Shown here: piece by piece, positions 1 to 64,000 of the stretch
Numbering within the stretch: the first letter of the stretch is position 1
Layout: the number at the start of each line of letters is the position of its first letter
Source of the DNA: Isosphaeraceae bacterium EP7
GTDB taxonomy: Bacteria; Planctomycetota; Planctomycetia; Isosphaerales; Isosphaeraceae
NCBI GenBank assembly: GCA_038400315.1
Contig: CP151667.1
Location: forward strand, 4,289,174-4,353,173
Length of the DNA: 64,000 bases
Direction: 5' to 3'
Notes under the pieces: generated by a model
What the model was told of the DNA's origin: nothing
Databases searched by the model: none
The model's input: the letters and a program-made list of their open reading frames with translations, nothing else
Made by a program: the position numbers and the translations under genes

Positions 1-74
1 CCCTCCTCACTTCTTGCGAGCCCTCGGGACAGCCTCGCGACATCGGGACGATGGTCGGCCTGCATCCTACATCG
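1..74. repeat. Direct repeat, copy A (partner at 2071-2145)
   Basis: The first 74 bases match positions 2071-2145 with about seven mismatches and one single-base indel, both in the same orientation. The two copies bracket the sigma factor gene at 225-1913. The match stops sharply after base 74. The remaining bases up to 224 hold no gene that I can see; a GGAGG at 213-217 is the ribosome binding site of the next gene. Because copy A starts at the window edge, its true left end is unknown. Confidence 0.8.
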
Positions 75-224
75 TATGTCCTCTCCTTCGAGGATGGGAG
101 CAGACGCGGCGTCATAGGCCGACACCGGCCGGTTTGGCGGAGAACGATTCGGAATGATGGATAAAAACGTCCCCCCGGAGGCTTTCTTTCTCATAGAGCA
201 ATCGAATGCCCTGGAGGACGGACC

Positions 225-1913
225 ATGGGACGAAACCCTGGCGGCTCAGCCCGCCTCTACTTCAAGTCGCTCGTCGAGGGCGAACATCAATCCGGACTGA
301 CCGACGGTCAACTCCTGGAGCGGTTTACGACCGGCAACCCCGACTCATCCTCGCTTGCATTCGCCGGCCTGGTCGAGCGTCATGGCCCGATGGTCCTCAG
401 GACTTGCCGGGGAATCCTCCGGGATGAGCACGAGGCGATGGACGCCTACCAGGCAACATTCCTCGTTCTCGTGCTCAAAAGCCGGTCGCTCTGGGTCCTC
501 GAGTCCGCGGGCCCCTGGCTGCATCGGGTCGCATGCAGGGCGGCCAGGAGGCTTCGGACCGGGGCGAGGCGTCGTCGAGAGATGGAACGAACGCTGTTCG
601 GGAGAATCGCGGCCGGCCGGCCGGCCGGGCCTCCGGACGGCCTGGTCGCGGCGATGCACGAGGTCCTCGACCGACTCCCCGAGCGTCAGCGCGTGCCGAT
701 GATCCTCTGCGACCTCGAGGGCCTCACCTGCGAGGCGGCGGCACGCCGGGTCGGGTGCCCCATCGGCACCCTCGCCAGTCGACTCTCCCGAGGCCGAGAA
801 CTACTCCGCGTCGGGCTCATACGCCGCGGATATGCCCCGTCCATCGCCGTCTCCTTCGCCGATCACGCGTGCGAATTCGGCGGTTCGACGGTCCCTCGTT
901 CCCTCGCCGAGTCGGTCGCCGCCCTCGTTGGCGGTGGTGCCGACGGCCTCGGGACGGTGTCCGGTTCTTCCATCCAGATTGCTCGTTCGGTCGCGAGGAG
1001 CATGATCATGGCCAAGATGATGTCAGCCTGCGCCATCACCGCCGTCGCCCTGGGTCTCTGCGCGACGTCAACCTGGACCCTGCGGCCCGGCCTCGGCTCG
1101 CAGCGGCCGGATGGGACGTCGCCCGATGTCAAAGCCGGAGCGACGGAGAAAAACGCCAGGCCCGAGGCCAAGGTCCGGGTTCTCGCGGCGGGGGAAAATC
1201 TCCACGGTCCCGGGAACGTCGACAATCGTTGGGAAGGCGGGAGGGAATCCGACCTCTTCCGAGTTCCCGCACCGCCCCAGCCCCTCCACCGGGACGAGGC
1301 GGGCCCGATTGGGCCGGAGAGTCGGCAGGCGATCGTCTATCTGGACGGTTCGGTCAAGCTCTGGAAGTATCACGGGCCGAATTCAGTGCTGGCGACCTTG
1401 CGGCATGACGAGCCGATCCGGAGCTTCGGCTTCGTCGCGGACGTGGGCCTGTTGCTCACCACGTCGGACCATACGGTCAAATCCTGGGATGCCTTGACCG
1501 GTGCGCCTCGCAAGGTGCTGGCGGGGCAGACGGCGCCATGGCTGAATCCCGCACTCCCGATCAGCGGGAGGCGATTCGTCACGACGTCGCCGGGTCTGAA
1601 GGGGTTGACGATCTGGGACGGGAGGTCGATGGAACCCGTGGCGACATTTCCATCGATGAGCCTGGAAATCCGCGATCGGCCCATCCCGTCGCGGGACGGT
1701 AAGACGCTCGCCGTCTTCAGGTCCGATCCGGCCTTCTCCGCGGAATTGATCGACTTGAGGTCGAAGAGTTCATTCGCCACGCTCAGGGAACCCTGCGCGG
1801 CACTGGCCGAGTTCGACCACGGCGGCTACTCCTCGAATTATCTCACCGATTCGGGTCGTTTCTGGTCCGTCGCACGCCTCCTGTCTCCGCCTCACGAGGA
1901 TGCGGAGGACTGA
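225..1913 (+). CDS. ECF-type RNA polymerase sigma factor with membrane segment and WD40-like C-terminal part
   Basis: This 562-residue protein begins with an ECF sigma factor. Region 2 lies at about residues 45-115 (DEHEAMDAYQATFLVL is the core) and region 4 at about 143-195 (DRLPERQRVPMILCDLEG, then a helix-turn-helix with GTLASRLSRGR). A single hydrophobic helix follows near 262-282. The rest is a degenerate beta-propeller with WD-type blades such as GSVKLWKYHG, HTVKSWDALTG and KGLTIWDGRS. Planctomycetes are known to carry sigma factors with long C-terminal sensor parts; here the inferred arrangement is cytoplasmic sigma, one membrane span and an external propeller. A GGAGG seven bases before the ATG supports the start. 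The propeller has fewer clear blades than its paralogue at 26166-28196. Signal and target genes are unknown. Confidence 0.85.
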   Translation: MGRNPGGSARLYFKSLVEGEHQSGLTDGQLLERFTTGNPDSSSLAFAGLVERHGPMVLRTCRGILRDEHEAMDAYQATFLVLVLKSRSLWVLESAGPWLHRVACRAARRLRTGARRRREMERTLFGRIAAGRPAGPPDGLVAAMHEVLDRLPERQRVPMILCDLEGLTCEAAARRVGCPIGTLASRLSRGRELLRVGLIRRGYAPSIAVSFADHACEFGGSTVPRSLAESVAALVGGGADGLGTVSGSSIQIARSVARSMIMAKMMSACAITAVALGLCATSTWTLRPGLGSQRPDGTSPDVKAGATEKNARPEAKVRVLAAGENLHGPGNVDNRWEGGRESDLFRVPAPPQPLHRDEAGPIGPESRQAIVYLDGSVKLWKYHGPNSVLATLRHDEPIRSFGFVADVGLLLTTSDHTVKSWDALTGAPRKVLAGQTAPWLNPALPISGRRFVTTSPGLKGLTIWDGRSMEPVATFPSMSLEIRDRPIPSRDGKTLAVFRSDPAFSAELIDLRSKSSFATLREPCAALAEFDHGGYSSNYLTDSGRFWSVARLLSPPHEDAED

Positions 1914-2294
1914 GGACGCGGCGGGCTGTCAGTCCGAGATTCTTCAGTGTCTGCCCGATTCTCCCTTCGAATCCGGGGGAAATCGGTTGTCGCCCGGGCC
2001 GTCATCGATCCATGTTGGGGTGTGCGATGGAGCATATCGAACGAGGATCGAACGGGGGACGATGATGTCCCCCTCCTCGCTTCCTGCGAGCCCACGGGGC
2101 AACCTCGCGACATCGCGACGATGGTCGGCCTTGCATCCTTCATCGGACGCGGGCCGAGGCTGATCGGGGGCCGATCAACGCCCCGGGGCAGTCGGTTGAT
2201 GGCCGGGGTGCGATCCGTCGCGACGGTTGGGCGTCCGGGCCTGCTTGCGGATCGATGCGGCGGCTTGAGGAGCGAGAGCGAGGCTCGGGCGACC
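1914..2294. other. Intergenic region, 381 bp, between convergent genes
   Basis: The stretch lies between the 3' ends of the plus-strand sigma factor gene and the minus-strand DUF433 gene. Its only recognisable element is the second copy of the direct repeat at 2071-2145. I saw no convincing coding region or terminator hairpin. Confidence 0.6.
2071..2145. repeat. Direct repeat, copy B (partner at 1-74)
   Basis: About 89 percent identical to bases 1-74, same orientation, located about 160 bases after the stop of the sigma factor gene. Identity ends at the same relative point in both copies. This suggests duplication of a gene-plus-flank unit, or a dispersed short repeat. Confidence 0.8.
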
Positions 2295-3062
2295 TCAGAG
2301 GGTCGGGCCTTGCATCTCGTCGACCGAGTAGTCGAGACAGGCGCGAATGTCGGCCTCGGACAGCTCGGGGTAGCCCCTCAGGATCTCGGCCCAGGACCAG
2401 CCGTCGACCACCCTGGAGACGACCTGAGTGACCGTGACCCACGTCCCCTTGACCACAGGAGAGGCTTCGGAGATGTCGGCGTCGAAGACGAGCCGGTCGC
2501 TCCAGGCCCCTTCGACCTCGGTGCAGGTGTCGTCGTCCGCCTTGGGTTCGGCGGTCTCGCCTTCGCATTCCTCGGCGGCTTCAACAGGGGGGCGAGCGAG
2601 CGTCCGGGCGGCCCGGCTCGGCGTGCGCGGCTCGTCGGCGACGACGGGCTCGCGGGTGAGCTGGCGGACCCGTTCGAGGCCCTCGATGGCACGATCGAGC
2701 GATCGCTCGGCGCGGACGACGTCGCGTCGGACGGCGTCGAAGGTGGCACGCAGCAGGTCGTCGCCCGCTTCGATCGATGCCTCGGCCTTCAGCCAGAGCA
2801 ACTCCTCGCGGGTCGCAACCCAGAGGTTCCACGACGCGATCACCACCCGCTCGGCCAGGATCTGCTCGAGCGAATCGATCGCACCCAGCCGGCGGCGGAC
2901 GGCGGCGGCGTAGGCTTCGAATTCAATCGAGGGGGAATCGGCCGTCGTATCGGGAAGCCCGGCGGGGAGGCTCCCCCCGTCGAACCGATTCATGCCCTCG
3001 GAGTTCCGACCCAGGAAATTGCAGTTGGCGGTGGGGTCGTTGAAGTTAAGTCCGCAATCCAT
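2295..3062 (-). CDS. DUF433 domain-containing protein
   Basis: The 255-residue protein has a DUF433 domain (VapB-like antitoxin fold, winged-helix-like) at about residues 190-250. It is recognised by VKGTWVTVTQVVSRVVDGW followed by EILRGYPELSEADIRACLDY. The first ~185 residues are unfamiliar: charged, helix-rich and coiled-coil-like around 85-130 (VRRDVVRAERSLDRAIEGLE). DUF433 proteins are usually under 100 residues and often sit beside a PIN-type toxin gene; no such partner is visible here. The ATG at 3062 has a GAGGGA upstream. A DNA-binding role is inferred from the C-terminal domain only. Confidence 0.75.
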   Translation of the reverse strand: MDCGLNFNDPTANCNFLGRNSEGMNRFDGGSLPAGLPDTTADSPSIEFEAYAAAVRRRLGAIDSLEQILAERVVIASWNLWVATREELLWLKAEASIEAGDDLLRATFDAVRRDVVRAERSLDRAIEGLERVRQLTREPVVADEPRTPSRAARTLARPPVEAAEECEGETAEPKADDDTCTEVEGAWSDRLVFDADISEASPVVKGTWVTVTQVVSRVVDGWSWAEILRGYPELSEADIRACLDYSVDEMQGPTL

Positions 3063-3236
3063 GGCTAATCCCTCGTCGTTGAGGTGCTCGCACGATCGCC
3101 GCAGACATCACGGCGACGCACTCCTGACAATAAGATCATCCTAAAAACTGGCCATAACGTACTGCCTATTTCGGAAATAACCCCCAGATTGCCCACTTAC
3201 TTTGGCGGTGTTTCTTTTTGTAAACGTTTATTGATG

Positions 3237-3281
3237 AAAAAAGCCGCCATCTCCCGCTTGAATCGGAGCGATGGCGGCTTT
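3237..3281 (-). terminator. Rho-independent terminator of the D-aminoacylase operon
   Basis: Read on the minus strand, a perfect 12-bp stem (AAAGCCGCCATC pairs with GATGGCGGCTTT, arms 3240-3251 and 3270-3281) is followed by six T residues. It lies 33 bases after the stop of the minus-strand gene ending at 3314. The surrounding 3120-3310 is notably A+T rich for this genome and holds no gene. Confidence 0.85.
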
Positions 3282-3313
3282 AAGTATTATTAGGCCATTT
3301 TAATTGGGCGTAT

Positions 3314-4876
3314 TCATCCGCGACGCAGGGCCCGCCCGGGGGTTGCACCCGTGGGCTCGCCGTCCAGGAGGGCCAGGGTGCCGTTGACGACGACGTGCTT
3401 CATCCCCTCGGCGAGGGTCCGGCCGGCGGCGTAGGTGGAGCGGTCGATGATGGTCAAGGGGTCGAAGATGGCCAGGTCCGCGATGAAGCCGGGCCGGACC
3501 AGGCCGCGATCGGTCAGGCGGTAGCGGCGGGCGGCGTGGGTAGCCAGGTGAGTAACGGCCTCGGCCCAGGTGTAGTCGCCCAGCTCGCGGGTATGGTAGC
3601 CCAGGAAGCGGGCGAAGGCGCCCCAGCCGCGGGGGTGGGGGAAGCCGCCGCCGAAGATTCCGTCGGAGCCGGCCATGTGCGCGGGGTGGCGGAGGATGGC
3701 CCGGACGTCGTCCTCGGTCCGTTCGCCCGGCCTGAAGCCGACGATGCCGACGGCCATGGAGGATGCGCGGAGGATCTCGCAGACGAAGTCGCCCGGGGCG
3801 AGGCCCGCTTTCTCGGCCGCCGCGACAACGGTGAGGCCCTCGGCCCAGCGCCAGTCGGGGTTCGAGACCATGGCGATGGAGGTGGTCTCGAGCGGGTAGG
3901 GTGTCCCCTTGCTGAACCAGTCGGAGTTCAGCGTCTTGCGGATCGAGGGGTCGCCCAGCCGTTCGACGGTCGCCTCGATGCCACCTTCCTGCACCCAGGG
4001 AGGGAGCGCGACCATGCCCAGGATGGTGCTGCCTGCGAGGTAGGGGTAGGAGTCGAAGGTGAGGTCCAGGTCCATGGCCAAGCCCTGGTCCATCAGGGGG
4101 AGCATCAGGCTGGCGGGGCCGTTGTAGTGCGAAACGTGGGAGGCAACGCCCGAGTCGCGGGTGATCTGGTAGACCTCGTCCATGCCGACCTTGGAGTTGG
4201 CTCCGTAGGCCCGCATGTGGGTGACGTAGATCCCGCCGTCGGGGACGATCTCCTTGCAGAGTTCGGCGAGCTCGCGGCCGTCGGAGTAGCGGCTGGGGAT
4301 ATAGTCGAGGCCCGTCGACAGCCCGACGGCGCCCGAGTCCATCCCCTGGCGGATCAGGCGACGCATCGCCTTGATCTCGTCATCGGTGGCGGGCCTGGGG
4401 TCGAGGCCCATCACTTCCATCCGCACGTTGCCGTTGGGGATGAGGTAGGCGACGTTAATGGCGACGTTGCGGTCGAACCGGGCGAGATATTCGTCGACGG
4501 TGTTCCAGGTGTAGTCGACCCCCTCGGGATTGGCGTTGAAGCCGGCCGAGTACCGCCTCATATAGTCCATGGTGGCCGGCGAGGCGGGCGCGAACGAGGT
4601 GCCGTCCTGGCCGATGATGTAGGTCGTCACCCCCTGCTTCAGTGCGGGCAGGTGGACGGGGTCGGCCAGCAGGACGGCGTCGCCGTGGACGTGGGCGTCG
4701 ATGAAGCCGGGCGTGATGTACAGGCCTGTGGCGTCGAGGGTGCGCGAGGCGGCCGCGCCGTCGAGCCGGCCGACATCGGCGATCATGGTGTCGACGACGC
4801 CGACATCGGCGGTGAAGGGGGGGCCGCCGCTGCCGTCGATCACCTTGCCGCCCTTGATGAGCAGGTCGAACTCCAT
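3314..4876 (-). CDS. N-acyl-D-amino-acid deacylase (D-aminoacylase), amidohydrolase superfamily
   Basis: The 520-residue protein hydrolyses N-acylated D-amino acids if it acts like its family. It has the amidohydrolase beta-strand start (LIKGGKVIDGSG), the metal-binding HxH at residues 62-64 (GFIDAHVHGD), the GQDGTSFAP motif typical of D-aminoacylases, further ligand candidates in VTHMR and VSHYNG, and a late Asp in AGSDGIFGGG. Length is normal for the family. The role would be cytoplasmic salvage of D-amino acids, possibly from peptidoglycan; substrate preference cannot be read from sequence. It is the last gene of a minus-strand group (7275 to 3314), 52 bases after the glycosylase gene, and is followed by a clear terminator. 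Confidence 0.88.
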   Translation of the reverse strand: MEFDLLIKGGKVIDGSGGPPFTADVGVVDTMIADVGRLDGAAASRTLDATGLYITPGFIDAHVHGDAVLLADPVHLPALKQGVTTYIIGQDGTSFAPASPATMDYMRRYSAGFNANPEGVDYTWNTVDEYLARFDRNVAINVAYLIPNGNVRMEVMGLDPRPATDDEIKAMRRLIRQGMDSGAVGLSTGLDYIPSRYSDGRELAELCKEIVPDGGIYVTHMRAYGANSKVGMDEVYQITRDSGVASHVSHYNGPASLMLPLMDQGLAMDLDLTFDSYPYLAGSTILGMVALPPWVQEGGIEATVERLGDPSIRKTLNSDWFSKGTPYPLETTSIAMVSNPDWRWAEGLTVVAAAEKAGLAPGDFVCEILRASSMAVGIVGFRPGERTEDDVRAILRHPAHMAGSDGIFGGGFPHPRGWGAFARFLGYHTRELGDYTWAEAVTHLATHAARRYRLTDRGLVRPGFIADLAIFDPLTIIDRSTYAAGRTLAEGMKHVVVNGTLALLDGEPTGATPGRALRRG

Positions 4877-4928
4877 CGGTCGCCGTCCTTCGATTCGTCG
4901 TTGAATGTCGGAAGTTTCCCGCGTCGGC

Positions 4929-5585
4929 TCAGTGTCCCTTGAGGACCTTGCTGGCGGGCGGGTTGTCGATCTCTTCCCAGAGATACCACATCGCCGCGGT
5001 CCGGTAGGGGCGCAGCGGCTCGGTCAGCTCGCGGCACTGCTTGGGCGTGGGCATTTCCAGCAGGCCGTGATGCTTGCGCAGGCCGACCCGGATGCCCAGG
5101 TCGCCCACGGAGAGGACGTCGGGCCGGCCCAGCGCGAAGATGAGGAACATCTCGGCCGTCCAGGACCCGACCCCCTTGATGGTCGTCAGGCTCTCGACGA
5201 TCTGCTCGTCGGTCCAGTCGTGGAAGAGCTCGATCGGCACGCGGCCTTCGCGGACCGCGTCGGACAGGTTGAGGAGATAGCGGGCCTTAACCCCCGAGAG
5301 GCCGACGCCGCGCAGGCCTGGCTCACCCAGGGCCAGCAGCGGGTCGTAGTGGTGCGGCTCGCCGGCCAGTTCGCGGAGCCGGCGGTCGATCGAGGCGGCG
5401 GCCTTGGCCGAGATCTGCTGGCCGATGATGGCGCGGACGAGGGTGCCGAAGCGGTCGGGCCGGACGGTCAGCCGGCAGGGGCCAACGCGGTCGACGAGGG
5501 CACGCCAGCCCTCGTCGACCTGACGCAAGTGCTTGACCGCCTTGGCCCAGGGGTCGGACGTGGTCGTCTTGGTGCGGGTCGCCAT
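4929..5585 (-). CDS. DNA-3-methyladenine glycosylase, AlkA/HhH-GPD family
   Basis: A 218-residue HhH-GPD protein that would remove alkylated purines in base excision repair. The helix-hairpin-helix is LTTIKGVGSWTAEMFLIFAL at about residues 135-155. The GPD-loop Asp follows in SVGDLGIRVG, the expected catalytic position in AlkA-like enzymes. There is no Cys4 iron-sulphur loop, so an EndoIII or MutY identity is unlikely. The short length means the N-terminal AlkA beta domain is missing, as in the MAG/AlkC-short group. A GGAGAGG precedes the ATG. It lies 40 bases after the Mrp gene and probably shares its transcript. Confidence 0.88.
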   Translation of the reverse strand: MATRTKTTTSDPWAKAVKHLRQVDEGWRALVDRVGPCRLTVRPDRFGTLVRAIIGQQISAKAAASIDRRLRELAGEPHHYDPLLALGEPGLRGVGLSGVKARYLLNLSDAVREGRVPIELFHDWTDEQIVESLTTIKGVGSWTAEMFLIFALGRPDVLSVGDLGIRVGLRKHHGLLEMPTPKQCRELTEPLRPYRTAAMWYLWEEIDNPPASKVLKGH

Positions 5586-5625
5586 GGCCTCTCCGTGTCC
5601 TTGGGTCCGTTCCGTCTCGATTCGC

Positions 5626-6693
5626 TCAGTTAAGGATCTCGAGCTTGGGCATTTTGGGGGCCTTGATGTTCTGGATGCTGATCTGCGCGGCCAGCTTCTC
5701 GACGATGCCGAGCAGGTAGGGCCTGGCGGGGGAGTCGGGCCCCAGGGCCGACTTGATCTTGCCGGCGTCGCCCGCCTTGCGGATGTCGACGGTCAGGGGG
5801 ACGTCGCCCAGGTATGGCAGGTTCGACGCCTGGGCCATCGCCTGCACGCCCCCCTTGCCGAACATCTCGCCGGTCATGTTCTCGACGACCCCGAGGATCG
5901 GGACCTTCAGCTGGTTGAACATCGCCACGGCGCGGCGTGCGTCCAGCAGGGCGACCTCCTGCGGGGTGCAGACCACCACGGCGCCGGTGAGCGGCAGGGC
6001 CTGGGCCAGGCTCAGGGGGACGTCGCCGGTGCCGGGGGGCAGGTCGATGACCAGGTAGTCGAGCTGGCCCCATTCCACCTGGTGGAGGAACTGCTGGATG
6101 ATCCCGTGCAGCATCGGCCCGCGCATGATGACGGCGCGGTCGGGCTCGACGAGCAGGCCGATGGAGATGATCTTCAGGCCGTCGGCCTCGATCGGCTGGA
6201 TTCGCTCGCCCTGCGCCATGGGCCGGCCGGTGGCGCCGGTGAGGTGGGGGATCGACGGGCCGTAGACGTCGGCGTCCATCAGGCCGACCTTGGCGCCGTA
6301 AGCTTGCAGGCCGTAGGCGATCGCGGCCGCGAGCGTGCTCTTGCCCACGCCCCCCTTGCCCGATCCGACGGCGATGACGTTCTTGACGCCGGGGATGTCC
6401 CCCTTCTCCTTGATTGCCTTGCCGCGCACCTCGGCCGACATCTGGATCAGGAACTTGTAGGTGCCGCCGAAGTGGGCGGCCAGGGCCTCGCGCACCTCTC
6501 GCTCGATTTGAGCTTTCAGCGGGCAGGCGGGGGTGGTCAGGTTGACGGTCAGGGAGATGGTGTCGCCGTCGACCTGGATGGCCTTGATCATGCCGAGCTC
6601 GACGAGGTCGCGGTGGATCTCGGGATCCTTGACCCCCTTGAGGGCGGCCAGCACGTCCTGCTCGGTCGGGGTCTCGGATTTCTTGCCGAACAT
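5626..6693 (-). CDS. Mrp/NBP35-family P-loop ATPase (iron-sulphur carrier-like)
   Basis: The 355-residue protein has an N-terminal MIP18/DUF59 domain (about 10-90, with LTTPACPLK) and a deviant Walker A motif at about 110-120 (GSGKGGVGKST). It also has VIDLPPGTGD and the conserved VVENM segment. The family (Mrp, ApbC, NBP35) carries Fe-S clusters to apo-proteins. Normally VENM is followed by a CxxC pair that bridges a cluster at the dimer interface; here the text runs VVENMTGEMFGKGG, so the pair is absent. Cluster transfer by the usual mechanism is therefore uncertain. Upstream at 6757 is a receiver-like gene and downstream a glycosylase, all on the minus strand. Confidence 0.88.
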   Translation of the reverse strand: MFGKKSETPTEQDVLAALKGVKDPEIHRDLVELGMIKAIQVDGDTISLTVNLTTPACPLKAQIEREVREALAAHFGGTYKFLIQMSAEVRGKAIKEKGDIPGVKNVIAVGSGKGGVGKSTLAAAIAYGLQAYGAKVGLMDADVYGPSIPHLTGATGRPMAQGERIQPIEADGLKIISIGLLVEPDRAVIMRGPMLHGIIQQFLHQVEWGQLDYLVIDLPPGTGDVPLSLAQALPLTGAVVVCTPQEVALLDARRAVAMFNQLKVPILGVVENMTGEMFGKGGVQAMAQASNLPYLGDVPLTVDIRKAGDAGKIKSALGPDSPARPYLLGIVEKLAAQISIQNIKAPKMPKLEILN

Positions 6694-6756
6694 GGGGGCG
6701 TCGTCCTTGGAATGGGACTCTGTCGGGGCGGGGCTTGTCTGCGTGTCGTATCGGGT

Positions 6757-7275
6757 TCAGCACGCCTCGGCGATGGCGATCAGCTCATCGATGAGGCCGG
6801 GCTTGGGCTCGCGGTCGGGGGACCAGCCGTCGGCGTCGGATCGGGCGTCGGCCAGGGCGATCCATCGGGTCAGGAGGTTGACCATCGCGGGGGGGACGAC
6901 CACGCCGGGGAGGACCAGGGTCGCCCCCATCTCGGGGGCCAGGGCGACAGCCGCGGGGCGGCTGCGGGGCTCGACGACGACGATCAGGGCGTCGGGGGCG
7001 GCCTCGCGGGCCTCGGCCAGCTCGGCCAGGCCGCGACGGAGGGGGTCGCCCAGGTCGAGCACGACGATGGGGCGCGACCGGCCGAGCAGGGCCGCGCGTA
7101 GGTCGGCCGTCGATCGGGTCTCGACCCAGCGGATCGACTCGGACGGGAACCTGGGGCGGAGCTGCCGCGCCCAGAGGCCTCGCCGCTCGTGGGTGATGAT
7201 CGTCCGGGTCGTCGAGGCCAAGGCAAGTGGGTCCGGAGGCGTTGAGGGCATGCCCCGAAGGGCGGGCGCCGACAT
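6757..7275 (-). CDS. Receiver-like protein of unknown function
   Basis: I do not recognise this 172-residue protein as a named family. Its alternating hydrophobic strands and helices (TRTIITHERRG, RPIVVLDLGDP, ALIVVVEPRSR, GATLVLPG) resemble a response-regulator receiver fold. The Asp in VVLDLGDP sits where the phosphorylated Asp would be, but the N-terminal acidic pair is missing, so phosphorylation is doubtful. It is the first gene of the minus-strand group that includes Mrp, 63 bases upstream of it, and is divergent from the dnaJ-like gene. Confidence 0.55.
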   Translation of the reverse strand: MSAPALRGMPSTPPDPLALASTTRTIITHERRGLWARQLRPRFPSESIRWVETRSTADLRAALLGRSRPIVVLDLGDPLRRGLAELAEAREAAPDALIVVVEPRSRPAAVALAPEMGATLVLPGVVVPPAMVNLLTRWIALADARSDADGWSPDREPKPGLIDELIAIAEAC

Positions 7276-7358
7276 CGACGCCGAACGAGACGATTATTGT
7301 ACGGCCCTGGACCTTGCGCGGCGAGTGCCGAGGTGGCCGGCGACCGGTTCGCGGCGGC

Positions 7359-7388
7359 TTGAACCTGCCGTCGGACGCGACGTATGAT
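7359..7388 (+). promoter_or_regulatory. Candidate sigma70-type promoter for the dnaJ-like operon
   Basis: TTGAAC at 7359-7364 and TATGAT at 7383-7388 are separated by 18 bases, ahead of the ATG at 7456. No CIRCE or HAIR (HspR) palindrome was seen in 7276-7455, so control by the MerR-like product of the same operon is not shown by a classical operator. Confidence 0.45.
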
Positions 7389-7455
7389 AGGATCGGACAG
7401 GATCCGGCGAGCCGCGACGATTGACCGCCAGGGCTCCCACTTCTTCGAGGCAGAG

Positions 7456-8460
7456 ATGGCCGAACGCGACTATTACGACGTGCTCGGCGTGGCCCGGACC
7501 GCGACCGCCGACGACATCAAGAAGGCTTATCGGGGCATGGCCCGGAAGTTTCACCCCGACGTGAACCCCGGCGACAAGTCGGCCGAGTCCAGCTTCAAAG
7601 AGGTCCAGCAGGCCTACGACGTCCTCTCGGACGCGGAGAAGCGCCAGACCTACGACCGGTTCGGCATGGCCGCCTTCGGCGGTGGTTCGTCCGGCCCGCG
7701 CGGCCACGCCGCCGACTGGGCCGCAAGCCAGGGGGGCGGCCGCCCCGGCGCCGGCGGGGCCCAAGGGGGGTTCGAGAATATCGACTTCAGCCAGTTCTTC
7801 GGCGGCGGCCCCGGGATGTCGGCCGAGGGGATGAACGAGGGGGGCGGAATCTTCGACGACCTTCTCGGCCGCGTCCGGGGCGGACGGGGCGGGAAACGCA
7901 CGCGCGGCCCGAGGCCGGGGCCCGCCGTCGAGGCCGAGCTGACCATCCCCTTCCTGACCGCCGTGCAGGGTGGCGAGACCTCCTTCGAGATCGCCCGCGA
8001 CGGCGGCAAGAACGAGACCCTGGTGGTGAAGATCCCGCCGGGCGTCGAGACCGGTGCCAAGCTCAGGCTGAAGGGCCAGGGGGAACACAGCGAGGAAGGC
8101 GGCCCTCGCGGCGACCTGACGATCATCCTCAAGGTGCATTCTCACCCTTACTTCCAGCGTCACGGTCGCGACCTCGTCGTCGAGGTCCCCCTGAGCGTCT
8201 CCGAGGCGATCCTGGGCGCGAAGATCGAGGTGCCGACGCTCGACGGCCACAAGGTGTTGCCCGTCCCCGCGGGCACGTCCAGCGGCCAGCGTCTGAGGCT
8301 CCGCGGCCAGGGCGTCCCCGCGTCCGGCGGCAAGCCCGAGGGCGACCTCTTCGTCTCGGTCAAGATCGTGACCCCCAGAGCGATCGACGACGAGAGCCGG
8401 GCGCTCATCGAGCAGTTTGCCGCCCGCAACCCGCAGTCGCCGCGTCTGGGGCTCTGGTAA
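7456..8460 (+). CDS. DnaJ-like co-chaperone without zinc finger (CbpA type)
   Basis: The protein of 334 residues starts with a J domain ([20 protein letters not shown], with HPD in [10 protein letters not shown]). A Gly/Phe-rich linker covers about 70-150, followed by two C-terminal substrate-binding domains (about 155-330). The four CxxCxGxG zinc repeats of DnaJ are absent, making this a type II (CbpA-like) J protein that would stimulate DnaK ATPase and present clients. The ATG at 7456 gives a standard J-domain N-terminus; an earlier in-frame start would add an unlikely leader. It is followed 61 bases later by a MerR-like regulator, the same pairing as cbpA-cbpM or dnaJ-hspR. Confidence 0.9.
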
Positions 8461-8521
8461 GCGACCCCGGCTGACCATGTCGCCGGGACGCGCAACCCTT
8501 GGATCGGGAGGCCGAGGTCCG

Positions 8522-8830
8522 ATGACGCCGAATTTCATCGCCCGCGACGAGGTAGCCGAGCACCTCTCCGTGACCACCGCCGTGCTGAGGAGATACGAGG
8601 CGCGCGGGCTCGTCCACCCAGTTCGCCGGGGGGAGCTGGAGGGCTACGAGACGCGCGAGGTGGGACGGCTCTGGACGATCGTCACCTGCCAGCGCGACCT
8701 CGGGGTGAACCTCGCCGGAGTGGAGGCCATCCTCAAGCTTCGGGACCACCTCGACGATGTCCACCGCCGGATCGCCCTCCTGGCCTCGGAACTGAACACC
8801 GCCCTGGATGAGTCCGAAGTCGATGATTGA
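8522..8830 (+). CDS. MerR-family regulator, HspR/CbpM-like
   Basis: The 102-residue protein has an N-terminal MerR-type winged helix-turn-helix (IARDEVAEHLSVTTAVLRRY, EARGLVHPVR) and a helical second half (VNLAGVEAILKLRDHLDDV) that would form the dimer coiled coil. There is no effector-binding domain. HspR represses heat-shock operons, while CbpM binds and inhibits CbpA; location after a J protein gene fits either. A GGGAGG lies ten bases before the ATG. The stop overlaps the next gene. The regulator-versus-inhibitor question is open. Confidence 0.8.
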   Translation: MTPNFIARDEVAEHLSVTTAVLRRYEARGLVHPVRRGELEGYETREVGRLWTIVTCQRDLGVNLAGVEAILKLRDHLDDVHRRIALLASELNTALDESEVDD

Positions 8831-9056
8831 CGCACCCGCCCGGAATACGCGACCCGACCCCGCCGAGGCCAGGCGACGCTTGGGCGAGGCCGCTACGTCC
8901 TTGCTGGGCTGGGGCCTCGCGGGCATCGTTGCGCTCGGGGCCCTGGCCATCTGGCACCTGGTCCGGCGCGGTCGCCTGATCCGAGACGGGCTCGCCCCGC
9001 CCAGGGACGTGCAGCTCCCCGAGATTCCCGACGGCTTCCCTCGGGACAAGTCATGA
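8823..9056 (+). CDS. Small single-span membrane protein
   Basis: The protein has 77 residues from the ATG at 8823 (an ATG at 8808 is possible). It has one hydrophobic helix (LLGWGLAGIVALGALAIWHL) followed by basic residues, then a proline-rich tail. I do not recognise a family. Its start overlaps the end of the MerR-like gene, and its stop overlaps the rnpA start (ATGA), so it is translationally coupled to both neighbours. Confidence 0.6.
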   Translation: MIDAPARNTRPDPAEARRRLGEAATSLLGWGLAGIVALGALAIWHLVRRGRLIRDGLAPPRDVQLPEIPDGFPRDKS

Positions 9057-9451
9057 CCACCGCACGATTCAGGCCCCACGAGCGCCTGCGAGACTCGGCC
9101 GCGTTTCGTCGCGCCTTCGACCGGCGGAAGTCGGCCTCCGACGAGCGCCTGATTGTCCACGCCTCGGAGAACGGCATGGACTGCGCCCGGATCGGCATCG
9201 TCGTCTCGCGCAAGCGGATGCGGCACGCCACCGACCGCAACCACTTCAAGCGGATCGTCCGCGAGACCTTCCGCCTGACCCGCGCCGAGTGGCCCGTCGG
9301 CTTCGACTACATCGTCCTGCCACGCGGCAAGACCCCCACCCTCGCCGAGACCATCGCCAACCTCCCCGCCCTGGCCCGGGCCGTCGCCCGCCGACTTGCC
9401 AAGAACGTCGGCCCCGCCGCGACACCCCCCGAACCGCCGAAGCAGCCGTGA
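9053..9451 (+). CDS. rnpA: Ribonuclease P protein component
   Basis: The 132-residue basic protein assists the RNase P RNA in maturing tRNA 5' ends. The family signature is visible: an N-terminal RLRDSAAFRRAF, central GIVVSRKRMRHATDRN and the RNR-type motif DRNHFKRIVRETFR at about residues 60-75. The C-terminus is proline-rich. It starts within the ATGA overlap with the previous gene, and yidD starts inside its stop codon. In most bacteria rnpA sits after rpmH near dnaA; here it follows a dnaJ/merR pair and no rpmH is visible. Confidence 0.92.
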   Translation: MTTARFRPHERLRDSAAFRRAFDRRKSASDERLIVHASENGMDCARIGIVVSRKRMRHATDRNHFKRIVRETFRLTRAEWPVGFDYIVLPRGKTPTLAETIANLPALARAVARRLAKNVGPAATPPEPPKQP

Positions 9452-9672
9452 GTCGGCCCAGCTTGCCATCCAGGGCCCTGATCGCCTCGATCCGCGCCTA
9501 CCAGGCCACGTTCAGCCAGCTGCTCGGCCCCGCCTGCATCTACGAGCCGAGTTGCAGTCGCTACATGGTCGGCGCGATCGAGAAATATGGCCTCGTCCGC
9601 GGTGTCCTCAAGGGGCTGAGGCGGATTGGCCGCTGCCACCCCTGGGGACGAGGCGGCTTCGACCCCCCCTGA
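9448..9672 (+). CDS. yidD: Membrane protein insertion efficiency factor YidD
   Basis: The 74-residue protein starts at a GTG overlapping the rnpA stop (GTGA). It shows the YidD signature: IRAYQATFSQLLGPACIYEP, then SCSRYMVGAIEKYG and the C-terminal GRCHPWGRGGFDPP. YidD is a small amphipathic inner-membrane-associated protein that aids YidC/Sec insertion. The three conserved cysteines of the family are present. rnpA-yidD adjacency is normal across bacteria. The next gene is convergent and 28 bases away. Confidence 0.93.
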   Translation: MSRPSLPSRALIASIRAYQATFSQLLGPACIYEPSCSRYMVGAIEKYGLVRGVLKGLRRIGRCHPWGRGGFDPP

Positions 9673-9700
9673 GCCGATGGGCGCTTGGGGGCTCCGAGGA

Positions 9701-10483
9701 TCAGAAGGTCGGCTTGCCCTTGAGCAGCTCGTCTTCCCAGGCGTCGAGCAGGGGCCAGTCGACGGCACAGGTGCCGAAGTCGGCCATGTGGGTGTAGCCT
9801 TCCAGGCGGGCGATCGTGGCGTCGAGCAGGGCGTTGTCCTTGCGGAAGATCGGGCCGTGGGAAGGGAGGATGAATTTGGCGTCGCAGTCGCGGATGCGCT
9901 GGAGGCTGGCGATGTAGTCGACCAGGTTCGAGCCGTGGTGGGCGTCGATCACGCCGACGCAGCCGTCGCGGAAGATGTTGTCGCCGGAGAAGAGCAGGTC
10001 GCCCATCCGGAAGCTGAGCTGGCCGTCGGTGTGGCCCGGGGTGCTCCAGACTTCCAGCGACTTGTCGCCGACGGTCAGGACGTCACCCTCGTTGATGACC
10101 TGATCCACCTTGCACTTGGGCATCTTGATGTGGATGTTCTGGGCATCGATCCGGGCGTAGGTCGTGATCTCGTCGGCCTCTTCGAGCGGCTTGACGCTCT
10201 TGGGGTGCGCCAGGACCTTGGTGCGGAGCACGTCGCGGGCGCGGGCCAGGCCCTGGGTGTGGTCGACGTCGGCGTGCGTGGCGAGGATGAACTTGCAGGC
10301 GGAGAAGCTGAAGTTCATCTGCCGGATCAGCTCCAGCACGTCGGGAAGCTCATCCAGGAAGCCGACGTCGATGATCGCGAACTCGGTGCCGCCGTCGATG
10401 ATGTAGATGTTGACGCCAAGCCGCCTGCGTGCCTGGACATTCAGCTCGATGACGCCCGGGAAGACATATTGACGTTCGACCAT
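9701..10483 (-). CDS. MBL-fold metallo-hydrolase
   Basis: A metallo-beta-lactamase-fold hydrolase of 260 residues from the ATG at 10483. Metal ligands are visible in THADVDHTQG (HxDxDH-like with the second His replaced by Val-Asp-His spacing), STPGHTDGQL, SGDNIFRDG and LPSHGP. The fold hydrolyses thioesters, lactones, phosphodiesters or similar; the substrate here cannot be named. ATG codons at 10519 and 10594 would lengthen the protein; 10483 is preferred because the fold begins right after it (YVFPGVIELNVQ) and a GGAG precedes it. It is divergent from the BlaI-like gene. Confidence 0.82.
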   Translation of the reverse strand: MVERQYVFPGVIELNVQARRRLGVNIYIIDGGTEFAIIDVGFLDELPDVLELIRQMNFSFSACKFILATHADVDHTQGLARARDVLRTKVLAHPKSVKPLEEADEITTYARIDAQNIHIKMPKCKVDQVINEGDVLTVGDKSLEVWSTPGHTDGQLSFRMGDLLFSGDNIFRDGCVGVIDAHHGSNLVDYIASLQRIRDCDAKFILPSHGPIFRKDNALLDATIARLEGYTHMADFGTCAVDWPLLDAWEDELLKGKPTF

Positions 10484-10750
10484 TCCGGGACGAGCTCCAG
10501 GTGCGACGGGGGTCGGCATGTTGCGGGTGAGACGACCCAGCACGATCGCGTTGGGCGGCCCTTGGATCATACCCAGGGCCCCTCGACGCGGCAACCTCGC
10601 CCGGAGACCCGCCGGGCCCGCACATGCGTCATCCCGCCCGCCCGCGAGCCGTTTCCGGTGGGACCTGCGGACATTCCAGGAGAGGCCACATGGATCCCCG
10701 CTGAAGACGCCGGGGACAGGGGCGACCCGGGATTTCGCGGGAGAAGCCGC

Positions 10751-10803
10751 TTGACATGAGCGGCCGACCGTGCACTATGGGTCGTAGTACTACTGTCCAT
10801 AGT
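10751..10803 (+). promoter_or_regulatory. Promoter overlapped by a 30-bp palindromic operator (probable BlaI site)
   Basis: A consensus -35 TTGACA is at 10751-10756, and a -10-like TATGGG begins 19 bases later. Over it lies a symmetric element centred at 10788.5. The outer arms ACTATGG (10774-10780) and CCATAGT (10797-10803) surround an inner palindrome GTAGTACTAC (10784-10793). In total 24 of 30 positions are symmetric. BlaI/MecI operators are dyads built around TAC and GTA; the ATG of the BlaI-like gene is at 10816, so autoregulation is the simplest reading. Confidence 0.75.
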
Positions 10804-10815
10804 ATTGGAGGTCGC

Positions 10816-11220
10816 ATGGACGACGACACGCTCGACGAGCTTGGGGAGCTGCAGCGCTCGGCGCTCGAGGCCGTCTGGGAGCTGGGCGAGGCGAGCGTGC
10901 AGGGGGTGCGCGACCGGCTCGCCGAGTCGGGGCGCGGCGGGCTCGCCTATACGACCATCCTCAGCGTGATGCAGAAGCTCGAGAAGGCAGGCTGGCTCGA
11001 CCACAGGGCCGAAGGCCGGGTCTACATCTACAGGCCGACCAGGTCGAGGGACGAGGCCGACTCCTCGACGGCCAGGTCGCTGCTGCGCAGGGTGTTCGGG
11101 GGCGATCCGCTCCGGCTCTTCCAGCACATCATCGCCGACGAGGACCTGTCGGATCAGGACCTCGCGGCCCTTCGCAAGCTCATCGAGCGCAAACGCACGG
11201 AGAAAGGGAGGGGGGCATGA
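10816..11220 (+). CDS. BlaI/MecI/CopY-family transcriptional repressor
   Basis: The 134-residue protein has the BlaI winged helix at about 8-75. It is recognised by LGELQRSALEAVWELGEASV, the recognition-helix segment AYTTILSVMQKLEKAGWL and the wing HRAEGRVYIYRPTRS. The C-terminal dimerisation part follows. Family members repress until cleaved after a signal from a partner BlaR1 protease. Here the BlaR1-like gene follows with a 4-base overlap (ATGA), so the pair is coupled. The start at 10816 places the palindromic operator just upstream. What is regulated appears to be the operon itself including DUF1800 and DUF1501 genes, not an obvious beta-lactamase. Confidence 0.9.
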   Translation: MDDDTLDELGELQRSALEAVWELGEASVQGVRDRLAESGRGGLAYTTILSVMQKLEKAGWLDHRAEGRVYIYRPTRSRDEADSSTARSLLRRVFGGDPLRLFQHIIADEDLSDQDLAALRKLIERKRTEKGRGA

Positions 11221-14200
11221 TGACGGATTCGCTGAGCATGGCCACGCCCGCGTGGGTCGCGTTGGCCTGGCAAGTCGCATGGCAGTCGACCGCGGTGCTC
11301 GCCGCGGGCCTGGTCGCGTCGTGGACGGTGCCGATGCGGCCGTCGCGGGCCCATCGGATCCTCCTCGCCGCGGCGATCGCGTGCCTGATCGTCACACCCG
11401 CGTCGCTCATCGCACGCAGGTTCGACCTCGGCCTGCTCCCCCCGCGTCTCACGACCAATCCGCCCGAGGTTGCGGCCGAACCCGGGCCCTCTCCGCGGCC
11501 GACCCTGGCTTCGTCCGGGGTTGTGGCACCGCCTGTGAGCTTCGCTTCGGGGCGCGACATGGCGCGGCCCGAGGTCCAGCCCATCGGCTTCAATCCCACA
11601 CTGCAAGAACAGTCAGATGTCTCGATCTCGCCGGTGACCCCGAATCCGGTGGCGAGCGAGGCGTCGATCGTTTCGTTGATCCCGCCGGCCTGGGCCGTCC
11701 TGACACTCGTGGGCCTGTTGTCGCTGCTCGCATCCTACGCTCTTGGGCTGAGGCTCAAGGCCGGGGCCGCGATTCTCCGCGATGGCGACCTCGTGGAGGC
11801 GGCGGGATCGGCGTCCAGGAGCCTGGGAATGTCAATCGTGCCCGAGTTGCGGAGGTCACGCTCGGTGCGGTGCCCGGTCGTCTGGTGCTGGGGGCGGCGA
11901 CCCGTGCTCATCGTGCCGGATTCGCCGTCCGCCGCGGACACCGGCCACTGGTCGGCGATCTTCTGCCACGAGCTGGCGCACTGGACGCGCCGCGACCACC
12001 TCTCGGCGCTGGCCGGCGAGTTGCTCACCTGCCTCCTGCCTTGGCATCCGCTCGCCTGGACGTTGCGCGGCAGGATGGCCGACCTCTCGGAGCTTGCGTG
12101 CGACGACTGGGCGCTCGCCCATGCGCCCGGGGTCTCGCCGCCCGACTATGCCGCGTCGCTGCTCGGGCTGGCCGTCGACCGTCGCCGCCCGCTGGTCCCG
12201 TCGGCCGTCTCCCGTCGGTCGGGTCTCGGAGCCCGCGTCCGTCACATCCTCGAAGAGTCCGATCCGAGGCCACGCACCGGAGCCGCCTGGAACTCGCTCC
12301 TCCTCGGCCTTTCCCTGGGGCTGATCGTCACCCTCACGCTCGCCCAGGCCAGGCAAGCCCGGGCGATCGTTGCGGCGGCCGTGCCCCGCGTTGCGGACGA
12401 CGCGGCTCAGGGATCAGGAGGTGCAAGATTGACGACGATTGAAGGCACGGTCCGGGACATGAGCGGGAAGCCGCTGCCCGAGGCGGAGGTCCTCTGGATC
12501 GGAGTGGACGCGCCAACCCTCAGCCATGTCGCCATGCCGCACGACCATCCCGACTACGGCAGGCATGTCAACAAGGTCGTTGCTCGCGGCGTGGCCGACG
12601 ATCGCGGGAGATTCACCCTCTCAAGCTCGACCCAGAGGCCATCGAACGATCGGCCACTCGCGATGGTCGTCGCCCATGTCAAGGGCCTGGCCCCGGCGAG
12701 TTCCATCGCCGCTTTCGACGGCAAGCCGATCGAGATCGTCCTCCAACCTCCGGTGCCGATCGTCGGGCGGTTGATCACCCCCGGGGGCGAGCCCGCGGCC
12801 GGCGTCGTCGTCCGGCTCGAGACCTATTCCAACGGCTTCTGGCGCGATACCAAGACGGCCCGATACACCCAATATGGGATGGACGGGGAGGATTGGGACG
12901 CTCGGCCCAGGTTCTATCCGGGCGAATTCCGCACCGATGACGAGGGCAAGTTCGTCATCGACGGTTACGTGCCTGCGAATATGTTCGCGACCCTCACCCT
13001 CAGGCATCCCGACTACTCCGTCGAAGAGCTGACGGTCTCGACGGGGGCCAGCATCGAGCCGACTCCGGACCTGGCGGCCTTCAGCATCAGACCCTTGCCG
13101 CGAGAATTTACCCACACTCTCCTTCCGCCCCACCCGGTCGTCGGCCGGATTACGGACGCGGAGACCAAGGCCCCGCTGGCCGGGGTGACGGTCGAGGTCA
13201 CGCCGATGCGTAAGCACGGGGGGAAGCCGATCCGGAGCCTGACAGACGCCGACGGTCGCTATCGCGTCTCCGACCGCGAGGGAGAGCACTACTGGGTGGC
13301 CGTCTACCCGAAGTCCAGCTCGGGCTATCTCCCGGCCGAGCGGGGCATGGTCCAATGGAAAGACGGCGAATCCGACCTGCGGATCGACCTGCCACTCCGC
13401 CGCGGCGTCGTCATCCGAGGTCGGGTCATCGATGAGACGAACGGCGGGCCGATCGCCGGCGCCGGGGTCGTCTATCAGCCGAAACGAGGCAACCCACAGG
13501 TCCGCGCCGACGACGACTTCCGCAGCCCGACGATCACCGATTCCGAGGGCCGTTTCACGCTGACCGGCGTCCGTGGTCCCGGTGTCGTCGTCGCCGAGGG
13601 GCCTTCCGACTCCTACATACGCCGCGCGGTCGCCCCGATCGACTTCGGCCACACGTCGAGCCTTCACGTCCACGGCCTCGCCCGGATCGAGGTCCCCGCC
13701 GTGGGCGAGGGTTCCGAGGCGGTCGTCGGACTGAAACGCGGTTTTACCTTGGAGGCCAGGGTGACAGGGCCCGATGGCTCGCCGCTCGATTCGGTCCGCG
13801 CGTGGTGCCCGGAACTGAACGCGAGGCTCCTGGAGAATTGGGTCTCGCCCCTCATGTTCAGCGACGGCATCTTCCGCCTTCCGGGGGCCGAACCGGGTCG
13901 CACCTACCGCGTGTTCCTGCTCGATGAGGGCAGGAAATTCGGTGCGGTCGCCGAGCTGAAGGCCGACGCCGATCGCAAAGAGCCCCTTGAGGTCAGGCTC
14001 GCCCCCACGGCGACCGCCCATGGGCGGGTACTCGGCAACGACGGGAAGCCGCTCGAAGGATCTCAAATCCTTCCCAACATCCAGCTCGTCGATCAGGGGA
14101 GCGATCTGACCGAGAGAGACCGTTACGACCGGTTCGGCCTCCACATCTACTCGATGTTCACGGATGAGCCACTGAAACAGGTCTATCCGGCCGACTTTCG

Positions 14201-14357
14201 CTATGTAGGGCTCATCCCCGGGGTGCGTTACTTCGTGATGTGGAACAGCGGTGGAGTTCCCTGCTGGCGTGCGATCGAGCCCCTGAAGCCTGGCGAGGAT
14301 CGGGACCTGGGAGATATCCGGGCAGACAAGAAGAAGGAGGCCAAGGATGGGAACTGA
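11217..14357 (+). CDS. BlaR1-like M56 membrane metallopeptidase with long carboxypeptidase-regulatory-like C-terminus
   Basis: At 1046 residues this is much longer than BlaR1. Hydrophobic segments near 15-35, 42-60, 148-170 and 365-380 frame an M56 peptidase whose zinc site is HELAHWTRRDH (about residue 251) with a third-ligand candidate in LSELACDDWAL. Instead of a penicillin-binding sensor, residues ~400-1046 form several carboxypeptidase-regulatory-like (transthyretin-type) modules: TIEGTVRDMSGKPLPEAEV, VGRITDAETKAPLAGVTVEV, VIRGRVIDETNGGPIAGAGV and RVLGNDGKPLEG. By analogy, an extracellular signal bound by these modules would activate cytoplasmic cleavage of the BlaI-like repressor. The ligand is unknown. 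The 3' end overlaps the DUF1800 gene by 11 bases. Confidence 0.88.
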   Translation: MMTDSLSMATPAWVALAWQVAWQSTAVLAAGLVASWTVPMRPSRAHRILLAAAIACLIVTPASLIARRFDLGLLPPRLTTNPPEVAAEPGPSPRPTLASSGVVAPPVSFASGRDMARPEVQPIGFNPTLQEQSDVSISPVTPNPVASEASIVSLIPPAWAVLTLVGLLSLLASYALGLRLKAGAAILRDGDLVEAAGSASRSLGMSIVPELRRSRSVRCPVVWCWGRRPVLIVPDSPSAADTGHWSAIFCHELAHWTRRDHLSALAGELLTCLLPWHPLAWTLRGRMADLSELACDDWALAHAPGVSPPDYAASLLGLAVDRRRPLVPSAVSRRSGLGARVRHILEESDPRPRTGAAWNSLLLGLSLGLIVTLTLAQARQARAIVAAAVPRVADDAAQGSGGARLTTIEGTVRDMSGKPLPEAEVLWIGVDAPTLSHVAMPHDHPDYGRHVNKVVARGVADDRGRFTLSSSTQRPSNDRPLAMVVAHVKGLAPASSIAAFDGKPIEIVLQPPVPIVGRLITPGGEPAAGVVVRLETYSNGFWRDTKTARYTQYGMDGEDWDARPRFYPGEFRTDDEGKFVIDGYVPANMFATLTLRHPDYSVEELTVSTGASIEPTPDLAAFSIRPLPREFTHTLLPPHPVVGRITDAETKAPLAGVTVEVTPMRKHGGKPIRSLTDADGRYRVSDREGEHYWVAVYPKSSSGYLPAERGMVQWKDGESDLRIDLPLRRGVVIRGRVIDETNGGPIAGAGVVYQPKRGNPQVRADDDFRSPTITDSEGRFTLTGVRGPGVVVAEGPSDSYIRRAVAPIDFGHTSSLHVHGLARIEVPAVGEGSEAVVGLKRGFTLEARVTGPDGSPLDSVRAWCPELNARLLENWVSPLMFSDGIFRLPGAEPGRTYRVFLLDEGRKFGAVAELKADADRKEPLEVRLAPTATAHGRVLGNDGKPLEGSQILPNIQLVDQGSDLTERDRYDRFGLHIYSMFTDEPLKQVYPADFRYVGLIPGVRYFVMWNSGGVPCWRAIEPLKPGEDRDLGDIRADKKKEAKDGN

Positions 14358-15735
14358 CCCGGAATCTCCCTGGGATGGCGAGCCCGCCGCGGCCTGGGAG
14401 CCCTACGACCCGTCGCGCGACGGGGCCTGGGACCTAGCTCGCGTCGCGCATCTGCATCGTCGGGCAGGGTTCGGGGCCGGGGCGTCCCGCCTGGCCCGGG
14501 ACGTGAGCGACGGGCACGAGGCGTCGATCCGCCGCATCGTCGAAGGCGATCCCGTCGGCCCGGACGGCCGGACTCGCGCCGAGTTCGACGACCTGGCGGG
14601 CTCGATGACCGATTCCGCGCGGCGCGATCCCGCCATCGGCCGCGTGCGGCTCGCCTGGCTCTTCCGGCTCTTGAACGGCCCGCACCCGCTCCAGGAGCGG
14701 ATGACCCTGGCCTGGCACGGTCACTACGCGACAGGGGCGCGGAAGGTCGCGGATCCGCTCGCGATGCTCGATCAGGTCGAGGCGATGCGGGGGCTCTGGA
14801 ATGCTCCCGTCTCCAAACTCCACCGCGCCATGCTCGACTCCGCCGCGATGCAACTCTGGCTCGACGGACCTTCCAGCGATCGGGACAGGCCGAACGAGAA
14901 TCTCGGACGGGAGTTCCTCGAACTCTTCGCGCTCGGCGAGGGGGCATACGGCGAAGGCGACGTGAAGGCGGCCGCCCGCGCATTGACCGGATACCGCGTC
15001 GGCGGCGGAGCAGACCTGCGAGCTCGCTCCGTCGTCTTCGACCCGAAGCGGCACGACGGCGGCGAAAAACTCCTGCTCGGCGAGACTGGCCCCTGGGGTC
15101 CGGCCGACCTGGTGCGGATCGCCTCGAAGCAGCCGCCCGCCGCGCGTGCGGTGGCGCGGCGACTCTTCCTCACGTTCATCGACGACATCACCCCGCCGCC
15201 GGCCCCGCTCGTCGATGCGCTCGCGGATCTCATCCGCACGCCCGGCGATGTCGACGTCGCGCGGGGCATCCGGGTCGTCCTGGGTTCCCGCTGCTTCCAT
15301 TCGGGAGGGGTGCGGGGACGGAAGGTGAAGTCGCCGGTCGACTTTGTCGTGGGCCTGATTCGCACGACCGGCTGGTTCCGCCCCACACCTGACCCGATCA
15401 CGATCGACGTCTCGCTCACGCGGATGGGCCAGACGCTGCTCGACCCGCCGAGCGTCGCGGGGTGGTCGGGCGGATATTCGTGGCTCGGCGCCCCGCTGCT
15501 CATCGCCCGCGCCAACTTCATGGCGGAAATCACCTCGACGGCAGGCGCCGAGGCGAAGCTCAGGACGCTCCACGGCAAATCCAGGGGAGGCTCCCCGTCG
15601 TCGTGGGGCGCATCGGTCGCCGGGGCATTCGCACCTTGCGTCCAGGGGCCGGGCCTGCGAGGGGCGAAGGCCCCCGCGAGCTATGCCGAGGCCCTGCGGC
15701 TTGTCGCCTCGTATCCCGAAGCCCATCTCGCCTGA
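14347..15735 (+). CDS. DUF1800 family protein
   Basis: A DUF1800 protein of 462 residues, recognised by HLHRRAGFGA near the N-terminus, ERMTLAWHGHYATGARKV, and the diagnostic NENLGREFLELFALGEGAYG followed by DVKAAARALTGYRVGG. Function of the family is unknown; it is nearly always paired with DUF1501 in planctomycetes and other bacteria. No signal peptide is evident from the ATG at 14347, which has GGAGG six bases upstream. The start lies inside the BlaR1-like gene, so translation is coupled, and the DUF1501 gene follows 12 bases after the stop. Confidence 0.88.
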   Translation: MGTDPESPWDGEPAAAWEPYDPSRDGAWDLARVAHLHRRAGFGAGASRLARDVSDGHEASIRRIVEGDPVGPDGRTRAEFDDLAGSMTDSARRDPAIGRVRLAWLFRLLNGPHPLQERMTLAWHGHYATGARKVADPLAMLDQVEAMRGLWNAPVSKLHRAMLDSAAMQLWLDGPSSDRDRPNENLGREFLELFALGEGAYGEGDVKAAARALTGYRVGGGADLRARSVVFDPKRHDGGEKLLLGETGPWGPADLVRIASKQPPAARAVARRLFLTFIDDITPPPAPLVDALADLIRTPGDVDVARGIRVVLGSRCFHSGGVRGRKVKSPVDFVVGLIRTTGWFRPTPDPITIDVSLTRMGQTLLDPPSVAGWSGGYSWLGAPLLIARANFMAEITSTAGAEAKLRTLHGKSRGGSPSSWGASVAGAFAPCVQGPGLRGAKAPASYAEALRLVASYPEAHLA

Positions 15736-15747
15736 GGAGTCCAGGCC

Positions 15748-16911
15748 ATGAATCGACGCCGCTTCCTCTCGAACACGTCCGCCCTCCCGGTGTTCGGCTC
15801 TCTCCCGGGCCTCTGGAGTCGCGCGGCAGCCGCCGCAGGGCCTCAGTCGGACGCGCCCATCCTCGTCGTCGTCGAGTTGACCGGCGGCAATGACGGGCTG
15901 AACATGGTCATCCCTTACGTCGATGACGCCTATCACCGCGCACGTCCCACGATCGGGATCGCCGCCGACAAGGTGCTCAAACTCGATGATTCGATGGGCC
16001 TCCATCCGGCGATGACCGGCCTGCGGACCCAGTGGGACGCGGGGAAGCTGCGCGTGCTGATGAATGTCGGCTACCCGAGGCCGAGCCGATCGCACACGCG
16101 GGCGATGGAGATCTGGCAGTCCGGAGACGTCGCGCCGTTGCCGACCACGGGCTGGCTCGGCCGTTACTCGGAGATCACGCCGGAACGCTCCCCCTCCTGT
16201 TTCGTCGGCCCCGACAGCATGCCGCTCGCCGTCCGGGGCCGCAAGGTCGCCCCGTTCGCGCTCGGCGACATCAAGGCGATGACGCTCCGACCCGAGGCCG
16301 CGCTGACCCCGATTGCGGGCCTTGCGGAGACGTCGACTCCGGCGGGTCGCGTGGCGAAGGCGATGGAGGCGGCTCGCTCGATTGCCGATCGGGTCGCGGC
16401 GATGCGCCCGGACGATGCCACCGCAGGGCGAGAAGGCCTGGAAGTGAAGCTCGCAGTGATCCGCCGGCTCATCGAGTCGGGCTCAGGGTCGAGGGTCTAT
16501 TACACCTCGCTCGACGGCTTCGACACGCACGCCGGGCAGGAATTCGCCCATCAAAGCCTGCTAGGAACGCTGTCCAAGGCGCTTGCTCGCTTCCAGGCCG
16601 ACCTCGAAGCGAGCAAGCTCGACGATCGCGTGGTCGTGCTCGTCTTCTCCGAATTCGGTCGACGTCTCGAAGAGAACGGGTCGAAGGGGACCGACCACGG
16701 AGCGGCCGCGCCTGTTCTCCTCCTAGGCTCGGGGGTCGCAGGCGGTCTCCTCGGCGGGCCGCCGGATCTCCGGGACCTCGACGAAGGGGATGTCCGCTTC
16801 ACCCTCGATTTCCGCGACCTTTATGCGTCATTGCTGGCGGATTGGCTCGGCGTCGACCCGACCCCGGTGGTCGGCCGGGGCCAGGAGGGTCGTCTTCACC
16901 TGTTCCGTTGA
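15748..16911 (+). CDS. DUF1501 family secreted protein (alkaline-phosphatase-like fold)
   Basis: The 387-residue protein starts with a Tat-type signal (MNRRRFLSNTSALPVFGS...) and continues with DUF1501 hallmarks: VVVELTGGNDGLNMVIPYVD, GLHPAM, DGFDTHAGQE and VLVFSEFGRRLEENGSKGTD followed by HG. The family has a sulfatase/alkaline-phosphatase-like fold, but enzymatic function is not established. The Tat signal implies folding in the cytoplasm and export to the periplasm. It ends the BlaI-BlaR1-DUF1800-DUF1501 unit; its stop is only three bases from the stop of the convergent recJ gene. Confidence 0.9.
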   Translation: MNRRRFLSNTSALPVFGSLPGLWSRAAAAAGPQSDAPILVVVELTGGNDGLNMVIPYVDDAYHRARPTIGIAADKVLKLDDSMGLHPAMTGLRTQWDAGKLRVLMNVGYPRPSRSHTRAMEIWQSGDVAPLPTTGWLGRYSEITPERSPSCFVGPDSMPLAVRGRKVAPFALGDIKAMTLRPEAALTPIAGLAETSTPAGRVAKAMEAARSIADRVAAMRPDDATAGREGLEVKLAVIRRLIESGSGSRVYYTSLDGFDTHAGQEFAHQSLLGTLSKALARFQADLEASKLDDRVVVLVFSEFGRRLEENGSKGTDHGAAAPVLLLGSGVAGGLLGGPPDLRDLDEGDVRFTLDFRDLYASLLADWLGVDPTPVVGRGQEGRLHLFR

Positions 16912-16914
16912 GTC

Positions 16915-18711
16915 TCAATGTTCGGCTTCGGCCGCACCTTCGAGGAGGCGGATGTCCTTGATTTCGAGCTGGATGGTGCGGCGGCCGTTCCACTCGTTGA
17001 TGGCGGGGTGGTAGGCCAGGTCGACGAGCATGCCGGCCTTGAGGTGCTTGTAGCGTTCGCCCATGTTCCAGCCCACCGCCTCGACGGTGGCCGTGCCGTG
17101 GGCCACGCGGAGCTTGATGTGCTTGCCCTCGGTCATCGTCTTGGGGTCGCCGACGAGCCGGACGCCGGAGGTCGCCAGGATCGGCCTGAGGTTGCCGATC
17201 CCGTGGGGTTCGAGGGCCTCGATCTGCTCGGCCACGCGGATGGTGAGCATGGCCAGCTCGATCTCGGCGTCGATCGACAGCTCCTTGACCAGGGCCTCGG
17301 GCATGATCGCGTCGCGGCAATGGCGGTCGAACAGCTCGGTGAACTGCGGGAGCGAGGCGGCGGGGAGGCGGACGCCCGCGGCTGCGGAGTGGCCACCGAA
17401 CGCGCTCAGCACGTCGCCGCAGGCTTTCAGGGCGTCGTACAGGTTGAAGCCCGGGATGGACCGGGCCGAGCCCTGTCCTCGTTCGCCGTCCAGGGCGATG
17501 ATGACGGTGGGCCGGTGGAACATCTCGGCGATCCGGCCGGCGACGATGCCGATGACGCCCGGATGCCAGCCCTCGCGGGCCAGGACGATGCCCCGGCGCT
17601 CGTCCATTCCGCCCAGCTCGTCGAGCATGGAGCGGGCCTCGGCGACCATCCGCGCCTCGACCTCGCGGCGGCGGACGTTGCACTCATCCAGCCCTCGGGC
17701 GAGCACCATGGCCCGCGCGGCGTCGTCGGTCGTGAGCATCTCGACGGCGTGCATCGCCCGTTCAAGCCGCCCCGCCGCGTTGATCCTCGGCCCGAGGGTG
17801 AAGCCGACGTGGCCGCTGGTGATCTTCAGCTTATCCTTCAGGCCAGAGACCTCGATGAGCGCCTGAAGGCCCGCCGATGGGGCGCGGTTCAGCCCATCCA
17901 GGCCGTGCTTGACCAGCACCCGGTTCTCGCCGAAGAGGGGGACCATGTCGGCCACGGTGGCCATGGCGACCATGCCCATGGCGTTGATGAGGAACCCGCG
18001 CATGTGGGGTGACGCCTTCTTGCCATCACCGAAGGTCTTGGCCATCTGCCAGGCGAGCTTGAAGGCGACCCCACAGCCGCAGAGCTCGGGAAACGGGTAT
18101 TGGCTGCCGATCAGCTTGGGATGGACCAGCGCAGCGGCCTCGGGGAGCCGATCGCCGATGGTGTGATGATCGGTGACGATGAATTCGAGGCCCAGCTCCC
18201 GGGCGAGCTCCGCCTCGGCCACCGCCGAGATGCCGCAGTCGACGGTGACGACCAGCTCGGCCCCCTCGGCGGCCAGCTTGCGCAGGGCGTCGGCGCTGAC
18301 GCCGTAGCCTTCCTCGACGCGGTGGGGGATGTAGTACTCGACGTTGGTGGCGCCTGCGAGTTTCAGGCAGTGCCAGAGGATGCTCGTGCCGCAGACGCCG
18401 TCGACGTCGTAGTCACCATAGATGACGACCTTGCGGTTGGCCCGGACGGCGGCCACGATCCGGTCGGCGGCCTCGACGATGCCGGGGAGGCTTTCGGGGT
18501 CGTGCAGCCCCTTCATCTTCGCTTCGAGGAACTCGGATGCGGTGATCGCGTCGCGGATCCCCCGATTCCAGAGCAGGTGGGCAAGCAGCGGTGGGAGGCC
18601 CGACTCGCGAGCTAGCTCCTCGATGGGCCCCCGGTCGAAGGGCCTGAAGCGCCAGCGTGGGGCGAGCATCCGGGGTCTCTCGCGGGCCTGCGGGACGAGG
18701 TCGATGGCCAT
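16915..18711 (-). CDS. recJ: Single-stranded-DNA-specific exonuclease RecJ
   Basis: RecJ degrades single-stranded DNA 5' to 3' in recombination and repair. The 598-residue product shows the DHH motifs: VVIYGDYDVDGVCGTSIL (motif I), VTVDCGI, VTDHHTIGDRLP (motif III) and the GPRINAAGRL segment. The DHHA1 GGHSAAAGVRL follows, then a C-terminal OB-like part (IGNLRPILATSGV). The ATG at 18711 overlaps the corA stop (TGATG), which is preferred over an ATG nine bases upstream. Length is normal. It is the last gene of a probable minus-strand operon beginning at 22359. Confidence 0.93.
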   Translation of the reverse strand: MAIDLVPQARERPRMLAPRWRFRPFDRGPIEELARESGLPPLLAHLLWNRGIRDAITASEFLEAKMKGLHDPESLPGIVEAADRIVAAVRANRKVVIYGDYDVDGVCGTSILWHCLKLAGATNVEYYIPHRVEEGYGVSADALRKLAAEGAELVVTVDCGISAVAEAELARELGLEFIVTDHHTIGDRLPEAAALVHPKLIGSQYPFPELCGCGVAFKLAWQMAKTFGDGKKASPHMRGFLINAMGMVAMATVADMVPLFGENRVLVKHGLDGLNRAPSAGLQALIEVSGLKDKLKITSGHVGFTLGPRINAAGRLERAMHAVEMLTTDDAARAMVLARGLDECNVRRREVEARMVAEARSMLDELGGMDERRGIVLAREGWHPGVIGIVAGRIAEMFHRPTVIIALDGERGQGSARSIPGFNLYDALKACGDVLSAFGGHSAAAGVRLPAASLPQFTELFDRHCRDAIMPEALVKELSIDAEIELAMLTIRVAEQIEALEPHGIGNLRPILATSGVRLVGDPKTMTEGKHIKLRVAHGTATVEAVGWNMGERYKHLKAGMLVDLAYHPAINEWNGRRTIQLEIKDIRLLEGAAEAEH

Positions 18712-19766
18712 CAGAACCATCCGCGGAGGCGGCTCCAGAACCAGAGGACGTAGGGGGTGGCCGCCATCACGATGACCGACGCCCAGAACAAGGTGGCCTT
18801 GGGCAGGGGGGGGCCGGTGAACTCCAGCGTCTGGCCGAAGAAGTTCATGCCGAAGAACCCCACCAGGAAGGTCATCGGCAGGAACATCACCGTGACCAGC
18901 GTCAGAGTTTTCATGATGTCGTTGGTCCGGTTCGAAACCGCCGAGAGATAGGTATCGAGCGCCCCCGAGATCAGGTCGCGCAGGCTCTCGGCGATGTCGT
19001 GGGTCCGGACCAGGTGATCGTAAATGTCGCGGAAGTAGACGCGATTCTCCGCGTGGATCTGGGCGAATGGGTCGCGGGCCAGGCGATTCATGATTTCGCG
19101 CTGGGGGGAGAGGGTGCGGTAGAGCCGCAGGCTCGCCCGTTTGATGCGGAAGATGCGCTTGAGGGTCCTGGGCCTGGCCTTCTTGAAGACTTCGTCCTGG
19201 GCCGCGTCGATGGCATCATCCAGGTGTTCGATGGCGGGCAGATATTCGGCGACGATCGCGTCGAGCAGGTGATAGAGGAGATGCTCGGCACCCCGGCCAT
19301 TGCGGTTGCTAGGGTCGCGCTCGATGTTCCGACGGTGCTGGTCGAGGGCGTTGATCGGCTCGGTGTGGTACGTCAGTAAATAGTTCACGCCCAGGAAGAT
19401 ATCCAGCTCGTGCATGCCGAGCTTCTCGTCGCGTTTCCGGAAGTCGATGGTATGAAAGACCAGGTAGAGGTAGCTGCCCCAGTCGTCGAGCTTGGCGATG
19501 TGGGTTTGCTGGAGCGCATCCTCGATGGCCAGCGGGTGGAACTGGAAGGTATCGCGCATCAAGGTCTCGGCCTCGGCGGTGACCGTCCCCGGGTCCTCGA
19601 TGTCGATCCAGACGCAACCCTCGCGGTCGTCGAGGGCCTGCTGGAGCTGTTCCCTGGGCCAATCGCGGTGCAGCTCTCCCGAGCTTGAGCGGTAGAGGAC
19701 CGAGATCGCTGGGTCGGTCTTCGACCCCTGGGCGGGGGCTTCGGCGGTGGTTTCCGAGGTCGCCAT
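18711..19766 (-). CDS. corA: CorA-family magnesium/divalent cation transporter
   Basis: The 351-residue protein has a large cytoplasmic alpha/beta domain followed by two C-terminal membrane helices. The signature GMN is in FLVGFFGMNFFGQT just after the first helix; the second helix is ATLFWASVIVMAATPYVLWF. CorA forms pentamers that admit Mg2+ (or Co2+ and Ni2+). The N-terminus carries WIDIEDPG and AIEDALQQTHIAKLDDWGSY, typical of the family. The stop overlaps the recJ start by one base, and a small lipoprotein gene lies 35 bases upstream. Confidence 0.93.
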   Translation of the reverse strand: MATSETTAEAPAQGSKTDPAISVLYRSSSGELHRDWPREQLQQALDDREGCVWIDIEDPGTVTAEAETLMRDTFQFHPLAIEDALQQTHIAKLDDWGSYLYLVFHTIDFRKRDEKLGMHELDIFLGVNYLLTYHTEPINALDQHRRNIERDPSNRNGRGAEHLLYHLLDAIVAEYLPAIEHLDDAIDAAQDEVFKKARPRTLKRIFRIKRASLRLYRTLSPQREIMNRLARDPFAQIHAENRVYFRDIYDHLVRTHDIAESLRDLISGALDTYLSAVSNRTNDIMKTLTLVTVMFLPMTFLVGFFGMNFFGQTLEFTGPPLPKATLFWASVIVMAATPYVLWFWSRLRGWF

Positions 19767-19801
19767 GCGTCGCAGCTCCGTTGCGGTTGGCTGGCGGGGG
19801 A

Positions 19802-20236
19802 TCAGCCGTTGGGGGACCAGTCGGGGGGGACCTCTCTCAGGGCGGCCCGAAGCTCCAGATCGAGCGTCGAGGCGGAGGTCGGATCGATTGTACGCCTCAA
19901 GGGGCTGCGGAATCCGCCGAAGACACGGCCGAACGTGATGGGCGGGGCCACCGGCACTCGGTTGGCCGAGCTGTGCGAGACGGCGACCAGGTTCCTGCCG
20001 ACCGCGACGCCGGTCGCCTCATAACGGCCGTCGAGGCCGATCGGCGCGGTTCGGTGGTGGCCGACGGCGCCGTCAACGGGGACGAACTCGACCCAGCCGC
20101 CGACGACGGGGCGACCGTCGACGGTGATCCGGCCGCGGACGACCGCAGTGTGGGCGACGACCGGGTGCAGCTCCTCGGCGCAGCCCGCGGCGAGCAGGGC
20201 GGCCAGGCCAATCCAGGCTTCGCCGAAGTGGGACAT
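19802..20236 (-). CDS. Small lipoprotein with carboxypeptidase-regulatory-like fold
   Basis: The protein has 144 residues from the ATG at 20236. A lipoprotein signal ends in LAALLAAGC, with Cys19 the predicted lipidation site. The body resembles the short transthyretin-like lipoproteins common in planctomycetes (VRGRITVDGRPVVGGWVEFV, then GLDGRYEATGVAVGRNLVAV). No enzymatic motif is visible. It sits between the GXGXG-domain gene and corA on the same strand with spacing under 40 bases. Function unknown; a surface or periplasmic structural role is a guess. Confidence 0.72.
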   Translation of the reverse strand: MSHFGEAWIGLAALLAAGCAEELHPVVAHTAVVRGRITVDGRPVVGGWVEFVPVDGAVGHHRTAPIGLDGRYEATGVAVGRNLVAVSHSSANRVPVAPPITFGRVFGGFRSPLRRTIDPTSASTLDLELRAALREVPPDWSPNG

Positions 20237-20264
20237 GGCGGGTCGCCTCGCGGGCACAATCGGG

Positions 20265-20843
20265 TCAGGAAAGGCCGATAAGTTCGGCGGGAATTTCGTC
20301 GATCGTTGAAAAGAGGACAAGGTCTCCGCCGGTCCGGCCTCGGCCCGAGTGGGGACCGACGGAGCCGAGGGGGGCGTAGATGACCCCGCCCGACTGGCGC
20401 TCGCCCAGCAGGCGGCCGACTCGGCCTCGATACAACTGGCTGCCCCCCTGGCAGTTGAGCCCGGCACGATGTCCCGCGTCGCCAGCGATGATGAGGGTGC
20501 CCCCCCGCTGGTCGTAGCCCGGGGCGTCGGTGGCGGAGCCCAGCACGACGACCCGGCCGGCCTTCATGCTGCGAGCCACGCCGTCGGCGGCGTCACCCCG
20601 GCAAAGGACGGTCAGGCCGGGGGCGTTCAGGCCGGCGCCCAACTCGGGGCCGGCGTTCCCCTCGACCTCGATGACGGCCTTCCACGCGCCGGCGAGGCCG
20701 GCGGCCAGAAGGCGTTGACGCTCGACGCCGACGAGCCTCACGCGAGGCGAACCGGAGTCGAGCAGGCGAGTTAGCTCGGCGTTGATGCGCTGGTAGTCCC
20801 TGATATCCGGGACCACCAGCGCGTCCCCCTCAGCGTGCGGCAT
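20265..20843 (-). CDS. GXGXG-domain protein (FwdC / glutamate synthase C-terminal-like)
   Basis: The protein has 192 residues from the ATG at 20843. A right-handed beta-helix of GXGXG type is suggested by the repeated pattern ELGAGLNAPGLTVLCRG, AGRVVVLGSATDAPGYDQRG, GTLIIAGDAGHRAGLNCQGG and GQSGG-like turns. This fold occurs at the C-terminus of glutamate synthase and as formylmethanofuran dehydrogenase subunit C. No other C1-transfer gene is present here, so enzymatic assignment is not justified. The start overlaps the end of the HEAT-like gene by 14 bases, implying coupling. An in-frame extension upstream (to 21065) is only a shadow of that gene. Confidence 0.68.
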   Translation of the reverse strand: MPHAEGDALVVPDIRDYQRINAELTRLLDSGSPRVRLVGVERQRLLAAGLAGAWKAVIEVEGNAGPELGAGLNAPGLTVLCRGDAADGVARSMKAGRVVVLGSATDAPGYDQRGGTLIIAGDAGHRAGLNCQGGSQLYRGRVGRLLGERQSGGVIYAPLGSVGPHSGRGRTGGDLVLFSTIDEIPAELIGLS

Positions 20844-22359
20844 CGGGGTACTCGGCTCCGCCGGCGACGAGGCGGCGGTCCTTGGGTGTGTTCTTGTCGA
20901 GGGTCGCCTTGAGGTCGGCGACGCGGGCGGAGAGGTCCTTCTTGCGGGCCTCGATCGTCGTTCCGGCCGCCTGCGAGAGGCGGACGGCGGCGGCGGCGAC
21001 GGCCTTGACCTGGTTGACGATCTGGTCGACGACCGCCTTGTCGGCCCCCTGCGCCTTGCTGGCACCGGAGCCCTGCACGGCGGGGTCGCCGGCCAGGGCG
21101 GGGTAGACCTGATAGAGCAGCATCGAGGTGAGCTGCTGGGCCTTCTGGGAGCCTTCCGACGAGTGCGTCTCGACGATCTGGTCGCCGAGGTCGGCGGCGG
21201 CGCGGCCGATGGCGTAGGCGGCCAGGTTGGTGTTATAGCCCTGAAGCGGCGGGGCGATCTTCATCATGCCGAGGCTCCAGGCGGCCTGCGACCGGACCTC
21301 GATGCGCTCCTTCGGGTCGCTCAGCAGCTTCATGGCCGCGTTGACCATCTCGGCCTTGCCGCTGACCAGCGGGGTGGGGATTCGCAGCGCACCGATGGCC
21401 TCGACGACCCTCATCCGGACCGGCCAGGGTGCGCCGGTCTCGCGATCGAGGAACGAGGCCAGAGACTGCCCGGCCTTGATGGCCCTGGCCGTGTCGGTCA
21501 GCGTCCCGCGTCCCCCCTGGGCGGCGTTGGTGATGCCGCGAGCTGCCCAGAGCTTGACCCAGACTGATTGCTCGGGGTCATCCAGCTGCTTGATGTAAAT
21601 ATCAAGAGCGTCTGGACTTCCGGTCATTCCCAGGACAATCATCGCCTGGATGCGGGCGTAGAAGTGGTTGTCCAGCAGCTTGGGCAGTGTCGAGATCAGG
21701 ATGGGGACATAGGCGTTGAGGAACGCCGTGTTGCGGGGGTTGGTGGCCATCGCCGTCGTCAGGGGGTCGATCAGCGCCGTCGCGGCGCGGTCGATGGCCC
21801 GGGCGGCTGCGGCGTTGCGGCTGGCCTCCGAGGCGTTCTTGGGCTGCGACGGGGGATCGAGCAGGGCCTTGATATTACGATGGCTGGTCAGCTCGGCCGT
21901 CCAGTAGTCGACATACCGCTGGAGGAATGCCTTGTCGGCCTGGCCGCTGCCGCCGGCCCAGCCCCTGATGCGTGAGAGGTCGTTGGGGTTACCGACCAGG
22001 TCGAGTGGCGGGTTAGGCGGGCGCAACTCCTTGAAGGTGTTGACCAGGGCCGCCTCGGTCTTGGGGTCCTTGAAGACCTCGTCGACGTTCGACTTGGTCT
22101 CCTCAGAGGCATCGACCATGCCCTTGAGCTGGGCCTCGTTGGGGGCCGAGACGTCCTGGGGGACGACGGCCGGCTCGGCCTTGGGCTCGGGGGCATCCTT
22201 GGCCGTCGCGGCGGGCTGGTCGGCCTTCTTGGCCGGTGCCTGCTGGGCGACGGCGGAGGCGAACGTGGCGATCACGACCAAGCAGGACACCACCGGCACA
22301 GGCCAGAGGCACACCCGCGAATCTCCCCGCAGCACCCTCGGGGCGGACGCTTGGAGCAT
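20830..22359 (-). CDS. Secreted HEAT-repeat-like protein
   Basis: The 509-residue protein has an N-terminal signal peptide (VVSCLVVIATFASAVAQQ), an Ala/Pro/Lys-rich linker (about 40-75) and then a helical body. The helices have HEAT-type pairs such as YARIQAMIVLGMTGSPDALD, SVWVKLWAARGITNAAQGG, WPVRMRVVEAIGALRI and IEVRSQAAWSLGMMKIA. HEAT repeats serve as protein-binding scaffolds; the partner is unknown. A helical tail contains IEARKKDLSARVADLKATLD, likely a coiled coil. It begins the minus-strand operon that runs through the GXGXG protein, lipoprotein, corA and recJ. Confidence 0.68.
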   Translation of the reverse strand: MLQASAPRVLRGDSRVCLWPVPVVSCLVVIATFASAVAQQAPAKKADQPAATAKDAPEPKAEPAVVPQDVSAPNEAQLKGMVDASEETKSNVDEVFKDPKTEAALVNTFKELRPPNPPLDLVGNPNDLSRIRGWAGGSGQADKAFLQRYVDYWTAELTSHRNIKALLDPPSQPKNASEASRNAAAARAIDRAATALIDPLTTAMATNPRNTAFLNAYVPILISTLPKLLDNHFYARIQAMIVLGMTGSPDALDIYIKQLDDPEQSVWVKLWAARGITNAAQGGRGTLTDTARAIKAGQSLASFLDRETGAPWPVRMRVVEAIGALRIPTPLVSGKAEMVNAAMKLLSDPKERIEVRSQAAWSLGMMKIAPPLQGYNTNLAAYAIGRAAADLGDQIVETHSSEGSQKAQQLTSMLLYQVYPALAGDPAVQGSGASKAQGADKAVVDQIVNQVKAVAAAAVRLSQAAGTTIEARKKDLSARVADLKATLDKNTPKDRRLVAGGAEYPDAAR

Positions 22360-23129
22360 GTTCGCTAACCTTTACAGGGTTGATTCGAAAGGAAAGGACG
22401 CGAGCAGGCCGCGGCCGAGGACGATCGGGGGCGGGGACGAAGCCGCCCGCGGGACCCGGAGACGGGCCCCGAAACCCGGCCCGATGGATGCGACGAACGT
22501 CGCAGTCGGGCCTTGCGGCATCCCAGGTTCAGGCTAACCCGCTCCCGGACCCATGTCAAGTTTCCCAGACACCTTACCTCGCCTCGCCGGAAGGTTGCAT
22601 GACCCATTCGACGCCCCCGGCGACCGATGGTTCCATCGACCGTGTTGCACCCCGCTCGAATCCGGCCCCGAAGCCCGGGTTCGTTTCGTCTTCCCGGGTT
22701 CGTTTCGTCTTCCCGGGTTCGTTTCGTCTTCCCGGGTTCGTTTCGTCTTCCCGGGTTCGTTTCGTCTTCCCGGGTTCGTTTCGTCTTCCCGGGTTCGTTT
22801 CGTCTTCCCGGGTTCGTTTCGTCTTCCCGGGTTCGTTTTGTGTTCCAAACATAGTTGTGCAATTAAATGCTCTTCCGGAAACTTCAGTGCCTGGAAGCCG
22901 TTGTGTTGCGCGTTTTCTGGTTTCTGGATGGCGGTGTGATTCTTCTCAGCTCAACGGATCCTGACCTCGGACTCGAGCGAAGTCATTCGCTCGAATGAGC
23001 GAGTTCTCCATAAGAGAACCATCTGAATTTCTGAAGGCTTCCTCCCTACTTTCTGGAAATTTTTCGGGGATGATGCGTGGCGTCAACATGTTGGATCGAG
23101 GTGGCGGGCTGCTGAAGGAGTTTCCCGGC
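22360..23129. other. Long intergenic region, 770 bp, divergent genes
   Basis: This separates the divergent HEAT-like and oxidoreductase genes. It contains the 19-bp tandem array at 22674-22844, and after it an A+T-richer stretch (22845-23080). All reading frames across the array stay open because 19 is not a multiple of three and the unit has no stop; I do not regard them as genes. Confidence 0.7.
22674..22844. repeat. Tandem repeat array, nine copies of a 19-bp unit
   Basis: The unit CCCGGGTTCGTTTCGTCTT is repeated head to tail without spacers. Eight copies (22674-22825) are identical, and a ninth (22826-22844) differs at two positions. Each unit contains the palindrome CCCGGG. The perfect identity of eight copies suggests recent expansion or active homogenisation. 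The array lies between divergently transcribed genes. Confidence 0.97.
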
Positions 23130-24164
23130 ATGATCCGGACCGTGATCGTCGGCTATGGGTTAGCCGGTCAGTCGTTTCATGCCCCGTTGATCCGGCGGCA
23201 GGGCCGGATGGAGATTCGCGGGTTCGTGGCCCGGGATGCCGGTCGCAGGGCCGAGGCGGTCGCGGGCTGGGGGGGCGTCGGGTACTCCAGCCTGGAGGGG
23301 GCTCTGGCGGATTCCGAGGTCGACCTGATCGTGCTGGCCACTCCGCACGACGTGCATGCATCGCAGGTCATCCAGACGTTGGAGGCGGGCAAGGATTGCG
23401 TGGTCGACAAGGTGATGGCCCTGAGCGAAGCCGAGGCCGACGCGATGATCGAGGCGCGAGATCGGTCGGGGCGGATGCTGTCGGTCTTCCATAACCGGCG
23501 ATGGGATTGGGACTTCTCGACGGTCAGGGGGGTGCTTGCGTCGGGGCGTCTGGGGCGGCCGTTCCTGGTGGAAAGCTCGGTCTGCCGGTATGCGCCCCCT
23601 CGCACCTGGCGGGGCCGGGCGGCGGAGGCCGGGACGATTTTGCATGACTGGGGGGCCCACCTCGTCGACCAAGCGTTGCACCTGGGTCTGGGTCGATTCG
23701 AAAGGTTGCGGGCTACTCTGACGCCGGCCCCCTGGCCGGGCGTGGATATCGGCGGGCATGGGCGGATCGTGCTGGAAGGGGCCGGGACTCTGGTGCAGCT
23801 GGAGACGAGCCGGATCTGCCGGCTGGATCGGCCAAGGTGGTGGGTGCTGGGCCCGAACGGGGGGTTGGTCAAGGATGGGCTCGACCCGCAGGAGGCGGCG
23901 TTGCGGGAGGGGAACCTGGACGCGGCGAGCGAGGCCGACGACCGGCGGGCGCGGGTCAGGGATGAGTCGGGCGAGTCGGTCGTCGAGACGATTCGAAGCT
24001 CCTGGGACGCCTATTACGCGAACATCGCGGCGCACCTGATCGACGGCGAGCCGCTTGCGGTGACCGCGGAGCACGGGCGCGAGGTGGTCCGGGTGCTGGA
24101 CGCCGCGGTGCGGTCGGCCGCCGAGGATCGGGCGGTGGAGGGACCCTGGGGCTGGCCTGACTGA
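23130..24164 (+). CDS. Gfo/Idh/MocA-family oxidoreductase
   Basis: The 344-residue protein has an N-terminal Rossmann fold (VIVGYGLAGQSFHAPL) that would bind NAD(P), and a C-terminal alpha/beta domain with HDWGAHLVDQALHLGLG containing the usual catalytic His region. In the family the first domain ends in an EKP motif; here it reads VVDKVMALS, so Lys is kept but Glu and Pro are not. Substrates of the family are sugars, inositols or similar; this one cannot be named. The ATG at 23130 has GAAGGAG nine bases upstream and gives a perfect family N-terminus; upstream in-frame starts are rejected. It stands alone. Confidence 0.88.
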   Translation: MIRTVIVGYGLAGQSFHAPLIRRQGRMEIRGFVARDAGRRAEAVAGWGGVGYSSLEGALADSEVDLIVLATPHDVHASQVIQTLEAGKDCVVDKVMALSEAEADAMIEARDRSGRMLSVFHNRRWDWDFSTVRGVLASGRLGRPFLVESSVCRYAPPRTWRGRAAEAGTILHDWGAHLVDQALHLGLGRFERLRATLTPAPWPGVDIGGHGRIVLEGAGTLVQLETSRICRLDRPRWWVLGPNGGLVKDGLDPQEAALREGNLDAASEADDRRARVRDESGESVVETIRSSWDAYYANIAAHLIDGEPLAVTAEHGREVVRVLDAAVRSAAEDRAVEGPWGWPD

Positions 24165-24437
24165 CGTGGCGATGCGCGGAGTTTTGCCGGGTCTTCGCGC
24201 GGTCGGAGGTCGGTTCTTCACGGTCCTCTGTCAGAACTGGAGGCCTGTGGCACCGACCCTCCGAATCGTCCCGGACGTCATCTCGCATTCCCGCGGATGT
24301 TGGCGGGTGGACTGGCCCGGCGAATGGCCCGATCATGGCGCCATGGCCCGTGGTTCCCGCCCCTGGACGATCGCACGGGGCCTTCGGCGTGCGTAGACCC
24401 CTGGATTTCCGCGAGTTGACCCGACCGGAGACACTCC

Positions 24438-26027
24438 ATGTTCGACCGCAGGACGCTCGAAAGCGCCGTCCGTTCCGAGGGGGGCATCAGCCGCCGCCTG
24501 ATGCTGAGCTATGCCGGGGCGCTGGCCGCCTTGCCCATCCTGGGCCTGCGGGCCGAGGGCCGCACCGTTCGCAAGCCCAGGTTCGATTCCGACCCGTTCA
24601 CGGTGGGCGTGGCATCGGGCGACCCGACCGACACGGGGGTTGTGCTCTGGACCAGGCTGGCGCCCAGGCCGCTGGAGCCGGGTGGCGGGATGCCCGAAGA
24701 GAAGGTCGCCGTGGCCTGGGAATTGGCCGACGACGAGGCCATGACCAACATCGTGCGCCGGGGCGAGGCCCTGGCCACCCCGCAGCTCGGGCACTCGGTG
24801 CACGTCGAGGTCGACGGCCTGAAGCCCGGCCGCTGGTACTACTACCGGTTCCAGGCGGGCGACGCCGCCAGCCCGGTGGGCCGGACCCGGACGGCGCCCG
24901 AGGCCAGCTCGACGCCCGACACGCTGAAGTTCGCCTTCGCCTCGTGCCAGCATTACGAGGCCGGCCACTTCACCGCTTATGAGCACATGCTCAAGGACCA
25001 GCTCGACCTGGTCGTCCACCTGGGCGACTACATCTACGAGGGGCCCGGCCGCGACAACGGCGTCCGCAAGCACCAGGGCGCCGAGATCGAGTCCCTGAAC
25101 GACTACCGGATTCGCCACGCGCAGTACAAGACCGACAAGCACCTGGCGGCGATGCACGCGGCCTGCCCCTGGGTGGTGACCTGGGACGATCACGAGGTCG
25201 ACAACAACTACGCCGCCGAGATCAACGAGAAGGACGGCGTCGAACCCATCGACTTCCTCCTCCGCAGAGCCAACGCTTACCAGGCCTACTATGAGATGAT
25301 GCCGCTGCGGCGCGACAGCCTGCCCCAGGGCCCGAACTTGCAGCTCTACCGGACGGTGAAGTTCGGCCGGCTGGCCGAGTTCCAGGTGCTCGACACCCGG
25401 CAGTATCGCTCCGACCAGCCCAACGGCGACAAGCGATCGCCCCTGAACGACGCGGCCCTGGACCGGAAGAATTCGCTGCTGGGTGCCAAGCAGGCCGACT
25501 GGCTGGCCTCGCGATTGCTGGACTCGGGCGGCACCTGGAACATCCTGGCACAGCAGGTGATGATGGGCATGGTCGGCTTCCCCTCGCCGGGCGAGCCGCA
25601 ATATTCGATGGACCAGTGGCCGGGTGCCGCCGCCGAGCGTATCCGCCTGGTCAAGTTCCTGGCCGATCGCAAGATTCCCAACCCGGTCGTCCTGACCGGC
25701 GACATCCACTGCAACTGGGCCAATGACCTGCGAGTCGACGACCGCAAGGTGGACGAGCCGGTGGTGGCCGCCGAGTTCGTGGGCACGTCGATCTCCAGCG
25801 GCAGCGATGGTTCCGACACCCGCAAGGGCTCGGATCTGATGCTCGCCGCCAACCCCGGCATCCGCTTCTTCAACGCCCAGCGCGGCTACGTGCGCTGCAA
25901 CGTCACGCCGACCGAGTGGCGCACCGACTATCAGGTGCTCGACCAGGTGACCAAGCCCGGCGGAGTCGCGTCCACCCGCGCCTCGTTCCGCCTGGAGGCG
26001 GGCAAGCCCGGCCTAAGCCCGGCCTGA
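24438..26027 (+). CDS. phoD: PhoD-type alkaline phosphatase / phosphodiesterase
   Basis: The 529-residue protein has a Tat-like signal (GGISRRLMLSYAGALAALPI), an N-terminal fibronectin-like PhoD domain (FTVGVASGDPTDTGVVLWTR) and a metallophosphatase domain. Ligand motifs include FASCQHYEAG, VVHLGDYIYEG, WDDHEVDNNY and VVLTGDIHCNW. PhoD enzymes are Ca/Fe-dependent phosphatases exported by Tat that release phosphate from mono- and diesters. GGAG lies seven bases before the ATG. No pst or phoU genes are adjacent; a role in phosphate scavenging is inferred from the family. Confidence 0.92.
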   Translation: MFDRRTLESAVRSEGGISRRLMLSYAGALAALPILGLRAEGRTVRKPRFDSDPFTVGVASGDPTDTGVVLWTRLAPRPLEPGGGMPEEKVAVAWELADDEAMTNIVRRGEALATPQLGHSVHVEVDGLKPGRWYYYRFQAGDAASPVGRTRTAPEASSTPDTLKFAFASCQHYEAGHFTAYEHMLKDQLDLVVHLGDYIYEGPGRDNGVRKHQGAEIESLNDYRIRHAQYKTDKHLAAMHAACPWVVTWDDHEVDNNYAAEINEKDGVEPIDFLLRRANAYQAYYEMMPLRRDSLPQGPNLQLYRTVKFGRLAEFQVLDTRQYRSDQPNGDKRSPLNDAALDRKNSLLGAKQADWLASRLLDSGGTWNILAQQVMMGMVGFPSPGEPQYSMDQWPGAAAERIRLVKFLADRKIPNPVVLTGDIHCNWANDLRVDDRKVDEPVVAAEFVGTSISSGSDGSDTRKGSDLMLAANPGIRFFNAQRGYVRCNVTPTEWRTDYQVLDQVTKPGGVASTRASFRLEAGKPGLSPA

Positions 26028-26165
26028 GCCTCCGACAGTTGCAGGTTCGCGGCGGCCCGATGGTGCGATGGAGGCAACTCCTGCGTACCATCGGGCCGCT
26101 TTTCCAATTTAAATTTGGAACCTTCGACCGCCGGCGCGGCGTTATCCACAACGAGGCCGGGGCGG

Positions 26166-28196
26166 ATGGCGGGCGCTGGAGGCGATCGTGTGGCAACCAG
26201 CCGGGCAGACGGGGCGGCGCGCGACCTGGCGAGCCTGTTCGGGCTCGGCGCGTCGGGCTCGCTGAGCGACGGTCAGTTGCTGGAGCGCTTCGTCGAGGGG
26301 GAGAATCCCACGGCCCAGCTTGCCTTCTCCGCGCTCGTCGATCGCCACGGCGCCCTGGTCCTGGGCGTCTGCCGGTCGATCCTACGCGACGAGCACGACG
26401 CCCGCGATGCTTGCCAGGCGACCTTCCTGGTGCTTGCCCGCAAGGCTCGTTCGCTCTGGACACTGGAAACCCTCGGCCCCTGGCTGCATCAGGTGGCCCT
26501 GCGCGCCGCGAGGTCGTCGCGAGCCTCGACGGTGCGTCGCCGGGGCCACGAGCGAACGGCCGCGTCTCTAAACCAGGAACGCGTGAGCCCCGGCGAAAGA
26601 CTTGGCCCCGACGCCTGCGTGGTCCACGAGGAGATTGGCCGGCTGCCCGATCGCTACCGCATTCCGGTCGTTCTCTGCGACCTGGAAGGCCGGTCCTACG
26701 CGCAAGCGGCGCATTCCCTGGGCTGTGCCGTGGGGACTCTCAAGAGCCGTCTATCGCGAGGTCGGGCAAGGCTGAACTCACGGCTGACTCGGCGGGGACT
26801 GGCCCCGGCGACCTGGGTGCCCGGGGCATTGCTTCGGGAGGAAGTTGGCCTGTCGACGATTTCGAAGGCCCTCGCGGATTCCACGATGATCGCCGCGATG
26901 GAGGCTCTGTCGGGCGGTGGGTCGTCGGGGTTGGTCCTTCGACTAACTGAGGGAGTGCTCATGAGCATGTTCAAGGCCAAGTTGAAGTCGGTCGGACTGG
27001 CCACGCTGGCCGCCGTCATGGCGACGTCGGGTGCGTTTGTCATTGCACGACGGATGAATGCGAGGGAGGATCCCGCCCAGGTTGCCCCGGTCGGCCCGGC
27101 CGTGACCACCCGGACGGGCCCCGAAGTGTCGGAGACGAAGACGGACGCAGTGGATAGCGACCGCGCCTTGGCCGTCGGGTTCAGCCCCGATGGCAAGAGG
27201 ATTGTCTCGGCCGGGTTCGGCCCGATTTTGCTCTGGGATTTCGCCACAGGTCAGAAGCGAGCCCCCACCGGTGGGGGCGGGCGAATCATCCGCACGATCG
27301 CCTTCTCCCCGGACGGATCGGTCATGGCGAGCAGCGGCGACGATGCAATCGTCAGGCTCTGGGATCCCCATTCGGGAGCACCGATCCGCTCATTTCCAGG
27401 GCTGAGCGAGGGCCTGCTCGCAGTTGATCCGAACATCGGTGTCTCCTCGATCGCTTTCTCTCCCGATGGTGGCTCGATTGCCATCGGCGGTGGAATCGGT
27501 GTACTGCTCGATAAGTCCGCCTACGAGGTGCGTCTCTTCGAGGCGAAGACCGGCAAGCTGAAGTGGACCCACATGGGCCGCATGGACTGGGTGCTCTCGG
27601 TTGCCTTTTCGCCCGACGGAAAGTCGTTGGCGAGCACGGGGACCAACAAGGTCAGGATCTGGGACGCGCGGACCGGGGATGTCCGGGTCGCGCTATCGCC
27701 GGCAAGGGGGAGCATCTACTCAGTCGCGTTTTCTCCCGACGGCAAGACACTTGCAGGAGGAGGGGCGTATCTCTCCGAGGATGGAATCCGGCCCGCGGGC
27801 CAGGTGATCCTGTGGGATGTGCTGACGGGTGATGCTTTGCGGACCCTGGAAGGACACCACGGGGGTGTGATGGCGATCCAGTTTTCCCCCGATGGACGGT
27901 CGCTCGCGAGCGGCAGCAGCGGCCCGGTCCGCCAAGATCCCCCCAGGTCGCCCGGAGGAATCAGCCCCGGCTGGAGGCTCGTCAGCGAGGTCAAGCTCTG
28001 GGAGGCGCGAACGGGAAGGCTGCGTTGGACCTATGAGGGTGAGTCGTCGGACGTGACATCACTGGCCTTCTCGCCCGACGGGAAGGCCCTCGTGTCTTGC
28101 GACAACAAGACGGTCACCGTTATCGGCGTGGAGTCGGGCCTGGCCGAGCGAACGCTGATGACGACTGAATTTTCCGCCGCGAAGGTTCGTCCTTAG
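26166..28196 (+). CDS. ECF-type sigma factor fused to a WD40 propeller
   Basis: The protein has 676 residues from the ATG at 26166 (an ATG at 26115 is also possible). The sigma part has region 2 near 45-115 (DEHDARDACQATFLVLARKA) and region 4 near 155-205 (GRLPDRYRIPVVLCDLEG, GTLKSRLSRGRARL). A membrane helix lies at about 272-290 (LATLAAVMATSGAFV). After it come seven WD40 blades, each with an FSPDG turn (for example AFSPDGKSLASTGTNKVRIW and VRLWDPHSG), enough for a full seven-bladed propeller. It is a paralogue of the gene at 225-1913 but with a better preserved propeller. The propeller is inferred to be outside the cytoplasmic membrane; no anti-sigma gene is nearby. Confidence 0.9.
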   Translation: MAGAGGDRVATSRADGAARDLASLFGLGASGSLSDGQLLERFVEGENPTAQLAFSALVDRHGALVLGVCRSILRDEHDARDACQATFLVLARKARSLWTLETLGPWLHQVALRAARSSRASTVRRRGHERTAASLNQERVSPGERLGPDACVVHEEIGRLPDRYRIPVVLCDLEGRSYAQAAHSLGCAVGTLKSRLSRGRARLNSRLTRRGLAPATWVPGALLREEVGLSTISKALADSTMIAAMEALSGGGSSGLVLRLTEGVLMSMFKAKLKSVGLATLAAVMATSGAFVIARRMNAREDPAQVAPVGPAVTTRTGPEVSETKTDAVDSDRALAVGFSPDGKRIVSAGFGPILLWDFATGQKRAPTGGGGRIIRTIAFSPDGSVMASSGDDAIVRLWDPHSGAPIRSFPGLSEGLLAVDPNIGVSSIAFSPDGGSIAIGGGIGVLLDKSAYEVRLFEAKTGKLKWTHMGRMDWVLSVAFSPDGKSLASTGTNKVRIWDARTGDVRVALSPARGSIYSVAFSPDGKTLAGGGAYLSEDGIRPAGQVILWDVLTGDALRTLEGHHGGVMAIQFSPDGRSLASGSSGPVRQDPPRSPGGISPGWRLVSEVKLWEARTGRLRWTYEGESSDVTSLAFSPDGKALVSCDNKTVTVIGVESGLAERTLMTTEFSAAKVRP

Positions 28197-28319
28197 CATG
28201 GACCTTACCGGTCCGTCTGGTTTCCCCGGGTTAGAAGAGCCAATCCCGGGCGCCTGGCACGGTTTCGACCGGGTCGAAATGAAGCGTTCTGGAGAGTCGT
28301 TTCCTGCGGGAATAGCCTC

Positions 28320-28850
28320 ATGCCCATCAACGCACGCCTGATCCTGGATGCGGTAATGGAAGAGTACGTCATGTCCCCGGGCGGGATTCACGGCGTCTCT
28401 CACTGGGCGCGGGTCTGGGAGAATGGGCTGAGGCTGGCGACCGAGACGGGGGCGGATGTAGAGGTCGTCAAGGCGTTTGCGCTGATTCATGACTCGAAGC
28501 GATGGAACGACGACGATGATCCGGGGCATGGGCCCAGGGCGGCCGTGTTCGCCAGGACTTTGCGTGGACGGGGGCTTGAACTCGGGGAGGAAACCTTCGA
28601 ACTCTTGTTCGTCGCATGCCGCGACCACACGTCCGGGCGGACGCATCCAGACCCGACGGTCCAGACCTGCTGGGATGCCGACCGGCTCGACCTCGGCCGG
28701 GTGGGAATCTGCCCCGAGCCCGCCTTCCTCTGCACCGAGGCGGCGAGCCGTGCGGTGATGATCGACTGGGCCAACGGTCGGTCCGAGGCGTGCGAGATGC
28801 CCGACTGGGTGGCGGACGCGTGGGGGATCGAGATCGAAGGCGCCGATTGA
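28320..28850 (+). CDS. HD-domain hydrolase-like protein
   Basis: The 176-residue protein has an HD-type metal site. His in GVSHWARVW, HD in FALIHDSKRW, His in GHGPRAAV and CRDHT, and Asp in CWDADRLDLGRVG occur in the order expected of HD phosphohydrolases. Such enzymes cleave phosphate from nucleotides or second messengers; the substrate is not evident. It stands between the ECF-WD40 gene (gap 123 bases) and the convergent porin remnant. The start ATG at 28320 is the first in frame. Confidence 0.75.
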   Translation: MPINARLILDAVMEEYVMSPGGIHGVSHWARVWENGLRLATETGADVEVVKAFALIHDSKRWNDDDDPGHGPRAAVFARTLRGRGLELGEETFELLFVACRDHTSGRTHPDPTVQTCWDADRLDLGRVGICPEPAFLCTEAASRAVMIDWANGRSEACEMPDWVADAWGIEIEGAD

Positions 28851-28889
28851 GGCGTGGAGGTCGGGCATCCGGCCTGGAGGGTTGGCCGA

Positions 28890-29909
28890 TCAGAAGTCGG
28901 TGAGGATCCGGGCCTGGAAGCGGGTGCCGATCTCCCCGGCGAAGTAGCCGTAGAGGTCGTTGGCGGCTGGGGAGTGGTTGACCTTCTTGGTCTCGAAGGT
29001 CCCCCGGACGTTGCGATTGTCGAAGACGTACCAGTTGATTCCGCCGCCGATCTCGGTCCCCTCGCCGAACTTGCCCGAGACGATGCAGACCCGCCCGAAG
29101 AGGTCGAGCCTGCGGGGAATGATCGAGTAGGAGAGCTGCACGAGTCCGCCGGTGTCGAACTGGCTGAGGTCGCCGCGTGGAAAGGAACCGCCTGCGGCGT
29201 CAATGCCCTGGATCCATCGGGCGTAGAATTCTCCGCTGGCGCTGAATCCGCGATATTTGAGGGCCAGGTCATAAGAGAAGAGGGTGACGTCGGCGGCCTT
29301 GACGAGGACGCCCGGAGCGAGCGCGCCCCGCTGGAAGAGCGGCGTGCCGTCGGAATGGCAGAGGATGGTGTTTTCCGGTTTGACGGAGCCGGCGGCGAAG
29401 TCGGACTCCCTGACGCTGCGGAGTTAGGTGAGCCGAGAAGGCGAAGCCGCTCAAGGTGAACCAGGCGCGATTGAGGTTGAAATTGCTCTGGTTCAGGACC
29501 GGCTTGACCATGCCCGAGCTGTCGGTCCAGGTGGGAACGGCTCGCGAGAAACCGCTGTAGCGGACCTGCGAGGTGAGATTGAACTTGAGTGCGAAGGGGG
29601 CACGCTGCTTGTCGGAGGGGGCGACGATGACGAAGCCGTTGTCGTCGTTGCCGGCGATGAATTTGGTGTCGGGGGCGGTGATCCGGGCCGGCTTAGTCCC
29701 TCCGCCCGAATCGAGCAGGGCGTTGAAGGCGGATTTCTCGGGCGGTGCGACAGTCGAGGCGGGAACCGGGACGGGGCGACGTCTGCGGGTACCTGGGCCT
29801 TCGCGGCTGCAGAGAGCGATGTCGCAAGGAACACGACGAGCAAGAGCCGGTAGCCACGCGACGCGTGTGACTTCTCACTCAGAAAACCCGTCCTCGACGG
29901 ATCAGGCAC
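28890..29909 (-). pseudogene. Decayed OprP/OprO-like porin gene
   Basis: Read on the minus strand from a GTG at 29909 (GGAGG just upstream), the product begins with a signal peptide (LLLVVFLATSLSAAAKAQ). The frame then changes near 29771-29785 in a C/G run. It continues with porin text (KFIAGNDDNGFVIVAP, FNLTSQVRYSGFSRAVPTW, NFNLNRAWFTLSGFAFS). At about 29411-29440 it jumps to a third frame that resumes late in the barrel (SDFAAGSVKPENTILCHSDG, GALAPGVLVKAADVTLFSYD, GGGINWYVFDNRNVRGTFE) and ends in ARILTDF. From memory of related porins, roughly 150 or more residues between the last two segments are missing, so a deletion is likely. Next to an intact porin. Confidence 0.75.
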
Positions 29910-29950
29910 GCGACCTCCTCGGTCGAGGGGGGGACGATCGGTCGGCTCGA

Positions 29951-31756
29951 TCAGAAGAACATGGCGAACCGCATCCAGACGGTCTGGTAGGTGTCGATCG
30001 GGCTCCGGCCGCTCAGGGGAATGGCCTCGTTGAAGTGGGTCCAGACGTAGTCGAGGCTGAGCCTGGTGTAGCGGTTGGGCCACCAGTTCATGCCGGTCAT
30101 GAAGTTGCCCATGCGGCTGGCGTTGTTGCCCGCGGTGACGAACCCGCGAGCGAAGTCGCCGGTCCCAGCGTTCAGCTCCGACCACTGGGCGGCGATCTGC
30201 CAGGCACCCGGGCCATACAGCTGTCGGCTGGGGATGAACGGTCGATTGGGGATGACGGTTGAGTAGCCCTGGAAGCCGTTGCCCTTGAAGTCCTTCTCGC
30301 CGGTGAGATAGTAGGACAGATTGACATAATAGCCGCGCTGGGTGGATCGGCCCTTGGTGTCGCCGTCGGTGAGCACGCGGCTGTGGTTGATGTATTCGGC
30401 CAGGGCGCTGAAGCGGCCGTACCAGTAGACGTGCGGGGCGAAGACGTCTCGCATCCCGTCGGCGGAGACGTTGGCGTTATAGCTGTGGAAGGGGATGCCC
30501 AGGACGGTGGTGAAGGCCTCGTTGGTGGTGGACTCGCCATTGTTCGTGAAGGCGGTCCCCCCCTGTTTGAGGAGGTATTGCTGCTTGCCGGCGGAGAAGC
30601 CGACGCCGGCCCCGAGGCCTTCCCAGATGGTCCCTTCCCAGTCGTCGCCCCGGAAAGGGGTGACGTCGACGGCGCCGTTGAAGTCCTGGTTGCGGTCGAT
30701 GTTGCCGAACAGGCTGGCCCCGCTGTTATTGACGCCCGACCACCACTGGATGCGTTTGTCCCAGAGCGTGCCGGTGAGCATCATGCCGATGGGACGCTTG
30801 CCGGCCAGCTGGTAGAGCGGCGAGTTGGTGATGACCGGTTCCAGCGCGGGGCTGAAAGCGTAGTATTCATACAAGGGGGGGGCCAGACCTTTGCCTGCGC
30901 GGAGGGTGATGTCGTCGGTGATGTGCCAGGCGAGGAAGGCATCGAGGAGGTTGAACGTGCCGAGGAAGCCCTGGACGCCGACCTGATAGCTCCAGTCCTT
31001 GGTGATGTTGCCGTAGATGAAGGAACGAGTGAAGGGCATGTTGAACCCCTGCTCGTCGGTGGGCAGTCTCGCCCGGTCGACGAAGGTGCCGTCGACGGTC
31101 ACCTGGTTGGTGACGTTGAGGCTGTACTCGTCGTCGTCGGAGCTGAACGCAAAGTAGCCGCCGCCGCCCAGCGGGCCGGTCGCCTTCTCGTTGTACTTAT
31201 AGCGAGCCTTCAGCCCGAAGCGACTGGTGCTGGGATTGGGGTGGTCGCTGCCGGCGAACGCCCCCGAGTGGTAGCGTTCGGGTACGCCGTTGATGCCGTC
31301 GCCCGCCTCGGAGGCGGTTCCGCCACGAGGGTTGCCGGCTTCACTGTAGGCGCCGACATCGGCCGCGGGCAGCTCGCTCATCGCGCGGATCTCGCCGCGA
31401 AGCTGGAGCAGCTCGGCCTTGAGTGCGCGGGCCTCGGCGACCTCGGCGCGCAGGCTACGCATCTCGGCGGCGAGCTCGGCGTTGGTCGGGTCGGCCTGGA
31501 GCGGGTCGGCGGCGACCGCGGGCGCCGGATTGGCCACTGGAGCCGCCGGAGCAGGCATGACGGCGATGGGCGCCGGCGGGACGAACACCGGCTGGGCGGC
31601 TGCGCCGCGAGCCCTGCTTCCGGGGCGGGGGGGCGTCGGGTTCTGCGCGTCTGCCGTCGATGTCAGGACGAGCAGGAGGGCCAGAGGTACAGCCAGGACG
31701 GATCGTCGCGGCCGGCGCGGGGCGGTGCGTGCTGACCGATTTCTAAGATCCGTCAT
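29951..31756 (-). CDS. Phosphate-selective-type porin (OprP/OprO-like)
   Basis: The 601-residue outer-membrane protein has a signal peptide (VLAVPLALLLVLTSTADAQ), a Pro/Ala-rich linker and a short coiled coil (about 95-120, AEMRSLRAEVAEARALKAEL). The C-terminal barrel alternates strands and ends in an aromatic, VWMRFAMFF, typical for BamA-dependent porins. Signatures include QVTVDGTFVDRARLPTDEQG and RTGYYVNLSYYLTGEKDF-like strands. The family includes anion and short-chain amide/urea channels (FmdC type). Divergence from the urea transporter suggests, but does not prove, that it serves urea or amide entry. The broken porin follows on the same strand. Confidence 0.82.
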   Translation of the reverse strand: MTDLRNRSARTAPRRPRRSVLAVPLALLLVLTSTADAQNPTPPRPGSRARGAAAQPVFVPPAPIAVMPAPAAPVANPAPAVAADPLQADPTNAELAAEMRSLRAEVAEARALKAELLQLRGEIRAMSELPAADVGAYSEAGNPRGGTASEAGDGINGVPERYHSGAFAGSDHPNPSTSRFGLKARYKYNEKATGPLGGGGYFAFSSDDDEYSLNVTNQVTVDGTFVDRARLPTDEQGFNMPFTRSFIYGNITKDWSYQVGVQGFLGTFNLLDAFLAWHITDDITLRAGKGLAPPLYEYYAFSPALEPVITNSPLYQLAGKRPIGMMLTGTLWDKRIQWWSGVNNSGASLFGNIDRNQDFNGAVDVTPFRGDDWEGTIWEGLGAGVGFSAGKQQYLLKQGGTAFTNNGESTTNEAFTTVLGIPFHSYNANVSADGMRDVFAPHVYWYGRFSALAEYINHSRVLTDGDTKGRSTQRGYYVNLSYYLTGEKDFKGNGFQGYSTVIPNRPFIPSRQLYGPGAWQIAAQWSELNAGTGDFARGFVTAGNNASRMGNFMTGMNWWPNRYTRLSLDYVWTHFNEAIPLSGRSPIDTYQTVWMRFAMFF

Positions 31757-31893
31757 CTGGGGATACCCCCACCTGGGCGTGCGGACGCGAGCCGTGAGTC
31801 CTGTAGGACGTATGCGTTAGAGATGAATCGGTCTGCGGAGGCCGATCGCTTGAAAACTCGTCGGAATAATCCGCATAACAGGGCGACTGACTC

Positions 31894-31922
31894 TTGCCTT
31901 GCCCCAGCGACGCCTCTATAGT
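31894..31922 (+). promoter_or_regulatory. Candidate promoter of the urea transporter-urease operon
   Basis: TTGCCT (31894-31899) and TATAGT (31917-31922) are 17 bases apart, which would start transcription near 31929, about 78 bases before the transporter ATG at 32007. No riboswitch-like structure or clear NtcA/NtrC site was recognised in 31757-32006. Confidence 0.55.
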
Positions 31923-32006
31923 GCAGGCCGAAAACGGCTCGGGGCGGCGAGCCGTAACCTTCTAAGTCCAATCGGCTTGTACGATTTGCACCTGGGGTGG
32001 GGCGTT

Positions 32007-32906
32007 ATGCCTGAGCGTTGGAACGGGGCGGTTGGTGCCCGACGCATCATGTCGGTCGTGCTCCGAGGCGTCGCCCAGGTGATGTTCCAGCCCCATGCTG
32101 GGACTGGCCTTCTGTTCGTGATCGGCCTGGCGTTCGGCTCTCCGTTGTTCGCGGCCGGGGCCTTGCTCGGCTCGCTCATCGGGTCGGCAGTGGCGGTGGC
32201 ATTGAAGTTTCCCGCCGACGAGATTGAGCAGGGGATTTACGGGTTCAACTCGGCGCTGGTGGGGCTAGCCCTGCTGGTGCTGCTGCGGCCGGTGCCGACG
32301 ACCTGGATCCTGATCGTCGTCGGCTGCGTGCTGGCGTCGCTGGTCACGCGCCTGGCACGGCAATTCCTGCCGTTCCCGACGTACACCGCGCCCTTCGTGC
32401 TGGTGACCTGGGCGGCGTTGCTGACGGCGCACGGGATGGCAGGCAACTCGATCGATCCGCCTCACTCCCCGGTGCCGGTCGAGTCCGCGGGATTCCTGCG
32501 GTCTGTGCTGGCTGGCGAGGCCGAGGTGATGCTGGGGGCGAGCTCGCTGACGGGGGCCTTCTTCCTGATCGGCATCGCGTTGAGCGACCCCCGGCACGCC
32601 ATCCTGGCGCTGGTGGGATCGACGGTCGGTACGCTGACGGCGATGTATCATGGTGACCCCGATCCATCGGTCTCGCTCGGGCTTTACGGCTACAACGCGG
32701 CGCTCACGGCGATGGCGGTCTACCTCTGGCGGAGGTCGCTGCTCGTCCCCATCCTGGGGGCGCTCATCTCGGTGCCGTTGACGGAGTTCTTCCCGAAATC
32801 GCTCGGCCTGCCCGCGCTCACGGCGCCGTTCGTGGTCGCATCGTGGATTGTCCTCATCGCCGGGATCGTCGAGCGCGAGTTCCTCAGGGAACGGCAGGCA
32901 CGATAA
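32007..32906 (+). CDS. Urea transporter (UT family)
   Basis: The membrane protein of 299 residues has the internal duplication of urea channels. EQGIYGFNSALVGLALLV and VSLGLYGYNAALTAMAVY are the paired selectivity-filter segments. LPFPTYTAPFVLVTWAALL and LGLPALTAPFVVASWIVL are the paired LPxxTxPF segments. It would let urea diffuse through the inner membrane. The ATG at 32007 is chosen because the first membrane segment follows about 30 residues later; a start at 32049 is possible. The urease gamma gene begins 64 bases after the stop, giving a complete uptake-hydrolysis module. Confidence 0.9.
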   Translation: MPERWNGAVGARRIMSVVLRGVAQVMFQPHAGTGLLFVIGLAFGSPLFAAGALLGSLIGSAVAVALKFPADEIEQGIYGFNSALVGLALLVLLRPVPTTWILIVVGCVLASLVTRLARQFLPFPTYTAPFVLVTWAALLTAHGMAGNSIDPPHSPVPVESAGFLRSVLAGEAEVMLGASSLTGAFFLIGIALSDPRHAILALVGSTVGTLTAMYHGDPDPSVSLGLYGYNAALTAMAVYLWRRSLLVPILGALISVPLTEFFPKSLGLPALTAPFVVASWIVLIAGIVEREFLRERQAR

Positions 32907-32969
32907 CCTCGGATTGGTCCATTCGCTCCGGCTTGTTCTCCTCTCTTCCAAAGCCCCGGGGGGTGATCG

Positions 32970-33272
32970 ATGCACCTGACGCCGCGCGAGCTCGATAAGC
33001 TCATGATCCACACGCTGGCCGACGTCTCCCTGAGGCGCAAGGCCAAAGGGCTGAAGTTGAACCATCCCGAGTCGATGGCCGTGATCTGCGCCGCGGCGCT
33101 GGAGGGGGCCCGCGAGGGGAAGTCGGTCGAGGAGGTGATGAAGGACGCCGCCCAGGTCCTGACGAAAGCCGACGTGATGGAGGGGGTGGCCGACATGATC
33201 TCCTACGTCCAGGTCGAGGCCGTCTTCACCGACGGCAGCCGTCTTGTGACGGTGCACGACCCCATCAAGTAA
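32970..33272 (+). CDS. ureA: Urease subunit gamma
   Basis: The 100-residue product begins [20 protein letters not shown] and contains [20 protein letters not shown], the standard gamma-subunit text, and ends in VTVHDPIK. It forms the small scaffold part of the (alpha-beta-gamma)3 enzyme that hydrolyses urea to ammonia and carbamate. Its length is exactly normal. It is second in a plus-strand operon after the urea transporter. Confidence 0.97.
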
Positions 33273-33321
33273 CAAGGGTGTCTCGATCTCGTCCGATCCC
33301 CGAGCCGCAGGAGACCAGCCC

Positions 33322-33816
33322 ATGGCGGAGCCCGAATTCAAGCCAGGCACCGACGAGACGGGGGTCGGCCCGTGGCTGCGCCACCCCGACGCCGCGCCGC
33401 AGGCCACCAGCCTGTCCGAGGCTCCCGTGGGGGGCCTGATCCTGGGCGAAGGGGACATCGAGCTGAACGCGGGGCGCCCCCAGACCAGCCTCGAGGTGCG
33501 GAACACCGGCGACCGACCCATCCAGATCGGCTCGCATTTCCACTTCTTCGAGACGAACCGCGCCCTCGAATTCGACCGCCCCGCGGCGTTCGGCCTGCGG
33601 CTGGACATCCCCTCGGGGACAGGCGTCCGCTTCGAACCGGGCGACCAGAAGACCGTCCAGCTCGTGCCCATGGGGGGCAAGCAGCACTGCTACGGGTTCA
33701 ATAACCTGGTCGACGGCTGGACCGGCGGCGGGCCCGAGCCCGACTTCCGGCCGAACCGGATCACGGCGATCGCCAAGGCCGAGGCGCTCGGCTTCAAGTC
33801 CTCCAAGAAGGCCTGA
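33322..33816 (+). CDS. ureB: Urease subunit beta
   Basis: The 164-residue protein has the urease beta core at about 37-150 ([67 protein letters not shown]). Compared with the usual ~105-residue subunit, it has about 35 extra N-terminal residues ([20 protein letters not shown]) and a short C-terminal tail ([18 protein letters not shown]). The ATG at 33322 follows a GCAGGAGACC. The beta subunit caps the alpha subunit in the holoenzyme. Confidence 0.95.
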
Positions 33817-33851
33817 ACCGACCGAGACACCCGGGGGAGTCTAGCCGAGCC

Positions 33852-35570
33852 ATGTCGAAGATCTCCAAGAAGCAGTACGCCGACCTGTACGGGCCGACCG
33901 TGGGCGACCGGATCAGGTTGGGCGACACCAGCCTGTTCATCCAGATCGAGCGCGACCTGCGCAACTACGGCGACGAGCTGCAATACGGCGGCGGCAAGAC
34001 CCTGCGCGACGGCATGGGCTCGGACAACCAGATCACCCAGGCGGCCGGCTGCCTGGACATGGTCATCACCAACGTGACCATCCTGGACCCGCTGCTGGGC
34101 GTGGTGAAGGCCGACGTGGGGATCCGCAACGGCCGGATCGTGGGCATCGGCAAGGCGGGCAATCCCAGCACCATGGACGGGGTGACGCCTGGGCTGACCA
34201 CCGGCACCGCCACCGACGCCATCGCCGGCGAGCACCTCATTCTGACCGCCGCCGGGATGGACGCGCACATCCACTTCATCTCGCCGCAGCAGGCCTACGC
34301 CGCGCTCAGCAACGGCATCACCACACTTTGGGGGGGAGGAATCGGGCCATCCGACGGGACCAACGGGGTCACCACGACCAACGGCCCCTGGAACATGGAG
34401 ATGATGCTCCGGGCCGCCGAAGGGCTTCCCGTCAACGTCGGCTTCCAGGGCAAGGGGAACTGCTCGGGCCGGTCCCCGCTCGTCGAGCAGCTACTCGCCG
34501 GGGCCGCCGGGTTCAAGATCCACGAGGACTACGGCACGACCCCGTCCACGATCCGCTCCTGCCTGCGCGTTGCCGATGAGTTCGACGTCTGCGTGGCCAT
34601 CCATACCGACACGCTCAACGAGGCCGGCTACGTCGAGGACACCATCGCCGCCTTCGACGGCCGGACCATCCACACCTACCACAGCGAAGGGGCCGGCGGC
34701 GGCCATGCGCCCGACCTCTTAAAGGTGGTCGGGCAGTCGAACGTGCTCCCCAGCTCGACCAACCCGACGCTGCCTTGCGGCGTGAATTCGGTCGCCGAGC
34801 TGTTCGACATGATCATGGTCTGCCACAACCTGAGCCCGAAGATCCCGTCGGACGTCGCCTTCGCCGAGAGCCGGGTGCGCGGCGAGACGATCGTGGCCGA
34901 GAGCGTGCTGCACGACATGGGGGCCATCTCGATCATCAGCAGCGACTCGCAGGCGATGGGCCGGGTGGGCGAGAGCTGGCTGCGCAGCATCCAGACGGCC
35001 GACATCATGAAGAAGGCCCGCGGCCCGCTCCCCGAGGATTCCGAGGGAAATGACAACGAACGCGTGCTCCGCTTCGTGGCCAAAGTCACCATCAACCCCG
35101 CGCTCACCGTGGGCATCGCCGACACGCTCGGCTCGATCGCGCCGGGCAAGATGGCCGACCTGGTCCTCTGGGAGCCCGCGTTCTTCGGCGCCAAGCCGAA
35201 GCTGGTCCTGAAGGGGGGCTTCATCGCCTGGGCGAACATGGGCGACCCCAACGCCTCGCTGCCCACCTGCCAGCCGATGTATTATCGGCCGATGTTCGGC
35301 GGCTTCGGATCGGCGATGACTGAGACGTGCGTGACATTCATCTCGAAGGCCGCGTTCGACCTGGGAGTCGCCCAGAAGCTCGACCTCAAGCGGGTGGTCA
35401 AGCCGGTCTACGGGACCCGCACGCTGACCAAGCACGACATGGTCCGCAACAGCTATCTGCCCAAGATCGAGGTGAACTCGCAGACCTTCGCCGTGACGGT
35501 CGACGGGGTGCACGCCACGATCAAGCCGCCCACGCATATCTCGCTGAACCAGCTCCATTTCTTCAGCTGA
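33852..35570 (+). CDS. ureC: Urease subunit alpha (catalytic)
   Basis: The 572-residue catalytic subunit has the di-nickel ligands in [11 protein letters not shown], the Lys carbamylated in [12 protein letters not shown], and His in [12 protein letters not shown] and [13 protein letters not shown]. The flap region reads [20 protein letters not shown]; the first His of the usual CHHL, which is the catalytic acid, is kept while the second is Asn. The Asp ligand is in [13 protein letters not shown]. Length is normal. It lies 35 bases after ureB and 31 before ureE. Confidence 0.97.
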
Positions 35571-35601
35571 GCCGCGACCAACGCCGAACCCGGGGTGGAG
35601 C

Positions 35602-36207
35602 ATGATCCTCGTCGAGAAACCGCTGGGAAATATCCGCGATGCCGAGTGGGCGCGGAAGCTGGAAGGGGCGGTCGTCGACCTGCTGCATCTGGACCAGTGG
35701 CAGGCGCAGAAGAACAGGTTTCGCCTGAGAAGCGAGAACGGCACCGAATTGGCGGTGGCCCTGGAGCGCTCAACCCACCTGAGCGACGGAGACATCCTGG
35801 CCTGGGACGAGGCGACCCGCACCGCAAACGTCGCCCGCATCAGGCTCCAGGACGTCCTGGTGATCCACCTGGACGGATTGCTGGGAGAGCCGGCCGAGAT
35901 CCTCGCTCGCACCTGCTTCGAGCTCGGCCATGCGCTCGGCAACCAGCACTGGCCGGCCGTGGTGAAGGGGACGACCGTCTATGTTCCCCTGACCGTCGAC
36001 CGCAAGGTGATGGACTCGGTAATGCGGACCCATGCATTCGTCGGAATTCGTCACGAGTTCAAGCCGGGCCAGGAGATCGTCCCCTACATGGCCCCGCACG
36101 AGTCCAGGCGACTCTTCGGCGGCGCCGACGCCACGCCCCACTCGCACGCATCGGGGCTCGTGGCGCCGCAGGATCCTCCGCCGACCGGGGCGGTCGTCGG
36201 TCCGTAA
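35602..36207 (+). CDS. ureE: Urease accessory protein UreE
   Basis: UreE is a nickel metallochaperone that delivers Ni2+ to the urease activation complex. The 201-residue protein has the N-terminal peptide-binding domain (NRFRLRSENGTELAVALERS, LSDGDILAWDE) and the metal-binding domain with CFELGHALGNQHWPAVV and VMDSVMRTHAFVGIRHEF. The C-terminal tail has only three His (APHESRR, TPHSHASG), so there is no long poly-His nickel store. Position between ureC and ureF matches many urease operons. Confidence 0.94.
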   Translation: MILVEKPLGNIRDAEWARKLEGAVVDLLHLDQWQAQKNRFRLRSENGTELAVALERSTHLSDGDILAWDEATRTANVARIRLQDVLVIHLDGLLGEPAEILARTCFELGHALGNQHWPAVVKGTTVYVPLTVDRKVMDSVMRTHAFVGIRHEFKPGQEIVPYMAPHESRRLFGGADATPHSHASGLVAPQDPPPTGAVVGP

Positions 36208-36219
36208 TCGCTATTCACG

Positions 36220-36987
36220 ATGACAGGGAAGGGCGGACGTTCGCACACCCGCATGAGTATCCCAACAGACACACGACCTGATCCCGTCTCCGTTCCCATG
36301 ACGGATCTCCTGGGCGTGATGCGCCTGCTCCAGTTCGGCGACTCGATGCTGCCGGTTGGCTCATTCTCGTTCTCCAACGGGCTCGAATCGGCCGTCCAGT
36401 GCGGATTGGTGCAGGACCAAGAAACCCTGGAGGCCTTCGTGCGCACCGCCGTGCGGCAGGCCGGGACGTCCGACGGCATCGCGCTGCTTGAGGCCCATCG
36501 AGGCACCCTCGCCGGTGACCTCTCGCGGGTCATCCTGGCCGACCACGCGGTGTTCGACCGCAAGCTGGGCGAAGAACTTCGCACCATGAACACGCGCATG
36601 GGTCGCAAGCTGGCGGAGATGGCCGGGCGTGTGAACGGAGACCCGGCCGCCGCGAGTTGGTTGGCCTCGATCCGCGCGGGCGAGACCCCGGGGACCTATC
36701 CGGTGGCCCAGGGGCTCGTTTTCGCGTCCATGGGGCTCGACGAGCGGATCGCCTTCGGGGTGCATCAGTACGGCGTGGCGAGCATGATGCTGGGGGCCGC
36801 GCTCCGACTGATGAGGCTCGACTATCTCGATGCGCAGGCGATCCTCTATCGGATCAATGACGGGGCCGACGCCGCCTACGAGCGGGCCGCCGTCGCGCCG
36901 CTCGAAGAGATGGCGTCGTATGCCCCCTCGATCGACGTGCTGGCGGCCGTGCACGTCGGCGCCCACGTCCGGATGTTCATGAATTAG
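36220..36987 (+). CDS. ureF: Urease accessory protein UreF
   Basis: The all-helical UreF acts with UreD and UreG in nickel insertion. It is recognised by [20 protein letters not shown] and [20 protein letters not shown]. From the ATG at 36220 it has 255 residues. ATGs at 36253 and 36298 would give 244 and 229 residues, closer to family length, and no strong ribosome binding site decides among them. It starts 12 bases after ureE and ends 29 bases before the ureG ATG. Confidence 0.93.
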
Positions 36988-37016
36988 ATTCGTTGGTTGA
37001 CGGGAATCGGGGCGTC

Positions 37017-37655
37017 ATGAAGAAGATCACGCGCATCGGAATCGGCGGCCCGGTCGGGTCGGGCAAGACGGCGATCGTCGAGTCGATCACCCCCAGGCTC
37101 GTCGATCTCGGGATCCGGGTCCTGATCATCACGAACGACGTGGTGACGACCGAGGACGCCAAGCAGGTCCGCCGCACGCTCAAGGGGGTCTTGATCGAGG
37201 AGCGGATCCTCGGCGTCGAGACCGGCGCCTGCCCGCACACCGCCGTCCGCGAAGACCCGAGCATGAATCTGGCCGCCGTCGAGGACATGGAGGCACGCTT
37301 CCCCGACACCGACGTCGTCCTCATCGAGAGCGGCGGCGACAACCTGACGCTCACCTTCAGCCCGGCACTCGTCGATTACTTCATCTACGTGATCGACGTG
37401 GCGGCCGGCGACAAGATCCCGCGCAAGAATGGCCCGGGCATCACCCAGTCCGACATCCTGGTCATCAACAAGACCGACCTGGCCCCTTACGTCGGCGCGA
37501 GCCTTGAGGTGATGGACCGAGACTCGCAGTTGATGAGGGGGGGGAAGCCTCACCTCTTCACCAACTGCAAGACCGGCGAGGGGGTCGACGAACTCGTGCA
37601 CCTGATCCGCGAGAACGTCCTGTTCGATCTCCAGTTGAAGGCCATCAAAGAGTGA
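37017..37655 (+). CDS. ureG: Urease accessory GTPase UreG
   Basis: This 212-residue SIMIBI GTPase powers nickel delivery. Walker A is [16 protein letters not shown]. The metal-binding Cys-Pro-His is in [18 protein letters not shown], the G3-like segment in [16 protein letters not shown], and the NKTD guanine motif in [13 protein letters not shown]. The ATG at 37017 gives the canonical N-terminus; a TTG at 36993 is less likely. The stop overlaps the GTG start of ureD. Confidence 0.97.
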
Positions 37656-38566
37656 CCCCCCTTCACCTGGTGCCCGAGCTGGCCCCCTATCAGGACGAAC
37701 CGGCACAGCTCCCGAGCGGCTCCCTCGGGAAGGATGCGCGACTGCGCCTCAGGTTCGAGCGGCGGGGGGAGAAATCGATCCTCTCGCACATGGAACGCAA
37801 GGCGCCTCTGCTCGTCCAGCGTGCAATCTACTGCGACGAGGGACTGCCCGGAATCCCCTGGGTGTTCATCATCACCAACTCCGGCGGGATCCTCCAGGGC
37901 GACCGATACCAGATCAAGATCGAGGCGGGGCCCGGGGCGATCGGCCACGTCACCAGCCAGGCCGCGACGAAGATCCACGAGATGGACGCCAACTTCGCCG
38001 CGCAGGAGCAGGAGATCATCCTGGAGGAGAATTCCTACCTGGAATATCTCCCGGATCAGATCATCCCGTTCCGTCACTCGCGATTCCTGACCCGGACCCG
38101 CCTGAACGTCGACCCCACGGCGACCCTGTTGTATTCGGAAATACTGATGGCCGGTCGCAAGTATTACGGCGACGGCGAGTCCTTCGAGTTCGACCTCTTC
38201 TCGTCCACCGTCAGGGCCGAGCGTCCCGGCGGGAAGACACTCTTCGCCGAGAAATACGTCATCGAACCGCACGCCCTCAGCCCTCGCGAACTTGGCGTGA
38301 TGGGCGATTACGACGTTTTCGGCAACGTCATCCTGCTCACTCCGAAGATTCACGCCGAGGCCATCTTCGCCAAGGTGAGGCCGTCGTTCGACCGATCCTT
38401 GCCCTGGGTCGAGGGCGTGTCGAGGTTGCCCAACGACGCGGGACTGATCTTCAAGGTGCTGGCCAGGGAGTCGAGCATCGCCCGTGCCCGGATCCGCGAG
38501 TTCTGGTCGATCGTCCGGCCCGTGGTCGCGGGCTCTCCGGTGCCTGCGGAATTCCTCTGGCGTTGA
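37652..38566 (+). CDS. ureD: Urease accessory protein UreD (UreH)
   Basis: UreD binds apo-urease and forms the nickel tunnel with UreF and UreG. The 304-residue protein starts at a GTG overlapping the ureG stop. It shows [52 protein letters not shown] and [19 protein letters not shown], standard for UreD. Its place at the end of the operon differs from enterobacterial clusters where ureD comes first, but ureABCEFGD orders occur elsewhere. It completes the seven-gene urease set. Confidence 0.93.
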
Positions 38567-38820
38567 TCGGAATATGCGGTCTTAGCGATATGAAGAACTC
38601 GAGGAGTATGCCCTTGCGGCCGATGAAGAATCGGATAGGCGGGACATTGGCGGCCGGGCCGATTGGACTTTTGGGGATTTGAGGCTAGAGTTCACTGGAG
38701 GCCTTGCCCTCCAGGATTCTCCCGCGTGGCCGGTCCTCGGTCAGCGCCGATGGAGTGGAATTCCCGTCAGTTGTCGATTTTTCGGGCCTGTTGATGAACC
38801 CTTTTATGGGGCATCGAGCC

Positions 38821-39120
38821 ATGAAAAAGGGCAGACGGCACTTCCTCAATACCCGGTTCGCCCGCCTCCGGCGGCACCTGGAAATTAGCGCCGACATGGC
38901 CCGCCCCCGGCGGATTCGCACCAGGTCGGCCCGCTATGCCGCGTCGCTTGCCGAGCAACTCGGCCTGATCGAGCGCCCGTCGTGCTGCACCTGGTGCCGC
39001 CGGCATCAGAGGCTGGAGCGGCACCACTGGGACTACCAGGAGCCGCTCGTCGTGACGTTCCTGTGCGAAGCCTGCCACGAGGTGGCCGACTCGATGGTGG
39101 GTCGCTCGCAGACCGCTTAG
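38821..39120 (+). CDS. Small HNH-like zinc-binding protein
   Basis: The 99-residue basic protein has an N-terminal Arg-rich part and a zinc/HNH-like module. CTWCRRHQRLERHHWDY provides CxxC and HH, and FLCEACHEVAD provides a second CxxCH. This order resembles compact HNH nucleases or zinc fingers often found in phage-derived proteins, but nuclease activity is not shown. The ATG at 38821 is preferred over 38704 because the extra N-terminus looks non-coding. It stands 255 bases after ureD and convergent with the next gene. Confidence 0.55.
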   Translation: MKKGRRHFLNTRFARLRRHLEISADMARPRRIRTRSARYAASLAEQLGLIERPSCCTWCRRHQRLERHHWDYQEPLVVTFLCEACHEVADSMVGRSQTA

Positions 39121-39152
39121 TCGTCTGCCAAGTTAAATTTGCGGATCGTCTT

Positions 39153-39458
39153 TCACCTGGGTTCAGGTGGGTCTGACGACACCGGAAGCCACGGGTGGCT
39201 GGATGCGTCTTGGTATTTCAGGCTGAGTGCGTGATGGTATTCGGCGCGTATCTGATAACTTTCGGCGTCGGCTGTCCCGGCTTGATGCCCCGCCAAACCT
39301 ATCATCTTAAGGCGATTGATCAGGTGATTTCGTGCCAAGGCGCGGAACCTTTGCCTCCGCTGGTCCATTTGTCGAAGACCAGCAAGGCCACCGAACGCGA
39401 TTCCCAGGATTGCCACGGCGATCATCAAAGTTCGGAGGCGAAATTTCGAGATGCGCAA
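39153..39458 (-). CDS. Small membrane protein with RLRTLM motif
   Basis: The 101-residue protein begins with KFRLRTLMIAVAILGIAFGG, one membrane helix preceded by the Arg-rich RLRTLM motif that recurs at the N-terminus of many short planctomycete membrane proteins. The remainder is basic and soluble. Start is a TTG at 39458, supported by GGAGG seven bases upstream. No function is known. Confidence 0.6.
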   Translation of the reverse strand: MRISKFRLRTLMIAVAILGIAFGGLAGLRQMDQRRQRFRALARNHLINRLKMIGLAGHQAGTADAESYQIRAEYHHALSLKYQDASSHPWLPVSSDPPEPR

Positions 39459-39605
39459 GGGCTGACCTCCGAGTGTTTCGTTTGAACTTACCTCAGGGGT
39501 GCGAATCCCGAAAATCTAGGGCCATGCTTCTGTTGCGGGCTGATTCTCGGCAAACGTGACGTTCCCGGGGAGATGCCAACCCCGCAACGTGGGTATGTTG
39601 GACGA

Positions 39606-41585
39606 CTATCCCGGGCTGGGGGGTGGGCCCGCCTCGCCGAGGGGAAGCGGCCTGACGACCGGGCTGAGCGGGAGCGTGGCGACGAACGTGGTCCCCTGTC
39701 CCGGAGAGGAATGCCAGGCGAGGTGGCCCCCCGCTCGTTCGAGGTAGCGGGCCGCCCGGGGCAAACCCAGGCCGAGGCCTCGGCCCGCCTGTCGACCGCA
39801 ATAGAACGGGTCGAAGAGGTGGCTGGCGTCGGTCGCGGAGAGCCCACGTCCTTCGTCGTGGACCGTCCACCGCAGGCCGGCGAGGGATCGTTCGGTCGTG
39901 ACCGAGATGCTCGATCCCTTGGGGCTCGCTTCCAGGGCGTTACGCACCAGGGCGTCGGCGACCTGCCGCAGCGGGTCGGGGTCGACCCAGGCGGCGGGCC
40001 CTGCGTCGCGGTTCTCGGACTGGATCCGGATGTCGCGGGCCTGCGCCTCGTGCTGGAGGTCACGCAGGCAGCCGTTGATGATCTCGGCGGGCTGGCACGA
40101 ACGCGGCCTGGGCTCGGCCGGGCGGGCGACGTGCATCAGGTCGCGGAGGATGTGGTGGGCCCGCTGCGCCTGGCCGATGATCGCCCGCAGCGACTTGGCG
40201 GTGTCGGCGTCGCGGGTCGCGGCGAGAAGGAGCTGGGCCCGGCCGAGGATGACGGCAAGCGGGTTGTTCATCTCATGGCTGGCCCCGGCGGCGAACTCGG
40301 CCAGGGCGCCCAGATGATCCGACTGCTTCGACCGGGTCTCGTCTCCGAGGTGCGACCGATGCGAATGCACCACCGCGTCGAGCCTGCGAGCAAGCCGGTC
40401 GCGGTCGCTGACACGGCCGGCCCAGGCGCGCCAGGCCTCCAGCGTCGGGTGGCGTAGCAGACGAGCGGCGTCGGCCGGATCTTCGGGCCAGAGATGGACT
40501 TCCGCACCCTGGCCGTCGGCCGAAAGTGGGACGACGAGCGGTGGCCTGGGATTGGCCGACGGGGTAAGACTCTCGGGAGACCAGGAGACCCGTGCGCTGG
40601 CGACCCCGGGTTCTTCACACCACAGGCGCCCCGCTTGAGCGGCCCAGTTCGCGGGGGAATCGGCGGGGTCGGACGAGGTGAGCGCGTCGAGGAACCGGTC
40701 CTTGGCGGCGAGGTCGTGGGCGAGACGACGATGCTTCAGCGTCAGCGCGACATGCCGACGGGAGAGGTCTTCCTCGCGGCGTGACGAGTCGTCGGCGACC
40801 AGGTTGCCGGAGCAGCGGACCTGGACCTCGGCGATGAGCAGGCGGACGCGGACGTCGGTGGGCCCGGCGCCGTTGCGGGCCTGCGGTGCGAGGGTCCATG
40901 GGGTCTGGTTGGCCCGGGCGTGGGCTTCCTGGATCCAGGACAGGCGCAGGGCGTCCGAGGCGCCGGAGTTGAGCGATCCTCGCTCGTCGGAGGCGAGCCA
41001 GGCGGCGTCGGCGACGAGCGAATCGCAGCTAAGCCGATCGGCCAGGGCCAGGCCGATGGACGGCGCATCCTTGCCCAGCTCGAGGACTTCCAACGCATGC
41101 CGTTCGGCCGGGTTGGCCATCGCGAGCAGTCTGGCCAGGAGATCCGGACGGTCGGCGGCGATGGACCAGTAGCCGAGATTGGCGAGCAGGCCGGCGCGTC
41201 CGACGCGGTCGGGATCGGTGTCACCCGCTTCTCGTGCGATGCGCCTGGCGGCGAGCATCACGGCGACGGAGTGCCGCCAGAGGGTCTCGACCGCCTCGGC
41301 AGCGGGGCCGTCGAGTGTCGGCCACCAGGTGGTCTCGGCGACGAGACCGGCGGGACTCAAAGGGCCGGATTGACGCAGGCGGGAAGCGGCGAGCTGCCAG
41401 CCCGGGTCGATCTCGGCGGCGGCGGGCGCGACGAGGTCGGGCTCGCTGCGATGGTCATCGGGCTCGCGCTCGGACTCGGCCAGCCTGGCCAGCACGAGCC
41501 GGGCGGTCGCGGGACGGAGGGGCAGGGGGGCCGGGCCTGCTGGCCGACGCGTGTGGTCGGGCCTCGCGGACATGGGAACACTCAC
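39606..41585 (-). CDS. HDOD-domain sensor histidine kinase
   Basis: From a GTG at 41585 (GGGGAAGGAG nine bases upstream) the protein has 659 residues; a GTG at 41633 or ATG at 41573 are alternatives. The first ~280 residues resemble an HDOD signalling domain (QSGPLSPAGLVAETTWWPTL, LWRHSVAVMLAARRIAREAG, LLANLGYWSIAADRPDLLAR). A linker follows, then a HisKA helix with the phosphorylated His in GASHEMNNPLAVILGRAQLL. The HATPase has ALVRNALEASPKG, VHDEGRGLS and GLGLGLPRAARYLERAGG. No membrane helix is seen, so it is cytoplasmic. Its partner is the regulator encoded just upstream at 41645-42223. Confidence 0.85.
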   Translation of the reverse strand: MSVPMSARPDHTRRPAGPAPLPLRPATARLVLARLAESEREPDDHRSEPDLVAPAAAEIDPGWQLAASRLRQSGPLSPAGLVAETTWWPTLDGPAAEAVETLWRHSVAVMLAARRIAREAGDTDPDRVGRAGLLANLGYWSIAADRPDLLARLLAMANPAERHALEVLELGKDAPSIGLALADRLSCDSLVADAAWLASDERGSLNSGASDALRLSWIQEAHARANQTPWTLAPQARNGAGPTDVRVRLLIAEVQVRCSGNLVADDSSRREEDLSRRHVALTLKHRRLAHDLAAKDRFLDALTSSDPADSPANWAAQAGRLWCEEPGVASARVSWSPESLTPSANPRPPLVVPLSADGQGAEVHLWPEDPADAARLLRHPTLEAWRAWAGRVSDRDRLARRLDAVVHSHRSHLGDETRSKQSDHLGALAEFAAGASHEMNNPLAVILGRAQLLLAATRDADTAKSLRAIIGQAQRAHHILRDLMHVARPAEPRPRSCQPAEIINGCLRDLQHEAQARDIRIQSENRDAGPAAWVDPDPLRQVADALVRNALEASPKGSSISVTTERSLAGLRWTVHDEGRGLSATDASHLFDPFYCGRQAGRGLGLGLPRAARYLERAGGHLAWHSSPGQGTTFVATLPLSPVVRPLPLGEAGPPPSPG

Positions 41586-41644
41586 CGAGTCGGGCTCCTT
41601 CCCCTCGGCGCCATTCGGCGGGCATCCTGCCACGCCGGGACCGC

Positions 41645-42223
41645 TCAGCTTGCCGCGGTCTCAATGTCTAGTTGTCGGCAGATTCGCCGGAGGAGTTCAT
41701 CGATGTCGAGCGGCTTGTGGAGGAAATCATCGGCCCCGGATGCCCGCAGCTCGTCAATCTTGTCTTCCTCGATCAAGCCCGAGATGCAGATGATCTTGAT
41801 GTCCGACATCGTCGGGTCTTTGCGGATCAGCTCGCAGACGGCCTGGCCGTTGATGTCGGGGAGCATCACGTCGAGGATGATCAGGTCGGGGTGATACTCC
41901 TTGGCGAGCATCCCGGCGCCGAATCCGTTATTCACGACCTTGGTCTCGAACCGGGCGTCGCCGGCGAGCACGTCGACGATCAGGTCGACAACAGCCTGGT
42001 CGTCGTCGACCACGAGGATCCGCCGCCGGCCGCTTTCGAGGGCGTCGGTGGGGATGCTGTTTTCCTTCATGAACCGGAAGAGCGACTCGCGTGGGATGCG
42101 GCGAAAGCGCGAGCCAGGGACGCGAAATCCGCGTAGCTGGCCCGAGTCGAAGCAGCGGATGATGGTCTGCTGACTGACTTTACAGATCTTCGCCGCTTCA
42201 CCGGTCGTGAACACGGTCTTCAT
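41645..42223 (-). CDS. Response regulator with N-terminal excisionase-type HTH and C-terminal receiver
   Basis: The 192-residue protein has an N-terminal MerR/excisionase-type DNA-binding domain (FTTGEAAKICKVSQQTIIRC, GQLRGFRVPGSRFRRIPR) and a C-terminal receiver. The receiver has acidic pocket RILVVDDDQAVV, phospho-Asp in DLIILDVMLPD, Thr/Ser position ICISGL and Lys in FLHKPLD. This order is reversed from most response regulators. It precedes the histidine kinase gene by about 60 bases, so the two form a two-component operon. A perfect promoter lies upstream at 42422-42449. Targets are unknown. Confidence 0.9.
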   Translation of the reverse strand: MKTVFTTGEAAKICKVSQQTIIRCFDSGQLRGFRVPGSRFRRIPRESLFRFMKENSIPTDALESGRRRILVVDDDQAVVDLIVDVLAGDARFETKVVNNGFGAGMLAKEYHPDLIILDVMLPDINGQAVCELIRKDPTMSDIKIICISGLIEEDKIDELRASGADDFLHKPLDIDELLRRICRQLDIETAAS

Positions 42224-42369
42224 AGTTGCATTGGTCCTATCCTACGGGTTCGTGGAACCCGATCGACCCAGCAGTCGGCGTACCAGACCTCCGCGGGGCC
42301 GTCCCGCCGGTCGCCCGACCCGCCCAAAGAATCGTCCTTGGCCGACCGCTGCCTACCATGGAATGCAAC

Positions 42370-42404
42370 CTGGTAAAGTCGTCCGGTTTTAACGATCTTA
42401 CCAG
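42370..42404. promoter_or_regulatory. Inverted repeat in the two-component operon leader
   Basis: CTGGTAA (42370-42376) and TTACCAG (42398-42404) are perfect 7-base arms 21 bases apart, placed just downstream of the predicted start of transcription. Spacing suits a dimeric regulator binding about three helical turns across, possibly the HTH-REC protein itself. Confidence 0.45.
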
Positions 42405-42421
42405 AATTGCCGACACGGCCA

Positions 42422-42449
42422 ATTATAAGACGCCCGCCTATCCTGTCAA
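42422..42449 (-). promoter_or_regulatory. Perfect consensus sigma70 promoter for the HTH-REC/HDOD-kinase operon
   Basis: On the minus strand TTGACA (42449-42444) and TATAAT (42427-42422) are 16 bases apart, both exact matches to the bacterial housekeeping consensus. The leader to the ATG at 42223 would be about 190 bases. Exact consensus in both boxes is rare in such high-GC DNA. Confidence 0.75.
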
Positions 42450-42669
42450 TCCAGATGATCGGGCCGCCAGATACCCATCTTCCATGACCGTCGCACGCGC
42501 CTGACTTGACCCAACCCTCCAATTGATAAGGGGTTGTTGGCAGGGTGGCGATACGAGGTGGGCTGCGAGCCCGGTGGCGGCGCGGCAAGTCACGTTGCGG
42601 AACGGGTTGCGCGTAGGGCTGTGGACCTGGGGTTGCAGGGGGCGCTGCGCGGGTCGGCCGGCCTCGGGC

Positions 42670-44517
42670 TTAGCGGAAGACGCCGGGCCGGGCCTCGCCG
42701 CGGTTTTCTCGCTTGAGGTGGATCAGCAGGGTGGCAACATCGGCCGGGGAGATCCCGGCGATCCGGCCGGCCTGGCCGAGCGAGATGGGCCGGACGCGGT
42801 CGAGCTTCTCGCGCGCCTCGGCCCTCATCTGGGGGATGGTCAGGTAGTCGAGCCAGTCCGGAAGCTGCTTGTCTTCGAGGCGGCGGAACCGCTCGACCTG
42901 CTCGGACTGACGCTTGACGTAGCCGCCGTAGCGGGCCTCGACCAGCGTCAGGGCGACCGCTTCGAGGTCATCCTCCAGGTCGACAAGCCCGGGATGGTGC
43001 ACGAGAAGGTCGGCCCAGGTGGTCTCGGGTCGGCGGGCGACCTGTTCGAGCGTGGGGCCGTCGGACCCGACCCGGACCTGTCGGAGTGTGGCCTCGATCT
43101 GGTCGACTCGATCTCGCTTGGCCTCGAAGCGGGCCCAGCGCTCATCATCGACCAGGCCGATCTCACGCCCCAGCGGAGTCAGGCGCATGTCGGCGTTGTC
43201 GTGGCGGAGGAGCAGTCGATATTCGGCCCGGCTCGTGAACATCCGGTAGGGCTCGTCGACTCCTCGGGTAACGAGGTCGTCGATGAGGACCCCGACGTAG
43301 GCCTTGGAGCGGTCCAGGTAGAACGGTTCAAGTCCCGAGACGGAGCGAGCGGCGTTGATGCCGGCCATCAGGCCCTGGGCGGCGGCCTCTTCATAGCCGG
43401 TGGTGCCGTTGATCTGGCCGGCGAAGTAGAGGCCGGGGACGCCTTTGGTTTCGAGGGTCGGCGCCAGCTGGGTGGGGGGGGCGTAGTCGTACTCGACCGC
43501 ATAGCCGTAGCGCATGATCTCGGCGTGTTCCAGGCCGGGGATCAGGGGGATGATGCGGTCCTGGACGTCGCGAGGGAGGCTTGTGCTGATGCCGTTGCAG
43601 TAGTATTCGAGGGTGGTCCGGCCTTCGGGTTCCAGGAAAATCTGGTGGCTCTCTCGGTCGGCGAAGCGGACAACCTTGTCCTCGATCGACGGGCAGTAGC
43701 GCGGCCCCGTGCTCTGGATCTGGCCGGAATACATCGGGGCGCGATCGAGGTTGGCCCGGATGATCTCGTGGACCTCGGCGTTAGTCGACGTGATGTGGCA
43801 CTGCATCTGGGGCTGGTCGATCTGCCGGGTCAGGAACGAGAAGGGTACCGGAATCTCATCGCCCGGCTGAGGCTCGGCCTTGCTGAAGTCGATGGTCCGA
43901 CCGTTCAGGCGCGGCGGGGTGCCGGTCTTGAACCGGTTGAGCTCGAAGCCGAGCGAGCGGAGGCTGCCGGACATCCCTTCGGCCGAGGCGTCGCCGGCTC
44001 GGCCGCCCGCGGTCTTGACCTCGCCGGTGTGCATCAGGGCCCGCAGGAATGTGCCGGTGGTGACGATGACGGCCCTGGCGCGGTACTCGATTCCGCCGCG
44101 GCAGGCGACCCCTTGAATTCGTCCGCCCTCGACGATCAGCCCTTCGACCATCTCCTGGCGAAGCGTCAATCGTTCCTGCCGCTCGACTTCTAGCTTAGCC
44201 AGCGCCTGATAGGCCTTCTTGTCGCTTTGCACGCGTGGGCTGTGCATCGCGGGCCCTTTGGCCCGGTTGAGGAGGCGGAACTGGATGGCCGTGGCGTCGG
44301 CGATGCGGCCCATCGCGCCGCCGAGCGCATCGATCTCGCGGACGATCTGCCCCTTGGCCACTCCGCCGATGGCGGGGTTGCAGCTCATCTGGCCGACGGC
44401 GTCGCAGTTAATGGTCAGCATCGCGGTGCGTGCGCCCAGGCGTGAGGACGCGAGGGCCGCTTCGAGGCCGGCGTGGCCTGCACCGATGACGATGACGTCG
44501 AACTCGCTCAAGGCCAT
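42670..44517 (-). CDS. mnmG: tRNA uridine-5-carboxymethylaminomethyl(34) synthesis enzyme MnmG (GidA)
   Basis: With MnmE, MnmG installs the 5-carboxymethylaminomethyl group on wobble uridine of certain tRNAs using FAD and NADH. The 615-residue protein starts [20 protein letters not shown] (FAD-binding) and has [20 protein letters not shown]. Other segments are [33 protein letters not shown] and [20 protein letters not shown]. The C-terminal helical domain includes [17 protein letters not shown]. The ATG at 44517 is chosen; upstream residues to 44565 do not match the family. No mnmE gene is adjacent. Confidence 0.95.
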
Positions 44518-44680
44518 GAATCTGCCTCGCCGGGCGGCCTGGTTGGGGGCAGGCCGGGCGAGCATGGCACGCGAGTCCCGCCGGGCCAGGCCTCGTGGTC
44601 GAGGTGGTGCCGGCGGTGGTTCGCGAGTCGGCGGGCCGAGGTTGCCCGAGGGGAAGGAGAGGGAGACGTACTGACCGAGT

Positions 44681-44753
44681 GGGCGCTACTGGACTCGAAC
44701 CAGTGACCCCTACCGTGTGAGGATAGTGCTCTAACCAACTGAGCTAAGCGCCC
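44681..44753 (-). tRNA. tRNA-Val (CAC)
   Basis: A 73-base cloverleaf on the minus strand: acceptor GGGCGCT/AGCGCCC, D arm with AGTTGGTTA loop, anticodon stem CTATC/GGTAG (one G-T pair) with loop CTCACAC giving anticodon CAC, a 5-base variable loop, and T arm ACTGG-TTCGAGT-CCAGT. CCA is not encoded. It lies between tatB-like and mnmG genes. Confidence 0.95.
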
Positions 44754-44918
44754 GGTCATCGGAGGGGGTGACAGGACGCAGTTGCGTCCTTCAACCGTGC
44801 CCCGAAAGGGTCCACCCCGGCCTGGGCGTTGGGTCGGGTTCGACGTCACGTCGGGCCGGGGCGAGAGGACACATGATACGAAAAGCCTGGGCGAGTACAA
44901 GCCCCGGGTGCCCCCGGA

Positions 44919-45233
44919 TCAGTCGGGATAGACCTGAGGCTCGTATTCCATCTTGGGGACGGGGGGGGCCGAGGGGGCTTCGAACTTGGGGACCTCGGCG
45001 ACGGGGCTCGACTTGCGCGAGGAGTCGAAATCGTAGTCGTCGCGGCGGGCCGGGGTGGAGCTCATGCCGTTGGAGGCGGCATGGAACTCTTCCTCGATGC
45101 CGCTGAGCCCCTTCTTGAACTCGACGATCCCCTTGCCGAGCGACCGGCCGACTTCGGGCAATCGCTTGCCGAAGAGCATCACGGCCACGCCCATCACGAC
45201 GAGCATCTCGGGTAGGCCAAGCTGCGGGAACAT
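44919..45233 (-). CDS. TatA/TatB-family twin-arginine translocase subunit
   Basis: The 104-residue protein has one N-terminal membrane helix (LPEMLVVMGVAVMLFGKRLP) with the family FG hinge. An amphipathic helix follows (VGRSLGKGIVEFKKGLSGIE), then a Pro/Ser-rich tail. Tat proteins move folded proteins, such as those with SRR-type signals in this window, across the inner membrane. The longer tail points to TatB, but TatA and TatB cannot be told apart reliably from sequence. It lies 72 bases after the next Tat gene; no tatC is seen here. Confidence 0.88.
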   Translation of the reverse strand: MFPQLGLPEMLVVMGVAVMLFGKRLPEVGRSLGKGIVEFKKGLSGIEEEFHAASNGMSSTPARRDDYDFDSSRKSSPVAEVPKFEAPSAPPVPKMEYEPQVYPD

Positions 45234-45305
45234 AGATCAGCCTCGCGGGTTCCGGGTTCGTTCGGTCGTGAGATCCGTCTGGTGGGGGCAGGTGTCCGGC
45301 CCGAA

Positions 45306-45518
45306 TCAGGGGGTGGTCGTCGGGGTCTTCTTCTCGGCGACGACGTTCTCGTTGATGTCTTCCTCGATGCCGGAGACCCCCTTCTTGAACTCGGTGACGC
45401 TCTTGCCCAGCGATCGCATGACGCTGGGCAGGCGGTTGCCGAAGATCAGGAGGGAGACGAAGGCGACGATCATCAGCTCGGGGGTGCCCAGGTTGGGCAG
45501 GAATGCGAGTAGGGTCAT
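45306..45518 (-). CDS. TatA-family twin-arginine translocase subunit
   Basis: The 70-residue protein has the TatA plan: membrane helix LGTPELMIVAFVSLLIFGNR, then an amphipathic helix VMRSLGKSVTEFKKGVSGIE and a short Thr-rich tail. It shares the FKKG(V/L)SGIE(E) text with the neighbour at 44919-45233, so the two are recent duplicates. TatA oligomers form the translocation site. Second of three consecutive small genes on the minus strand. Confidence 0.9.
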   Translation of the reverse strand: MTLLAFLPNLGTPELMIVAFVSLLIFGNRLPSVMRSLGKSVTEFKKGVSGIEEDINENVVAEKKTPTTTP

Positions 45519-45567
45519 GGTCGATGTCCTCGGTCGAGACGTCGTTCGTCCGGCAACGCGGTCGGTT

Positions 45568-45837
45568 TCAGGAAGTCCGGGGGGGTAGGGTTGCGACCCA
45601 GACCCGGGTGATGACGAGGGCCGCGACGGCGGTGGCCGCCAGGACGGTCAGGAAGAGGAAGACTCGGTTGGACAGCCAGTGGGCCTTGTCGCCGCGGCCT
45701 CGAGCGTTCGGGCCGCGTCCCTGGGGAGGTCGCATGCCAGGCCGCAAGATCGCCCTCAGGGCGCCTGAGCGACCATAGAGGGTGATGAGCACCACGGCGA
45801 TCAGGGTCAGCTCCCGCAATCCGGGAATGAAGCCCAT
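45568..45837 (-). CDS. Divergent TatA-like small membrane protein
   Basis: The protein has 89 residues from the ATG at 45837 (45906 possible). The N-terminus MGFIPGLRELTLIAVVLITL resembles a TatA helix but ends in YGRSGALRAILRPG instead of the FGxxLPxxxRxxG hinge. A second membrane helix (LFLTVLAATAVAALVITRVW) follows, which TatA lacks. It is first of the three Tat-like genes on the minus strand. It could be a diverged Tat component or an unrelated two-span protein. Confidence 0.5.
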   Translation of the reverse strand: MGFIPGLRELTLIAVVLITLYGRSGALRAILRPGMRPPQGRGPNARGRGDKAHWLSNRVFLFLTVLAATAVAALVITRVWVATLPPRTS

Positions 45838-46206
45838 CGCGAAATCCGTCGGGAAAAAGGACGAGGCGGTGTGGCGGGTGCCAACCGGAGGAGGGGGGGC
45901 CGACATCTCGGCGCCGACCGGGGAGTGCGTCTCGTCAGGGACGACGCATCATCGAACGGACCCCTTCATGCTACCGCCCGCCCCGCCCCAGTCAACCGGC
46001 TCCTCCGGCAACGACACGGGAATTGACGAAGAACCATGCTCCATGGCCCGGTGAGGGGGCCGCCTCAGGGGCCTCTCTACCTCGAAGTCGGCGGGTGATC
46101 CCACAAATGCGACGGAGTTCTGGTATTGACCATTGGGGCTTGCTAGGATCCGAGCGATCCAACTTCTATCGCCGTCTCGACCGCGATTGGCCGGGACCGG
46201 TGATCG
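45838..46206. other. Intergenic region, 369 bp, divergent genes
   Basis: Lies between the Tat-like gene (minus) and the secreted protein gene (plus). No coding region or clear promoter pair was recognised. Confidence 0.5.
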
Positions 46207-46233
46207 ATGCTCGTTCGCGGGAAATCCGTGTCG

Positions 46234-46677
46234 ATGAGCTGCGACTTACGTCCAAACTCTGGACACACTCGAGGCCAGGTGCTGCTCGCACTGGCGGCCT
46301 TGCTGATTGCGCTGTCGTCACCTCGCGGCGCGCAGGCGGCTGGCTGCGCCGGTCACTCGGGCTTTCCGCTGGATCAGATGCTCGGCGAACTCGCCTCACT
46401 GTCCGGGAATTTGAACGCGAACCTCCCCCCGCTCGACAATCCGGTCGAGCCGCCCCGAGGCCCGTGCCGGGGTTCGTCTTGCTCGGGGAGATCGTCGGAT
46501 CCGGCCCTACCAAGCAGCATCGACCCGGCCCGGACCCGGATCGACCGCTGGCCGGCGCTGCTGTTTGCTCCTCCTGTCTTCGCTCCACGTTCGGTGGGCC
46601 TTGACCCGAGCGAGCCGGACGTCAGGCCGATTGACCGCAACGAACCGGTCGACCGACCTCCGCGACGGGGCTCCTGA
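46234..46677 (+). CDS. Hypothetical secreted protein
   Basis: The protein has 147 residues from the ATG at 46234 (46207 possible). A Sec-type signal peptide is visible (GQVLLALAALLIALSSPRGA ending near AQAAG). The mature part is Pro/Ser/Asp-rich and contains four Cys but no recognised domain. The codon pattern is not strong, so gene status is uncertain. It precedes a 390-base gap and the DUF1559 gene. Confidence 0.4.
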   Translation: MSCDLRPNSGHTRGQVLLALAALLIALSSPRGAQAAGCAGHSGFPLDQMLGELASLSGNLNANLPPLDNPVEPPRGPCRGSSCSGRSSDPALPSSIDPARTRIDRWPALLFAPPVFAPRSVGLDPSEPDVRPIDRNEPVDRPPRRGS

Positions 46678-47067
46678 CCCGACCGCGCACGTCCCCTGGT
46701 CAATCGCCGGCCTCACCGGCGTGCCGTGGCGTCGCGCGTTGACATCGCGCTGAATCCGTGGAAATGGCCCGAGCAGGGGGCTTCGTCGGACCGTCTGAGC
46801 CGTCGTGCGCCGCATCGTGTCGCATCAAGGCCGGGGGGGGATCCGCGGGAGCCTCTGGGTCGTCTCCTCGGGATTGCATGAGCGAGTGCCCGGCCGCGTT
46901 GGACGGTCCCGGGTGCCCGCGTCATCAGACCGTGCGCACGCCCGTTTTCCGCGTTTTCTCGACAAGAGAAGGCGTTAAAGATCGGGATCGGTCATCGATT
47001 CGGATGGGTCGCGATATTTCGAATTCTTACTCGCTCGCTCGAATCAATCCTTGGAAAGGGGTCGATC
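46678..47067. other. Intergenic region, 390 bp
   Basis: No convincing gene. A small inverted repeat TTCTC/GAGAA (46956-46970) and an A+T-richer stretch (46975-47060) lie upstream of the DUF1559 gene, which has a GGAAAGGGG ribosome binding site. Confidence 0.5.
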
Positions 47068-48051
47068 ATGATCGGAGCCCGAATGCCTCGTCGCGCGTTC
47101 ACACTCATCGAGCTACTGGTGGTCATCTCAATCATCGCGGTGCTTATCGCATTGTTGCTGCCGGCGGTGCAGAGTGCCCGCGAGGCGGGCCGGCGGATTC
47201 AGTGCGTCAACAACCTCAAGCAGATCGGCCTGGCGCTGCACAATTACCACGACACGGTCGGGGCGTTCCCGACGAACCGCTCGACGTACAACACGGCCTT
47301 TTCGTATTCCGCGCTCGCCCAGATGCTGTCGTTCATGGAGCAGTCGCAGCTTTTCGCGGCCTTGAACTTCAACGTCAGGCGCGACGACGCGTCGAACCTG
47401 ACCGCGCAGGGGACCGTGATCAAGGCGTTTCTCTGCCCGTCCGACTCATGGTCGGCCTACCCCGTCAAGACTGCAGGCACGAATTATCGTGCCAACGAAG
47501 GTCGGAACATCCTGCACCTCTACGGGGCGGCCGACCCGACCGGCAGCAACGCCAATCAGCCCCCGCCCGACGGACCGTTCTTCGCCAATACGTCGTTCAG
47601 GCTGGCCGACATCGGCGACGGGACGAGCAACACGCTGGCCTTCGGCGAGATGACGATCGGCGACATGAGCAACGCGATCGCCACCACGAACCGCGACATC
47701 TTCTCGCCGGGGACGAGCCCCGCGAATCTGGACGAGGCCATCGCCGATTGTCGGGCGATCGACCCCAAGATCCTCACATTCCAGTACTGGTCGACGTCCG
47801 GGGCGCCCTGGCATTTCGGGTCGGGGGCGTATTCGGTCCTGAAGACGGTCGCGACGCCCAACACTCGTTCGTGCGCCTACCCGGCCAACAATCGGATGCT
47901 TGAGACCGCCATCAGCTTCCACCCAGGCGGGATCAACGGTTCGTTCTGCGACGGATCGGTGAAGTTCATCAAGGACACAATCTCGGTCCAGGTCTGGCGT
48001 TCGCTGGGCTCGCGCAATCTGGGCGAGATCATCAGCTCGGATAGCTACTGA
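47068..48051 (+). CDS. DUF1559 prepilin-type secreted protein
   Basis: The 327-residue protein has the type IV prepilin signal of planctomycete DUF1559 proteins (RAFTLIELLVVISIIAVLIA, cut before Phe), then CVNNLKQIGLALHNYHD. A C-terminal segment SFHPGGINGSFCDGSVKFIK is typical of the H-X9-DG family. Such proteins occur in tens to hundreds per planctomycete genome and are thought to form surface pseudopili; substrate or partner is unknown. The AhpD-like gene follows 79 bases later on the same strand and may be co-transcribed. Confidence 0.93.
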   Translation: MIGARMPRRAFTLIELLVVISIIAVLIALLLPAVQSAREAGRRIQCVNNLKQIGLALHNYHDTVGAFPTNRSTYNTAFSYSALAQMLSFMEQSQLFAALNFNVRRDDASNLTAQGTVIKAFLCPSDSWSAYPVKTAGTNYRANEGRNILHLYGAADPTGSNANQPPPDGPFFANTSFRLADIGDGTSNTLAFGEMTIGDMSNAIATTNRDIFSPGTSPANLDEAIADCRAIDPKILTFQYWSTSGAPWHFGSGAYSVLKTVATPNTRSCAYPANNRMLETAISFHPGGINGSFCDGSVKFIKDTISVQVWRSLGSRNLGEIISSDSY

Positions 48052-48130
48052 GCCGGGCCGTATGCGCGGCACTCGGTCGATTCTTCGCGGCGAGACGAGA
48101 TTCCGACACCTAATTTCGAGGGAACCTGCG

Positions 48131-49567
48131 ATGCGATCCTCTTTGACCGTTTTCTGCCTGGCTGCGATGGCCGCCCCTGCGTTCGCAGACGGCCCCCCGC
48201 CGGTGCCCCTGACGCGGGCTGAGATGAAGCGGATGATGGAAGAATCGAAATTGGATCGGCCGCGACTCTCCGCGACGCCTTCCGCGAACGCCGACATCAG
48301 CGTCTCGCTCAGGGGCACGGCGGCCGTCCAGATGCTTCTGCCCAAGGAGCTGCGCGACGGGTTCAGCTTCTTCATGACCGACGGCCGGTTGATGGAGATG
48401 AGCAAGTTCGCGCTGAGAAACCCCGCGATCACCGAGAGTCCGACGGCCCCCTCGGCGCGTGGCCCCAAGGTCGAGCGCGACCCGAACATGACGATGGAGT
48501 GGGCCTATCGGACGATGATTTTCTGGGTCGTGTCGCGCAGCAATAATTGCATTTATTGCATGGGACACCAGGAGAGCTCGCTGCCCGCGGTGGGCGTGAC
48601 CGAGGATCGGATTGCGGCGCTCGACGGCGACTGGTCGGAGTTCACCCTCGCCGAGCGTGCGGCATTTGCGCTGGCCAGGAAGATGACTGTGGCGCCTCAC
48701 ACGATCGTCGACGCGGACATCGAGGCGGTGCGGCGTCATTACGCCGACCTTCAAGTGTTGGAGATGACTGGGTTGGTGGCCGGGTTCAACGCGATGAACC
48801 GATGGACCGGCCCGCTGCGGCTGACTCAGGAGGGATTTCGCGAGTTCCTGACACCGACATCGTCGAAGTACGCCTCGATCGTGACGAAGGTCGGGCCGGT
48901 GCCCGGCGGTGTTGTCGGCGCGCGATGTGCCCCGGCGGCGATGGACCGGCCGGCCCTGGAGCCGCGGTCCGAGGTCGAGGCGAAATGGGACGAGTGCCGG
49001 GCGCGTAAGGCCCGATTCCCGCTCGTCGACCCTTCGGCAGTGCGCGCGATCCTGGCCGAGGGCACGTTACCGGCGGATCGCCCGGTGCCGAACTGGGTCC
49101 GCCTCTTGCTGAATTTCCCCAAGGCCGGGCCGGCGAAGGTGTCGACGCTGAGTCTCTCGAGGACGAAGGGGGCGGTGCCCGCCAAGCTGAAGGCTCAGCT
49201 CGCCTGGGTTTCCGCGAGGGCCGATCGATCCTGGTATGCCCTGGCCGAGGCTCGGGATCGCCTGCGTGCGCTTGGTGCGTCCGACGACGCAATCTTCGGC
49301 ATCGACACGGCCAGCGAAGGGGAATTCACCCCCGCCGAGCGTGCGGCGTTCGCCTTCGCCCGCAAACTGACGATTGACCCCGCGCGGATTGACGATGCCG
49401 ATTTCGACGCGATGAAGGCGCACTACAGCGACGCCTTGATCGCGGAGATCCTGTTCCACACCAATCACTCGATCTTCTTCAACTTGCTGACCGAGACGGC
49501 CGGCCTGCCGCTCGACGATGCCCCGGACAAGGCGGTCTCGAGTCCCGCGTCGGGAGGCCAAGGCTGA
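48131..49567 (+). CDS. Secreted two-domain AhpD/carboxymuconolactone-decarboxylase-like protein
   Basis: The 478-residue protein has a signal peptide (LTVFCLAAMAAPAFADG) and two copies of an AhpD-like domain. The first, around 110-235, has SNNCIYCMGHQESSLPA (a CxxC typical of AhpD disulphide chemistry) and FTLAERAAFALARKMTVAP. The second, around 330-460, has the matching FTPAERAAFAFARKLTIDPA but reads RADRSWYALAEARDRLR where the CxxC would be, so it has lost those cysteines. It is located after a DUF1559 gene and convergent with the P19 gene. A redox role in the periplasm is possible. Confidence 0.75.
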   Translation: MRSSLTVFCLAAMAAPAFADGPPPVPLTRAEMKRMMEESKLDRPRLSATPSANADISVSLRGTAAVQMLLPKELRDGFSFFMTDGRLMEMSKFALRNPAITESPTAPSARGPKVERDPNMTMEWAYRTMIFWVVSRSNNCIYCMGHQESSLPAVGVTEDRIAALDGDWSEFTLAERAAFALARKMTVAPHTIVDADIEAVRRHYADLQVLEMTGLVAGFNAMNRWTGPLRLTQEGFREFLTPTSSKYASIVTKVGPVPGGVVGARCAPAAMDRPALEPRSEVEAKWDECRARKARFPLVDPSAVRAILAEGTLPADRPVPNWVRLLLNFPKAGPAKVSTLSLSRTKGAVPAKLKAQLAWVSARADRSWYALAEARDRLRALGASDDAIFGIDTASEGEFTPAERAAFAFARKLTIDPARIDDADFDAMKAHYSDALIAEILFHTNHSIFFNLLTETAGLPLDDAPDKAVSSPASGGQG

Positions 49568-49638
49568 CGCGGCGTTCCGGGCCTGTCTCCCTCCCGGTCG
49601 TGCTGCGGCCGAGGAGGGTGACGGGACGCTCGGCGTCC

Positions 49639-50298
49639 TCAGGCGGAGGGTTTCGCCGGAGTCGCTGCCGCGGTGGCGGGCTCGGGCTCAACGTCCCAGT
49701 CGTAGACGGCGTCAAACGGCTCCCACCACTTGGCGACACCGGAGGCGGGGTCGCTGTGGCGGCCGAGGCCACCGGCGGAAGGGGGCTCGATGTGGTAGGT
49801 GAGCTTGTAGGATCCGGGGGGGGGAAGCTCCATGCTGGCCCCGTAATGCAGGCCATCGATGGCGACCATGGGAATCATCTCTCCCTGACTGATGACGGCC
49901 TTCTTGGCGTCGGCCAGGGTGTACCTGACCTTCAGGTAGGGGACGAACTCGTTGAGGGCGAAGCCGTTGGGGTTGTTGGCAAGGGCGCGGACGTCGGCCT
50001 CGACGTGGATCAGGCCGGGAGCCGAGGAGGCCATGCCGTCCATCATGATCGAGCGGAGCCAGACGGCGGCGAAGCGGATGTGGTTCTTCTCGACATCCTC
50101 GCCGATGGGGTATTCCTGCAACTTCGGCCGCGAGGCGTCGCCGGTGGCATCGGGGCCGGCGACGAGTGCGGAGGGGGCGTTCTCTCTGGTGGGGCCTTCG
50201 GCGGCGGGGCGCGTCGTCTCGACGTTCAGGTAGAGCAGCCCGGCCACGCCGAAGACGATCAGGGATGCCAGCAGCGGGCCGACCCAGCGTTGTGACAC
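49639..50298 (-). CDS. P19/Tpd-like periplasmic iron transport protein
   Basis: The 219-residue protein has an N-terminal membrane anchor (LLASLIVFGVAGLLYL) and the P19 (Fe2+ transport protein, Tp34-like) domain. YPIGEDVEKNHIRFAAVWL and DGLHYGASMELPPPGSYKLT carry the conserved metal-site residues. In Campylobacter the P19 protein works with an Ftr1 permease; here the FTR1-like gene lies just upstream (gap 56 bases) on the same strand. Start is GTG 50298, supported by AAAGGA eight bases upstream; in-frame text further upstream is a shadow of the permease gene. Confidence 0.85.
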   Translation of the reverse strand: MSQRWVGPLLASLIVFGVAGLLYLNVETTRPAAEGPTRENAPSALVAGPDATGDASRPKLQEYPIGEDVEKNHIRFAAVWLRSIMMDGMASSAPGLIHVEADVRALANNPNGFALNEFVPYLKVRYTLADAKKAVISQGEMIPMVAIDGLHYGASMELPPPGSYKLTYHIEPPSAGGLGRHSDPASGVAKWWEPFDAVYDWDVEPEPATAAATPAKPSA

Positions 50299-50354
50299 GG
50301 CGATGTTCCTTTGGATGCGGTGAAAGGCGAGCGTTCGAAGCCGACGCCGTGGTG

Positions 50355-52652
50355 TCAGGACTTGACTCCGACGGTCTCGGTCTCGGGTGTCCTGACCCCT
50401 CGGGACTCGGCGGTCGCGGTTTCGGGAGTTTTGGTCGCTGAGGGCTTGGAGGCCTTGGTCTCGGGCGTCTTGACCGCTCGGGACTTGGCGGTCGCCGCGG
50501 ACGGGTCGAGTCGCATGAGGACGTAGGCGGAGAGGGCTCCGGCGATGAGGAGCCCCTGGATCGCCAGGCACTGGACGTTAGGGTAGATGCCCAGCCAGCC
50601 AATGCCGCGCCCGGCCCATTCGACGGCCGTCTGCTTGATCCAGCCGGACTGCTGCAACTCGGCGACACCGTGGCCGGCGAAGACCACCGACATGGCGAAG
50701 AGGACCACGCCCGTCACCTGGAAGAACCGACGCAACGGCAGGCGTACGGCGGTTTTACGAATTGCGCGGTCGATGAAGATGAGGGCGAACAGGCCGGCTG
50801 CCAGGCCTGCGGCGAGCCCGAGCAGGCCGGGGCGGGCTCCCCCCTGGTTGGCGATCATCGCCTGGAAGATGAGGGCAGTCTCGGCCCCCTCGCGGAAGAC
50901 GGCCAGGAAGGCGGTCAGCCCCAAGGCGCCCAGGCCCCCGACGGAGGTCGACTTGCTGGCCTGGGCCTTGATGAAGTCGGTCCAGCGCTTGGCCTGGGTC
51001 TGCGCGATCAGCCAGTAGCTGACGTAAAAGAGGACCATCGAGGCGGAGAGCAGGACGAGCCCTTCCATCACCTCGCGGGTGCGGCCCTGGGCCGACGCGA
51101 TGAGCATGTTCAGTGCGACGGCCGTGATGAGGCTGGCGACGACGGCCAGTCCAACGCCGACCCAGATGGCCCGGAGGCCATCGGGACGACCGGCCTTGGT
51201 GGCCAGCGCGGTCAGCATGGTGAGCAGGAGGATGACCTCGACCCCCTCTCGGAGGATCGTGATGAGCGAGGCGAAGAAGGCGGGGGCGAAGCTGCCGACC
51301 TGCTCGCCCTCGGCCCTGAGCAGGGCGGCGTCGATCTCGGCCTTCAGAGAGCCGAGCTTGGCGGCAAGCGGCTCGCCCTTGAGGCCCGAGCCGAGGTCGC
51401 CTCGTAGCCGGCCGAACTCGAGTTCCAGGGGCCGGACGGAGGCGGGATCGCGGATGATGAGAAACCGCTCGATCGGCTCGAACGCGTCGAAATACGCCCC
51501 CGTAAGCGCCGACGATGCGTCATCGGCCTCGTCGGCGTCGGCAAGCTCCCGGACGTTGTCCAGGGAACGCGACAGGGCCATCCGCAAGGTCTGACGGTCA
51601 ACCGAGCTGACGGGTCCATCGGCGGCGAGTGCCCGGCCGGCTCCCAGCTTCGAGCCGTCGGTGATCCCCATCCGGTTGAGGTCGTCGGACGCCTTGACCA
51701 GGTTGATGAGGAGGTCGCGGGTCAGGGTCGTCCACCTGGCGGCGTCGATCTTCCCCTCGGAGAGCTGACGGCTGGCCTTGAAGAGGTCGCGGAACTGAGA
51801 CTCGAGCTCACCGGCTCGGTCGACGCCGAGGTTCGCCCGGACGGCGACCTCCATGTCGGACAGCTCGAACTCGACGAAGTAGGAATCCTCGGCGAGCCTG
51901 CGTGCTTTCTTCGCTCCACCCGGCTTGGCTCCTTCGGCGCGACTGCTGCCCAGGAGCAGGCCGATCCGGTCGATGACCTCGGGCCAGATGCGGGGGGGGA
52001 TCTTCAGGGCTTTCCCGCCGGAGGAGACGTTGGCGGGCGCGGTGAGGGTGAGCGTGCCGAGGTCGAGACCGTCGTCGGCCACCACGACCTCGCGTTCGAG
52101 CGGGTCGCCCATCTCGTGCCAGACCTTGGCGAGGTAGCGGCCCGGTGCCACGTCACGAATCTTAAACGTGCCGCCGGCCCGGCAGACGGCGACGTTGGGA
52201 CTGTCTGCCACGAGGATGAACGCCCGCATGTGGCTGTGGACGTCGCAGCCCATTTTCAGGAGACCCGGGGCGGCCGGGGTATAGTCTTCGATTCCGCCGG
52301 GCCCCATCGACTTGTTGAAGGAGAGGCCGGGCGTGAGAAGATGAAGGTTGTGGGTCTCGCTGTCCTGGTTGGTGAACCGGATCGTCTGACCGACCGAGAT
52401 CGCCTGGATGCGAGGGACGAACTGGAGGCCGCTCTGGTTCACCAGCTTGACGTCGCCGGCCTGGCCTTTGGGTTCGTCTCGTTTCGGCGCGTCCTTGGAT
52501 TCGAGGACGACCACCGCGGGGCTGACCGCGGGCGAGCAGACGTCGGGCATGGAGACCCGGCCACGAACCTCTCCGGCCGCCGCGGTCATCCCGCAGGCGA
52601 GCGCCAGGGCGAGTGCGAGCGGGAACGACGAGGTGGGAAAGGTCGGACGCAT
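50355..52652 (-). CDS. FTR1-family iron permease with N-terminal cupredoxin-like domain
   Basis: From the ATG at 52652 the protein has 765 residues: signal peptide (FPLALALALACGMTAAAG); a plastocyanin-like domain (about 30-150) with ligand candidates in SETHNLHLLTPG and LLKMGCDVHSHMRAF; a carboxypeptidase-regulatory-like stretch; and a helical periplasmic region. The seven-span FTR1 permease follows, with both REGxE iron motifs: TILREGVEVILLL (about 467) and AVFREGAETALIF (about 581). The C-terminus is a repetitive TPETK-type tail. FTR1 permeases import iron after oxidation; fusion to a copper-type domain may supply that step. P19 lies downstream. Confidence 0.87.
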   Translation of the reverse strand: MRPTFPTSSFPLALALALACGMTAAAGEVRGRVSMPDVCSPAVSPAVVVLESKDAPKRDEPKGQAGDVKLVNQSGLQFVPRIQAISVGQTIRFTNQDSETHNLHLLTPGLSFNKSMGPGGIEDYTPAAPGLLKMGCDVHSHMRAFILVADSPNVAVCRAGGTFKIRDVAPGRYLAKVWHEMGDPLEREVVVADDGLDLGTLTLTAPANVSSGGKALKIPPRIWPEVIDRIGLLLGSSRAEGAKPGGAKKARRLAEDSYFVEFELSDMEVAVRANLGVDRAGELESQFRDLFKASRQLSEGKIDAARWTTLTRDLLINLVKASDDLNRMGITDGSKLGAGRALAADGPVSSVDRQTLRMALSRSLDNVRELADADEADDASSALTGAYFDAFEPIERFLIIRDPASVRPLELEFGRLRGDLGSGLKGEPLAAKLGSLKAEIDAALLRAEGEQVGSFAPAFFASLITILREGVEVILLLTMLTALATKAGRPDGLRAIWVGVGLAVVASLITAVALNMLIASAQGRTREVMEGLVLLSASMVLFYVSYWLIAQTQAKRWTDFIKAQASKSTSVGGLGALGLTAFLAVFREGAETALIFQAMIANQGGARPGLLGLAAGLAAGLFALIFIDRAIRKTAVRLPLRRFFQVTGVVLFAMSVVFAGHGVAELQQSGWIKQTAVEWAGRGIGWLGIYPNVQCLAIQGLLIAGALSAYVLMRLDPSAATAKSRAVKTPETKASKPSATKTPETATAESRGVRTPETETVGVKS

Positions 52653-52709
52653 GGGGGTCGCTCGTGGACTGGGTCGCCCCGGGACCAGCCAGGTCCGGGG
52701 CGACAGAGG

Positions 52710-52728
52710 GTTGAGATCGAGTCTCAAC
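52710..52728. promoter_or_regulatory. 19-bp perfect-arm palindrome at the FTR1 promoter
   Basis: GTTGAGATCGAGTCTCAAC has 7-base arms and a 5-base spacer, 58 bases upstream of the FTR1 ATG and next to the predicted transcription start. Length and symmetry match Fur/DtxR-type metal-regulator boxes, although the bases do not match the classical Fur consensus. Confidence 0.6.
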
Positions 52729-52736
52729 TTCCGGTG

Positions 52737-52765
52737 ATTATAGTCTCCGTCAAGGGGGGGGTCAA
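52737..52765 (-). promoter_or_regulatory. Strong promoter of the FTR1-P19 operon
   Basis: On the minus strand TTGACC (52765-52760) and TATAAT (52742-52737) are 17 bases apart, with start of transcription expected near 52730, inside or next to the 19-bp palindrome. The divergent methyltransferase gene starts at 52802. Confidence 0.65.
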
Positions 52766-52801
52766 AGGGTGGGTGCTGAGGCAATGCGGATGGAGGACGA
52801 A

Positions 52802-53509
52802 ATGGCGAACGCCGGAGCGACGGCCTACGAGGGGCCGATCACGTCGACCCCGTTCACGATCGGCGGCACGAAAATCCAACTGGCGAGGCCGGCCGACCCC
52901 GACCTGATGCTGGAAGCAGCCGACGTGCAGGCCTGGAACGCCCGCGACGACTACATGCCCTACTGGGCCTACCTCTGGCCAGGCTCCTACATGCTGGCCG
53001 ATTGCCTGGGCCGGACGGCCGAGATCGGCCCGGGTGTCACCTGCCTGGAGATTGGCTGCGGCCTGGGCCTGGCGGGCCTGAAGGCCCTGGCGATGGGAGC
53101 CTCCGTCCACTTCACCGACTACGACTCGACCGCGCTCGCCTACGTGGCCCGCAGCATCGAAGAGTCCGGCCTGGACGCGACCCGGGCGACCTTCGAGCGC
53201 CTCGACTGGCGCGACCTGCCCGCCGATCGCCGCTACCAGGTGATTCTGGGGGCCGACGTCCTGTACGAGCGCCGGCTCGTCCCCCTGGTGGCCAACCTCC
53301 TGGCCCGGATGCTGGAACCAGGCGGCCTGGCGCTGCTGGCAGGCCCCTATCGGGTGGCAACCAAGGATCTACCCGAAGCCCTGAAAGCGGAGGGCCTGGT
53401 GTGCGAGGTCGCGGACATCGAGATCGAGTCGCCCGAGCTTGGACCGCTGCGGGGGGAGTTGCACACGGTGCGACGGCGGACCGTGGCGATGCCATCGGAA
53501 CCGATTTAA
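52802..53509 (+). CDS. Class I SAM-dependent methyltransferase (protein-lysine/nicotinamide MTase-like)
   Basis: The 235-residue protein has an N-terminal DDYMPYWAYLWPGSYMLADC segment typical of the METTL/nicotinamide-N-methyltransferase-like group. The SAM-binding motif I follows (CLEIGCGLGLAGLKALAMGA), then FTDYDSTAL (motif II acidic) and VILGADVLYERRLVPLV (motif post-II). The ATG at 52802 has GGAGG five bases before it. Substrate unknown. Divergent from the FTR1 gene and alone. Confidence 0.85.
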   Translation: MANAGATAYEGPITSTPFTIGGTKIQLARPADPDLMLEAADVQAWNARDDYMPYWAYLWPGSYMLADCLGRTAEIGPGVTCLEIGCGLGLAGLKALAMGASVHFTDYDSTALAYVARSIEESGLDATRATFERLDWRDLPADRRYQVILGADVLYERRLVPLVANLLARMLEPGGLALLAGPYRVATKDLPEALKAEGLVCEVADIEIESPELGPLRGELHTVRRRTVAMPSEPI

Positions 53510-53792
53510 CCCTGGCGGTGATGGCGGTCAATTCCAGGTCGGTCCACGTCGGTTGTCGGGCCTCGAATTCATCTTCCGTCCGAAAGGCTTGGCGATGAGA
53601 CCCGATGCCGGTTGATCCCGGAGCGAGTGTTCGTTTCACGGCTAACCTTCCCTCCTGGCAGCGGATAAGCTGGAACGACCGCTGAGATTGGGCAAAGTTT
53701 CGAGAACTGCTACGCACTCGGGCAGCTTGGCGAGCTTTCGCGGCGCGGAATCGACGCGCCGTCGCAGAACCGGGCTTTGTCAGGAAATACCG

Positions 53793-55151
53793 ATGGCCTC
53801 ACCCTGGCGTCTCTTATGGCTGGTCGTGCTGGGGTTCCATGCCGTCGCCGCCAGTGCTTGGTGGTGGCTGATGCCCGGCGGGTTTCCGGCCTGGCATCAG
53901 CGATTCTGGGCGAACGGCGTCGCCCCTCTGGTTGTGCTGTCGGCGGTGGTCCTGGCCGTCATGGCGGCGCGGCGCAAACGTTTGAGGGTGCTCAGTTTGA
54001 CTCTCGCGGCGTTTCCCGCGTGCTGGGCCGCCGTGGCGGTCGCGGGCCGGGCGGCGTTTCCCATCACCCTGCAACGGATATTTGTGGTCCCTCTGGCGTG
54101 CGGGGTGGTGATGGGCCTCCTTTGGTGGCTCACCTTCAGGCGACAGCTCGCCGGGGAATCCGCACCGCCGAGACGGTCCTTGTGGACGGCCGTGCTCACG
54201 TCGGTGGCGTTCGGGGCCACGTTTCCGTTCCTGATCCGTGCTCCCGCGGCGGAGACACGCCCGACCGACATGGCGTTCCCCGATGTCGCTGGCGGGTCGA
54301 CGACGCTGGAGGGGGGCGTCAGCCGCCGGCTGTTTGTGCACGGGGGCGACGGTTCGGTGACGGTGAAGGCGGGAGGATTGAACCTGTCGATCCAGCCGTT
54401 GCTGACCTTCATCAGCCGCTCGCCGGACGGCTGCCAGACGATCCTGGCCCCGGCCTCGCTGCGGGAAGGGCCGTCGAGGCGGCTCATCTCCGCTGAGCGG
54501 GTCGAGGGCGGTCTCTCGGCACTGTATCGGGAGGATTTCGATGCCTTGTTGCGCATTGAGCCGGACGACGGGTCCGGGCCGATCCGGCTGGAAACGCTCG
54601 CCTCATTGCCGCGCCGGATCGACTCGCACTTGAACTCCTTCTGCGATGTGGAGGTTTCCGGCCACAAACGGCTCGCGTTGTCGTTCTCGCCCTGCCCTAA
54701 ACATCGCATCGAGGTTTTGCCCGCCGATTACCCGGTCGGGCGCCCGATCCGCCTGGCCTATCTGGACGATGCGGGCGGGTTCCACGTCGTGGAGGCTTCC
54801 AACAGCGAGAAAGGCCCCTTTCGCGAACTGGCCGGGGGTCGGCTCAAGCGAGGCGAGGTGCTGACGATCACCTTCCATGACGAGGGAAAGGCGGTCGCGA
54901 GCGTGACTCTGGACGACTGGTCTGCCCAGGTCGCCACGGCCCTGTCACCGACCGCTGGCTGGGGACTGCCGGTCAACGCGATCGAATTCAGCCGGGCGGG
55001 TAACGAGCCCAACGCCATGGCTGGCATCTACATCACCCTGGCGAGCACCTCCGTCGGGCGGGGCTGGGATAGCGTCGGCCACTATCCGGGCGTCTATCGC
55101 AATCGGTTGAGGATTGAAGATTTGAGGCAGAACAAGCCTGTTTCTCAATGA
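53793..55151 (+). CDS. Hypothetical membrane protein with extracellular beta-rich domain
   Basis: The protein has 452 residues from the ATG at 53793 (AGGAAA upstream). Four hydrophobic helices lie at about 6-25, 38-56, 64-85 and 95-115. A further helix (LWTAVLTSVAFGATFPFLIR) near 135-155 is followed by about 300 residues rich in beta strands. I recognise no family. Motif-like text such as FCDVEVSGHKRLALSFSPCP may hold a disulphide. Spacing to neighbours is large. Confidence 0.6.
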   Translation: MASPWRLLWLVVLGFHAVAASAWWWLMPGGFPAWHQRFWANGVAPLVVLSAVVLAVMAARRKRLRVLSLTLAAFPACWAAVAVAGRAAFPITLQRIFVVPLACGVVMGLLWWLTFRRQLAGESAPPRRSLWTAVLTSVAFGATFPFLIRAPAAETRPTDMAFPDVAGGSTTLEGGVSRRLFVHGGDGSVTVKAGGLNLSIQPLLTFISRSPDGCQTILAPASLREGPSRRLISAERVEGGLSALYREDFDALLRIEPDDGSGPIRLETLASLPRRIDSHLNSFCDVEVSGHKRLALSFSPCPKHRIEVLPADYPVGRPIRLAYLDDAGGFHVVEASNSEKGPFRELAGGRLKRGEVLTITFHDEGKAVASVTLDDWSAQVATALSPTAGWGLPVNAIEFSRAGNEPNAMAGIYITLASTSVGRGWDSVGHYPGVYRNRLRIEDLRQNKPVSQ

Positions 55152-55317
55152 CCGTTCTTGCGTCCGATTCTGGGACGATTCAGTTCGAGATGTGACTGTT
55201 TTTGCCGGATGGCATGGTCTCTGGCCGCAGGCCATTCCGCATGCAGTCTGCGTTGTCTGTCCTGCTTGTCCCAACCTCGTCTGGCGGAATTGCGATACGT
55301 ATTCTCATAATCAATTA

Positions 55318-55677
55318 ATGTTGATTATTGGGTGGATTTTGTTCGCAATCTATATACCCTTGGGAGTCGGCGGATCCATCGTCTTCTACTGGTCGAAGGA
55401 TGCGGATTTCAAACGAGAGTGGTTTTCCTTGTGGAGTTGGTCGTCGAGCATTCTCTTTGCATTGATTTTAACCATCTTTCTATCGAGTGGTAAGTCATGG
55501 AAGTTTGGCGTGGGGGCACTGTGTCTCGCCGTTCCGTTCTGCAGCCTTATCGCCTGGCTTAAGGTCAGGACCACCAATTTCTGCGGCCGTTGCGGTGCGA
55601 CTTCCTCCACCTGGGATTGGATGTCTACGGTCGGCAGATGTTCCAGGTGTGGGGCAGAATTCGACTCGACCCGGTAA
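55318..55677 (+). CDS. Small membrane protein with C-terminal zinc ribbon
   Basis: From the ATG at 55318 the protein has 119 residues and three hydrophobic helices (IIGWILFAIYIPLGVGGSIV, FSLWSWSSSILFALILTIFL, FGVGALCLAVPFCSLIAWL). A zinc ribbon follows: NFCGRCGATSSTW and GRCSRCGAEFD, two CxxC pairs. The coding stretch is markedly richer in A+T than its surroundings, suggesting transfer. It has no recognised family. A start at 55192 (GTG) is possible but gives an implausible leader. Confidence 0.55.
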   Translation: MLIIGWILFAIYIPLGVGGSIVFYWSKDADFKREWFSLWSWSSSILFALILTIFLSSGKSWKFGVGALCLAVPFCSLIAWLKVRTTNFCGRCGATSSTWDWMSTVGRCSRCGAEFDSTR

Positions 55678-55742
55678 GGCACCTGCAGGAAACTCGGCCG
55701 ATCCAATGAGTTCTGTCGGCGAATGAAACGAGAGTTCGTCGA

Positions 55743-56534
55743 TCAGAAGACATATCGGGCCGAATCACGATCGAGGTAGAGGCGGGCGCCGGGGTGGCGG
55801 CGGAGGGCGGTGGCGGGGCACGATTCGTGGATCGGGCCTTGCAAGGTAGCTCGGACGGCCTCGGCCTTGAGGGGGCCGGGGACGACGACGGAGACGATCG
55901 GGGCCGATAGCAGGGCCGGGACGGTGAGCGTGTAGGCGTGGGTCGGGACGTCGTCCAGCGTGGCGAAGCAGCCGTCGTGGACTTGCTGGGTCCGGCAAGG
56001 CTCGTCGAGGCGGACGACCTTGACCAGGACGGGGTCGAGGAAGTCGGCCACGGGCGGGTCGTTGAAGGCGAGGTGCCCGTTCTCGCCGATGCCGGCGCAG
56101 ACGACGTCGGTCGGGTTGGCCTTCAAGGCGGCCTCATAAGCCAGGGCCACGGCGAGTGGGCTGACGGTGGACTCGCCGGGGATCAGGTGGAGACGGTCGG
56201 AAGGCAGGCCGACGGGCTCGAAGCAGTGCTCGCGGAGGTAGCGGCGGAACGAGGCGGGATGGTCGGGACCGAGGCCCAGGTACTCGTCCATGTGATAGCC
56301 GTCGACCTTCGACCAGTCGACCGAAGGGTCGGAGACGAGGGCGGCGAGCATCTCGTCCTGGCTGGGGGCGGCGGCGAAGATGACGTTGGCGTGGCCCGCC
56401 GCGCGGATCCGGTCGCCGATGGCCTGGGCGACGTGAGCCGCGGCGGCCCGGCCCATCTCGGCCCGGTCTTCGAAGACGAGGACGTGGAGCGAGTCGACGC
56501 GGAATTCGGCGACGGGGCGTGGGGGCTGGCTCAT
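55743..56534 (-). CDS. nagB: Glucosamine-6-phosphate deaminase
   Basis: NagB converts glucosamine-6-phosphate to fructose-6-phosphate and ammonia. The 263-residue protein has NVIFAAAPSQDEMLAAL, the active-site DGYHMDEYLGLG, VVCAGIGENGHLAFNDPP and HAYTLTVPALLSAPIVSVVV, in the expected order. No nagA or nagE gene is adjacent. The next genes are on the same strand but 131 bases away; it may be monocistronic. It links to amino-sugar catabolism expected of a planctomycete feeding on polysaccharides. Confidence 0.9.
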   Translation of the reverse strand: MSQPPRPVAEFRVDSLHVLVFEDRAEMGRAAAAHVAQAIGDRIRAAGHANVIFAAAPSQDEMLAALVSDPSVDWSKVDGYHMDEYLGLGPDHPASFRRYLREHCFEPVGLPSDRLHLIPGESTVSPLAVALAYEAALKANPTDVVCAGIGENGHLAFNDPPVADFLDPVLVKVVRLDEPCRTQQVHDGCFATLDDVPTHAYTLTVPALLSAPIVSVVVPGPLKAEAVRATLQGPIHESCPATALRRHPGARLYLDRDSARYVF

Positions 56535-56665
56535 CGACCGGTTGACCTTCGGGTTCGGGGGGCGCCTTAAGGCCGGCCAGCGTATCGGCGCCCCCTGCGC
56601 AGGACAAGGGTCAGGCCGAAGTGCGTCGTTCAGCCTGCCCCCAGTCGCGGGCGTCCCGAGTTCGT

Positions 56666-57715
56666 TCAGAAAGAGTCGGCGCTGAGGACCTCGTTCCCCC
56701 TGCGGGTCGAGAGCGCCTGGTAGACCTGGGGGACGGAGGAGCCAATGTGGGGCTCGCCGCAGTCGATGCCGTAGGCGATGCCGATCGGGTCGCCATTGAC
56801 GTTGTTCACGTCGATCGGCCAGGACGAGATGGTCTCCTTGATGAACCGGACGGAGCCGTCGACCATCGAGAAATTGGCGCCGCCGGGGTGGAAGCTGGAG
56901 GCCGCCTGGAGGGGGACCCAGTACCAGCCACTATTGACGATTTGATCGCGGTATTTCTTGTGGCCGTTGATGGGGTAACTGGTGTCGAACATGGTGTCGG
57001 TCCAGTAGCCCGAGTGCCACCACTGGAAGCCTGTCCGGTCGGATTGGGCGATGACACCGCGGGCGTGCTCGCCGAATAGGAGCGTGTTGCTGGTGCCGTC
57101 GGAGATTTCTGCGAGACTGACCGTCCCCTGATCGAAGATTGTGCCATTCATGGCGCTTCGATAGGTCGGCAGGCAGGCGCGGGTGACGGTGTAGAAGGTG
57201 TCACCCCAGTAGCTCCCACGGTTGCCGACGTAGCTGCTGAACTTCTGGGTGATGCTGGGGGGTGTGTAGCCGTAATAGGCCTGGTCGAGCGCCAAGCTCT
57301 CCGAAGAGACCGGGTCGCTCGGGCACCACAGGCCCAAGATCCCCACGCCGGCGACCGTGACGTTTGACGGCGATCCGATAAACAGGTTGAAGTTGAACGC
57401 GTTGTAGGCCTGCGCCTGTTCCAGGGTGGGGGCCAGCAAGACGAGGGCGTTGATGCCCAGCCCATAGGTCGTGGCACCGTCGGTGCGCAGCGAGAAGTGG
57501 CCCGAGGGCAGGGCTCCGGTCTGAGACTCGTAGTTGGCGGCGGCCAGGGCAAGTTGCTTGAGATTGTTGACGCACTGCGAGCGCCGGGCGGCCTCGCGTG
57601 CCGACTGGACGGCGGGCAGCAGGAGGGCGATGAGAACCGCGATGATGGAGATGACGACGAGGAGCTCGATCAGCGTGAACCCGGGAGGGCGCCGCGTTCG
57701 GCGGGTGAGGTTCAT
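56666..57715 (-). CDS. DUF1559 prepilin-type secreted protein
   Basis: The 349-residue protein has the prepilin helix (GFTLIELLVVISIIAVLIAL) after a basic leader, followed by CVNNLKQLALAAANYESQTG. Near the end it has SFHPGGANFSMVDGSVRFIK, the H-X9-DG signature. It is a paralogue of the protein at 47068-48051. A small lipoprotein gene lies 117 bases upstream on the same strand, a frequent DUF1559 companion. Surface location is expected; function is unknown. Confidence 0.93.
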   Translation of the reverse strand: MNLTRRTRRPPGFTLIELLVVISIIAVLIALLLPAVQSAREAARRSQCVNNLKQLALAAANYESQTGALPSGHFSLRTDGATTYGLGINALVLLAPTLEQAQAYNAFNFNLFIGSPSNVTVAGVGILGLWCPSDPVSSESLALDQAYYGYTPPSITQKFSSYVGNRGSYWGDTFYTVTRACLPTYRSAMNGTIFDQGTVSLAEISDGTSNTLLFGEHARGVIAQSDRTGFQWWHSGYWTDTMFDTSYPINGHKKYRDQIVNSGWYWVPLQAASSFHPGGANFSMVDGSVRFIKETISSWPIDVNNVNGDPIGIAYGIDCGEPHIGSSVPQVYQALSTRRGNEVLSADSF

Positions 57716-57832
57716 GGGGAGGCCTCGGATGTTCGAAGGGGCTAACCGTAACCGGAGTGATGGCCTCGGTGAAGTCAGGACCGGGCGGGTTGTGACGTGA
57801 TGATGGGAGGTGAAGTGAGGTGGGGCGGGGTC

Positions 57833-58081
57833 TCAGCGGCCCGGGCCGCGTGAGGTGGATCGGATTGGCGGTCCCGGGGGATTCGCCGCGTTTCGGCCGA
57901 CCCCTCTTGCCTTGGAGTTCGTGATTGAGACAGGTTTACGGGAAATGCCCTTGGAATCGGCGATTGACTTGGACTTGCCGAGATCGATCGTCCCCACCTC
58001 GCTCTCGCCGCAGCCGATCGACACGGTCGCGAAGATCAGGGCGAGGTACGGGGCTCCGGGGCGCTTTCTGAGCGTTGGCAT
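57833..58081 (-). CDS. Small lipoprotein
   Basis: The 82-residue protein has a lipoprotein signal ending in LIFATVSIGC (Cys about 24), followed by a Ser/Lys-rich and Pro/Arg-rich tail. No domain is recognised. It shares direction and probably a transcript with the DUF1559 gene downstream. Low complexity makes the C-terminus uncertain. Confidence 0.5.
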   Translation of the reverse strand: MPTLRKRPGAPYLALIFATVSIGCGESEVGTIDLGKSKSIADSKGISRKPVSITNSKARGVGRNAANPPGPPIRSTSRGPGR

Positions 58082-58254
58082 CGGGGGTGTCCTGGAATGT
58101 CTCTCGGGGTTGGGAGAGATTCCAACGAGAGAGGCAAGCCTCTTCTGAGAACTGGAGGCAGTTTACCCGCGAATCCGACCGGATGAGAAGGAGGTTTCAA
58201 AATCCACTTCAAATCCATCCCCGAAAGCCCCGTGCTTCACCTCGCGCGCAATGT

Positions 58255-59007
58255 TCAGTCGACGCCCAGGAATCGGCCGCCATCCACCCGGTAGCATGCG
58301 CCGGTGACAAAGTCGGAGCCTTCCAGGAGGAAGAGGATCATCCGGTTGGCGTCTTCGGGGGTTCCCAGGCGGTGCAGGGGGGTGGCGTCGAGGACGGCGG
58401 TCCGATCGGACTCGGAGAGGTGGGGAGGTGGGTCGATCATGGCGGGCTGGACCATGGTGACGGCGATCTCGGGGGCAAGCTCTTTGGCAAGGGCCAGGGT
58501 GAAGGTGGTCAGGCCCCCCTTGGCGGCGAGGTAAGGGAGGTAGTCGCGGTAGGGGCGATCGGTGGCCCAGTCGCCCACCTGGACGATCTTCCCCTTGATG
58601 CCGTCAACGGCGGGCTGCCGTCGCATCTGGCGGGCCGCGGCGATGGCCGCGTGGTAGGGGGCGGCCAGATTGGCCGCGAGCATCGCGTCGAAGTCGGCGG
58701 CGGTCAAGTCGTCGAACGGAGTCTTCTTGTAGACGCTGGCCATGTTCACGAGGATGTCGATCCGGCCGAGGGACGCGACGACCTGCGTGATGGCGGCGTC
58801 GGCCTGGTCGGCGCGGGAAAGGTCGGCCTGCACTGTCAGGGCCCGGCGTCCCCGGGCTTCGACGGTCTCGGCGGTGCGTTCGATGGCTTCGCGGCTGGTG
58901 TGGTAGGTCAGCGCGACGTCGACGCCGCGGTCGGCGAGCATCAGGGCCAGTTGGCCGCCGACTCGTCGACCGCCCGTGATGAGGGCGACCTTACCCTGAA
59001 GGTTCAA
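58255..59007 (-). CDS. Short-chain dehydrogenase/reductase (pteridine-reductase-like)
   Basis: The 250-residue protein has the NAD(P) motif (VALITGGRRVGGQLALML), where TGGRRVG instead of TGxxxGIG suggests the pteridine-reductase-like subgroup. The active-site YxxxK is in YLPYLAAKGG, with VQVGDWATD for the Ser region and PLHRLGTPEDANRMILFLLE near the end. Start is a TTG at 59007 overlapping the stop of the adenosyltransferase gene (TTGA), so the two are coupled. Substrate unknown; pterin reduction or fatty-acid-type chemistry are options. Confidence 0.83.
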   Translation of the reverse strand: MNLQGKVALITGGRRVGGQLALMLADRGVDVALTYHTSREAIERTAETVEARGRRALTVQADLSRADQADAAITQVVASLGRIDILVNMASVYKKTPFDDLTAADFDAMLAANLAAPYHAAIAAARQMRRQPAVDGIKGKIVQVGDWATDRPYRDYLPYLAAKGGLTTFTLALAKELAPEIAVTMVQPAMIDPPPHLSESDRTAVLDATPLHRLGTPEDANRMILFLLEGSDFVTGACYRVDGGRFLGVD

Positions 59008-59552
59008 AGCCCACCCCAGGGGGTGTCGGCGACGCCGGCCTCGTGGTTGATGCTACGGGCCATCACGAACAGGTAGTCGCTCAGGCGGTTGAGGTAGACG
59101 ATGACGTCGTCGGAGACCTGCTCCTCGGGTTTGTTGCGCAGGGCGACGACCAGTCGCTCGGCGCGGCGGCAGACGGTGCGGGCCAGGTGCACCTGCGCGG
59201 CGGCGGCGGTGCCGCCGGGGAGGATAAACTGAGTGAGCGGAGGCAGGCCGGCCTCCATCTCATCGATCTGGCCCTCCAGTCGGATCGCGTGGGCCTCCTT
59301 GATGGCGTTGTAGAACCGACCTTCGGGGTCGGGGTCGGCCAGTGCGGATCCGACGGCGAAGAGGTCGTCCTGGACGGCGGCGAGCCAGCCGTCCAGGCTT
59401 GAGGAGACCCCAGCAGCTCGGGCCAGGCCGAGGACGGCGTTCAGCTCGTCGACGGTGCCATAGGATTCGATCCGGGCGTCGTCCTTGGAGACCCGGCCGC
59501 TGCCGAGCAGGCCGGTCATGCCCTTGTCGCCGGTCTTCGTGTAGATCTTCAT
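59004..59552 (-). CDS. Cob(I)alamin adenosyltransferase, PduO/ATR type
   Basis: ATR transfers the adenosyl group of ATP to cob(I)alamin to make coenzyme B12. The 182-residue protein starts MKIYTKTGDKGMTGLLGSGR and has ESYGTVDELNAVLGLARAAG. It also has FILPGGTAAAAQVHLARTVC and LNRLSDYLFVMARSINHEAG, all standard for the family. It lies before the SDR gene with coupled stop/start. It implies use of adenosylcobalamin; no B12-dependent enzyme is adjacent. Confidence 0.93.
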   Translation of the reverse strand: MKIYTKTGDKGMTGLLGSGRVSKDDARIESYGTVDELNAVLGLARAAGVSSSLDGWLAAVQDDLFAVGSALADPDPEGRFYNAIKEAHAIRLEGQIDEMEAGLPPLTQFILPGGTAAAAQVHLARTVCRRAERLVVALRNKPEEQVSDDVIVYLNRLSDYLFVMARSINHEAGVADTPWGGL

Positions 59553-59685
59553 GCGTTCGCCGAGGGGGGGGCGCCGGGCCTTGGCGAGCGCCCGGCGATG
59601 GATTTATACTTGGCACGCTCGGGGCCGCGACGGACGAGACTCGCCGCGCAGCCCGACCCGACAGACCCCGACGGAGCCACTCGCC

Positions 59686-60738
59686 ATGCTTTCCATCCTC
59701 GTCGCAGCGGCCATTGTCGCGGCCGAACCCCAGGGGCCGCCCGCCGCCGAGCCGGCCTTGCCTGCCGCCGAGGTAGCCAAGCTTGAGTCCAAGCACCTGC
59801 GGAATATCCGCCAGGTCACCAGGGGCTTCGCCAGGGCTGGCGAGGGCTATTTCCGGCCCGATGCGAAGGCCATTATCTTCCAGGCCAACGATCCCGACAA
59901 GCAGGATTACCAGATCTACACCCAGGACCTGGCCGAAGGGGCCAAGCCTCAGCTCGTCTCCACCGGCGAGGGGAAGTGCACCTGCAGCTACTACCACCCC
60001 GACGGCAAGTCGATCCTGTTCGCGTCGACCCACCTCGACCCTGCCTTGAAGGAGGGAATCCCCAAGCCCGCCACCAAGACGGGGCCGGCTTACAGCCGAT
60101 CCGAGCGGTACAAGTGGGAATTCGACCCGCAGATGGACATCTTCAAGGCTGATCTTGACGGGAAGAATCTCGTCCGGGTGACCGACACGCCGGGCTATGA
60201 CGCCGAAGGGAGCTACTCGGCCGACGGCAAGCAGATCATCTTCACGTCGTTCCGCGACGGCAATGCCGAGATCTACATCATGGACGCCGACGGCACCAAC
60301 CCCAGGCGGATCACCGACGCCAAGGGATACGACGGCGGCCCTTTCTTCAGCCCCGACGGCAAGAAGATCATCTACCGCAGCGACCGCAAGGAGAACGACC
60401 TCCTCCAGCTCTTCATCAACACCCCCGACGGCAAGAACGAGAAGCAGCTCACCGACAACAAGGCCGTGAACTGGGGCCCCTACTTCCACCCAAACAGCCG
60501 CCACATCCTGTACTCGACGAGCATCCACGGGCATAGCAACTACGAGATCTACCTGATGGACACCGAGACCGGCCAGCAGGAGCGGATCACCTACCGCGAG
60601 GGGTTCGACGGGCTCCCTGTCTTCAGCCCCGACGGCAAGAAGGTGCTCTGGACCTCGAAGGGTCGCAACCCCGAGAACACCAGCCAGCTCTTCATCGCCG
60701 ACTTCGAGCTCGAGCCGTCGGCCACCGCCGCCCGCTGA
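59686..60738 (+). CDS. Secreted TolB-like PD40 beta-propeller protein
   Basis: The protein has 350 residues from the ATG at 59686, with a short signal (MLSILVAAAIVAAEPQG). Six TolB-type PD40 blades follow, each with a YSPDGKxI-type turn: YFRPDAKAIIFQAND, YHPDGKSILFAS, YSADGKQIIFTSFRDGNAEI, FSPDGKKIIYRSDRKENDLL, FHPNSRHILYSTSIHGHSNY and FSPDGKKVLWTS. Such propellers bind proteins or act as amidase-like scaffolds; no catalytic site is visible. It stands alone; the DinB-like gene follows 33 bases later. Confidence 0.83.
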   Translation: MLSILVAAAIVAAEPQGPPAAEPALPAAEVAKLESKHLRNIRQVTRGFARAGEGYFRPDAKAIIFQANDPDKQDYQIYTQDLAEGAKPQLVSTGEGKCTCSYYHPDGKSILFASTHLDPALKEGIPKPATKTGPAYSRSERYKWEFDPQMDIFKADLDGKNLVRVTDTPGYDAEGSYSADGKQIIFTSFRDGNAEIYIMDADGTNPRRITDAKGYDGGPFFSPDGKKIIYRSDRKENDLLQLFINTPDGKNEKQLTDNKAVNWGPYFHPNSRHILYSTSIHGHSNYEIYLMDTETGQQERITYREGFDGLPVFSPDGKKVLWTSKGRNPENTSQLFIADFELEPSATAAR

Positions 60739-60771
60739 TCCCTCTCCCCTCTCCCACTCGAGCGATTCGAC

Positions 60772-61251
60772 ATGACGGCCAAAGACCTGATCGATCAAGG
60801 TTTGGCGCGGAGCGAGTTCTTCCTGGAGAAATACCTGGAAGGGCTCGACGACGCCGACCTGACGCTGGTGCCGATCGAGGGGATGAACCCGATCGCCTGG
60901 CAGCTCGGGCACCTGATCTCGACCGACACCAGGCTCCTGGAAATGATCAGGCCAGGCGCGGCCCTGCCGCCCGGATTTGCCGAGGCCCACCCGCGCGACC
61001 CGTCCGCATCATCCGGGGCGTTCCTGACCAAGGCCGAATACTTCGACCTGCACGGGAAGGTGCGGGCCGCCACCCGCGCGGTCCTGGAGACGATGGACGA
61101 CGCCGGGCTGGACACGCCCAGCCCCGAGGCCGTCCGCAAGAACTTCCCGCTGGTGGGCAACATGCTGAATCTGATGGGCCAGCATGCCGTCCTCCACGCC
61201 GGCCAGTTCGTCGCGGTCCGACGGGCCCTCAAGAAGCCGATCGCGTTCTGA
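60772..61251 (+). CDS. DinB-family protein
   Basis: The 159-residue four-helix-bundle protein has the three-His metal plan of the DinB/YfiT superfamily: WQLGHLISTDTRLLEM, then FDLHGKVRAATRAVLETM and GQHAVLHAGQFVAVRRAL. DinB-like proteins are thiol-transferases or unknown hydrolases; none can be named. It is probably co-transcribed with the TolB-like gene (gap 33). A minus-strand terminator lies between it and the convergent prenyltransferase. Confidence 0.8.
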   Translation: MTAKDLIDQGLARSEFFLEKYLEGLDDADLTLVPIEGMNPIAWQLGHLISTDTRLLEMIRPGAALPPGFAEAHPRDPSASSGAFLTKAEYFDLHGKVRAATRAVLETMDDAGLDTPSPEAVRKNFPLVGNMLNLMGQHAVLHAGQFVAVRRALKKPIAF

Positions 61252-61258
61252 GGCCTTG

Positions 61259-61300
61259 AAAAACACCCCCGCCCGGCGCGGACGGATTCGCGCGGGCGGG
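61259..61300 (-). terminator. Rho-independent terminator of the prenyltransferase gene
   Basis: Minus-strand hairpin with G+C arms at 61289-61300 and 61269-61280 (one bulged base) followed by five T residues at 61263-61259. It lies just after the gene's stop at 61305. Confidence 0.75.
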
Positions 61301-61304
61301 CGGC

Positions 61305-62168
61305 TCAGAAGACGAGGTCGGCCACGCCGACGACGAGCAGGCCCATGCTGATGGCGACGTTGACCTGGAAGAAGGCGACGTTGACCCGCGTCAGGTCATC
61401 GGGCCTGACGATGGCGTGCTCGTACACGAGCAGGAGCGCCACCGCGGCCACGCCGCTGAAGTAGATCGTGCCCAGCGGATAAGCCAGGCCCAGGGCCACG
61501 AGCGCCACGACGGTCAGGGCGTGGCAGGCCGCCGCCAGGCGCAGGGCGTTGGCGATGCCGATGCGTCCGGGGATTGAATGCAGGCCGGCGCCGCGGTCGA
61601 ACTCGGCGTCCTGGCATGCGTAGATGATGTCAAAGCCGGCCACCCAGAACAGCACGGCCAGGCCGAGCAGGACCGGCGACCAGGCGATGTCGCCCCGCAG
61701 GGCGATCCAGGCCGCCACCGGTGAGAGCATAAGCGCGAAGCCCAGCCAGAAATGTGCCAGGCTGGTGAATCGCTTGGCATACGAGTATCCCAGCAGCCAG
61801 AGCAGGACCGGCACGGCCAGGATGATGGGCCAGCGGTTGGGCAGGAACAGGAGCGTCGAGGCAACGAATGCGATCGAGCTGAGCAACGTAAAGCTCGCCA
61901 CCGCGCTGGCCGACAGCAACCCGGCGGGAATATGGCGCCCGGCCGTGCGCGGATTCCTGGCGTCGATCTCGCGGTCCGCCCAGCGATTGAACGCCATCGC
62001 CGCGGTCCGGGCCGTGGCCATGCACAGGAGGATGCCAATCCAGTCGCGGGGCCGCCCACGCCAGCCGTCCGGGCCGTGGGCCGCCAGGGCGGCGCCCAGC
62101 AAGGCGAACGGGAGCGCGAAGAGGGTGTGGCTGAAACGGACGAGCGAGAGATAGTCGCTGAGTCGCAA
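61305..62168 (-). CDS. UbiA-family prenyltransferase (4-hydroxybenzoate/MqnP-like)
   Basis: The 287-residue integral membrane protein has both Asp-rich motifs: NRWADREIDARNPRTAGR (NxxxDxxxD) and DIIYACQDAEFDRGAGLHSI (DxxYxxxDxxxD), plus seven or more hydrophobic helices. It would attach a polyprenyl chain to an aromatic acid in quinone synthesis. Planctomycetes usually make menaquinone, and MqnP of the futalosine route belongs here, but no mqn gene is adjacent. Start is a TTG at 62168; no ATG fits. Confidence 0.85.
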   Translation of the reverse strand: MRLSDYLSLVRFSHTLFALPFALLGAALAAHGPDGWRGRPRDWIGILLCMATARTAAMAFNRWADREIDARNPRTAGRHIPAGLLSASAVASFTLLSSIAFVASTLLFLPNRWPIILAVPVLLWLLGYSYAKRFTSLAHFWLGFALMLSPVAAWIALRGDIAWSPVLLGLAVLFWVAGFDIIYACQDAEFDRGAGLHSIPGRIGIANALRLAAACHALTVVALVALGLAYPLGTIYFSGVAAVALLLVYEHAIVRPDDLTRVNVAFFQVNVAISMGLLVVGVADLVF

Positions 62169-62402
62169 GGCTTTGCCTGATAGACGGGTGTGGCGGGCGA
62201 TCGGACTTGCCGGATGCTAACCGGATCGCCGCCCGGCCGTCCAGGACTCGGGTTGCCCGAGTCCACAGTCGCCCCATCCTTCGGGGCGGATCGAGGGCAG
62301 ACCTGGCCCTTCGGTACGGGCGTCGACTTCTTGCGGGATGAGCGGAGATTCGGCCATATAGGTACCCAGTGATCGATTTCGACTCAACATGGAGATGAAT
62401 GG

Positions 62403-63029
62403 ATGAGCAGCCCCAAATATCGGCGAATCTCCAAGGATGACGCCGCGGTCCTCTTCGTGGACCATCAATGCGGGCTCACCGCGCTGGTGCAGGACTACTC
62501 GCCCTCGGAGTTCAAAAACAGCGTCCTGGCGCTGGCCGACATCGCCAGTTATTTCAAGCTTCCGACCATCCTGACGACCAGCTTCGAGGAAGGCCCCAAC
62601 GGTCCGCTCGTGCCCGAATTGAAGTCGATGTTCCCCGACGCGCCTTATATTGCCCGCCCCGGGCAGATCAATGCCTGGGATAACGAGGATTTCGTCAACG
62701 CCGTGAAGGCGACCGGCCGGAAGCAGCTGATCATCGCCGGGATCGTGACCGAGGTCTGCGTGGCCTTCCCGGCGCTCTCGGCGATCGAGGCGGGCTACGA
62801 GGTCTTCGTCGTCACCGACGCCTCGGGGACGTTCGACAAGGCGAGCCGTGACGCCGCCTGGCTGCGGATGTCGGCCGCGGGCGTGCAGCTCGTCAACTGG
62901 TTCGCCGCGGCTTCCGAGCTTCATCGCGACTGGCGCAATGACGTCGAGGGCTTCGGCAAGCTCCTCATCGACCACACGCCCATCTACATGGCACTGATGA
63001 CGGCACACAATAGCCGGAAGCAGGCTTGA
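62403..63029 (+). CDS. Isochorismatase-family cysteine hydrolase (YcaC-like)
   Basis: The 208-residue protein has the catalytic triad candidates Asp in VLFVDHQCGL, Lys in KATGRKQLIIAGI and Cys in VTEVCVAFPALSA. The rest (RPGQINAWDNEDFVNAV, VFVVTDASGTFDKASRDAAW) matches YcaC-like hydrolases. Substrate unknown. It follows a GGAG-like ribosome site and ends just before a strong hairpin. Confidence 0.88.
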   Translation: MSSPKYRRISKDDAAVLFVDHQCGLTALVQDYSPSEFKNSVLALADIASYFKLPTILTTSFEEGPNGPLVPELKSMFPDAPYIARPGQINAWDNEDFVNAVKATGRKQLIIAGIVTEVCVAFPALSAIEAGYEVFVVTDASGTFDKASRDAAWLRMSAAGVQLVNWFAAASELHRDWRNDVEGFGKLLIDHTPIYMALMTAHNSRKQA

Positions 63030-63050
63030 TCGCGGAGCGTCAAAACGAGA

Positions 63051-63086
63051 TTCGCGTCGCCCTGCCATCGGGCAGGGCGACGCGAA
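63051..63086. terminator. Perfect 16-bp hairpin between convergent genes
   Basis: TTCGCGTCGCCCTGCC (63051-63066) and GGCAGGGCGACGCGAA (63071-63086) are exact reverse complements around a four-base loop. No long T run follows in either direction, but position after the hydrolase stop and before the convergent gene's stop suits a bidirectional terminator. Confidence 0.7.
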
Positions 63087-63170
63087 TTGATGAATCAAGC
63101 ACATGCTCGGGCGTTTGAACGTAACGTGCTCAAACGTCGGCGCTCGCGCGTCCAGGGGGGTGCCGGCGGT

Positions 63171-63641
63171 TCAGATCCGGTCCCAGGCGTCGCGGGTGGC
63201 GTGCTTGGCCTTTTCCCAGCCCAGCTTGGTGTTGTGCTTGGTCGCTTCCCAGCCGGACTTCAACTCGGCCTCGGCGTCCTGGAAGCTGGTGTGGGCGGAC
63301 TTGGCGCGGGATTCCCAGCCGTACTGATAGGCGGGCGCGTAGTCGTCGTAGGTCGCGTCCGAGGAGGCATAGGGACGAGACTTGTAATTTTCGCGCCAGT
63401 AGGACGCCTCGGCGGTCGGGTCGATCGATTCGGCGACGCCCTTGCCGGCGAGGCCGCCAGCGACGGCACCGACGACCGCGCCGATGGCCGCACCAACCGG
63501 GCCGGCCGCCATGCCGATGGCCGCACCGGCCGCGCCGGCGCCAGCCGCGCCCAGGCCGGTGCCGACCGGGTGCGCACCCGGCTCACCGGTGATCGGGTCG
63601 CGGTTTTCGTCACGGTTCTTATCTTCGGGATTGATGGCCAT
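63171..63641 (-). CDS. Glycine-zipper protein of unknown function
   Basis: From the ATG at 63641 the protein has 156 residues. A Gly/Ala-rich stretch at about 25-80 (GAAGAGAAGAAIGMAAGPVG, AAIGAVVGAVAGGLAGKG) has GxxxG zippers that would insert in or sit on membranes. The C-terminal part is rich in Tyr/Trp and charged residues (YGWESRAKSAHTSFQDAEAE, WEATKHNTKLGWEKAKHATR). Similar short zipper proteins are common near stress functions. No family name is justified. Confidence 0.62.
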   Translation of the reverse strand: MAINPEDKNRDENRDPITGEPGAHPVGTGLGAAGAGAAGAAIGMAAGPVGAAIGAVVGAVAGGLAGKGVAESIDPTAEASYWRENYKSRPYASSDATYDDYAPAYQYGWESRAKSAHTSFQDAEAELKSGWEATKHNTKLGWEKAKHATRDAWDRI

Positions 63642-63880
63642 GAGTCGGCTCCGAGAGAGGAGGGGCGAATCTGCATTCACGGCAGGTGGAATTGCAAATG
63701 GAGTGCCACAGGAGGTTTCTGGTCGCGTGTGTCAAATCGGGGACGGTTATTGACCGGGATGCCCATTCGGGTGGACAATCGTACCCGACCGACCGTCGGG
63801 GCGCCGCCGCGGGCGACGCAGTCGAAATGGCCCTTCGATGCCGAGCGGGGCCGGTCCCTCGATCCAGGCACCTCGACCAC

Positions 63881-64000
63881 ATGCTGGCCAAGCTCAGCTC
63901 GTATACGCTCATCGGCATTGATGCCGCCCCGGTTGCCGTCGAGGTCGACGTCTCGTCTTCGTCGATGCCCAAGACTGTTCTTGTCGGGCTGGCCGAGGCG
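63881..64000 (+). CDS. YifB/ComM-family Mg-chelatase-like ATPase (N-terminal fragment)
   Basis: The first 40 codons of the gene are present before the window ends. MLAKLSSYTLIGIDAAPVAV and EVDVSSSSMPKTVLVGLAEA are the N-terminus of YifB/ComM proteins, where a Lon-like domain precedes an AAA+ ATPase. ComM helps branch migration during natural transformation. The rest of the gene lies outside. Confidence 0.8.
   Translation, partial: MLAKLSSYTLIGIDAAPVAVEVDVSSSSMPKTVLVGLAEA

Follow-up and report, generated by a model that had tools for sequence, protein, structure and literature searches.

A putative autoregulated BlaI-M56 switch preceding a DUF1800/DUF1501 gene pair in an Isosphaeraceae planctomycete

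Beta-lactam induction in Staphylococcus is governed by the BlaR1-BlaI and MecR1-MecI systems, in which a repressor gene is paired with the gene of an HExxH metalloprotease, the operator is a dyad lying over the promoter, and a C-terminal extracytoplasmic domain follows the last transmembrane (TM) segment of the protease. The scissile bond of MecI is N101-F102. The locus described here shares the gene pair, the protease motif, the dyad and the C-terminal domain, but its repressor lacks a conserved N-F site, the place of the penicillin-binding sensor is taken by a tail of ~650 residues of CarboxypepD_reg modules, and its target would be a DUF1800/DUF1501 pair in the same operon.

ECF sigma factors that are anchored in the membrane and extended at the C-terminus are also known, for instance ECF52 SCO4117 and ECF243 IutY (PMC8999054), and likewise join a transmembrane transducer and an outside sensor part to the control of transcription. 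Relatives of the present locus carry a tail of the same type on ECF heads, whereas the head in the window is a protease that would work with a separate repressor. DUF1501-DUF1800 pairs, for their part, occur in bacterial chitin synthase operons, and a Tat signal and export have been proposed for DUF1501 (PMC5122149). The same conserved pair is found here, not with a chitin synthase but with a dedicated BlaI-M56 switch, or in relatives an ECF one. Both families are widespread in bacteria, and no paper was found that assigns a function to either; literature searches in planctomycetes for BlaI with M56, and for ECF with carboxypeptidase-regulatory domains, likewise found none. A dedicated switch with a single operator would offer a way to the signal, and hence to the function of DUF1800/DUF1501.

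Gene layout and the putative operator

The window, that is the whole stretch of 64,000 nucleotides that was analysed (G000:C1:4289174-4353173), lies within the 7.2-Mb genome of an Isosphaeraceae planctomycete. Four genes follow one another on its plus strand at 10816-16911, encoding a BlaI/MecI-family repressor of 134 aa (10816..11220; PF03965, 8.4e-26; 81% identical to the G023 orthologue), a BlaR1-like M56 membrane metalloprotease of 1046 aa with a CarboxypepD_reg tail (11217..14357; PF05569, PF13620), a DUF1800 protein of 462 aa (14347..15735; PF08811, 1.4e-75) and a DUF1501 protein of 387 aa (15748..16911; PF07394, 2.3e-30). All domains score above their Pfam cut-offs, with 91 bits for Penicillinase_R (cut-off 22.6), 52.6 for Peptidase_M56, 95 for CarboxypepD_reg, 255 for DUF1800 and 106 for DUF1501. 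An ATG at 10756 opens a longer blaI reading frame, with homologues favouring the start at 10816. The tight packing described in the first-pass annotation agrees with these coordinates: blaI and the M56 gene overlap by ATGA, the M56 and DUF1800 genes overlap by 11 bp, and 12 bp separate DUF1800 from DUF1501. The operon consists of these four genes and nothing more; a putative recJ-like gene, so named from its sequence, lies convergently on the opposite strand directly downstream (16915-18720), and a metallo-beta-lactamase (MBL)-fold gene diverges from the operon upstream (9701-10594, minus strand).

Ahead of blaI, a -35-like TTGACA (10751..10756, plus strand) stands 16 bp before a -10-like hexamer, which forms the first six bases of an imperfect palindrome, the putative BlaI operator (10773..10804, plus strand). 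The palindrome had been said to cover the promoter; it does cover the -10 box and beyond, but leaves the -35 box uncovered. As far as sequence can tell, the putative site is thus a dyad overlapping its own promoter, as in BlaI and MecI repressors. Its self-complementarity, 24/30 positions, was equalled in 9/1000 shuffles of intergenic DNA, which is modest evidence alone, and conservation was therefore used as the real evidence. In a promoter alignment of the window with G023, G033, G004, G014 and G441, gap-free across the 32 bp, the operator averages 1.52 bits of information per column, as against 0.72 on one side of it and 0.76 on the other, and it is thereby conserved in six genomes, the five others coming from three other genera. 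The consensus is TACTAT-N4-CG-W-AGTACTAY-N6-TAGTA, with CACTAT as the first hexamer in the window. TTGAC is found 16-17 bp before that hexamer in all six orthologous promoters, a constancy of spacing that argues for the left end of the operator serving as the -10 box.

When the pattern was searched with up to three mismatches, each of five genomes held exactly one site, placed before the orthologous blaI, so that, as far as this motif reveals a regulon, it comprises just the operon. The first-pass annotation had named a palindrome not conserved upstream of homologues as a ground for refutation; alignment and pattern search together show it conserved there. The G439 promoter has a site with two mismatches, and in G028 (L255) the motif has gone where the operon has decayed. 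In paralogous operons other inverted repeats can be read by eye at the same place, for instance TCTACGGG...CGTAG in L055/L056/L140 and GGTAAATTTACC in L153/L155. The evidence for the operon and its operator is strong.

Repressor, protease and payload

The repressor has a Penicillinase_R winged-helix domain and matches the MecI structure 1okr (E 2.6e-5). At the residues aligned with the MecI scissile bond it reads H104-I105, and the orthologues read H-L, R-L and similar, so that cleavage at that particular bond is unsupported. Proteolytic derepression is nonetheless likely by homology, with a non-canonical site.

In the M56 protein the protease motif HELAH is intact at residues 251-255, as is ELACDD at 292. 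Hydropathy gives TM candidates at 20-38 (weak), 48-66, 160-178 and 360-378, which suggests a BlaR1-like topology of four membrane segments and then the tail. The predicted extracytoplasmic tail occupies about residues 391-1046 (12387..14354, plus strand) and consists of transthyretin-like CarboxypepD_reg modules (PF13620), as had been claimed for some 650 residues at this C-terminus. Pfam finds only CarboxypepD_reg-like or related domains after residue 390, and no PBP-like domain; NCBIfam blaR1_generic reaches 30.8 bits, against a cut-off of 400, and on the M56 part only. The first-pass annotation spoke of a penicillin sensor that had been lost; its absence is established, but loss as such goes beyond the evidence.

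This absence bears on the idea that the locus senses beta-lactams or cell-wall stress as BlaR1/MecR1 do, with only the target replaced. Matches to the BlaI and M56 domains, a weak sequence match to solved BlaR1 (E 0.017) and the adjoining MBL-fold gene all fit such a sensor. However, the M56 protein has no PBP-like sensor, the operon has no beta-lactamase gene, and the MBL-fold gene is divergent while the operator is found only at blaI. A beta-lactam sensor is thus quite improbable, and the surface signal would be of another kind.

It is probable instead that the locus is a self-contained, autoregulated proteolytic switch, which in response to an envelope signal controls an exported protein of the AlkP superfamily together with its partner. 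Gene order, a conserved operator site that occurs once per genome searched and an intact protease motif are read from the DNA, and on them the following scheme can be built. The four genes would form one autoregulated operon, which at rest is kept low by the BlaI-like repressor sitting on 10773-10804 and covering the -10 box. The M56 protein would span the membrane about four times, with its zinc-protease site in the cytoplasm and the CarboxypepD_reg residues outside. Binding of an envelope signal to the tail would activate the protease, and the active protease would inactivate BlaI, by cleavage as with BlaR1, so that the operon is expressed. The payload would be DUF1800 and a Tat-exported DUF1501 of the AlkP superfamily.

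The assignment of DUF1501 comes from a predicted model (pLDDT 82), for which Foldseek returns 104 matches at E<=0.001; the best 50 of the 104 are sulfatases, LtaS and other AlkP-superfamily enzymes. The model aligns best to nucleotide pyrophosphatase/phosphodiesterases (VIA Z 19.0 over 248 residues, NPP3), and the predicted fold is that of AlkP. Residues D49, D259, H261, D316 and H317 are invariant in 41 sequences and, judged from sequence, are Asp/His positions expected of AlkP-type enzymes. Residues 301-304 read SEFG, resembling the SDHG of phosphodiesterases, and this substitution suggests that one site may be altered and that catalysis may differ. The twin-arginine at residues 3-4, invariant in 41 homologues, points to export by the Tat route.

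In the case of DUF1800, no signal peptide is visible in these operons, the N-terminus being free of hydrophobic stretches, and the protein may remain in the cell or be carried out together with DUF1501. The model, predicted with confidence (pLDDT 93), is all-helical, and Foldseek returns no PDB structure for it at E <1, which does not by itself prove a new fold; sequence searches of solved structures gave nothing useful for either protein. We infer that DUF1800 is the partner of DUF1501 and that the two cooperate.

The operon in relatives

In 45 genomes of the family there are nine closest BlaI matches (E<=1e-25). The order blaI, one or two M56, DUF1800 and DUF1501, which the first-pass annotation had offered as a check on its reading, is found in the window genome (G000) and kept in G023, G033, G004 and G014. 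The exceptions are G441, with blaI-M56-M56-DUF1800 and no DUF1501 found; G439, with blaI-M56 and a truncated DUF1800 (a 123-residue piece); G009, with blaI-M56 alone; and G028, with blaI and a tail fragment only. Some close relatives thus lack the link between switch and payload, as G009 and G028 show. A search of the whole phylum for near relatives of this BlaI turned up just two in other families (G252, G074), neither beside DUF1800.

It might be supposed that blaI-M56 came to lie beside DUF1800-DUF1501 by chance, given that BlaI genes are plentiful in planctomycetes (11-22 per genome in the five searched; 11 BlaI and 11 M56 matches in the window genome) and that many DUF1800 pairs have no BlaI; the window genome has two DUF1800 genes, just one of them in a BlaI operon. 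Yet the reading frames overlap, and the order is shared by several genera and by paralogous operons of different BlaI-M56 lineages, which keep it with different operators. Such conservation contradicts chance, which is hardly credible as an explanation.

Individual loci show further variation. The M56-tail gene is duplicated in tandem inside the operon in three genomes (L039:8750-15272, L041:8474-14736, L254:7973-14087). The G028 locus (L255:1882-3110) lacks the M56 core, both payload genes and the operator, and resembles a copy of the operon that has decayed. In the window genome itself, L051:3521-7215 holds blaI-M56 with a tail and promoter like those of the L055/L056 operons and no adjacent DUF1800, and is perhaps an orphaned switch.

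Exchange of heads upstream of DUF1800

Classification of 49 planctomycete DUF1800 loci by upstream gene, window included, places blaI-M56-tail directly upstream in 15, an ECF sigma factor fused to a tail in nine, another tail protein in two (one of them L119, described below), a ~590-residue protein in 19, a HEAT-repeat protein in two (Pfam run on one) and none in the remaining two. Some ECF fusions were recognised by Pfam and the remainder by HMM or N-terminal sequence; those scanned by Pfam have sigma domains, and the fusions have one main TM segment between sigma and tail. A single-sequence contig scan found no relatives, while an alignment-based scan gave 80 loci; only four of these (L167-L170, all planctomycete) have a tail gene, BlaI-M56 or an ECF-tail gene ahead of DUF1800, so that within this sample the coupling seems restricted to Planctomycetota.

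In a bootstrapped DUF1800 tree (a quick tree with outgroups was also made), all tail-coupled rows, which belong to Planctomycetia, form one clade with support of 100/99, within which the cytoplasmic head is by turns BlaI-M56 or an ECF sigma factor anchored in the membrane. A single clade of BlaI-M56 rows was rejected, its log-likelihood being 252 lower (p-AU 4.65e-45). To place these rows on the tree takes four changes, of which well-supported branches force three or more, on a modest taxon sampling that leaves several forks open. The DUF1800-linked M56 heads, for their part, scatter among unlinked M56 heads in several lineages, with five changes forced. In M56-ECF pairs, the more alike the two tails, the more alike the two DUF1800 proteins (double-centred r 0.93, row and column means removed; 0/5000 permutations; r 0.94 with representatives), which argues for co-inheritance of tail and DUF1800 and exchange of the switch. 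On these sequence comparisons, the simplest account is that tail and DUF1800 descended as a unit and the head upstream was substituted several times, the count and direction being provisional.

The same covariation across two transducer types, together with the fact that the tail accompanies the pair whether it is borne on BlaI-M56, fused to an ECF or free-standing, might be taken to mean that the tail binds DUF1501 after export, alone or along with DUF1800, or binds their product, and that the switch monitors by feedback how much of its own payload is present or exported. However, plain co-inheritance of adjacent genes yields the same pattern, and L051 of the window genome and L096 of G033 have related tails with no DUF1800 neighbour. 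The pattern is one of co-inherited neighbours and no proof of contact between tail and payload, and feedback of this kind is a tentative and rather unlikely alternative to the relay of an envelope signal.

Under the relay, the tail would be tied to the DUF1800/DUF1501 pair and not to the switch, since relatives mount such a tail on a membrane ECF or place it after a separate ECF and kinase. It is somewhat more likely than not that the CarboxypepD_reg tails are a dedicated DUF1800/DUF1501 sensor, mounted several times on BlaI-M56, membrane ECF and ECF-kinase transducers, with sensor and payload unchanged but the logic differing, derepression in some cases and activation in others. If true, the repeated swap of repressor-protease and sigma factor on one type of sensor would show plainly how transmembrane signalling is rewired module by module in nature. 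Overall, the earlier reading of a BlaI-BlaR1-like switch acting on DUF1800/DUF1501 is supported, and is extended by the head exchange in relatives, which lay beyond what that annotation could see.

Three further arrangements were observed upstream of DUF1800. In G004, L119:4745-10681 holds a separate ECF sigma factor, a Ser/Thr kinase with WD40 repeats and a headless, stand-alone CarboxypepD_reg protein, which is a third transducer arrangement. A ~590-residue protein without Pfam match in the copies scanned, exemplified by L043:3114-4910 in the window genome, precedes most other DUF1800-DUF1501 pairs of the family; those compared are 24-47% identical to the L043 copy, and the protein is possibly an older third partner. 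Lastly, in L152:3228-8753 and L157:3219-8804 a protein of ~1850 residues stands directly before DUF1800, with 27 HEAT_2 stretches in L152 (Pfam).
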